Source of the DNA: Actinomycetota bacterium
Lineage (GTDB): Bacteria > Actinomycetota > Acidimicrobiia > Acidimicrobiales > MedAcidi-G1
Reading direction: 5' to 3'
Length of the DNA: 34,463 nt
Assembly: GCA_014381945.1 (NCBI GenBank)
Contig: JACNKQ010000062.1
Span: 1-34,463 of the forward strand
Under the pieces are notes generated by a model that saw nothing but the letters and a program-made list of their open reading frames with translations, was not told the origin of the DNA and searched no databases. The translations under genes were made by a program, and so were the position numbers. Positions 1-34,463 of this stretch are shown in pieces. The first letter of the stretch is position 1, and each line of letters begins with the position of its first letter.

Positions 1-35
1 GGCCCTTCTGGCTGTCCTGCTGGTCGGGACGTAAC

Positions 36-311
36 GTGGGAGCCGTGGAAGTCAAGGGCTACAAGATCGAACCCGAAGCCGACCTCACCAGGGCGCGTCT
101 CGAAGGGGCGAACCTCTCCGGGGCGAACCTCTCCTGGGCGAATCTCTCCTGGGCGAGCCCCAAGAGGAATATCCCCGGAGCGAACCTCAGAGGAGCGGAT
201 CTCGCCGGGGCGAACCTCGGAGAAACCAGCCTCACCGGAGCTCTTGCTGACAAACACACCATTTGGCCAGAAGGATTCAATCCGGCAGCTGCCGGAGTGA
301 TCTCCAAGTAG
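36..311 (+). CDS. Pentapeptide-repeat protein (possibly partial at 5' end)
   Basis: The 91-residue product carries tandem A(N/D)LxG pentapeptides over about residues 16-67 (GANLSGANLSWANLSWA, then GANLRGADLAGANLG), which in this family form a right-handed quadrilateral beta-helix. The tail, with TIWPEGFNPAAAGV, is a common C-terminal cap of short bacterial pentapeptide proteins. The biochemical role is unknown; some relatives mimic DNA, most are uncharacterised. The GTG at 36 is the first possible start, but the frame stays open to the left edge of the window, so the gene could begin further upstream. The repeats are also visible in the DNA as 15-bp units around ggggcgaacctc. A shorter helix than usual suggests a small or remnant member. 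Confidence 0.6.
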   Translation: MGAVEVKGYKIEPEADLTRARLEGANLSGANLSWANLSWASPKRNIPGANLRGADLAGANLGETSLTGALADKHTIWPEGFNPAAAGVISK

Positions 312-485
312 GCCTCCACCTCGGCGGGGGCTATCGCGGCGTCGCTTGGCGGCCGGCGAATGTCATCTACCCCTACCCCGTAAGGCAGCCTCGAGTTAAC
401 GATGGGGGGTGTTTGGGCAGGCGGCAAGCACTTCCGGTTGCTCCCAGCGTTGCTCCCAGAGAGGGTCCCGGGCCCGGACGCGAAG

Positions 486-510
486 CACCGCAGGCCTGTG
501 ACCTGCGGTG
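486..510 (-). terminator. Hairpin just downstream of tRNA-Ala
   Basis: A perfect 9-bp inverted repeat, caccgcagg (486-494) and cctgcggtg (502-510), encloses a 7-nt loop. It begins 5 nt beyond the tRNA 3' end on the minus strand. No U-tract follows, as is usual for terminators in high-GC actinobacteria. Function as a terminator or 3' processing signal is inferred from position. Confidence 0.55.
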
Positions 511-515
511 TTCAG

Positions 516-588
516 TGGAGCTAGAGGGAATTGAACCCTCGACCTCCTCCATGCCATGGAGGCGCTCTGCCAACTGAGCTATAGCCCC
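516..588 (-). tRNA. tRNA-Ala (anticodon GGC)
   Basis: Read on the minus strand, the 73 nt fold as a full cloverleaf. The acceptor stem GGGGCTA/TAGCTCC contains the G3:U70 wobble that is the identity element for alanyl-tRNA synthetase. The D arm has tagctcagttggcagagc, the anticodon stem is cctcc/ggagg with loop atggcat (anticodon GGC), and the T arm has gaggg ttcaatt ccctc. The discriminator is A73. The next bases are ctg, so CCA is not encoded and must be added by the CCA-adding enzyme. It is transcribed away from leuS. Confidence 0.97.
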
Positions 589-599
589 GGGGGGCGGTC

Positions 600-605
600 A
601 GGCTA
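600..605 (-). promoter_or_regulatory. Putative -10 box for tRNA-Ala
   Basis: The minus strand reads TAGCCT here, 11 nt before the mature tRNA 5' end. It matches the TANNNT box seen before most genes in this window. A short 5' leader would be removed by RNase P. No convincing -35 box is visible. Confidence 0.45.
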
Positions 606-651
606 CCAAGCACGTCATGGCGAACGGCCCGCCTTCGGGACCCGTGATCGG

Positions 652-657
652 TAGCCT
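652..657 (+). promoter_or_regulatory. Leaderless promoter -10 box of leuS
   Basis: TAGCCT lies 8 nt before the leuS ATG. Transcription should therefore start at or within a base or two of the start codon, giving a leaderless mRNA. No ribosome-binding site is visible before the ATG, which agrees. Confidence 0.6.
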
Positions 658-665
658 CGGCAGCC

Positions 666-3140
666 ATGCCCACGCCCTACGACCCCCAGGCCATCGAGAC
701 CCGCTGGCAGCAGCACTGGCTCGACCACGGCACCTACGAGGTCGACAACGACGACCCCCGGCCCCCGTACTACGTGCTGTCGATGTACCCGTACCCGAGC
801 GGCCCCGCACACATGGGACACGTCCGCAACTACACGATGGGTGACCTCCTGGTGCGCTACCGCACCATGCGCGGCGACGGCGTCCTGTCGCCGATCGGGT
901 TCGACTCGTTCGGCCTTCCCGCCGAGAACGCCGCCATCCAGACCGGCATCCACCCCCGCACAAACACCGAGGCCAACATCGAGAAACTCTCCGCCTCGCT
1001 GCGCCGCATCGGAGCCGCCTACGACTGGCGGCGGGTCGTCCGCAGCCACGACCCGTCCTACATGCGCTGGACCCAGTGGATCTTCCTCAAGTTCCACGAG
1101 GCCGGGCTCGTCTACCGCGACACCGCCCCCGTCAACTGGTGCCCCGGCTGCCAGACCGTGCTCGCCAACGAACAGGTCCTCGGCGACGGCACCTGCGAAC
1201 GCTCCGGCGACATCGTCGAGAACCGCGACATGGAGCAGTGGTTCTACCGCATCACCGAGTACGCCCAGGAACTGCTCGACGACCTCGACGACCTCGAATG
1301 GCCCAACAAGGTCAAGGTCATGCAACGCCACTGGATCGGCCGATCCGAAGGCGCCCAGTTCGGACTCCCGGTCGCCGACACCGACGGCAACGCCCGCACC
1401 GACGTCGAACCCGTCCAGGTCTTCACCACCCGACCCGACACCGGCTTCGGCATGACATTCGCCGTCATCTCACCCGAACACCCACGGCTCGACGAGCTAA
1501 CCACCGACGACCGCCGGGCCGACGTCCACGCCTTCCGATCGGCACTGGCCGGCCGCTCCGAGATCGACCGTCTCTCCAGCGAGGGAGGACTCGACAAACG
1601 CGGAATCGCCACCGGCGGCCGGGTCGTAAACCCGTTCACCGGGCAGGCCATACCGCTGTTCGCCGCCGACTACGTGCTGATGACCTACGGCACCGGGGCG
1701 ATCATGGCCGTTCCCGGCCAGGACCAGCGCGACTGGGAGTTCGCAGAAGTCCACGGCTGCGAAATAATCCGAACCGTCCAGCCCCCCGACGACTTCGACG
1801 GACAGGCCTACCTCGGCGACGGACCGGCGATCAACAGCGGATTCCTCAACGGCCTCCAAGTCACCGAGGCCAAGGCCGCCGCCATCGACTGGCTGGAAGC
1901 CGGTGGCATGGGAGAACGCAAGGTCAACTACCGGCTCCGCGACTGGCTTCTCTCCCGGCAGCGCTACTGGGGCTGCCCGATCCCGATCGTCTACTGCGAC
2001 GACTGCGGCGAACAACCGGTCCCCGCCGAGCAACTGCCGGTCGACCTTCCCGACGACGTCGAGTTCATGCCCACAGGCCGTTCTCCGCTCACCACCCACG
2101 AGGGCTTCCTTGCCGCCACCTGCCCGAAGTGCGGGGGTCCGGCCCGCCGCGAGACCGACACCATGGACACCTTCGTCGACTCGTCCTGGTACTTCCTGCG
2201 CTTCACCGACCCGTGGAACGAAGACGCACCCTTCGACCCGGCTGCCGCCGCCCGCTGGCTGGCAGTCGACCAGTACATCGGCGGAGTCGAGCACGCCATC
2301 CTCCACCTCATGTACGCCCGCTTCTTCACCAAGGCGCTCGCCGACCTCGGCGTGGCCCCCGACAGCGTACGGGAGCCCTTCGCCCGCCTCTTCACACAGG
2401 GCATGATCCGGCTCGGCGGCGTCAAGATGTCGAAGTCCAAGGGCAACCTCGTCGCCCCCGAGGAGATCCTCGACGACCAGGGAGCCGACGCCCTGCGCCT
2501 CGCACACCTCCAGATCAAACCCCCCCAGGAGGACGTCGACTGGGAGGACTTCGGGATCGACGGATGTGCCAAGTTCCTGGCCCGCGTCTGGCGCCTAGCC
2601 GAACCCGGCAGCCCGCTGGCGGCCGGTGCACGCCACGGCGACCCCACCCCGGCCGACATCGACCTCGACAAGGCAACCCACCGCCTTGTCGCCCGCATCA
2701 CCGACGAATACGACCGCTGGTCCTACAACACCGCCATCGCCGGATTCATGGAGTTCACCAACCTCGTATACCGCTGGGTGCAGGCCGACGACGGGCCACA
2801 CGGCCCGACCCTCGACGCCGCCCTCGATGCGCTCCTCCTCACGATGGCGCCCGCCGCCCCACACCTCTGCGCCGAACTCTGGGAACTCCGCAACGGCGGA
2901 CACATCCACGAACAGCCGTGGCCCGAAGCCGACCCCGACAAACTCGTCGACGACACCGTCACCATGGTCGTCCAGGTCAACGGCAGGGTCCGCGACCGGA
3001 TCGAGGTGCCCGCCGACATCGACGAAGCCGCCGCCGAGGCCGCCGCCCTGGCCTCCGAACGGATCGCCGCCCACCTCGACGGAGGCACGCCAAAAAAGGT
3101 CATCGTCCGCCCACCCGGGCTGGTCAACGTCGTCGTCTGA
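666..3140 (+). CDS. leuS: Leucyl-tRNA synthetase
   Basis: LeuRS charges tRNA-Leu with leucine in the cytoplasm. The 824-residue protein has the class I signatures HMGH (residues 49-52, in [20 protein letters not shown]) and KMSKS (587-591). Zinc-type cysteine pairs occur in NWCPGC and, later, CDDCGEQ and CPKCGG. The CP1 editing domain is present, with TTRPDT and [19 protein letters not shown]. The usual PAHD/PGHD appears as PGQD, so the histidine beside the conserved aspartate is replaced by Gln. Length is near the bacterial norm (about 820-880). The ATG is fixed by the leaderless -10 box. The stop codon lies 9 bp from that of the convergent PAC2 gene. Confidence 0.97.
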
Positions 3141-3149
3141 GCCGCCCGC

Positions 3150-4004
3150 TCACTGGTCGCGCAGGAACTGCTCCAACTCGGCTGCCAGGTCGTCACCCGT
3201 AGGCAGGCGGGAACGGGGATCGTGGAGATCGTCGTAGATGGACTCCAACTTCTCGAGCATGGTCACGTGCTCGGGGTCCCGGGCCACCATCTCGTCCAGA
3301 CGGGCACGGGCCGACAACGCCCGCTCCGTGACCGGCGTGAGATCGATGTCCGCACCGGTCAGGGCGGCCAGCCCCGCAAGGAGCGCCTCGGCGGCCGGAG
3401 CGAACGACGTGGCCGACAGGTAGTGGGGGACCTGTGCCCACAGGCCGAGGGCCTCGATCCCGGCAGCGGTGGCGGCGGCCTCGACCGCTGCCTGGGCTCC
3501 CGCCGGCACCTCGAGGGAGGCGCTCAAGAAGTCGAGGCGCTCCACCAGGTCGGACGAACCCGCCGTACAGGCCAGCCGCGTGGGGCGGGTGTGCGGAACA
3601 GCCGCCGGATACGCCCCCAGGCCGATCACCTGGACCACGTCGAGGCGGCCACACAGCCCGAGCACGGCCTCGGCGAAGGCCCGCCACTCATGGTCGGGCT
3701 CGACGCCGTGGAGCAGCAGGACATCCCGGCCCTCGATGTGGTCCAGGAACCGGAGCTCGATGGAGGGCCACTCGAGCCCCCGGCTCACACCGTCGACGAG
3801 GCGCAACGTCGGCCGACGGGCCCGATGGTCGAGGAGGCGATCGGTGTCGAAGCGCCCGATGGCGTGCCCTTCGCCGTCCAACAGGTGGGAACGGACCTCG
3901 GCCGCAGCGCCGGCCGCATCGATCCAGCCGTCGAGGGCCAGCACCAGCACGGCCTGCTCGATGTCGGGCTGGTCGAAGAACTCGACCAGGTCCTGCCCGG
4001 TCAC
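3150..4004 (-). CDS. PAC2 (proteasome assembly chaperone-like) family protein
   Basis: The protein begins VTGQDLVEFFDQPDIEQAVL and continues LALDGWIDAAGAAAEV, the typical N-terminus of the actinobacterial PAC2 family (Pfam PAC2, formerly DUF75). It keeps the VIGLGAYPAAVPHTRP region and the C-terminal segment ending DDLAAELEQFLRDQ. The fold is related to eukaryotic and archaeal proteasome assembly chaperones and to purine nucleoside phosphorylases; the bacterial role is not established. I chose GTG 4004 because it overlaps the APH stop as GTGA, implying translational coupling, and because family members start just before LVEF. A GTG at 4022 would add six residues. About 284 residues. Confidence 0.82.
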   Translation of the reverse strand: MTGQDLVEFFDQPDIEQAVLVLALDGWIDAAGAAAEVRSHLLDGEGHAIGRFDTDRLLDHRARRPTLRLVDGVSRGLEWPSIELRFLDHIEGRDVLLLHGVEPDHEWRAFAEAVLGLCGRLDVVQVIGLGAYPAAVPHTRPTRLACTAGSSDLVERLDFLSASLEVPAGAQAAVEAAATAAGIEALGLWAQVPHYLSATSFAPAAEALLAGLAALTGADIDLTPVTERALSARARLDEMVARDPEHVTMLEKLESIYDDLHDPRSRLPTGDDLAAELEQFLRDQ

Positions 4005-5029
4005 CGAAGCCGCCCGGCACACTCGGCGGCGATCTCTGCAAGCGCCAGCACCCGATCCCCGAACAGCCGGGTCAGGTCCGGGTCGGCCTCACCCATCACC
4101 CCGGCCTCGTAACGCGAAAACACACCCTCGACGATGCAGGCGGTGCGCCAGTGGGCGAACGCCAGGTAGAAGTCGAGGTGTTCGAGGTCGCGCCCGCTGT
4201 GCGACGCATACAGGTCGCGCACCTCGTCCGGAGACGGGTAGCCCTGCGCCGAGGCATTGAGGAGCACATCGCCCGCGGCCCTCTGATCGGCATATGCGAT
4301 CATGGCGGCCAGATCCGCCAGCACATCGCCCAGCGTGCAGAGCTCCCAGTCGAGTACGGCCGCCACGCCCCCGTCGGGCCGCATCATGCAGTTGTCGAGC
4401 CGGTAGTCACCGTGCACGATGCCGACGCCCTGCTGCTCGGGAACACGGGCGGCGAGCCGATCGTGGACCTCCAGCACCCGGGGGATGTCCCGGGTGGACG
4501 ACTGCTCGAACTGCAGGCGCCACCGCTTGAGTTGGCGCTGTATGTAGCCGTCGCGGCGGGCGAAGTCGCCCAGGCCCACAGCATCTACGTCGAGGTCGTG
4601 CAATCGCGCAAGCACCTCGACCAGCGATGCCCCCATGCGGCCCAACAGGGCCGGCTCGAGCGCCGAGGCGTCCTCATAGGTGCGGACGACCATGCCCTCG
4701 ACGAACTCCATGGCATAGAAGGGCGCCCCGTTGACCACCTCGTCCTCGCACAGGCCGATGATCCCCGGAACCGGAACACCGGTGCCGGCGAGGGCGCTGA
4801 TGATCCGGTGCTCCCTCGCCATGTCGTGGGCCGTGGCGAGCACCTGGCCCAGCGGGGGACGACGCAGCACCCAGCGCCCACCGGCCTCGTCCGACACGGC
4901 GAACGTGAGGTTCGAGCGGCCACCCTCTATGTGTTCGAAGGTGAGGTCGCCTGTGATGTCCAGGCGTTCCTCGAACCAGCGCTGCAGGCTCACCGGGTCC
5001 ACGCCCTGCACCGTCGGTCCACCGCTCAT
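4001..5029 (-). CDS. APH-family phosphotransferase (ACAD10/11 N-domain type)
   Basis: This 342-residue protein has the aminoglycoside phosphotransferase/choline kinase-like fold. The catalytic loop is IVHGDYRLDN (H206-G-D208, N213) and the metal-binding motif is VLDWELCTLGD (D227), the DFG equivalent. IEGGRSNLTF is the nucleotide-loop region. Sequence style matches the family related to the kinase-like domain of acyl-CoA dehydrogenases ACAD10/11, whose members act on small hydroxylated molecules, including 4-hydroxy acids. It is not evidence of drug resistance; the substrate here is unknown. The ATG at 5029 is chosen because TACCGT lies 8 nt upstream; a TTG at 5038 is less likely. It overlaps the PAC2 gene. 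Confidence 0.85.
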   Translation of the reverse strand: MSGGPTVQGVDPVSLQRWFEERLDITGDLTFEHIEGGRSNLTFAVSDEAGGRWVLRRPPLGQVLATAHDMAREHRIISALAGTGVPVPGIIGLCEDEVVNGAPFYAMEFVEGMVVRTYEDASALEPALLGRMGASLVEVLARLHDLDVDAVGLGDFARRDGYIQRQLKRWRLQFEQSSTRDIPRVLEVHDRLAARVPEQQGVGIVHGDYRLDNCMMRPDGGVAAVLDWELCTLGDVLADLAAMIAYADQRAAGDVLLNASAQGYPSPDEVRDLYASHSGRDLEHLDFYLAFAHWRTACIVEGVFSRYEAGVMGEADPDLTRLFGDRVLALAEIAAECAGRLR

Positions 5030-5037
5030 GGCTGACA

Positions 5038-5043
5038 ACGGTA
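5038..5043 (-). promoter_or_regulatory. Leaderless promoter -10 box of the APH-PAC2 pair
   Basis: The minus strand reads TACCGT, with 8 nt before the ATG at 5029. It faces away from the thioredoxin promoter (TACCCT at 5067), so the interval 5030-5126 is a divergent promoter region. Confidence 0.6.
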
Positions 5044-5066
5044 GTGGAGGCGTCAGAGTGGCTCCC

Positions 5067-5072
5067 TACCCT
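5067..5072 (+). promoter_or_regulatory. Putative -10 box of the thioredoxin-comEA-comEC unit
   Basis: TACCCT would place the transcript start near 5079 and leave a leader of about 47 nt. An AGGAG at 5107-5111 lies upstream of the thioredoxin ATG at a rather long spacing (15 nt). No start codon sits 6-10 nt after this box, so unlike most genes here this one appears to have a leader. Confidence 0.45.
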
Positions 5073-5126
5073 GAACGGGAAAGCGAACGCGCCCACCCAT
5101 CGCCCCAGGAGACCACAGACCCGCCC

Positions 5127-5828
5127 ATGGACGTCACCGATGCCACCTTCCAGGTCGAGGTCGTCGACCGCTCGGCGCAGATGCCCGTCGTCGTCGACCT
5201 CTGGGCACCCTGGTGCGGACCCTGCAAGCAGCTGGGCCCCATCCTCGAAAAGGTCATCGGCGAGACCGGAGGCAGCGTCGTCCTCGCCAAGGTGAACGTC
5301 GACGAAAACCCCGGGGTCGCCCAGGCCTTCCAGGCACAGTCGATCCCCGCCGTACACGCCATCGTCGACGGCAAGCCCGCAGACTCGTTCATGGGGGCGC
5401 AGGGCGAGGCCTTCGTGCGCGACTTCGTCAACCGCCTCCTGCCGGCACAGGAACCCTCGGAACTCGAGCGCCTCCTGGCGGCCGGCGACGAGGCCTCCCT
5501 GCGGGCGGTGCTCGAAGCCGAACCCGACCATCCCGAGGCATCCGTCGCACTCGCAGCGATCCTGATCCAACGCGACGGGCCAGGCGAACGCGACGAGGCG
5601 CTTGCCCTGCTCGCCGCCGTACCGGAGACCCCGCAGACCCGCCACCTGACGGCCCTGGCCCGCACCGAACCCGTCGACGACATCGAAGGCCGCCTGGGCG
5701 AACTGCTGGCCTCGGTGAAGTCCGACGACGACGACCGACAGGCCTACATCGACCTGCTCGACATCCTCGGCCCCGACGACCCCCGCACCGCCGAATGGCG
5801 ACGGCGGCTCACCTCCGCCCTGTACTGA
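5127..5828 (+). CDS. Thioredoxin-domain protein with C-terminal TPR-like region (CnoX/YbbN type)
   Basis: Residues 1-110 form a thioredoxin domain with an intact redox motif, LWAPWCGPCKQLGP. The cis-proline region is also present (QSIPAVHAIVDGKP). The remaining 120 residues are Ala/Leu-rich helices (LERLLAAGDEASLRAVLEAE and following), as in the TPR tail of YbbN/CnoX co-chaperone thioredoxins. In that family the protein holds and protects oxidation-prone clients and passes them to chaperones. Here the active site is WCGPC rather than the SxxC of E. coli CnoX, so it could also act as an oxidoreductase. ATG 5127 begins the conserved domain. It leads the comEA-comEC unit. Confidence 0.85.
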   Translation: MDVTDATFQVEVVDRSAQMPVVVDLWAPWCGPCKQLGPILEKVIGETGGSVVLAKVNVDENPGVAQAFQAQSIPAVHAIVDGKPADSFMGAQGEAFVRDFVNRLLPAQEPSELERLLAAGDEASLRAVLEAEPDHPEASVALAAILIQRDGPGERDEALALLAAVPETPQTRHLTALARTEPVDDIEGRLGELLASVKSDDDDRQAYIDLLDILGPDDPRTAEWRRRLTSALY

Positions 5829-5925
5829 GCGCACCCCCCCGGATCGGCGGCCCTGGGCCGCCCGGAAACGGCTTCCCCGCCTGCCTGTCTCCGGCCCCGT
5901 GCCGGCACCACCCGGGAGGTGCACC

Positions 5926-6570
5926 GTGCCCTTCGTCCCGCCTGCCGAGGGTGGCCCCCTGCGCCGCCGGATCTCGGACTTTTTCTTCGAACACCCCCTG
6001 GACACCCGACGGGCGGTCATCACCGCATCGGCACTCATGCTCGTGGCCGTCCTCGGCTTCGTGGCCTGGCCCCGTCCGGCCGACGACCTCCCCACCCACC
6101 TGCCGTTCGTCACGATCCCGCCCAGCAGCACCACGATGCCCGCAGAGGTCGTGGTCCACGTCGCCGGCGCCGTGCTCCACCCCGGCCTCTACCACCGCCC
6201 GGCCGGCGACAGGGTGGCCGACCTGCTCGAAGCCGCCGGAGGGCCGCTCGACGAAGCCGACCTCGACCGGCTCAACCTCGCCGAACCCCTCCTCGACGGC
6301 ATCCGGGTCTGGGTGCCATCCGTCGCCCAACCCCACGACCCGCTTCCAGCGCAGGCGGCCGGCACCGGCCCCGTAGACCTGAACCGGGCCACAGCCGCCC
6401 AACTCGAGGACCTGACCGGCGTCGGACCGTCCCTGGCAGCGGCCATCCTCGACCACCGCGACCGCTTCGGCCCGTTCGGGGTGGTCGACGACCTCCTCGC
6501 AGTCTCCGGAATCGGCCCCGCAAAGCTCGCAGGCCTACGGGACCAGGTCCGGATCGCACCCACGGGATGA
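5926..6570 (+). CDS. comEA: Competence protein ComEA (SLBB and helix-hairpin-helix)
   Basis: ComEA is the membrane-anchored DNA receptor of the transformation machinery. The 214-residue product has one TM helix at about residues 30-48 (VITASALMLVAVLGFVAW). An SLBB domain follows (VVVHVAGAVLHPGLY onward, about 70-127). A C-terminal helix-hairpin-helix pair follows (DLNRATAAQLEDLTGVGP and VSGIGPAKLAGLRDQV) that binds DNA without sequence preference. GTG 5926 is preferred because GGGAGG (5914-5919) lies 6 nt upstream; GTG 5899 would add nine residues. Its stop overlaps the comEC start as ATGA. Confidence 0.92.
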   Translation: MPFVPPAEGGPLRRRISDFFFEHPLDTRRAVITASALMLVAVLGFVAWPRPADDLPTHLPFVTIPPSSTTMPAEVVVHVAGAVLHPGLYHRPAGDRVADLLEAAGGPLDEADLDRLNLAEPLLDGIRVWVPSVAQPHDPLPAQAAGTGPVDLNRATAAQLEDLTGVGPSLAAAILDHRDRFGPFGVVDDLLAVSGIGPAKLAGLRDQVRIAPTG

Positions 6571-8324
6571 CGGCGCCCGTCCTGCTCGCAGGAGCCCTCA
6601 CGGGCGCATTCCTGGCTTACCCAACCGGCCCCCCGATACTCCTGACGGCCGCCATCGCAGCGACCGCATGGCACCTGCTCGGCGGGCGAACGATCCTGCT
6701 GGCGGCCCTCGGACTCGGGCTGGTCACCTCTGCGCTCGCCGACCGGGCATGGCAGGGCACCGCCGACGCACGCCAGGGGACCGTCTCCGGCGTCGTACGC
6801 CTGGTCAGCGACCCCCGCCCGATGCCGGGCGGAGGCTGGCGTGCCGAGGTCCGCCTCGACGGACACCGCTACGACGCCGAGTTCCCACCGACGACAGCGG
6901 CCACCGGGGTCGGCGACCTCCTGACAGGGGAGGGGATCATGCTGACCGGGGACCTGGACGGCGACCCCTGGCGCTGGCAGCGCATCCGCCACGTGGAGGG
7001 GACCCTCGAGGTCGCAAACGTCGGAGCGACACTCCCCGCAGGCCCGCTCCACCGGCTGGCGAACGCCCTGCGCAGAACCCTCGTCGGCGGCACGGCGCCG
7101 CTGCCCCCCGAGCAGGCGTCGCTGCTGACCGGCCTGGTCCTGGGCGACGACCGCTCCCAGGGCGACCGGACCGCCGACGACTTCCGGGCCGCCGGCCTGG
7201 GACACCTCCTCGCCGTCTCGGGCCAGAACGTGGCACTCGTCGTGGCTGCAGCCGGCCCGCTGCTCCGACGCCTCCGCTTCCGTACCCGCCTCCCGGCAAC
7301 GTTGCTGCTCCTGGCCTTCTTCGCCCTGGTCACACGCTTCGAGCCATCGGTCCTGCGAGCCACCGTGATGGCCGGAGGGAGCGCCGCGATCGCCGCCAGG
7401 GGACGCGAGGCGGACGGGCTGCGGCTGCTCTGCCTCACGGTCGCCGCCCTCGTTCTGGTCGACCCGCTCCTGGTACACCGGGCGGCATTCCAACTGTCGG
7501 TGGTCGCATGTGCAGGGATACTGCTCGGCTCGGCAGCGTTGGCAGACCTCCTACCCGGACCACGCCCGGTCCGGGAGGCGGCTGCGGTGACCCTCGCAGC
7601 ACAATCGGCAGTGGCACCGCTCCTGCTGCTGCTCTTCGGCCCGGTGCCGGTTGCGGCGCTGCCGGCCAACCTGCTGGCCGCCCCCGTTGCAGGGCCCCTC
7701 ATGGTCTGGGGACTAACCGGGGGACTGCTCGCCGGCATCGTCGGATCTCCCCTCGACGGCCTGCTCCACGTACCCTCCGGGCTCGGCCTCGGATGGATAG
7801 GCGGGATGGCCGCCTGGGCGGGCCGGCACCCGATCGGGCTGCTCGGCGGACCGCTCGCCCTGGGCACCTCGATGCTCGTCGCATGGGCCGCCATCTGCGC
7901 AAGGCGGTCAGCCCGGCGGACAGGACACCTGGCCCTGCTGATGCTGGGAGCCGTGCTGCTGGCCAGCGCCCTGTCCGCCTGGACGTCGTCGCCGGGTAGG
8001 GGGGCCGCGGGTGGGTTGCGGGTCCTCGACGCCGCCGGATCCGTGATCGTGGTCGACGAGTTCCGCTCCGCCGAACGCCTCCTCTCAGACCTGCGCCGAA
8101 CCGGGGTGCGGGCGCCGTCGCTGTTGGTGTTCCGTGCAGTCGTTCCACCGGAGGTGGCCTCCGCCCTGGGCGAACGCTTTCCTGAGGCAGACATCTGGGG
8201 CCCTCCCGGCTCGGTAGGCGCCACGACACCGCCCCCGGGCACCGTGATCCGGACGGGAGGCGATGGGTGGCAGGTCGACCTCCTCGGCGGCCACATCAGG
8301 GTCCGACGACGGCCGGAGCCATGA
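6567..8324 (+). CDS. comEC: ComEC/Rec2 DNA channel with degenerate C-terminal domain
   Basis: ComEC forms the inner-membrane channel for single-stranded DNA uptake. This 585-residue version has N-terminal TM helices, an OB-like soluble segment (GTVSGVVRLVSDPRP onward) and the Competence domain with LLTGLVLGDDRSQ, GLGHLLAVSGQNVALV and SVLRATVMAG. B. subtilis ComEC is about 775 residues and ends in a metallo-beta-lactamase-like domain. Here residues 484-585 look like a collapsed remnant: they start LRVLDAAGSVIVVDE, but the place of the THxDxDH metal motif reads LLVFRAVVPPEVASAL. The start overlaps comEA (ATGA) and the stop overlaps folP (ATGA). Natural competence is not shown by this alone. Confidence 0.92.
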   Translation: MTAPVLLAGALTGAFLAYPTGPPILLTAAIAATAWHLLGGRTILLAALGLGLVTSALADRAWQGTADARQGTVSGVVRLVSDPRPMPGGGWRAEVRLDGHRYDAEFPPTTAATGVGDLLTGEGIMLTGDLDGDPWRWQRIRHVEGTLEVANVGATLPAGPLHRLANALRRTLVGGTAPLPPEQASLLTGLVLGDDRSQGDRTADDFRAAGLGHLLAVSGQNVALVVAAAGPLLRRLRFRTRLPATLLLLAFFALVTRFEPSVLRATVMAGGSAAIAARGREADGLRLLCLTVAALVLVDPLLVHRAAFQLSVVACAGILLGSAALADLLPGPRPVREAAAVTLAAQSAVAPLLLLLFGPVPVAALPANLLAAPVAGPLMVWGLTGGLLAGIVGSPLDGLLHVPSGLGLGWIGGMAAWAGRHPIGLLGGPLALGTSMLVAWAAICARRSARRTGHLALLMLGAVLLASALSAWTSSPGRGAAGGLRVLDAAGSVIVVDEFRSAERLLSDLRRTGVRAPSLLVFRAVVPPEVASALGERFPEADIWGPPGSVGATTPPPGTVIRTGGDGWQVDLLGGHIRVRRRPEP

Positions 8325-9235
8325 GCACCGGAGTGGTCGGGCCTCCACCACCGATGCCGTGTACCGTCGCCGACGTGATCCTGGAGTTGGGCCCCGAGCA
8401 CGTCGTCGACATCACGCACCGCTCCGTCGTGATGGCGATCCTCAACCGCACCACCGACTCCTTCTTCGACCAGGGCCGCCACTGGGACTTCGACGACTTC
8501 CTGCGCCTTGCCGAACAGCACGTCGCCGACGGGGCCGACATCCTCGACATCGGCGGGGTCAGGGCAGCCCCCGGGCCCGAGGTCACCGCCGCCGAGGAGA
8601 TGGACCGCGTCGTGCCGGCGGTAGACGCACTGCGCAGGCGCTTCGACCTGCCCATCTCGGTCGACACCTTCCGCGGATCGGTGGTCGAGGCTGCGCTGTC
8701 GGCCGGCGCCTGCATCGGCAACGACATCAGCGGATTCGCCGACCCCACCTTCCTGCCGGCCTGCGCACGACACGGGGCCTCGGTCGTAGCCACCCATGTC
8801 CGCATCGGGCCCCGCATCGCCGACCCGAACCCCCGCTACGACGACCTCTGTGGCGACGTCCGGGGCTTCCTTGCCGAACGCGGCCGCCGGGCGGAGACCG
8901 CCGGGATCCCCAGCCGACGCATCATGCTCGACGCCGGCCTCGACCTCGGGAAGACGCCCTCGATGTCCGCCGAACTGCTCCGCAACACCGACGACCTGGC
9001 TTCCCTCGGCTACCCGGTCCTGCTCTCCGCATCCAACAAGGGCTTCCTGGGCGCCCTCGTCGGCACCGAGGTCGACGACCGGACCGAGTCGACCTGGGCG
9101 GCACACGCACTCGGCATCGGAGCCGGCTGCCGGATCCTGAGGGTGCACGACGTCCGGGGTGCCCGACGGGTCGCCGACCTCATGGCCGCGGTGCTGGCCG
9201 GGGACGAACGTGCCGCCATGGAGCCGGTCGGATGA
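8321..9235 (+). CDS. folP: Dihydropteroate synthase homologue, FolP2 type
   Basis: The 304-residue TIM-barrel protein follows the pterin-binding family throughout but with FolP2-like substitutions. MAILNRTTDSFFDQG replaces the usual NVTPDSF. GADILDIGGVRAAPG replaces GGESTRPG. LLSASNKGFLG replaces GTSRKSF. PISVDTFRGSVVEAAL and AGACIGNDISG are conserved. Mycobacterial FolP2, which shares these changes, has been reported to lack dihydropteroate synthase activity, so folate synthesis should not be assumed. It sits between comEC and holA with ATGA overlaps on both sides. An alternative ATG at 8354 would remove 11 residues. The true substrate is unknown. Confidence 0.85.
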   Translation: MSTGVVGPPPPMPCTVADVILELGPEHVVDITHRSVVMAILNRTTDSFFDQGRHWDFDDFLRLAEQHVADGADILDIGGVRAAPGPEVTAAEEMDRVVPAVDALRRRFDLPISVDTFRGSVVEAALSAGACIGNDISGFADPTFLPACARHGASVVATHVRIGPRIADPNPRYDDLCGDVRGFLAERGRRAETAGIPSRRIMLDAGLDLGKTPSMSAELLRNTDDLASLGYPVLLSASNKGFLGALVGTEVDDRTESTWAAHALGIGAGCRILRVHDVRGARRVADLMAAVLAGDERAAMEPVG

Positions 9236-10254
9236 CCACGCCGGTCGTCCTGATCACCGGCGACGAAGAGGTGCTCGTCGGCGAAGCCGTCAGGGCAGCG
9301 GTCGAAGCGGCCCTCGGGGACGAGGACCGGTCTCTGGCCCTCGAGGAGCTCGGCGAGTCCCACTACCGCCTCGAGCAGGACGGGAACGACTTCTCCACGT
9401 CCCGCCTGCTCGACGCAGCCCGGACCCCGGCGTTCCTCACCAGCCGGCGGGTCGTCGTCGGCCGCCACCTCGGGAGGTTCGGGACCAAAGACGACGTGGC
9501 ACCGCTGGTGGCACTGCTCGAGGAGGGCCTCACCGACACCCGCCTGGTACTGGTCTGGGAGCGGGGCGTAGACCCGAAGCAGCAGAAGCTGAACCAGGTC
9601 CCGAAGTCTCTCAAGGAAGCCGTTGTGGCCGCCGGGGGACGGGTGCAAGCGTGTTCCGTCGGCCGCGGACGGGATGCCGACACCTGGCTCAGGTCCCGCC
9701 TGGATGCTGCCGCGGTCAGCCTCGACGGCAAGGCCAGGGCACTGATCGCCGAGCGGATGGGCGAGGACCGCACCCGGGTCGTCGGCCTCCTCGAGACGCT
9801 GACGGCGGTGTTCGGACCCGGCACCCGGGTCGGAGCCGGCGACGTGGCCCCCTACCTCGGCGACTCCGGACAGGTGCCACAGTGGGAGCTCACGGACGCC
9901 ATAGACGCCGGCGACGTGGGCAAGTCCATCGATCGGCTGCACCGGATGCTTCACGCAGGGGGTCGGCATCCGCTGGGGATTCTCGCCACCCTCCACGGGC
10001 ACTACGGCCGACTGCTCCGCCTCGACGGTGCCGGCATCGCCGACGAGCAGGGCGTAACCGACGTGCTGGGCATTAAGGGATTTTCGGCCAAGAAGGCACT
10101 CACCGTCAGCCGCCGCATGGGAAGCGAGCGGATCGGCCGTTCCATAAAGCTGTTGTCGGACGCCGACCTGGACCTCAAGGGCCGGACAGCGTGGCCATCC
10201 GAACTGGTCGCCGAGGTGCTGGTCGCCAGGTTGGCGAGCATGAACCGCCGCTGA
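9232..10254 (+). CDS. holA: DNA polymerase III subunit delta
   Basis: HolA opens the sliding clamp as part of the clamp-loader complex. The 340-residue product starts MTTPVVLITGDEEVLVGEAV, typical of delta, and shows the conserved DLKGRTAWPSELVAEVLVARL tail. It contains LLDAARTPAFLTSRRVVVGR and a C-terminal collar region (ELTDAIDAGDVGKSIDRL, LGILATLHGHYGRLLRL). Length agrees with the family (about 320-345). It overlaps folP as ATGA and converges on rpsT, with a hairpin between them. Its place between comEC and rpsT is the conserved Gram-positive order. Confidence 0.92.
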   Translation: MTTPVVLITGDEEVLVGEAVRAAVEAALGDEDRSLALEELGESHYRLEQDGNDFSTSRLLDAARTPAFLTSRRVVVGRHLGRFGTKDDVAPLVALLEEGLTDTRLVLVWERGVDPKQQKLNQVPKSLKEAVVAAGGRVQACSVGRGRDADTWLRSRLDAAAVSLDGKARALIAERMGEDRTRVVGLLETLTAVFGPGTRVGAGDVAPYLGDSGQVPQWELTDAIDAGDVGKSIDRLHRMLHAGGRHPLGILATLHGHYGRLLRLDGAGIADEQGVTDVLGIKGFSAKKALTVSRRMGSERIGRSIKLLSDADLDLKGRTAWPSELVAEVLVARLASMNRR

Positions 10255-10276
10255 CCGGACTTGAACCCGGCGGCGA

Positions 10277-10300
10277 ACCCGGCGGCGAAACGCCCCGGGT
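10277..10300. terminator. Hairpin between convergent holA and rpsT, beside a 12-bp tandem repeat
   Basis: The sequence acccgg-c-ggcg, aaa, cgcc-ccgggt forms a 10-bp stem with one bulged C and a 3-nt loop, ending at the rpsT stop codon. It reads the same on both strands, so it can serve both genes. The left arm belongs to a perfect two-copy 12-bp repeat, aacccggcggcg (10264-10275 and 10276-10287). No U-tract follows. Confidence 0.5.
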
Positions 10301-10560
10301 CAGGCGTTGAGGGAGTTGATGCGCCTCTGGAGGCGGGACTTCTGGCGGGCAGCGGCGTTGCTGTGGATGACGCCCTTGGCGGCAGCCGTGTCGATGCGGT
10401 GCATGGCGGCAACGAGCTCCTCGGCGCCACCCTCTCCGGACTCGGCGGCGGCAACGGCGGCCTTGGTGCGGGTGCGCAACTCTGCGCGCACGGTGCGGTT
10501 GCGCAGCCGGCGCTTCTCGTTCTGGAGGTTCCGCTTGATCTGACTTTTGATGTTGGCCAC
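10300..10560 (-). CDS. rpsT: 30S ribosomal protein S20
   Basis: S20 binds 16S rRNA early in small-subunit assembly. The 86-residue product begins [20 protein letters not shown] (fMet from GTG) and ends [12 protein letters not shown], matching the family end to end. It is highly basic. The central [21 protein letters not shown] is the S20 signature. GTG 10560 is the family start, and AAGGA lies about 11 nt upstream. It is transcribed alone, opposite to holA and lepA. A TAGCCT box at 10640-10635 predicts a leader of about 65-70 nt. Confidence 0.97.
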
Positions 10561-10634
10561 GGGGGCGCAGTTCCTTGGTTCGGGGGAGACGGCCGTCGGG
10601 ATTCGCCCACAGGGCCGACCATCGAGGAGCGCCA

Positions 10635-10640
10635 AGGCTA
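10635..10640 (-). promoter_or_regulatory. Putative -10 box of rpsT
   Basis: The minus strand reads TAGCCT. The implied leader before the rpsT GTG is about 65-70 nt, long enough for structure-based autoregulation, although I see no specific fold. It is divergent from the lepA promoter at 10710. Confidence 0.45.
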
Positions 10641-10709
10641 GCGGGGAGCACCGGCAACACGGCAGACCCGACAGGACAGGGGTCACGTGCCCGACCTCGC
10701 CGCTGCCGG

Positions 10710-10715
10710 TACCGT
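10710..10715 (+). promoter_or_regulatory. Leaderless promoter -10 box of lepA
   Basis: TACCGT stands 9 nt before the lepA ATG (10725), with no Shine-Dalgarno sequence between. Confidence 0.6.
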
Positions 10716-10724
10716 CAGCCGACA

Positions 10725-12509
<1,785 letters not shown>

Positions 12510-12524
12510 AAACCCCTCGGCCGC

Positions 12525-12530
12525 TAGCAT
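12525..12530 (+). promoter_or_regulatory. Leaderless promoter -10 box of hrcA
   Basis: TAGCAT lies 6 nt before the hrcA ATG. The box and the start codon form a small dyad, AGCAT-ctggcc-ATGCT (12526-12541). This is not a CIRCE element: the spacing and the outer bases differ. Confidence 0.5.
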
Positions 12531-12536
12531 CTGGCC

Positions 12537-13535
12537 ATGCTCGAGGACCGTAAGGCCGCCATCCTGCGTGCCGTCGTCCAGGAATACATCGAAAGCGCCG
12601 ATCCGGTCGGGTCCGGACGCGTCGCCGAACGATCCGGAATCGACGTCTCGACGGCGACCATCCGCAACGAACTGGTCCGCCTGGAAGAAGAGGGCTTCCT
12701 CGTCCAGCCGCACACCTCGGCGGGGCGCATCCCAACTGAAAAGGCCTATCGCTTCTTCGTGGACGGCCTGCCCGGACCGGGTCGGCTCGAGACGGCCGAC
12801 CGTGAGCAGGTCAGCGCCTTCTTCGCCCGTTCCCACAGCGAGCTCGAACACATGCTGCGCGACACCAGCACCCTGCTCTCGGACCTGACAGGCAGCCCGG
12901 CTGTCGTCCTGGCACCTGATCGCGACCACCAGGAGATCCGCTCGCTTCAACTGGTCGGCCTCGGACCCCACCTGGCCCTGCTCGTGATCGTGATGGCCAA
13001 CGGCTCCGTCGAGAAGCTGGCACTCGAGTTCGCCGAAGAGGTCCACGAATCCACTCTCGCCATCGCCACGGCCCACCTCTCGGGAGCGATGATCGGTCGG
13101 CACATGAGCGAATGTCCCGAGCCCCCGGTGACCGGCGATCCGGCAGTCGACCATGTGCTGGGCGCCGCCCTGGCCCTGTTGTCCGACCGGGCGGCAGACC
13201 TGGAGGATGCGTTCGTCGGAGGTGCCTCACGGGTAGCCGACGTCTTCCACGACGTCGGCCTCGTCCAGCAGGTGCTGGACGTCCTCGAACACCAGTACCT
13301 GGTCGTCGGCCTGCTCCGCGACGTCCTCGACCGCGGCCTGAGCGTCGTGATCGGCACCGAAACCCGGGTCGAGCCCCTCAACGAGTGCTCGCTGGTGGTC
13401 GCCCCCTACGAGATCGACGGAGACCAGGCAGGCTCGATCGCCGTGCTCGGTCCGACCCGGATGAACTACCCGCAGGCGCTGGCCACGGTCGCAGTGGTGA
13501 GCCGCCGACTGGGCGACCGTCTCACCACGGGTTGA
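12537..13535 (+). CDS. hrcA: Heat-inducible transcriptional repressor HrcA
   Basis: HrcA represses chaperone genes through CIRCE operators and needs GroEL for activity. The 332-residue product has the N-terminal winged helix ([20 protein letters not shown], then [20 protein letters not shown] and [18 protein letters not shown]) and the C-terminal [20 protein letters not shown] and [20 protein letters not shown] segments, all typical. No CIRCE is visible anywhere in the window, so hrcA does not appear to repress itself through a canonical site. dnaJ follows 2 nt after its stop. The ATG agrees with the leaderless -10 box. Confidence 0.95.
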
Positions 13536-13537
13536 AC

Positions 13538-14653
13538 GTGCCCCGCGACCACTACGAGGTTCTCGGCATCGGCCGCGACACCTCAGCCGAGCAGATCAAG
13601 AAGGCCTATAGGCGCCTCGCCCGCGAGCAGCACCCCGACGCCAACCCGGGCGACCCCGGCGCCGAGGCACGCTTCAAGGAGGCCACAGCCGCCTACGAGG
13701 CGTTGTCCGACCCCCAACGCCGCGCCCGCTACGACCGCTTCGGCCACGACGCCGGCGCCACGGGAGGATCGGCCGACCCGTTCGGAGGCCTCGGCGACCT
13801 CTTCGAGAGCTTCTTCGGAGGAAGTGGCTTCGGAGGGAGTGGTTCAGGAGGAAGGCCCCGGGGTCCGCTCCCGGGAGAAGACCTCGAGACCGTGCTCGAC
13901 CTGAGCTTCGAGGAGGCCGTGTTCGGCTGCGAAGCCGAGGTCACCGTGCGCACGGCCGTCGCCTGCACAGCATGCGAGGCGAGCGGAGCGAGCACCGGCA
14001 CCTACGCCGAACGGTGCGCCACCTGCGAGGGCAGCGGCCAGGTCAGAAGGGTCCGCCAGTCCGTGCTCGGCCAGATGCTCACCACCACCGTCTGCCAGAC
14101 GTGCGGCGGCAGCGGTGAATCCATCGAGCACCCCTGTGCGAAGTGCGACGGAGCCGGACGCAGGATCGAAAGCGCCACCCATGCGGTCACGGTGCCGGCC
14201 GGCGTCGACGAGAGCCGCAGGCTGCGGATGGCCGGACACGGCGCAGTCGGCCCCCGTGGCGGCCCGGCCGGCGACCTCAACATCCGACTCCGGGTCGCCG
14301 ACCATGCGGTCTTCGAACGGCACGGCGACGACCTCCTACACCGCCTCCACATCCCGGCCACCCAGGCTGCACTCGGCGTGCACCTCGACTACGAGACCCT
14401 CGACGGACCCGAGGCCATGGAGGTCCCGGCCGGCACGCAGACAGGCGCGATCTTCCGAATCCGCAGCAGGGGAGCGCCCCACCTGAACGGCCGCGGACGG
14501 GGCGACCTGCTCATCGAGGTCACAGTCGACACGCCCACCGACCTCGACGCCGAGGAGGAGGATCTGCTGCGCCGCCTCGCCGAAGCCCGTGGAGAGGCCG
14601 TTGCCGAGCCCGCAGAAGGCCTCCTCTCCCGGATCCGCCAGGCATTCAACTGA
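13538..14653 (+). CDS. dnaJ: Chaperone protein DnaJ (DnaJ2 type, beside hrcA)
   Basis: DnaJ delivers clients to DnaK and stimulates its ATPase. The 371-residue product has the J domain with HPD at 32-34, a Gly/Phe-rich linker ([20 protein letters not shown]), and four zinc-finger repeats [24 protein letters not shown] and CAKCDGAG. It also has the C-terminal substrate domains. The first repeat has EASG instead of the usual xGxG, but all eight cysteines are kept. GTG 13538 begins the J domain 2 nt after the hrcA stop. In actinobacteria the copy linked to hrcA is usually dnaJ2, separate from the dnaK operon; no dnaK or grpE is present here. Confidence 0.95.
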
Positions 14654-14660
14654 AGGCCCC

Positions 14661-15356
14661 GTGGCGCACTCCGGACCTGACGGCACCGCCGGCCCACACG
14701 TCTTCGTGGCGGACCTCCACTCCCCGGAGGTCGGGCCGGATGACCGCCATCACCTCGAGCGGTCACTGCGCCTCCGCAACGGCGACCCCCTGACCGTAGG
14801 CGACGGAGACGGTCGCTGGCGGGAGTGCAGGTTCGGCGACCACCTCGAAACCGTCGGCGGGATCGTGGAGGTGGCGCAACCCCCCGAAGAGGTCACCGTC
14901 GGGTTCTCGATGCTCAAGGGTCAGCGCCCGGAGTTGATCCTCCAGAAGCTGACCGAGTTGGGCGTGGACCGCATCCTGCCGCTCCTCGCAGAACGCTCGA
15001 TCGTGCGCTGGGATGCCGACAAGCGCACAGCCCAACACGATCGGTTCCTGCGAATCGCACGCGAGGCCGCCATGCAGTCCCGCCGGGTCCGGCTACCGGT
15101 CATCGAACGCATCACCGAAACATGCGAGGTGGCGAACCGGCCGGGAACCGCCCTGGCACAGGCCGGAGGGCGGCGCCTGCATGCCGGCGACAGAACCATC
15201 CTGGTGGGTCCCGAAGGCGGATGGACACCTACAGAGGTGGAGGGCCACGACATGGTCGACCTCGGGCCGACAGTGCTCCGGGCCGAAACGGCCGCCATCG
15301 CAGCCGGAACACTGCTGACCGCGCTCCGTGACAGACGGGTGGCACCACCGCTCTGA
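14661..15356 (+). CDS. rsmE: 16S rRNA (uracil-1498-N3)-methyltransferase RsmE
   Basis: RsmE methylates U1498 of 16S rRNA using SAM. The 231-residue product has the N-terminal PUA-like part (HVFVADLHSPEVGPDDRHHL, RSLRLRNGDPLTVGDGDG) and the SPOUT knot with ILVGPEGGWTPTEVE and LGPTVLRAETAAIAAGTLL, which are the family signatures. FSMLKGQRPELILQKLTELG is also conserved. The GTG start lies 7 nt after the dnaJ stop. The gene closes the hrcA-dnaJ-rsmE unit; prmA, commonly placed before it, is missing. Confidence 0.93.
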   Translation: MAHSGPDGTAGPHVFVADLHSPEVGPDDRHHLERSLRLRNGDPLTVGDGDGRWRECRFGDHLETVGGIVEVAQPPEEVTVGFSMLKGQRPELILQKLTELGVDRILPLLAERSIVRWDADKRTAQHDRFLRIAREAAMQSRRVRLPVIERITETCEVANRPGTALAQAGGRRLHAGDRTILVGPEGGWTPTEVEGHDMVDLGPTVLRAETAAIAAGTLLTALRDRRVAPPL

Positions 15357-15491
15357 GCGCACACAATTCTGGCCTAACGGAGACAGCAGCCGTCCAGTTG
15401 CCACGCAGCGCGGCCACTCGCTACGCTCGGCTACCACGCCGGGTGGCGGACGCGCAGGCTTATGCGCAAGCACGAGGGGAACCCCGAACAC

Positions 15492-15995
15492 ATGACCGAT
15501 GACGAAGACCGCCGGTACCGCCGCCAGGTAGGGGAGCGGATCCGCCAGATCCGCCGCCAGAAGCGGCTCTCCCTCCAGGATGTCGAGGCCCGCTCCGATG
15601 CCGAGTTCAAGGCGTCGGTCCTCGGCGCCTACGAACGCGGCGAAAGGTCCATCTCGGTCCCCCGGCTCCAGCGGATGGCCCGCTTCTACGACGTCCCGGT
15701 CGACCAACTCCTACCTGTCGGCGACGACGATCCCGGAGTCGCGAGCGACGGGGCCGCCGCCCGGAAGGTCGTCATCGACCTCGTGAAGCTCCGCGAGGCC
15801 GAAGGCCCGGAAGCCGAGATGGTCACCCGCTACATGTCGATCATCCAGGTCAAGCGGCAGGACTTCAACGGTCGGGTCCTCACCATCCGGCGCGACGACC
15901 TCCAGGCCCTTGCCGCCATCCTGGGCTCCGGCGTCGAGGAGACGATCCCGCGTCTCGACGAACTCGGACTCCTCTTCCAACCGGACGCCGACTGA
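15492..15995 (+). CDS. BldD-like transcriptional regulator with c-di-GMP motif
   Basis: The 167-residue product (the length of Streptomyces BldD) has an XRE-type helix-turn-helix: [40 protein letters not shown], and [20 protein letters not shown]. The C-domain contains R122-Q-D124, eight residues, then R133-R-D-D136, which fits exactly the RxD-x8-RxxD c-di-GMP signature of BldD. In Streptomyces, c-di-GMP joins two BldD C-domains and so controls development. I chose ATG 15492 (GAGGGGA at 15474-15480) because it matches the family length; ATG 15462 would add ten residues. A possible -10 box is TACGCT at 15422. It precedes secA on the same strand. Confidence 0.87.
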
Positions 15996-16030
15996 AGCCC
16001 CCCGGGTAGGACGGGGCAACAACGGACCGA

Positions 16031-16058
16031 TTGAGCCCAATCGCACCGCCGGTAGCCT
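16031..16058 (+). promoter_or_regulatory. secA promoter, leaderless, with -35 box
   Basis: TTGAGC (16031-16036), a 16-bp spacer and TAGCCT (16053-16058) form one of the better -35/-10 pairs in the window. The ATG follows 10 nt after the -10 box, so the mRNA should have zero or only a few leader nucleotides. Confidence 0.6.
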
Positions 16059-16068
16059 CGGCGTCGAC

Positions 16069-18759
16069 ATGGGTGCATTCTCACGAATCCTGCGCAGCGG
16101 CGAGGGTAGGAAGATCAAGGCCCTCGAGGCCATCGTCCCCGACATCAACGCCATCGAGCCCGAGACGGCGGCGCTCTCCGACGATGCCCTCCGGGTCAAG
16201 ACGGACGAGTTCCGGCAGCGGCTCGAAAACGGCGAGGACATCGACGACCTCCTGGCCGAGGCCTTCGCCGTCGTGCGCGAGGCGGCGGTCCGGGTCATCG
16301 GACAACGGCACTACGACGTCCAGCTCATGGGTGGTGTAGCCCTCCACCTCGGATGGGTGGCCGAGATGCGCACCGGCGAGGGCAAGACCCTCGTCTCGAC
16401 CCTTCCGGCCTACCTCAACGGACTCACGGGCAGGGGCGTACACCTGTGCACCGTCAACGACTACCTGGCCACCAGGGACTCCGAGTGGATGGGGCAGATC
16501 CACCGCTGGCTGGGCCTCGAGGTCGGCCTGGTGGTCCCCGGAGAACGGGACGCCGAGGCCAAGCGCATCGCCTACGCCGCCGACATCACCTACGGCACCA
16601 ACAACGAACTGGGCTTCGACTACCTGCGCGACAACATGGCCATGTCGCTTGAACTCAAGGTGCAACGCGGACACGCCTACTGCATCGTCGACGAGGTCGA
16701 CTCCATCCTGATCGACGAGGCCCGCACCCCGCTCATCATCAGCGGACGCCTCAGCGACGCCGTGGCGCTGTACCAGCGCTTCGCCGCCGTTGCCCGCGGC
16801 CTGCAACGCGACGTCCACTACGACTTCGACGAGGAGAAGCGCATCGTCGCCCCCACCGAGGAGGGCGTCCATGCCGTCGAACAGGCACTCGGCGTCGAGA
16901 ACCTCTACGACCAGGTCTCCTCGAACCTCGTCCACCAACTTCAGTCGGCACTCAAGGCAAAGGAGCTCTACCTGCGGGACAAGGACTACATCATCTCCAA
17001 CGGCGAGGTACGCATCGTCGATGAGTTCACCGGCCGCGTACTCGAGGGACGTCGCTGGTCCGACGGCATCCACCAGGCGGTCGAGGCCAAGGAAGGCGTG
17101 GCGATCAAGGAGGAGAACCAGACGCTCGCCACCATCACGCTCCAGAACTACTTCCGCCTCTACGACAAGCTGGCCGGCATGACCGGCACCGCCGAGACCG
17201 AGGCCGCCGAACTGGCCGGCATCTACAACCTCCAGGTGGTGTCGATCCCCACCAACCGCCCACTCATCCGCGACGACGCCAGCGACCTGATCTACAAGAC
17301 CGAAGAGGGCAAGTTCGACGCCGTGGTCGATGACATCCTCGCAAGCAACGAGATCGGCCAGCCTGTCCTCGTCGGCACGATCTCGGTCGAGAAGTCCGAA
17401 CAGCTGTCACGCGAGCTCGAGAAGCGGGGAATCGACCACGAGGTCCTCAACGCCAAGCAGCACTTCCGCGAGGCTGAGATCATCGCCCAGGCCGGACGCC
17501 CCGGTGCGGTCACCGTTGCCACCAACATGGCCGGCCGCGGTGTCGACATCCTGCTCGGCGGCAACCCCGAGAACATGGCCGACCGCGAGACCCGCGCCGC
17601 CGGCCTCGACCCGGACAGCCCCGAGGGGCAGGCAAAGGCGGCCTCGCTGCTGACGCGCTTCACCACGGACTGCGAACAACGCGGCGACGAGGTCCGCCGG
17701 AGCGGCGGCCTCTACGTGCTGGGCACCGAACGGCACGAGAGCCGACGGATCGACAACCAGCTGCGTGGGCGCGGCGGCCGCCAGGGAGACCCCGGCAAGA
17801 GCCGCTTCTACCTCTCGCTGGACGACGACCTGATGCGCCTCTTCGCTTCGGGTGCCATGCGCGGCGTGATGGACAAGGCCCTCCCCGAGGACGTCCCGAT
17901 CGAGTCGAAGATGGTGAGCAAGGCCATCGAAAGGGCCCAGACCACCGTCGAGCAGAAAAACGCCGAGGTCCGCAAGAACGTCCTCAAGTACGACGAGGTC
18001 ATGAACGAACAGCGGAGGGTCATCTACCGACTCAGGGACCGCGTCCTCAACGGTGCCGCCATGCGCGACGAGGTCCTCGAGGTGGCGTCCCGGGTGGTTG
18101 ATGCAGGGCTCGACACGTTCTGCGACTCCGAACACCCCGAGGAATGGGACATCGACGGCCTCCACTCCGAGATGGACGGCTTCTGGCCGCTCACGGTCGA
18201 CGCCGACGACCTGCGGAGCATCCCGGACCCGGACGGCCTCGCCGAGCGCCTCGTCGGCGACGCCACAGCCTGCTTCGCGGGACGGGAGGCGGAACTCGGC
18301 GTCGACACGATGCGCGAGGTCGAACGCCAGGTCATGATCCGCATAATCGACCAGCGGTGGCGCGAGCACCTCTACGAGATGGACCACCTCCGAGAGGGAA
18401 TCCACCTTCGCGCCATGGGCCAACGCGACCCGACCACCGAGTGGCAGCGGGAAGGCTTCGACCTGTTCGGACAGCTCACCGACCTGATCGGCGCCGACTT
18501 CCTCCGCTACGTGATGCGCATCCAGGTCACCGTCGCCGACGAAGAGGGCGGCATGCCGGACGATGTCCAGACCAGCGGCCCCGAAGGACCGGTCGGCGGA
18601 GCGGCGGCGGTCGCTGCCGCTGCCGGCGCACCTGCCCCCGTCACCGAGGCACCCCCCGGACCGACACAGAAGGTAAACACCGAATGGGACGCGACGCCCC
18701 GAAATGCCCCATGTCCCTGCGACTCGGGTCGTAAGTTCAAGCACTGCCACGGCCGCTGA
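16069..18759 (+). CDS. secA: Preprotein translocase ATPase SecA
   Basis: SecA drives proteins through SecYEG using ATP. The 896-residue product carries Walker A MRTGEGKT (residues 100-107), the DEVD box ([16 protein letters not shown], 207 onward), the HAILNAKQ-like [18 protein letters not shown], and [14 protein letters not shown]. The C-terminal zinc motif CPC-x8-CH (C882, C884, C893, H894) is intact, which in other bacteria binds SecB or ribosomes. Length and domain order are those of a housekeeping SecA (SecA1). prfB follows 16 nt after the stop, as in the B. subtilis secA-prfB-ftsE-ftsX order. Confidence 0.98.
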
Positions 18760-18775
18760 GCGATCGCACCCCGAC

Positions 18776-19879
18776 ATGCAGGACTTCTCCCCGAGACTGG
18801 ACGCACTCCTCCGCCGCCTGGAAGAGGCCGCCGGCTACCTGCGCACCGACGAACTGGGTGAGCGCAGGTCGGCCCTCGAACTCGAAATGGCCGACCCCGA
18901 CCTCTGGTCCGACCAGGACCGTGGCCGACGCGTCCAACAGGAACTCGCCGGTGTCGTCGAGGACCTCGACCTGCACGCCTCCCTGACGGGCCGCCTCGAG
19001 GACGCATCGACCCTCGGCGAGTTGGCCCTCGAAGAACAGGACGACAGCTTCGAGGCAGAGATCGAGGAGGCCCTCGTCGGCCTCGAGGTAGACATGGACG
19101 CCCTGGAACTGAGGTCGCTGTTTTCCGGCGAATACGACGCAGGCGATGCCGTCTGCCACGTCCAGTCCGGTGCCGGCGGAACCGACGCCCAGGACTGGGC
19201 CGAGATGATGCTGCGCATGTATGCCCGATGGGCGGAAAAGCGTGGCTTCTCGCTCATACCGGTGGCCACATCCGAAGGAACCGAGGCAGGCATCAGCTCG
19301 GCCGAGTTCATCGTGCGGGGCCGTTACGCCTACGGGCTCCTGCAGGGGGAGCGTGGAGTACACCGGCTGGTGCGGATCTCGCCTTTCAACAAGGAATCCA
19401 AGCGCCAGACGGCTTTCGCATCCCTGCATGTCGTCCCGTTCGTCGAAGACGTGGGCAACGAGGTCGAAATCGACGAGGGCGACCTCCGCATAGACACCTA
19501 CCGCTCGTCGGGTGCCGGTGGCCAGCACGTCAACGTGACCGACTCTGCGGTGCGCATCACCCACATTCCGACCGGCCTCGTCACCTCCTGCCAGAACGAA
19601 CGCAGCCAACACCAGAACAAGGAGCGGGCCATGCAGATGCTGGCAGCCAAACTGCTCGACCTCGAGCGCCAGAAGCGCCAGGACGAACTGAACGCCCTCA
19701 GCGGCGAACAGCGGGGCGTCGACTTCGGCAGCCAGATCCGCTCCTACGTGCTCCAGCCATATCAGATGGTCAAGGACCTCAGGACCTCCCACGAGGTCGG
19801 CGATGTCGAACGGGTCCTCGACGGCGACCTCGACGGGTTCATGGAGGCCTACCTCCGCTGGGCACGAGCCGGGGCGTAA
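18776..19879 (+). CDS. prfB: Peptide chain release factor 2
   Basis: RF2 terminates translation at UGA and UAA. The 367-residue product has the codon-reading tripeptide SPF (202-204) and the catalytic GGQ (248-250, in SGAGGQHVN). ITHIPTGLVTSCQNERSQHQ is also characteristic. The reading frame is continuous: no in-frame UGA occurs near codon 25, so the programmed +1 frameshift that autoregulates prfB in E. coli is absent. The ATG lies 16 nt downstream of the secA stop, suggesting co-transcription. The ftsE promoter follows within 60 bp. Confidence 0.97.
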   Translation: MQDFSPRLDALLRRLEEAAGYLRTDELGERRSALELEMADPDLWSDQDRGRRVQQELAGVVEDLDLHASLTGRLEDASTLGELALEEQDDSFEAEIEEALVGLEVDMDALELRSLFSGEYDAGDAVCHVQSGAGGTDAQDWAEMMLRMYARWAEKRGFSLIPVATSEGTEAGISSAEFIVRGRYAYGLLQGERGVHRLVRISPFNKESKRQTAFASLHVVPFVEDVGNEVEIDEGDLRIDTYRSSGAGGQHVNVTDSAVRITHIPTGLVTSCQNERSQHQNKERAMQMLAAKLLDLERQKRQDELNALSGEQRGVDFGSQIRSYVLQPYQMVKDLRTSHEVGDVERVLDGDLDGFMEAYLRWARAGA

Positions 19880-19933
19880 CGGGGCCTTGCGACCTGATCC
19901 CCGAGGCGCCACGATCAGCGACAGGCGCTCTGG

Positions 19934-20006
19934 TACCGTGCCCGCCGTGCAGCCGTTGACCCGCAGGAGCCTTCCACCGACCACGTGCCGGGGGGCGCTT
20001 CGATGA
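19934..20006 (+). promoter_or_regulatory. ftsE promoter plus leaderless 19-codon mini-ORF ending in ATGA
   Basis: TACCGT (19934-19939) is followed after 7 nt by GTG 19947. That GTG opens 19 codons (peptide [19 protein letters not shown]), with TGA at 20004-20006. The stop overlaps the ftsE ATG (20003) as ATGA. The arrangement suggests a leaderless leader peptide coupled to ftsE. It recurs at three other genes here. The mini-ORF is out of frame with FtsE, so it is not an N-terminal extension. Confidence 0.5.
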
Positions 20007-20680
20007 TCCGCCTCGAAGGTGTCTCGAAGGTCTATAAGGGCGATGTCACCGCGCTGCGCGAGGTTTCGGTCGAGATCCAACGCGGCGAGTTCGTCTTCCT
20101 CGTGGGCCCATCCGGGTCCGGCAAGTCCACATTCCTGCGCCTCCTCAACCGGGAGGAGGTGGCCGACGCCGGACAGCTGATGGTGGCCGGCAAGGACATA
20201 GGTGCCCTGCGTTCATGGAAGGTGCCGTACCTGCGCCGCGAGATCGGATACGTCTTCCAGGACTACAAGCTGCTTTCGAGGAAGACCGTCTACGAAAACG
20301 TCGCCTTCGGGCTCGAGGTGATCGGCCGCCCCCGGAGCGTGGTCCGCAAGCAGGTGCCGTTCATCCTCGAACTGGTCGGGTTGACGCCCAAGGCCGAACG
20401 CTTCCCCGGCGAACTCTCGGGTGGTGAACAGCAGCGGGTGTCCATCGCCAGGGCGTTCGTGAACCGGCCCCTGATCCTGTTGGCGGACGAGCCCACCGGC
20501 AACCTCGACCCCGCCACCTCGGTCGGCATCATGCGCCTCCTCGACCGGATCAACCGCTCGGGCACCACGGTCGTCATGGCGACCCACGACCGGGGCATCG
20601 TCGACACGATGCGGCGACGGGTGATCGAGTTGGACCGCGGCGTCGTGGTCCGCGACGAGTCGCGGGGGGTCTACGAGTGA
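20003..20680 (+). CDS. ftsE: Cell division ATP-binding protein FtsE
   Basis: FtsE is the cytoplasmic ATPase that, with FtsX, controls peptidoglycan hydrolases at the septum. The 225-residue product has Walker [10 protein letters not shown] (35-43), the signature LSGGEQQR (from 138), and Walker [14 protein letters not shown] with [11 protein letters not shown]. It starts [20 protein letters not shown], typical of FtsE. A GTG at 19985 could add six residues but would ignore the ATGA junction with the upstream mini-ORF. ftsX begins 30 nt downstream. Confidence 0.96.
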
Positions 20681-20710
20681 GCCGCCCGCCCGGCCGTCGG
20701 AGGCGCTGAC

Positions 20711-21604
20711 ATGTACCGGCTCTGGTACTACCTGCGCGAAACCGTCCTCAGCATCTGGCGCAACCTCAGCCTCACGATGGCCGCCATCCTCACGGTCGCC
20801 GTGTCGCTCGCCCTGGTGGGCGCATCGATGATGATCCGCGAGGGGGCCGAGCGGGCCACAGCCCAGTTCCAGGAGGGCGTCGAGTTCATCGTGTTCATGA
20901 ACCCCGACGCCAACGCAGACCAGAACGCCGCCATCCGCCACGTCCTCGACTCCAGCCCATCGATCGAGGGCTACAACTACATCGACAAGGCGGCGGCCTA
21001 CGACGAGTTCGAAACCCTGTTCGCCGACAAGCCGGAGTTGGTGGAAAGCGTCACCCCCGACGTCATGCCGCCCTCCTACCGGATCGTGCCGACCGACCGC
21101 TCGGCTGCCAACGTGAACGAGTTGGCAAACCAGTTCGCAGCACAACCGGGCGTCCGCGAGGTCGCCACGGCAACAGAGGCCATCCGCCAGATCGACGACT
21201 TCTCGACACGCGTCAGCCAGGCGCTCCTCATAGCGGCGGTGGTACTGGTGGGCGTCTCGGCACTGCTGATCCTCAACACGGTCTTCACCGCCATCGGAGC
21301 CCGCAAGCAGGAGATCGAGGTGATGAAGCTGGTGGGGGCATCGAACTGGTTCATCCGCATCCCCTTCATGCTCGAGGGCACGATCCACGGCCTCATCGGA
21401 GCGGCGATGGCCATTCCGGTCCTGTTCGTGGTCGACAACGAGGTCATGGCCTTCTTCCAGGAGTCCGACTCCGTGCCGCTGTTCCGGGGATTCGCAGTTC
21501 CCGAGGGCTTCGTCTGGGACACCAGCATCTGGTTGCTGATCCTGGGAGGGGCGGTCGGCATGGTCGGCTCGGCAGTCGCCGTCACCCGCTACCTCGACGT
21601 CTGA
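20711..21604 (+). CDS. ftsX: Cell division protein FtsX
   Basis: FtsX is the membrane partner of FtsE. The 297-residue product has one TM helix near residues 20-42 (TMAAILTVAVSLALVGASMM), then an extracytoplasmic loop of about 130 residues that in actinobacteria contacts a cell-wall hydrolase such as RipC. Three further TM helices follow (ALLIAAVVLVGVSALLILN, HGLIGAAMAIPVLFVV, LLILGGAVGMVGSAVAV). A good ribosome-binding site, GGAGG, lies 8 nt before the ATG. smpB, which often follows in actinobacteria, is replaced by a Rieske-protein gene. Confidence 0.96.
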   Translation: MYRLWYYLRETVLSIWRNLSLTMAAILTVAVSLALVGASMMIREGAERATAQFQEGVEFIVFMNPDANADQNAAIRHVLDSSPSIEGYNYIDKAAAYDEFETLFADKPELVESVTPDVMPPSYRIVPTDRSAANVNELANQFAAQPGVREVATATEAIRQIDDFSTRVSQALLIAAVVLVGVSALLILNTVFTAIGARKQEIEVMKLVGASNWFIRIPFMLEGTIHGLIGAAMAIPVLFVVDNEVMAFFQESDSVPLFRGFAVPEGFVWDTSIWLLILGGAVGMVGSAVAVTRYLDV

Positions 21605-21608
21605 GCCC

Positions 21609-21962
21609 GTGGCGGCCGGCATGGACGGTGACCACGGCTGGGTTCGGGTCGCCGGCGCATCCCTCTCCGCCGGAACCACCACGGAGGCAACCCTCGACGA
21701 TCATGACCTCGTCGTCTGGCGGACAACCGACGGCCGACCGTGCGTGATGGAGGCCCGCTGCCCCCACCAGTGGTCCCACCTGGCCGGCGAAGGCGCCGTC
21801 GAAGGAGACGAGCTGGTCTGCCTGACGCATTTCTGGCGATTCACCACCGAGGGAGAGGGTTGGAAGGAGAACATCGGCGGCCGGAGGGACCGCAAGGGCG
21901 ACATCCGGACCTGGCCCTGCCGGGAGGACGCCGACGGGATCTGGGTTCGCCGCGGCGACTAG
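21609..21962 (+). CDS. Small Rieske [2Fe-2S] domain protein
   Basis: The 117-residue product is a stand-alone Rieske domain. Ligands are C51-P-H53 (CPHQWSHL) and C71-L-T-H74 (CLTHFWRF), spaced as in ferredoxin-type Rieske proteins, giving two Cys and two His. Such proteins pass electrons to oxygenases or act as small electron carriers; no oxygenase is encoded next to it. No signal peptide or TM helix is visible, so it should be cytoplasmic. GTG 21609 lies 4 nt after the ftsX stop; ATG 21621 is an alternative. It may be co-transcribed with ftsX. Confidence 0.82.
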   Translation: MAAGMDGDHGWVRVAGASLSAGTTTEATLDDHDLVVWRTTDGRPCVMEARCPHQWSHLAGEGAVEGDELVCLTHFWRFTTEGEGWKENIGGRRDRKGDIRTWPCREDADGIWVRRGD

Positions 21963-21998
21963 GTTCGGGGACCGGTAACAGCGGCAGGGGAGCGATCC

Positions 21999-23072
21999 AT
22001 GGGCGATGACAGGCAGCAGGCACTCGACCCGGACCTGCTCGGGCGCTACACCCTCACCACCTGGGGATACAAGCAGGGCGAGACGGTGTCGTTGATGATC
22101 CACCTGGGCACCCGACTCGGCCTCTACGAGGCCCTCGACGGCGCCGGAAAGGTGACATCGGGCGACCTGGCTGCGATCACGGGCCTGCACGAGCGGTGGC
22201 TCCGTGAATGGCTGCGCGGTCAGGCAGCGGCACAACTCCTCGCCTCGGATGACGGCGAGACGTTCCTGCTCGAACCGGAGGCCGCAGCCGTGCTCGCCCG
22301 GAGCAGCGACCCCACCTTCGCCGCCGGGGTGTTCCGGAACCTGCGCGACCCGGCGATGGCCGACCGTCTTGCCGAGGCCTTCCACTCAGGACTCGGACCG
22401 ACCTACGACGACCAGGGGGAGGGTTCCGAGATGCACGTCGAGGCGATGCTGGCGCCGATGGCCCGCACGCTGCTGGTGCCCGTCGTGATGCCCATCCTGG
22501 ACGGGGTCGTCGACCGCCTGTCCGCCGGAGCGAAGGTCGTCGACGTGGGGTGCGGAGCGGGGCTGGCCCTGCAGCTCCTGGCCGACGCCTTTCCCGACTC
22601 CGAGTTCGAGGGCTACGACATCTCCGAGCGTGCGATCGCAGTCGCACGGGAACGGTTCGCCGACCGTGCCAACGTGACCGTGCACCTGGCCGGCGGTGAG
22701 GACCTACCGGCAACCGGCGACGCCGACCTCGTCATGACCCTCGATTGCCTCCACGACATGCCCCGCCCCGACCTGGCGATGGCGGCCATCCGAGGGGCCA
22801 TCGCCCCCGACGGGACCTGGCTCGTCAAGGAGATCCGCTCGTCGCACGAATGGCACAAGAACCTGCGCAACCCGATGCTGGCCATGATGTACGCGACCTC
22901 GGTTGCAAGCTGCATGGCATCGGCGATGTCGACCCCCGACGGCCTGGGCCTCGGCACCCTGGGGCTCGATCCGGGCACCCTGGCGGACATGACCGCCAGT
23001 GCAGGATTCACGAGGTTCGTCCAGCACGAGGTCGACGACCCGACCAACCTCTACTACGAGGTACGCCCCTGA
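21999..23072 (+). CDS. SAM-dependent methyltransferase with N-terminal winged helix (Rv2258c-like)
   Basis: The 357-residue protein has an N-terminal winged-helix-like dimerisation part (MIHLGTRLGLYEAL, SGDLAAITGLHERWLREWLR). A Rossmann methyltransferase domain follows, with motif I VVDVGCGAGLAL and acidic loop FEGYDISERAIAVA, then LVMTLDCLHDMPRP and GTWLVKEI. The architecture resembles mycobacterial Rv2258c and small-molecule O-methyltransferases; the substrate is unknown. The ATG has CAGGGGAG upstream. TAGGTT at 21960-21965 is a possible -10 box with a short leader. Its stop codon abuts that of the convergent binding-protein gene with no bases between (TGATCA). Confidence 0.8.
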   Translation: MGDDRQQALDPDLLGRYTLTTWGYKQGETVSLMIHLGTRLGLYEALDGAGKVTSGDLAAITGLHERWLREWLRGQAAAQLLASDDGETFLLEPEAAAVLARSSDPTFAAGVFRNLRDPAMADRLAEAFHSGLGPTYDDQGEGSEMHVEAMLAPMARTLLVPVVMPILDGVVDRLSAGAKVVDVGCGAGLALQLLADAFPDSEFEGYDISERAIAVARERFADRANVTVHLAGGEDLPATGDADLVMTLDCLHDMPRPDLAMAAIRGAIAPDGTWLVKEIRSSHEWHKNLRNPMLAMMYATSVASCMASAMSTPDGLGLGTLGLDPGTLADMTASAGFTRFVQHEVDDPTNLYYEVRP

Positions 23073-24821
23073 TCAGCGGAACGCCTGCCATCCGCCGGCA
23101 GGCACGATGCACCCGCCAGGGTCGTCGGTGGCATCTGTGCCACTTCCGAGGCGGCACGGATACTGGAACCCGAGGTTCCGGACGACATCGGGCAGGTCGT
23201 TTTTCCTACGGGCCGACGAGGTCGGGAGCATGCCCGGGATGTCGACCCCGTCGAGCTGGTATAGCACCCAGTTCACGTCAGACTGCCGGGGGTTGACGCC
23301 GGCGTCCCGGAGCGCTCTTGCGGCGATCCGCACCAGGGAGCAGGCGTCGGCCACCGGGGCGTAGGTGGCATCTGATGGATCTGCAACAGGGTGCCCGGTC
23401 ACCCGGCCGTACTCGGCGTTGCACATCTGCGAGAACGGGTCGGGGAAGCCCTCACGGTCGGAGTCCGGGAGCCGCCATGTGCCGGTACCGGAAGCGTCGA
23501 CGATGAGCGCGCCGTCGTAGTAGGCGGCCACCTCGGGGCCACCGAAGGCGAGGACCTGTCCGGCAGCCAGGTCGCCGGACTGCCCGTTGAGGCCGGTCTG
23601 CACGAAGACCGGCGTCGGCATCCCCTGTCGGATCATCTCGGCCAGGAGCCCGGGAAGGGAGACGGCGTTGAGCACAGGGAACACGACGGTCGTGCCCTCG
23701 TCGATCATCCGCTCTACCGCCACGGCGAGCCCCAGCGAACAGGAGGTCGTTCCCTCACAGCCGACCAGGTGCACCCTTACTTCGTAGCCGAGGTCGTCCA
23801 TCGCCTCGAGGAGGCCGGCTGACACAGCCTCCGACTGGCCGGGTGTGTCCGAGACGACGACGGCGATGGTCTCCCCGTCGAGCAGCCCGCCCGCCTCGGC
23901 CGACCGGGCTGCCAACTCGAGTTGGGTGTCGCCGGCGACGGCGATGGTCAGCAGGCGGCCGCGTGCCGTGCGGAGGTCGTCGGAGGACTGGGGCTCGGTT
24001 GTGATCAGGGGCGTCCTCCCGGTGCCGGCAATGCACAGTGGCGCCGATCCCTGGAGACCGGTCATGTCCAGCACCAGGACTGCAGCGAGTTCGCCGGTCG
24101 CCTCGAGGCAGGCGGCGCTCCGAAGGGTGTCGATGTCCACGCCGCCGCCACCCAGCGCAGTGACCTCGACCGTGCGGAGGTCGAGTCGACGGCCGTACAC
24201 GCCACCGCACTCGTCGTTCAGGATGCCGACGAACGCCTCGACCATCTCGGCCGTGTCGCCCACGGGGAATTCGAATCCGATCCGCTCGTAATCCTCGAGG
24301 CGGGTGCGCAGGTGGACGATCCGGATGGCCTCCTCTGTGATCCCGTCGTCGGTGGCACGAAGGGTTGACCCGGGTGGATCGGAGGGAAGGCAGAACACCT
24401 CGAGGCGCTGCAGGGGATCGCCCCTGTCAAAGGCCGCCTGGAAGTCGGCGAACACGTCTCCGCGGGGATCGTCGAAGCTCATCGGCCACGCTCCCGGATC
24501 AGGCGTCGTGGCCGGGGGAAGCGTGGAGGAGGTGGGTGGATCCGTCGTGGTGGTCGTGGAGGTGGGTGCAGCCGTAGTGGAGGTGGTAGTGGAGGTGGTA
24601 GTGGAGGTGGGCGGATCCGTCGTGGAGGTGGTAGTGGAGGTGGGCGGATCCGTCGTGGTGGTCGTGGACGTCAGAAAGGCGCCCGAGGCCGGGCCGGAGT
24701 TCGTCGGCTTGTCACGAGCGCAGGCGGAAGGTGCGTACACGAGGAACAACACCGATGCCAGGAGACCCAGCATCGACGGACGAATTCGGATGCCGTGGGA
24801 GCGGCAGCACAAGGATGGCAC
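23073..24821 (-). CDS. Secreted periplasmic-binding-type protein with Thr/Pro-rich linker
   Basis: The 582-residue product has a Sec signal peptide (RIRPSMLGLLASVLFLVYAP, then SACA). A Thr/Ser/Pro linker of about 55 residues follows, built on repeats of DPPTSTTT. The main domain resembles type 1 periplasmic-binding proteins of branched-chain amino acid ABC importers (ITEEAIRIVHLRTRLEDYE, VYGRRLDLRTVEV, GRLLTIAVAGDTQLELAARS). About ten cysteines suggest disulphides. PSAC is a poor lipobox, so lipidation is doubtful. No permease or ATPase lies nearby, so the ligand and any transport role are unknown. GTG 24821 is chosen because TACCAT lies 8 nt upstream; ATG 24773 is the alternative. Confidence 0.75.
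   Translation of the reverse strand: MPSLCCRSHGIRIRPSMLGLLASVLFLVYAPSACARDKPTNSGPASGAFLTSTTTTTDPPTSTTTSTTDPPTSTTTSTTTSTTAAPTSTTTTTDPPTSSTLPPATTPDPGAWPMSFDDPRGDVFADFQAAFDRGDPLQRLEVFCLPSDPPGSTLRATDDGITEEAIRIVHLRTRLEDYERIGFEFPVGDTAEMVEAFVGILNDECGGVYGRRLDLRTVEVTALGGGGVDIDTLRSAACLEATGELAAVLVLDMTGLQGSAPLCIAGTGRTPLITTEPQSSDDLRTARGRLLTIAVAGDTQLELAARSAEAGGLLDGETIAVVVSDTPGQSEAVSAGLLEAMDDLGYEVRVHLVGCEGTTSCSLGLAVAVERMIDEGTTVVFPVLNAVSLPGLLAEMIRQGMPTPVFVQTGLNGQSGDLAAGQVLAFGGPEVAAYYDGALIVDASGTGTWRLPDSDREGFPDPFSQMCNAEYGRVTGHPVADPSDATYAPVADACSLVRIAARALRDAGVNPRQSDVNWVLYQLDGVDIPGMLPTSSARRKNDLPDVVRNLGFQYPCRLGSGTDATDDPGGCIVPAGGWQAFR
24515..24675 (-). repeat. Low-complexity repeats coding the Thr/Pro linker
   Basis: This stretch codes a run of Thr, Ser, Pro and Asp. 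It includes a perfect two-copy 33-bp tandem repeat (24591-24623 and 24624-24656) containing a ggatccg core, and related partial copies around it. The 33-bp unit keeps the reading frame, so copy-number change would lengthen or shorten the linker by 11 residues. Confidence 0.75.
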
Positions 24822-24829
24822 AGCGGGCG

Positions 24830-24835
24830 ATGGTA
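24830..24835 (-). promoter_or_regulatory. Leaderless promoter -10 box of the binding-protein gene
   Basis: The minus strand reads TACCAT, 8 nt before GTG 24821, which is in frame with the signal peptide. It is divergent from the TAGCCT box at 24900. Confidence 0.5.
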
Positions 24836-24899
24836 CAGACGACAGGTCGCCGGGAGGGCCCACACCCCGGGGTGCCCGCCTCAGGTGGCGTTCGATGCC

Positions 24900-24936
24900 T
24901 AGCCTCTCGCCCGTGAACGGATACCCGCACAGATGA
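24900..24936 (+). promoter_or_regulatory. Promoter plus leaderless 7-codon mini-ORF ending in ATGA
   Basis: TAGCCT (24900-24905) is followed after 7 nt by GTG 24913. That GTG opens the peptide MNGYPHR, with TGA at 24934-24936 overlapping the downstream ATG (24933) as ATGA. No Shine-Dalgarno sequence precedes the main start, so coupling to the mini-ORF would explain how the gene is translated. Confidence 0.5.
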
Positions 24937-26204
24937 GCGACGAAGAGGACATCCCGCCGGAGCCCGATGACACCCTCGACGCGACGGGCGACCTGGCCAG
25001 GCCTGAGCAGCGGCTGCCCGAGGCGGGAACAGAGGTTTCCGGCGAGATGCGAATCCGCCGCGGGTCATTCTTCCGGGCCCGCCGTGAGGGAACCTCGCCC
25101 GTAGCGGACCTCGAGGTGGAGGCAGGGCCGCTCTGGAGCGAAAGGGAGGCCGAACGCCAGATCCGCATGTTCCTGCTCCGCATCGCCGGCGAACGAACCC
25201 TCGTCCACCGCGACGACCCGGTCGACTTCGCACGCGAGAACGACCTCCTCCTCCTGTTCGGACCCGACGAGGAGGAGGCGTTCGCCAAGTTGGCACTCCG
25301 CTTCCCTGAACAGACGGTGGGTCAGTGGGCCACCCTGCTGGCCGGTGGTGATCGGACGGAGGCATTCGGGCCGCGCTCGCGTGCCGAGCGCCGCGACGAG
25401 GCATCCATCGAACAATCGATCAAGCTGGGGGTCCGCAAGCGGGCGCTCAGCGTGCTGGGGCTGGCCCTGGTTGCGGTCATCGGCTACCTGGTGATCGGCA
25501 GTGCGCTCGAAACGGCTCCCGTGGATCGATCGGATCGCGCCCTCCGCTTCGCCGAGACCAGCCAGAACCGCGACCTCGGAGACCCCGACGACCCCGATGC
25601 ACCGGTGACCGGAGGCCCACCCGTGGCCGAACCGCTCCTCGTGGCCGACCTCGACCGACTCGTCGCCGTGGCGGCCGGTGAGGGCACGGTCGACGATCGA
25701 ATCAGGTTGCGGGTCGACGACGCCGTCCTACCCGTGCCCGTCGGCGGCGTGGCCGCATCGGTATTCGAGCACAAGGGCGGACAGGTGGCGCTTGTCGGAC
25801 CAGGGGGATGGGTTGACGGGGCATGTGTCCGGGCATCGGTCGTGACAGAGGCGCTTCGGCCCCTCGACGTGGTCCTCTTCGAATCCTCCGACGGCGCCTG
25901 TCCGATCGGCCTGGCAGGTCGACCAGCCAGGGCCACGTGTCGGGGTACCGATGCACTGGTCATCGAGATCGACATTCCCCAGGGCGAGGTCGACCTCGTC
26001 GAAGGCGGCATCGGATGGGCGGAGGGGATACGACTCAGCCTGGAGTTCGCCGCACCCGGCTGGGAGGTGCTGTCCCTGCGGGGCACGATCACCGTGCCAT
26101 CGGGCGGCGAGGCCGTCGCAATACCCAGCTTCGGCGGAACGCCGGGCGACGAGATCACCGTAGACCTAGGCGAAGGCCGCACCGGAACCTGCAGGTTGGC
26201 CTGA
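24933..26204 (+). CDS. Unrecognised single-TM protein
   Basis: I do not recognise this 423-residue protein. Residues 1-168 are hydrophilic and acidic, predicted cytoplasmic, with SEREAERQIRMFLLRIAGER and LLLLFGPDEEEAFAKLALRF. One TM helix follows basic residues at about 171-190 (ALSVLGLALVAVIGYLVIGS). The outer half, about 230 residues, seems beta-rich and has four cysteines (GACVRA, GACPIG, ATCRGT, GTCRLA), possibly two disulphides. The topology suggests a membrane-anchored protein with cytoplasmic N-terminus and exported C-terminus. It shares a divergent promoter region with the binding-protein gene. No function is proposed. Confidence 0.75.
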   Translation: MSDEEDIPPEPDDTLDATGDLARPEQRLPEAGTEVSGEMRIRRGSFFRARREGTSPVADLEVEAGPLWSEREAERQIRMFLLRIAGERTLVHRDDPVDFARENDLLLLFGPDEEEAFAKLALRFPEQTVGQWATLLAGGDRTEAFGPRSRAERRDEASIEQSIKLGVRKRALSVLGLALVAVIGYLVIGSALETAPVDRSDRALRFAETSQNRDLGDPDDPDAPVTGGPPVAEPLLVADLDRLVAVAAGEGTVDDRIRLRVDDAVLPVPVGGVAASVFEHKGGQVALVGPGGWVDGACVRASVVTEALRPLDVVLFESSDGACPIGLAGRPARATCRGTDALVIEIDIPQGEVDLVEGGIGWAEGIRLSLEFAAPGWEVLSLRGTITVPSGGEAVAIPSFGGTPGDEITVDLGEGRTGTCRLA

Positions 26205-26256
26205 ACGGACCCGCAGTTCGAGACCTGCATCGCCCGGTCACTCCCGGCATGGCCGA

Positions 26257-26262
26257 TACCGT
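26257..26262 (+). promoter_or_regulatory. Leaderless promoter -10 box of the SRAP gene
   Basis: TACCGT lies 7 nt before ATG 26270, which encodes Met followed by the catalytic Cys2. Confidence 0.6.
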
Positions 26263-26269
26263 GGCGCCC

Positions 26270-27013
26270 ATGTGTGGCCGGGTCGTCACGAGCTCCACGC
26301 CCGAGGAACTCGCCGAGTACCTCGGGGCGGACGAGATCGTCGCGACCCTCGACGCCCCCGACCACAACGTGCCGCCCACCCGGCCCCTGCCCCTCGTCTG
26401 GGAGGAGACCGGCGGCCCGGGGTGCGCCAGGAAGCTCGGCACGGCCCGTTGGGGACTTGTGCCCTCCTGGGCCAGCGACCCTTCCGTCGGCAACCGGATG
26501 TTCAACGCCCGGGCTGAGACAGTGGCCGAAAAGCCGTCCTTCCGATCCGCATTCAAGCGGCGCCGCTGCCTGGTTCCGATCGACGGCTTCTACGAGTGGG
26601 GACCGGCGACTCCAGGGTCGGCCGGGAAGAAGCAACCCTGGTTCGTCCACCGTGCCGACCGCGATCCGCTGGTCCTCGCCGGCCTGTGGGAGAGTCGGAC
26701 CGTGGAGGGCAGTGGTGGACTACGCACCTGCACTGTGATCACGGTCGACGCCAACGAGGACCTGTCGGCCATCCACCACCGCATGCCCGCACTGCTTCCG
26801 CCTGACGGTTGGTCCACCTGGCTCGACCCCGACCTGGACGACCGGGACCTCCTCGAGGCACTCCTGTCCCCGGCTCCCGCCGGACTCCTGCACCGGCATC
26901 CGGTCGACCTACGCGTCGGCAACCCCCGCAACAAGGGCCCCGGCCTGATGGAGCCGGTCGAGGTCGACACGGCGCCCGGGGACACCCTGTTCGGGGCAGC
27001 CGTGACCCCATGA
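26270..27013 (+). CDS. SRAP-domain protein (YedK/HMCES family)
   Basis: SRAP proteins bind single-stranded DNA and form a thiazolidine cross-link with abasic sites, shielding them from cleavage. The 247-residue product starts MCGRVV, giving Cys2 as the new N-terminus after Met removal. Other conserved parts are RWGLVPSWA, NARAET, CLVPIDGFYEW and IHHRMPALL, which contain the active-site Asn, Glu and His. The leaderless -10 box supports this exact start, which matters because Cys must be residue 2. Its stop overlaps the DUF2079 gene as ATGA. Confidence 0.93.
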   Translation: MCGRVVTSSTPEELAEYLGADEIVATLDAPDHNVPPTRPLPLVWEETGGPGCARKLGTARWGLVPSWASDPSVGNRMFNARAETVAEKPSFRSAFKRRRCLVPIDGFYEWGPATPGSAGKKQPWFVHRADRDPLVLAGLWESRTVEGSGGLRTCTVITVDANEDLSAIHHRMPALLPPDGWSTWLDPDLDDRDLLEALLSPAPAGLLHRHPVDLRVGNPRNKGPGLMEPVEVDTAPGDTLFGAAVTP

Positions 27014-28548
27014 AGGGCGACCGACGACTTTCGGGCTGGACCGACGAATGGACGGGCGGGCATGTCACCGTCCGCGTGCACGCGGCCCGCCGTCGTTTCG
27101 ACATGAGCCTGCTCCGATTGCAGGCGCAACTCGAGACACCGGCAGTCGACCGGTCGCTGCCATGGGTAGTCGCCTTCGTGCTGTTCACCACACTGTCCCT
27201 TCTGGCCCTCGCCAGGAACCGCGACTTCGGCCTGGGCACCGGGATCGGCTTTCCACTCCAGGCCATACACCTGCTCGAAGGCGGCCGCCCGCCGGTGATC
27301 TCAGACCTGGGCCTCAACCTCTTCGCAATCCAGGCAGCGTTCCTGTTCGTCCCGATCGCATTCCTCGCACGCTTCGTGCCCACAGCCGAGATGCTCCTCG
27401 TCTTCCAGGCCCTTGCCCTGGCCATTCCGGTCGTACCCATCTGGCGCATCGCACGGGGGCCGGCCAACCTGCGGATCGGTGGCGCCGGTGCCCTGATGCT
27501 CGCCTATGCACTGCACCCATCGGTCCACAACCTGAACCTGGCCGGTTTCCACACCGAGGCGCTCGCCCTCCCGGCCCTGTTCGTGGCCTACCTGGTCGGA
27601 CGCCGGGGCCAGTGGATTCGGCTGGGCCTCCTGTCGCTGGTGATCGTGGCCGCACGTGCGGACCTGGGCCTCGCCCTGGGTGCCCTCGGCCTCGTTCTGG
27701 TGCTCGAGGACCGGCGAAGGCCCGGCTGGATTCTCGCTGCCTTCGGGACGGCCTGGTTCGTCGTGATGGCCTTCATGCTGCAGCCGATGTTCGGGAACGG
27801 CGCCTACCCGCACCTCGGGGCATTCGCCGCCTTCGGCGACACCGCTCCAGGCGTCCTCGCCGGCATGCTGGGCGACCCGGTCGGCGTGGTTTCGCACCTG
27901 ACCGACAGGGTGGCATTCGAAAAGCAGCTCCTGCTCCTCGCCCCGGTCCTGTTCCTGCCGTTGATACGCCCCCGGTACCTCCTTCCGATACTCCCACTGC
28001 TGGGCCTCTACCTGATCGCCGATGTTCCGGACTTCGGTCTCGGCAACCCGCAGCAGGACGTGGCCACCCTGCCCTTCGTGATGATCGCAGCGGCCTATGC
28101 GCTGCAACGCCTGGGACGGCGGGGGGTCAGCCGGGTGCTGGTCGACCGGCGGATCCTGAGCGTGCTGGTGCTGACGGCCCTTGTCTTCTTCGTCCGGGAT
28201 GCAGCGGCTTCGCCCTACGAGCAACCCTGGGACTGGGGACGTCGCGATGCGGTGGACACGGCCCGCCTCACCGCAACCGGCATGGTCGAACGGTGGGATC
28301 GGGTACTTGCGACGTCCGCTGTCTTCCCCCTGATTGCCGAGCGGACCACGGCCATGGTCCTCCAGGACGACACGCCGTTCCTGCCCGACCTCGAGTTGGT
28401 CGAGGACATCGACGTTGTGATCTTCGACGAGACAGCGGCCAGATGGCCCCGATCCAGCGTCCGTGGCTTCGGCGGCGTGCTCGTGATGCTCGACTTCGAG
28501 GAACGCTTCGCTGAAGAAGGCGTCCACCTCTGGGTGCTCGCCCCCTGA
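27010..28548 (+). CDS. DUF2079 multi-pass membrane protein
   Basis: The 512-residue product is polytopic, with about ten hydrophobic segments starting at WVVAFVLFTTLSLLALARN. DFGLGTGIGFPLQAIHLLEG and LAGFHTEALALPALFVAYLV are hallmarks of the DUF2079 family, distantly related to GT-C glycosyltransferases. The aspartate in RNRDFGLG and the histidine in FHTEA are the likely functional positions by analogy with the family; the activity is unknown. The C-terminal 100 residues are soluble. It starts within the SRAP stop (ATGA), so it is probably co-translated, although no functional link is obvious. Confidence 0.82.
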   Translation: MKGDRRLSGWTDEWTGGHVTVRVHAARRRFDMSLLRLQAQLETPAVDRSLPWVVAFVLFTTLSLLALARNRDFGLGTGIGFPLQAIHLLEGGRPPVISDLGLNLFAIQAAFLFVPIAFLARFVPTAEMLLVFQALALAIPVVPIWRIARGPANLRIGGAGALMLAYALHPSVHNLNLAGFHTEALALPALFVAYLVGRRGQWIRLGLLSLVIVAARADLGLALGALGLVLVLEDRRRPGWILAAFGTAWFVVMAFMLQPMFGNGAYPHLGAFAAFGDTAPGVLAGMLGDPVGVVSHLTDRVAFEKQLLLLAPVLFLPLIRPRYLLPILPLLGLYLIADVPDFGLGNPQQDVATLPFVMIAAAYALQRLGRRGVSRVLVDRRILSVLVLTALVFFVRDAAASPYEQPWDWGRRDAVDTARLTATGMVERWDRVLATSAVFPLIAERTTAMVLQDDTPFLPDLELVEDIDVVIFDETAARWPRSSVRGFGGVLVMLDFEERFAEEGVHLWVLAP

Positions 28549-28562
28549 CGGGGAGCGCGAGC
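28536..28562. terminator. Bidirectional hairpin between DUF2079 and HIT genes
   Basis: GCTCGC-CCCC, loop tgac, GGGG-agc-GCGAGC forms a 10-bp GC-rich stem with a 3-nt bulge. It spans the DUF2079 stop codon and ends 2 nt before the HIT stop. It reads as a hairpin on both strands and is well placed to end two convergent transcripts. No U-tract follows. Confidence 0.5.
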
Positions 28563-28563
28563 C

Positions 28564-28983
28564 TCAGACGACGTCAGGATGTCGGGCCACCCGGAGAGCG
28601 GTGCGGAGCATCTCGGCCACAAGGTCGAGGCCTGCCGGGTCCGGGTCTGCTTCGGCCAGCCCGAAGTCGAGGTGACCCATGTGTTCGATCGGCACAACGT
28701 GCAGGTGGGTGTGCGGCACCTCGAATCCGGCGATCATGAGGCCGACCCGGGTAGGGGAGAAGGCCTCCTGGATCGCAACGCCGACGGCGTGGGCCACCGT
28801 CATGCAGTGGGCGGCAACGTCTGACGACAGGTCCGTCCAGCGGTCGACCTCGGCGATCGGGACCACCAGAGTGTGGCCCCGGTTGAGGGGACGGATGTCA
28901 ACCATCGCCACGCACACGTCGTCGCGCCAGATGATCCGGCCGGGGATCTCTCCGGCGATGATGCGGCTGAAGATCGAGGGCAT
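28564..28983 (-). CDS. HIT family nucleotide hydrolase/transferase
   Basis: The 139-residue product starts MPSIFSRIIAGEIPGRIIWR and contains the histidine triad PHTHLHVVP, as in HinT-type nucleoside phosphoramidases and dinucleoside polyphosphate hydrolases. NRGHTLVVPIAEVDRW is the other conserved block. It should be cytoplasmic and act on AMP-linked substrates; the exact one is unknown. CCCGGAGG lies 5 nt before the ATG, an unusually clear ribosome-binding site for this window. The predicted TACGAT promoter gives a leader of about 55 nt containing three 9-bp repeats. Confidence 0.92.
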   Translation of the reverse strand: MPSIFSRIIAGEIPGRIIWRDDVCVAMVDIRPLNRGHTLVVPIAEVDRWTDLSSDVAAHCMTVAHAVGVAIQEAFSPTRVGLMIAGFEVPHTHLHVVPIEHMGHLDFGLAEADPDPAGLDLVAEMLRTALRVARHPDVV

Positions 28984-29008
28984 GGTGGCCTCCGGGCGTT
29001 TGGTGAAG

Positions 29009-29035
29009 GGGGTGAACGGGGTGAACGGGGTGAAC
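29009..29035. repeat. Three tandem copies of ggggtgaac between HIT and pgsA
   Basis: Three perfect 9-bp units (29009-29017, 29018-29026, 29027-29035) are followed by a partial gggtg. They lie in the HIT leader and also cover the -35 region of the divergent pgsA promoter. Confidence 0.8.
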
Positions 29036-29043
29036 GGGTGTTC

Positions 29044-29049
29044 ATCGTA
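29044..29049 (-). promoter_or_regulatory. Putative -10 box of the HIT gene, overlapping the pgsA -10 box
   Basis: The minus strand reads TACGAT. Its TA is the same base pair step as the TA of the plus-strand TAGGCT (29048-29053), so two divergent promoters share two base pairs. Confidence 0.45.
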
Positions 29050-29053
29050 GGCT
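29048..29053 (+). promoter_or_regulatory. Leaderless promoter -10 box of pgsA
   Basis: TAGGCT lies 7 nt before GTG 29061. No ribosome-binding site is visible. Confidence 0.55.
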
Positions 29054-29060
29054 CCTACCC

Positions 29061-29678
29061 GTGAACAGCGAGGAGCGGCGGGAACCCACCCTCCGCACGG
29101 GATGGCAGGGTGTGTGGACAGTTCCCAACGCCATCAGCGTTGCAAGGATCGCCTGCATCCCCTGGTTCGTCTGGCTGCTGTTCGGGGCCGGGGACCGGAC
29201 GGCGGCAGCGCTGCTGCTCGGAGCACTCGGAGCCACCGACTGGGTCGACGGCTGGGTTGCCCGCCGGTTCGACCAGATCTCCGAGATCGGCAAGGTCCTC
29301 GACCCGACAGCCGACCGGCTCCTGCTCATTGTTGCGGCACCGGCGATGATCATCGACGGTTCGGTCCCGACCTTGTTCGCCGCTGCGGCGCTCCTGCGGG
29401 AGGTCCTGATCGGCGCTGCGGCGCTCCTCCTCGCCGGCTTCGGCGCACGCCGGATCGACGTGACCTGGTGGGGCAAGACGGGGACCTTCGCCATGCTGTT
29501 CGCCTTTCCGTGCTTCCTGGCGGGGGAGTCCACGATCACCGGCCGACCGGCCTTTGCCGTGGCGGCCTGGGTCTTCGCCATCCCCGGGCTCCTGATCGCA
29601 TGGTGGGCCGGTCTCGGGTATGTCCCCGAGGGATTCCGGGCGCTCCGGGAGGGCCGAGCCGCCCGGGAAGGTGCCTGA
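29061..29678 (+). CDS. pgsA: CDP-alcohol phosphatidyltransferase (PgsA-like)
   Basis: The enzyme joins a CDP-diacylglycerol phosphatidyl group to an alcohol, most likely glycerol 3-phosphate, in the membrane. The full motif D60xxD63G64xxA67R68-x8-G77-xxx-D81-xxx-D85 is present (TDWVDGWVARRF, then GKVLDPTAD). TVPNAISVARI is the typical N-terminal block before the first TM helix; about five or six hydrophobic segments follow. The 205-residue length fits PgsA. The position near gcvH and garA recalls mycobacterial pgsA2. Substrate choice (glycerol phosphate or another alcohol) cannot be settled from sequence alone. Confidence 0.88.
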   Translation: MNSEERREPTLRTGWQGVWTVPNAISVARIACIPWFVWLLFGAGDRTAAALLLGALGATDWVDGWVARRFDQISEIGKVLDPTADRLLLIVAAPAMIIDGSVPTLFAAAALLREVLIGAAALLLAGFGARRIDVTWWGKTGTFAMLFAFPCFLAGESTITGRPAFAVAAWVFAIPGLLIAWWAGLGYVPEGFRALREGRAAREGA

Positions 29679-29715
29679 ACCTCGCCCCAGAGCCCACTGG
29701 TGCCGATGCATTGTG

Positions 29716-29721
29716 TAGGTT
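29716..29721 (+). promoter_or_regulatory. Leaderless promoter -10 box of gcvH
   Basis: TAGGTT lies 7 nt before ATG 29729. A leaderless gcvH leaves no room for a glycine riboswitch. Confidence 0.6.
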
Positions 29722-29728
29722 CGGGCGC

Positions 29729-30112
29729 ATGAATGTTCCAGGCGACCTCCGCTATTCGGCCGATCACGAGTGGGTCCGCGTCGAAGAAGGTGGACGGGTC
29801 CGGATCGGCATCACCGACTACGCACAGGACGCGCTCGGGGACGTCGTGTTCATCGACCTTCCGTCCCTCGGCACGACGGTGCTGACCGGCGCGGTGTTCG
29901 GCGAGGTCGAGTCGACCAAGTCGGTCTCCGAACTGTTCGCACCCCTCTCCGGCTCGGTCGTGGCAGTCAACGACGAACTCGAAGCGGCCCCCGAACGGGT
30001 CAACGAGGATCCCTACGGCGACGGATGGATCTGCGAACTCCAACTCGCGGACGCCGCAGAACTCGACGACCTCATGGACCCGGCCGCCTACTCGACGCTG
30101 ATCGAGGGTTGA
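29729..30112 (+). CDS. gcvH: Glycine cleavage system H protein
   Basis: GcvH shuttles the methylamine group between GcvP, GcvT and the lipoamide dehydrogenase on a lipoyl arm. The 127-residue product has the lipoylation site FGEVESTKSVSELF with K64, the same position as in E. coli, and the family blocks YSADHEWVRVEEGG, GITDYAQDALGDVVFIDLP and VNEDPYGDGWI. The start agrees with the -10 box. The garA homologue begins 2 nt after its stop. gcvT lies 3.4 kb downstream on the same strand; gcvP is not in the window. Confidence 0.97.
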   Translation: MNVPGDLRYSADHEWVRVEEGGRVRIGITDYAQDALGDVVFIDLPSLGTTVLTGAVFGEVESTKSVSELFAPLSGSVVAVNDELEAAPERVNEDPYGDGWICELQLADAAELDDLMDPAAYSTLIEG

Positions 30113-30114
30113 CC

Positions 30115-30579
30115 GTGGACGAGAAAAGGTGCCCGGCGTGCGGGCGGACAGACGACGGTGCGGCCAACTTCTGCCCCTCGTGCGGTCATGAGATCCGCTC
30201 CTCCGCCGACGAGATCACCGACACCTTCGAACTCGAAAAGGAACTACCCCACGAAGAGGACCGGGCCCGCTTTCCCCACGACTGCGGCCTGTTCGTGGTC
30301 GAATCGGGTCCCAAGGCAGGTGCCCGCTATGGCCTCGAGGCCGACCTCACGACCCTGGGTCGCCACGGGGACGCCGACATCTTCTTCGACGATGTCACCG
30401 TCTCGCGGCGCCACGCCGAGGTACAGCGCACCGGCGACCGCTACCTGGTCCGGGATGCCGGCTCCCTCAACGGCACCTACGTGAACCGGGATCGGATCGA
30501 GAGCGTCCTCCTTCAGGACGGCGACGAACTCCAGATCGGACGATTCCGGCTGGTGTTCTTCCACGGCACCGCAGGCTGA
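30115..30579 (+). CDS. garA: GarA/OdhI-type FHA protein with N-terminal zinc ribbon
   Basis: GarA/OdhI inhibits 2-oxoglutarate dehydrogenase and adjusts glutamate metabolism; phosphorylation of an N-terminal Thr by Ser/Thr kinases makes the FHA domain bind its own tail and switches it off. The 154-residue product has FHA residues G82-R83, S97/R98/H100 and N119-G120 (TLGRHGDADIFFDDVTVSRR, GSLNGTYVNRD) and the end DGDELQIGRFRLVFF. DEITDTFELEKEL, with T35 and T37, sits where GarA has its ETTS phosphosite. Unlike mycobacterial GarA, residues 6-23 form a zinc ribbon (CPAC, CPSC). GTG 30115 is 2 nt after gcvH. Confidence 0.87.
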   Translation: MDEKRCPACGRTDDGAANFCPSCGHEIRSSADEITDTFELEKELPHEEDRARFPHDCGLFVVESGPKAGARYGLEADLTTLGRHGDADIFFDDVTVSRRHAEVQRTGDRYLVRDAGSLNGTYVNRDRIESVLLQDGDELQIGRFRLVFFHGTAG

Positions 30580-30589
30580 CCGGCGGGCC

Positions 30590-31303
30590 ATGACGGCGAC
30601 CACCACCCTCACGATCGGCGAGGTGATCGACCGGCTCGTCGAGGAGTTCCCCGATGTCACGGTCTCGAAGATCCGGTTCCTGGAATCCCAGGGCCTCGTG
30701 GATCCCGGACGCACCCCGTCCGGCTACAGGCAGTTCACGTCGACCGACGTCGGCCTCCTTCGCTGGGTGCTCCGCCAGCAACGCGAGCACTTCCTTCCCC
30801 TCAAGGTCATCCGGGAGGCCCTCGAGGAAACCGGTGGACGGGTCCCGGACCCGAACGGGGACGGCGACGACGCCGAGGTTTCGCCCTTCCGGGAGCGGGG
30901 CCGGCAGCGTCGCTTCGTGGGATCGGTGAGCGTGTCGCGTGAGGAGTTGGCAACCACGGTCGGGGTGGAGCCCCCGATCATCGCCCAACTCGAGCGACTG
31001 GGCCTGCTGGTCGGTCATGTGGCGGGTTCGGCGACCGTCTACGACGGCGAGGCCCTGCACGTGGCCCGCCTCGCAGCCCGATTCCTCGAACTCGGGGTCG
31101 ACCCCCGCCACCTGAGGATGTTCCTCGTCGGGGCGCAGCGGGAAGCGGGTGTGCTCGAGCAGGCCCTCCTGCCCCGGCTACGGAGCGACGACCGCTCACA
31201 ACGCGAGGTGAGGGCCCAGCTCGACGAGTTGGTGGACGCCGGGAGCCAACTGCGCGAGATCCTGCTCCGTCGCTCACTGGGCCGACTGGGCGACCAGGCG
31301 TAG
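30590..31303 (+). CDS. ftsR: MerR-family regulator FtsR (Rv1828-like)
   Basis: The 237-residue product has an N-terminal MerR winged helix (LTIGEVIDRLVEEFPDVTVS, KIRFLESQGLVDPGRTPSGY, RQFTSTDVGLLRWVLRQQRE) and a long C-terminal part with a second helix-rich region (VSREELATTVGVEPPIIAQL). The order gcvH-garA-this gene-bfn matches Rv1826-Rv1829 (with one inserted gene), so it is the likely orthologue of Rv1828, called FtsR in Corynebacterium, where it activates ftsZ. No metal-sensing cysteines are seen. The ATG is 10 nt after the garA stop. Confidence 0.85.
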   Translation: MTATTTLTIGEVIDRLVEEFPDVTVSKIRFLESQGLVDPGRTPSGYRQFTSTDVGLLRWVLRQQREHFLPLKVIREALEETGGRVPDPNGDGDDAEVSPFRERGRQRRFVGSVSVSREELATTVGVEPPIIAQLERLGLLVGHVAGSATVYDGEALHVARLAARFLELGVDPRHLRMFLVGAQREAGVLEQALLPRLRSDDRSQREVRAQLDELVDAGSQLREILLRRSLGRLGDQA

Positions 31304-31311
31304 TCGGCCAC

Positions 31312-31932
31312 ATGGGTGCACCTCGGCTACTACTAGGTTCCGACGACCTGGCCCGGCGCGTGAAGGAACTAGGCGCAGAGGTCGCCGAAGGCCTCGACGA
31401 CGGTGCCGTCGTCGTCGGGGTCCTACGGGGCTGCCTGCCGTTCCTGGCCGACCTTGTGCGCGCCGTGGACCGACGTCTCGAGATCGACTTCCTGTCGCTC
31501 AGCGCATTCGCTCCGGACAGCGGACGGGTCCGACTCACCCGCGACGTCGGTTTGGACGTGAGCGGCCGCCAGGTGCTCCTCGTGGAGGACATGGTCGACA
31601 CCGGACTCCGGCTCGACTTCCTGCTCCGCCACCTCCGGAACCACGAAGCGTCCGAGGTTCGAGTGTGCACCCTGTTCGACCGCGTCGACCGGCGTGTGCT
31701 CCCGGTGCCCGTCGACTACGTGGGCTTTGTCCTGGAGGAACCGTTCGTGGTCGGATACGGACTCGACCATCGGGGACTGTTCCGCAACCTGCCGGGCATC
31801 GTCACCCTCGACCAGGCACAGCTCGAGGCGGACCTCGATTCCTGTTCCGAGCCTGGTGGAGATGCCATGGTCGACGACATCCGAACCTTGGCCAGAGCCG
31901 GTTCCGGCGACGAGAGTAGGGTGCCCGCGTGA
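31312..31932 (+). CDS. Hypoxanthine phosphoribosyltransferase-like protein
   Basis: The 206-residue product has the type I phosphoribosyltransferase PRPP loop VLLVEDMVDTGLRLDFLL, the block VVGVLRGCLPFLADLVRAVD and the Hpt-type PVDYVGFVLEEPFVVGYGLD, then RNLPGI. Hpt salvages hypoxanthine and guanine to IMP and GMP. This copy diverges: RGCLPF stands where KGxxxF is usual, and about 40 extra residues follow RNLPGI. It may be a specialised paralogue. It is inserted between ftsR and bfn, where mycobacteria have none. Its stop overlaps the GTG of the mini-ORF before bfn (GTGA). Confidence 0.78.
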   Translation: MGAPRLLLGSDDLARRVKELGAEVAEGLDDGAVVVGVLRGCLPFLADLVRAVDRRLEIDFLSLSAFAPDSGRVRLTRDVGLDVSGRQVLLVEDMVDTGLRLDFLLRHLRNHEASEVRVCTLFDRVDRRVLPVPVDYVGFVLEEPFVVGYGLDHRGLFRNLPGIVTLDQAQLEADLDSCSEPGGDAMVDDIRTLARAGSGDESRVPA

Positions 31933-31964
31933 TCCGCCAGGAGTTGCCCGGGGGCCGTCGATGA
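31917..31964 (+). promoter_or_regulatory. bfn promoter plus leaderless 11-codon mini-ORF between hpt-like and bfn
   Basis: TAGGGT (31917-31922), inside the last codons of the hpt-like gene, is followed after 6 nt by GTG 31929. The mini-ORF encodes MIRQELPGGRR and ends with TGA at 31962-31964, overlapping the bfn ATG (31961) as ATGA. Its GTG also overlaps the hpt-like stop as GTGA, so it could join the two genes by coupling as well as serve a leaderless transcript. Confidence 0.5.
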
Positions 31965-32452
31965 TCGAAATGCAGATCGTCGGCGTGCAGGAGGTCCTGC
32001 CGACGAACACGCCCGTCGTCCTGCTCCGGGAAACAGAGGGGCGGCGGCTGCTGCCCATCTTCATCGGGCACCCGGAGGCGACAGCGATAGCCCTGGCGCT
32101 GGCAGGCCAGGAGACCCCACGCCCGATGACCCACGACCTGATGGCCGGGGTACTCGACGGCTTCTCCATCAGGCTCGAGCAGGTCGTCGTGAGCGAACTG
32201 CGGGACCGCACCTTCTTCGCCGAACTGCATCTTCGGGGACCGGATGGCCCACAGGTGGTTTCCGCCAGGCCCTCCGATGCGATCGCCCTCGCCGTCCGTA
32301 CAGCCACATCCGTATTCGCTGCCGAAGAGGTCCTCGACGAGGCCGGCTACCTGCCTCCGGAAGAGGAGAGGCCCACTGGCACCGAGGAGCAACTCGAGGA
32401 ATTCCGCGAGTTCCTCGACCAGGTCAACCCCGAGGACTTCGCCGGGGAATAG
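31961..32452 (+). CDS. Bifunctional nuclease family protein (DUF151)
   Basis: The 163-residue product starts MIEMQIVGVQEVLPTNTPVV and keeps the family blocks RRLLPIFIGHPEATAIALAL, RPMTHDLMAGVLD and SARPSDAIALAVRT. The family name comes from plant BBD proteins with RNase and DNase activity; crystal structures of bacterial members exist, but the bacterial role is unsettled. The orthologous gene in mycobacteria is Rv1829. The acidic C-terminal tail (EEQLEEFREFLDQVNPEDF) is typical of actinobacterial copies. The ATG is preferred because it begins the conserved domain. Confidence 0.9.
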   Translation: MIEMQIVGVQEVLPTNTPVVLLRETEGRRLLPIFIGHPEATAIALALAGQETPRPMTHDLMAGVLDGFSIRLEQVVVSELRDRTFFAELHLRGPDGPQVVSARPSDAIALAVRTATSVFAAEEVLDEAGYLPPEEERPTGTEEQLEEFREFLDQVNPEDFAGE

Positions 32453-32491
32453 ACCCGAATCGGGATCGTTGGCTGACTCCCCAACAGGTGA

Positions 32492-32520
32492 TTGACGCCG
32501 CGCGCTCCCGCCCCTACCCT
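32492..32520 (+). promoter_or_regulatory. Consensus-like promoter upstream of the second merR gene
   Basis: TTGACG (32492-32497), a 17-bp spacer and TACCCT (32515-32520) form the best -35/-10 pair in the window. The predicted start is near 32527, about 100 nt before the merR start. It lies in the 176-bp gap after bfn, the largest intergenic region on this side. Confidence 0.65.
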
Positions 32521-32535
32521 GTGGAGGTCACAGGG
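32517..32535. promoter_or_regulatory. Inverted repeat CCCTGTG-N5-CACAGGG over the transcription start
   Basis: A perfect 7-bp dyad with a 5-bp centre (gaggt) overlaps the last four bases of the upstream -10 box and covers the predicted transcription start. It ends 3 nt before the second -10 box (TAGTTT at 32539). It is a plausible repressor operator, perhaps autoregulatory for the MerR protein. Confidence 0.5.
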
Positions 32536-32538
32536 GTG

Positions 32539-32626
32539 TAGTTTCGCCGTTGTGGTTCGCATTGCACCGACACCCGGGTCGCCGAGAAGGCCCTACAAGG
32601 TGGCAGGCGGTGCAGAGAGGGGTTGA
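32539..32626 (+). promoter_or_regulatory. Second merR promoter with leaderless 24-codon mini-ORF ending in TTGA
   Basis: TAGTTT (32539-32544) is followed after 7 nt by GTG 32552. This opens a 24-codon frame rich in Arg, Pro and Gly (first residues MVRIAPTPGSPRRPY) that ends with TGA at 32624-32626. The stop overlaps a TTG (32623) in the merR frame as TTGA and lies 2 nt before the merR GTG (32629). Confidence 0.45.
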
Positions 32627-32628
32627 CC

Positions 32629-33114
32629 GTGGATACACCGACAGAGGGTTACAGCGCTAAGCAGAGTGCCGATATCGTCGGCATCACCTACCGCCAACTC
32701 GACTACTGGGCCCGGACCGAGTTGGTGCGGCCATCGCTGGTTGACGCCGAGGGCAGCGGCTCACGCCGCCTGTACTCCTACCGCGACCTGCTCGAACTGA
32801 AGGCCATCAAGACCCTCCTCGACGCCGGCATCCGCCTGGAACGCGTGCGGAAGGTCTTCGAGTTCCTGCACGACACGCTCGACGAGGACGTGTCCCGGGT
32901 AAACCTGGTCATCAGCGGCGACTCCGTCCTGGTCCGACGAGGCGAACACGAGATCATCGACCTGCTGCGCAGGGGACAGGGAGTCCTCAACATCCTGCCC
33001 CTGGCCGGCGTGAAGCACGACCTCGATGCCACGATCATCGACTTGTTTCCGGCCACCCGATCCGCCGCTGGTACCTCCGGCGTAGGCGACGATGCCTCGG
33101 CGGTGGGCAAGTAG
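32629..33114 (+). CDS. MerR-family regulator (Rv1830-like)
   Basis: The roughly 161-residue product has a MerR helix-turn-helix: YSAKQSADIVGITYRQLDYW, then ARTELVRPSL and GSRRLYSYRDLLELKAIKTL. A short effector region follows, with no cysteines that would suggest metal sensing. NLVISGDSVLVRRGEHEIID and GVLNILPLAGVKHDLDATII are characteristic of the actinobacterial family next to bfn (mycobacterial Rv1830). GTG 32629 has GAGAGGGG upstream; TTG 32623 is an in-frame alternative that overlaps the mini-ORF stop. The ligand and regulon are unknown. Confidence 0.85.
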   Translation: MDTPTEGYSAKQSADIVGITYRQLDYWARTELVRPSLVDAEGSGSRRLYSYRDLLELKAIKTLLDAGIRLERVRKVFEFLHDTLDEDVSRVNLVISGDSVLVRRGEHEIIDLLRRGQGVLNILPLAGVKHDLDATIIDLFPATRSAAGTSGVGDDASAVGK

Positions 33115-33118
33115 GCGC

Positions 33119-33466
33119 ATGGCCGACATCCACCGGATCAGGCCTGCCCCTGAACCCGTCGAGTTCGCCCACGAGTCCGAGCGTCGGGTAGCCGAGCTCC
33201 TCGACTCCTACGGGATCACCTGGGATTACGAACCCCGCACCTTCGTGCTGGAGCAGTATTCGAACGGCAGTCCCCGATCGGCCTTCACCCCCGACTTCTA
33301 CCTCCCCGACCACGACCTCTACCTCGAGGTCACCACGCTGCGCCAGGCGCTCGTGACCCGCAAGAACCGCAAGGTACGCCAACTGCGCGAGCAGCAGCCC
33401 GACATTCAGGTCCGCATCCTCTACCAACGCGACATCGAACGCCTCTTCGCCACGCACGCTGCCTGA
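33119..33466 (+). CDS. Small PD-(D/E)XK-like protein
   Basis: The 115-residue product resembles the core of PD-(D/E)XK nucleases: a helix with a conserved acid (FAHESERRVAELLDSYGI), the strand FTPDFYLP with D59, then LYLEVTT with E70. The usual lysine of the E-x-K half is replaced by Thr (E-V-T), although basic residues follow at once (VTRKNRKVRQLRE). It may be a nuclease variant, a binding-only member or a non-catalytic relative. The ATG lies 4 nt after the merR stop, so the two are probably co-transcribed. No restriction-modification partner is nearby. Confidence 0.62.
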   Translation: MADIHRIRPAPEPVEFAHESERRVAELLDSYGITWDYEPRTFVLEQYSNGSPRSAFTPDFYLPDHDLYLEVTTLRQALVTRKNRKVRQLREQQPDIQVRILYQRDIERLFATHAA

Positions 33467-33478
33467 GCGCCGTGCCGG

Positions 33479-33484
33479 TACCGT
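33479..33484 (+). promoter_or_regulatory. Leaderless promoter -10 box of gcvT
   Basis: TACCGT lies 7 nt before ATG 33492; no ribosome-binding site and no space for a riboswitch. Confidence 0.6.
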
Positions 33485-33491
33485 CGCTCCC

Positions 33492-34463
33492 ATGAGTGAC
33501 CTCCGGAACTCGCCGCTCGACGCCGTCCATCGCTCGCTGGGCGCCAGGATGGTGCCGTTCGGCGGCTGGGACATGCCGGTGAGCTATCCGGCCGGCACGA
33601 TCGCCGAACACATGGCATGCCGGGAGGGTGCTGCCCTGTTCGACGTGAGCCACCTGGGGACTCTCGAGGTGTCGGGACCCGGCGCATTCGACATCCTGCA
33701 GAATGCCCTGAGCAACGACCTGCGGCGTATCGGCCCGGGAAGGGCCCAGTACACGCACCTGCTCGACGAGGGCGACGCTTCGGTACTCGACGACATCATC
33801 GTGTGGTGGCTCGCCGACGAACGGTTCTGGGTCCTGCCCAACGCCGCGAACAGTGCAAGCGTGGTCGCTGCGCTGCCGGGCTGCCGGAATCTCGGAGCAG
33901 AGCGGGCGCTGCTGGCACTCCAGGGACCCGACTCCCGGGCCGTGCTCGGTCAGGTCTCGCCTGAGGCCGCCGCCGTGGGCCGGTTCCGGGTGGCCGAGGT
34001 GGCATGGGATGGCACGATCCTCACGGTCGCAGGCACCGGCTACACGGGAGAAGATGGTGTCGAGGTCGCCGTGCCCGACGAGGCGGCCGCAGCGCTCTGG
34101 GAGGCCGTCACGGCGCTGGGAGCAGAACCGGCAGGCCTGGGTGCCCGCGACACCCTCCGCCTCGAGGCCGGCCTGCCTCTCCACGGACATGAGCTGGGAG
34201 AGGGGATCACCCCGCTCGATGCCGGACTGGGATGGGTCATCGGCTGGGACAAGGACACATTCCGAGGACGTACGGCGCTGCTCAACGTCCGCGAGGCGGG
34301 GCCGGTACCCCGACTGCGGGGGTTGTCGGGGGAGGGACTGCGCCCGCCACGAGAGGGGCAGCCGGTGCTGCACGGTGGCGAGCAGGTCTCCGTGCTGACC
34401 AGCGGCAACCTCTCGCCGGTTCTGGGACACGGGATAGGGCTGGCGTTCCCGACAGCCGCCGTG
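33492..34463 (+). CDS. gcvT: Glycine cleavage system T protein (aminomethyltransferase), cut by window end
   Basis: GcvT moves the methylene group from the GcvH lipoyl arm to tetrahydrofolate and releases ammonia. The frame runs open to the last base, giving 324 residues; the family has about 365, so roughly 40 residues are missing. Conserved parts include FGGWDMPVSYPAGTIAEH, LFDVSHLGTLEVSG, LSNDLRRIGPGRAQYTHLL, DDIIVWW, GYTGEDGVEVAVP and GLGARDTLRLEAGLPLHGHE. The region with the conserved folate-site Asp (SVLDDIIV) is present. It has its own promoter, separate from gcvH upstream. No in-frame stop or frameshift is seen. Confidence 0.96.
   Translation, partial: MSDLRNSPLDAVHRSLGARMVPFGGWDMPVSYPAGTIAEHMACREGAALFDVSHLGTLEVSGPGAFDILQNALSNDLRRIGPGRAQYTHLLDEGDASVLDDIIVWWLADERFWVLPNAANSASVVAALPGCRNLGAERALLALQGPDSRAVLGQVSPEAAAVGRFRVAEVAWDGTILTVAGTGYTGEDGVEVAVPDEAAAALWEAVTALGAEPAGLGARDTLRLEAGLPLHGHELGEGITPLDAGLGWVIGWDKDTFRGRTALLNVREAGPVPRLRGLSGEGLRPPREGQPVLHGGEQVSVLTSGNLSPVLGHGIGLAFPTAAV

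What the first reader, a model, noticed from the sequence alone, without database searches (positions are those of the whole stretch)
24900..24936. Seven-codon leaderless mini-ORF before an unknown membrane protein
TAGCCT, 7 nt, GTG, the peptide MNGYPHR, then TGA overlapping the main ATG. The main start has no ribosome-binding site, so coupling to this tiny frame is the simplest route to translation. A 7-codon frame is too short to be a protein; the act of translating it would be the function.
Basis: partly seen in the sequence, partly recalled or inferred. Interest (0 to 1): 0.65.

Follow-up and report, generated by a model that had tools for sequence, protein, structure and literature searches.

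The report
Leaderless mini-ORF feeding downstream gene
A seven-codon reading frame at the very start of a predicted messenger RNA, kept in place across three bacterial genera although its letters change freely, most likely exists only to carry ribosomes to the start of the real gene; the same trick is known from mycobacteria but, as far as I found, had not been shown in this marine lineage.

Summary
It is not chance. The main gene (no Pfam/NCBIfam match) occurs in 44 of 48 genomes of its family of marine Acidimicrobiia. In three genera (12/12 genomes) the -10 box, the GTG and an exactly 7-codon frame ending in ATGA are kept, while the 17 nt between change freely (57 parsimony changes; none in GTG or ATGA). 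In two other genera the start codon 7-8 nt after the same type of -10 box is in frame with the gene (direct leaderless start); in another (g3) the leader carries an SD, and both GTG and leader length have drifted. Five other genes show conserved mini-ORFs of 8-22 codons with the same junction. Best explanation: the 5'-terminal GTG loads ribosomes, which terminate at UGA and reinitiate at the overlapping AUG. This class was described in mycobacteria (Shell 2015, PMC4633059).

The parts
24900..24905 (+). -10 element TAGCCT (TANNNT type) of the inferred promoter
   Evidence: TAGCCT in 12/12 g1/g5/g6 orthologues, TAGCGT/TAGCCT/TAACCT in g4 and part of g2, TAGCCT in most g3; genome-wide TANNNT spacing peak at 6-8 nt
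24906..24912 (+). 7-nt spacer between -10 and start codon; inferred transcript start at 24913
   Evidence: 7 nt in 10/12, 6 nt in 2/12; same spacing as direct leaderless orthologues
24913..24936 (+). 7-codon leaderless mini-ORF GTG AAC GGA TAC CCG CAC AGA TGA (MNGYPHR)
   Evidence: conserved in length, frame and ends, not in sequence, in 12/12 genomes of three genera
24933..24936 (+). ATGA stop-start overlap between mini-ORF and main gene
   Evidence: 12/12 in g1/g5/g6, 0 parsimony changes
24933..26204 (+). Main gene: 423-aa protein of unknown family, helical N-terminal region, long helix ~153-192 that holds the likely membrane span, beta-rich C-terminal half
   Evidence: orthologues in 44/48 family genomes
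24819..24835 (-). Inferred leaderless start of the divergent gene: TACCAT, 8 nt, GTG at 24821
   Evidence: Same signature in 5/5 g1 genomes
31917..31964 (+). Second example: TAGGGT, 6 nt, 11-codon mini-ORF (VIRQELPGGRR) ending in ATGA at a bifunctional-nuclease (PF02577) gene
   Evidence: coupled by RTGA in 5/5 g1, two g4 and two g6 genomes with 11-22 codons; in two further g6 genomes the stop lies 1-4 nt further upstream
19934..20006 (+). Third example: TACCGT, 7 nt, 19-codon mini-ORF ending in ATGA at an ABC-ATPase (FtsE-like) gene
   Evidence: same in G003; other relatives not retrieved across the junction

Best explanation
The mRNA starts at, or within a base or two of, the GTG at 24913 (inferred). 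Ribosomes load on this 5'-terminal GUG as on other leaderless actinobacterial mRNAs (inferred from the spacing signature and mycobacterial experiments), translate seven codons, stop at UGA, and, because UGA overlaps AUG as AUGA, reinitiate one base back on the main gene, which has no SD of its own. The peptide is a by-product; what selection keeps is the 5' start codon, the reading frame and the overlap. At this locus the mini-ORF state alternates across genera with a direct leaderless start from the same type of promoter and with an SD-type leader, so it is one of several interchangeable ways to bring a ribosome to the same gene.
For: Architecture in 12/12 genomes of three genera: 0 changes in GTG and ATGA against 57 changes in the 17 nt between (mean 3.35 per column, none unchanged), Poisson P about 4e-5 for GTG alone. 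The GTG-to-ATG distance is always 20 nt, whereas the -10-to-ATG distance in g3 (SD present) ranges over 23-27 nt within one genus. On a SecA+LeuS+LepA tree the three mini-ORF genera are spread over the family, so the state is either old and kept or repeatedly regained. Orthologues without a mini-ORF show the alternatives: 15/15 g4 and 5/8 g2 start directly in frame 7-8 nt after the -10. No SD in the window, no strong 5' structure. Same junction at other genes: nuclease-domain, epimerase, TyrA-like, FtsE-like and WhiB-like; counting this locus, 46 of 49 out-of-frame leaderless starts end exactly in RTGA (40 of 43 without the window-genome seeds), the other three a little further upstream. Precedents: a 5' ATG/GTG is sufficient for leaderless initiation and RTGA-coupled leaderless small ORFs are enriched in mycobacteria (PMC4633059); M. 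tuberculosis PPE2 lacks an SD and needs its AUGA-overlapping uORF, mainly by termination-reinitiation (PMC11260477).
Against: No RNA or ribosome data exist here; the genomes are MAGs. Genus g6 leaders hold GGGG stretches with moderate anti-SD pairing (-5 to -8.6 kcal/mol), so direct 30S loading may add to coupling there. Genome-wide enrichment of candidates by spacing alone is modest (9 in three bins against about 1.3 per bin elsewhere), and one candidate (C13:12321) was not conserved. Two g3 genomes have an out-of-frame GTG that runs on into the main gene, though with an SD present.
Confidence: 0.78

Rival explanations
1. The main ATG is initiated independently on a short leader; the mini-ORF is incidental.
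For: g3 orthologues do this with an AGAGGG SD, and g6 leaders have GGGG stretches; a 20-nt leader is long enough for a 30S subunit.
Against: No SD in the window; GTG, frame and length are frozen where no good SD exists and drift in g3; other genes show the same junction with different leader lengths that keep the frame.
Confidence: 0.1
2. The 5'-terminal GTG acts by binding ribosomes (standby or mRNA protection) and need not be translated, as for E. coli ptrB.
For: In ptrB a start-stop mutant kept 40% expression while loss of the 5'-AUG dropped it below 8% (PMC4965119).
Against: Does not predict the fixed frame and the ATGA junction, nor that lengths at other loci change while the junction stays.
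Confidence: 0.06
3. The mini-ORF is a sensing leader peptide (stalling or attenuation).
For: Short leader peptides do this elsewhere, such as the proposed cysteine-rich leaderless uORFs of mycobacteria (PMC4633059); the last codon is Arg in 10/12.
Against: Peptide sequences are not conserved between genera and only partly within g1; the last codon must end in A because of the overlap, which favours AGA/CGA; no strong structure.
Confidence: 0.03
4. The GTG is an internal codon of a longer upstream ORF (24304-24936) overlapping the main gene.
For: The frame is open for 207 codons upstream in the window.
Against: Eight of twelve relatives have an in-frame stop 3-33 codons upstream; the open stretch is antisense to the conserved divergent gene in a 69% GC genome, where long open antisense frames are common.
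Confidence: 0.01
5. Ribosomes frameshift or read through at the junction and make a fusion instead of reinitiating.
For: A minor frameshifted fusion was seen at the PPE2 AUGA overlap (PMC11260477).
Against: Minor there; no conserved sequence before the ATGA here.
Confidence: 0.02

Closest known systems
'Coupled' leaderless small ORFs of mycobacteria (Shell et al. 2015, PMC4633059)
   Same: RTG at the 5' end, short out-of-frame ORF, RTGA overlap with the annotated gene; architecture kept while peptide sequence is not; small ORFs of 5-50 aa (23 of 220 coupled in M. tuberculosis)
   Different: Here in marine Acidimicrobiia, inferred from sequence only; conserved over several genera with a fixed 7-codon length at this locus, and with orthologues that switch to a direct leaderless start or an SD leader
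uPPE2-PPE2 of M. tuberculosis (PMC11260477)
   Same: SD-less gene with AUGA overlap to an out-of-frame uORF; translation depends on the uORF
   Different: uPPE2 has its own SD and sits under a B12 riboswitch; no leaderless entry
E. coli 5'-uAUG mRNAs, e.g. ptrB (PMC4965119)
   Same: 5'-terminal start codon and short uORF before the gene
   Different: Main gene has an SD; for ptrB, ribosome binding counts more than uORF translation
Termination-reinitiation at ATGA gene overlaps (Huber et al. 2019, PMC6728339)
   Same: Stop-start overlap as coupling device
   Different: There the upstream partner is a full gene

Membership tests
Coupled leaderless small ORFs (Shell 2015) | Transcript 5' end coincides with an ATG/GTG | tested here: inconclusive
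   -10 spacing of 6-7 nt conserved in 12/12 and matches the genome-wide leaderless peak; transcript start not mapped
Coupled leaderless small ORFs (Shell 2015) | Small ORF of 5-50 aa, out of frame with the main gene | tested here: met
   7 codons, out of frame, 12/12
Coupled leaderless small ORFs (Shell 2015) | Stop and start overlap as RTGA | tested here: met
   ATGA in 12/12
Coupled leaderless small ORFs (Shell 2015) | Architecture conserved more than peptide sequence (seen in some mycobacterial examples) | tested here: met
   0 changes in GTG/ATGA against 57 in 17 leader columns
Coupled leaderless small ORFs (Shell 2015) | Small ORF is translated (ribosome profiling) | not testable with these tools
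   No expression data at hand for these genomes
Leader-peptide attenuator | Conserved or amino-acid-biased peptide | tested here: not met
   Peptides differ between genera
SD-led gene with short 5' UTR | SD at proper distance before the main ATG | tested here: not met
   -3.3 kcal/mol, at random level, in the window; met in g3, partly in g6

The most novel reading that the evidence does not exclude
In this family the leaderless mini-ORF is a general adapter: about 1% of genes pass a 5'-GUG-loaded ribosome onto an SD-less start through an RTGA junction, and the lineage moves between direct leaderless start, N-terminal extension and coupled mini-ORF as small indels change the frame, with the 7-codon length at this locus itself under selection.
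Probability: 0.35. Interest if true: 0.68.

Novelty: new member of a known kind. Interest (0 to 1): 0.52.

Why it matters
It extends a translation-initiation mode described in mycobacteria to a distant actinobacterial class and supplies a natural experiment: orthologues under one type of promoter that start directly, through a mini-ORF, or through an SD. It offers a set of loci with which to ask whether reinitiation after a leaderless start is efficient and whether mini-ORF length matters. Gene callers ignore 7-codon frames, so such genes look as if they had no initiation signal.

Tried and rejected
Longer upstream ORF 24304-24936 as coupling partner: rejected by in-frame stops in relatives. 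Hidden SD: at random level in the window. Occluding RNA structure: energies near or weaker than shuffles for most. Enrichment by spacing over the sampled 28% of the genome: only about 2-fold, so conservation was used instead. Candidate C13:12321 (13 codons) was not conserved: relatives have no -10/RTG at that place. Sensing peptide: no conserved sequence. Structure prediction and PDB fold search gave no function for the main protein (mean pLDDT 73.8; no match at E<0.001). An IQ-TREE run timed out; FastTree was used, and there the grouping of g6 with g1/g2/g4 against g3/g5 has only 0.675 support.

Full report
Observation. The window reads TAGCCT (24900-24905), CTCGCCC, GTG AAC GGA TAC CCG CAC AGA TGA (24913-24936), the TGA overlapping the main ATG at 24933 as ATGA. 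The genome is 69% GC; relatives are marine Acidimicrobiia MAGs such as DCXR01000060 and PACE01000008. The strict pattern is unique in the window and absent from shuffles, but it was written after the fact, so I relied on comparison.

Leaderless starts are common in this genome. In 697 kb of it (28%), an ad hoc gene finder gave 603 usable genes. TANNNT lies 6, 7 or 8 nt before an in-frame ATG/GTG near the gene start 35, 60 and 23 times, against 0-9 at other spacings from 3 to 12. TANNNT at this distance is the known sign of leaderless actinobacterial genes (general knowledge; PMC3160421 and PMC3898074 deal with such genes, found and not read in full). The 7-nt spacing in the finding fits it.

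Conservation. The main protein has relatives in 44 of 48 genomes of its GTDB family. Junctions were read in these genomes. In genera g1 (5), g6 (6) and g5 (1) all twelve have TAGCCT, 6-7 nt, GTG, six more codons, and TGA overlapping ATGA. Peptides: MNGYPHR, MNGHPHR, MNGWRRR, MDRPERR, MERTGWR (g1); MRSRGGR, MRTRGTT, MRTRGSR (twice), MKTLGAR, MRRRGAR (g6); MLWAYRQ (g5). In g4 (15/15) and two g2 genomes the start codon (GTG, once ATG) 7 nt after TAGCGT/TAGCCT/TAACCT is in frame: the gene itself is leaderless. Three more g2 genomes have a leaderless ATG 8 nt after TAGTAT/TAGCAT/TAACAT; in that g2 branch the methyltransferase gene, not the divergent gene, lies directly upstream. In g3 (9) the -10 box is followed by a leader with AGAGGG or AAGG, the -10-to-ATG distance drifts between 23 and 27 nt, and only two have a GTG at the leaderless position, out of frame and not coupled.

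Selection. On a tree of the twelve, the 17 nt between GTG and ATG need 57 changes (mean 3.35 per column, none unchanged); GTG needs none and ATGA none. With a Poisson rate of 3.35 per column, three unchanged GTG columns have P of about 4e-5; parsimony undercounts, so this is conservative on rate, though it assumes the leader columns are a fair yardstick. g3 argues against a promoter reason for GTG: the -10 stays and GTG goes. Absence of stops in six codons says little (P 0.89 by chance). A SecA+LeuS+LepA tree gives ((g5,g3),(g6,(g4,(g2,g1)))) (one deep grouping weakly supported): the mini-ORF state is scattered, hence either ancestral and lost about three times, or regained with the same length.

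The same device elsewhere. Scanning the sampled genome for TANNNT-N6-8-RTG frames of up to 30 codons ending at a gene start gave nine candidates, about twice the background of other spacings. Seven loci including this one were compared with relatives. Nuclease-domain gene (window 31961, PF02577): 11, 11, 11, 11, 16 codons in g1; 11 and 20 in g4; 20-22 in g6; direct start in G008 and G009; SD (GGAGG) in g3. Epimerase gene: 10 codons in g1 (5/5), 20 in g6 (2/2), 13 and 9 in g4, 10 in g2. TyrA-like gene: 19 codons in g1 (5/5) and g6 (2/2), 8 in g2; in g4 G008 and G021 the same leaderless ATG is in frame and becomes an N-terminal extension. FtsE-like (window 20003): 19 codons in two g1 genomes (read by eye). 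WhiB-like gene: 20 codons in g1 (5/5), with an SD too, not beyond the genus. C13:12321: not conserved. In total 46 of 49 out-of-frame leaderless starts end in RTGA, the other three end slightly further upstream (stop offsets -2, -5 and -11 against +1); without the window genome's own seeds 40 of 43. The two g3 cases with an SD are not in this count. The names WhiB, TyrA and FtsE rest on sequence appearance and general knowledge; only the nuclease, epimerase and ABC-ATPase domains were confirmed by Pfam.

Mechanism. Shown: position, conservation, lack of SD, lack of strong structure. Inferred: transcript start at the GTG, ribosome loading there, termination and reinitiation at AUGA. Support comes from mycobacteria, where a 5' ATG/GTG is necessary and sufficient for leaderless initiation and coupled RTGA small ORFs are enriched (PMC4633059), and where the SD-less PPE2 needs its AUGA-overlapping uORF mainly by termination-reinitiation (PMC11260477). 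A general account of such coupling is PMC6728339. The binding-only model of ptrB (PMC4965119) does not explain the fixed frame.

Main protein. 423 aa, no family; AlphaFold2 with 32 family sequences gives a low-confidence first 50 residues, a helical region, a long helix (153-192) and a beta-rich C-terminal half; no PDB match at E<0.001. It lies between a divergent gene with a Thr-rich low-complexity stretch, which has its own leaderless signature in g1, and an SRAP gene; this order holds in g1, g6 and g4 wherever the contig reaches far enough.

Verdict. What is added is the new lineage, the depth of conservation at a 7-codon frame, and orthologues that exchange three ways of starting the same gene.

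Noticed in passing
window 24819-24835, minus strand: The divergent gene has its own leaderless signature (TACCAT, 8 nt, GTG at 24821) in 5/5 g1 genomes, so its start is probably 24821 and not the longest-ORF start 24863; the two leaderless promoters stand back to back.
   Followed up: partly
window 31917-32452: Bifunctional-nuclease-domain gene behind a conserved 11-codon leaderless mini-ORF; mini-ORF length varies 11-22 codons across genera with the stop-start junction nearly always kept.
   Followed up: yes
L053:18324-19457: TyrA-like gene with 19-codon coupled leaderless mini-ORF in g1 and g6, 8 codons in g2; in two g4 genomes the same leaderless ATG is in frame and becomes an N-terminal extension.
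   Followed up: yes
window 19934-33114: Four of the nine candidate coupled leaderless mini-ORFs found in 697 kb lie in this 34-kb window (one of them doubtful, 24 codons before 32623); no explanation sought.
   Followed up: no
L047 about 690-774: In the outgroup genome G081 the orthologue has no in-frame ATG/GTG/TTG upstream of the match; TACCCT, 6 nt, ATC GAC GAG in frame suggests a possible non-standard leaderless start codon or a sequence error.
   Followed up: no
window 24505-24680: The divergent gene has a low-complexity Thr-rich stretch near its N-terminus (weak match to Pfam Mucin, below its cut-off).
   Followed up: no
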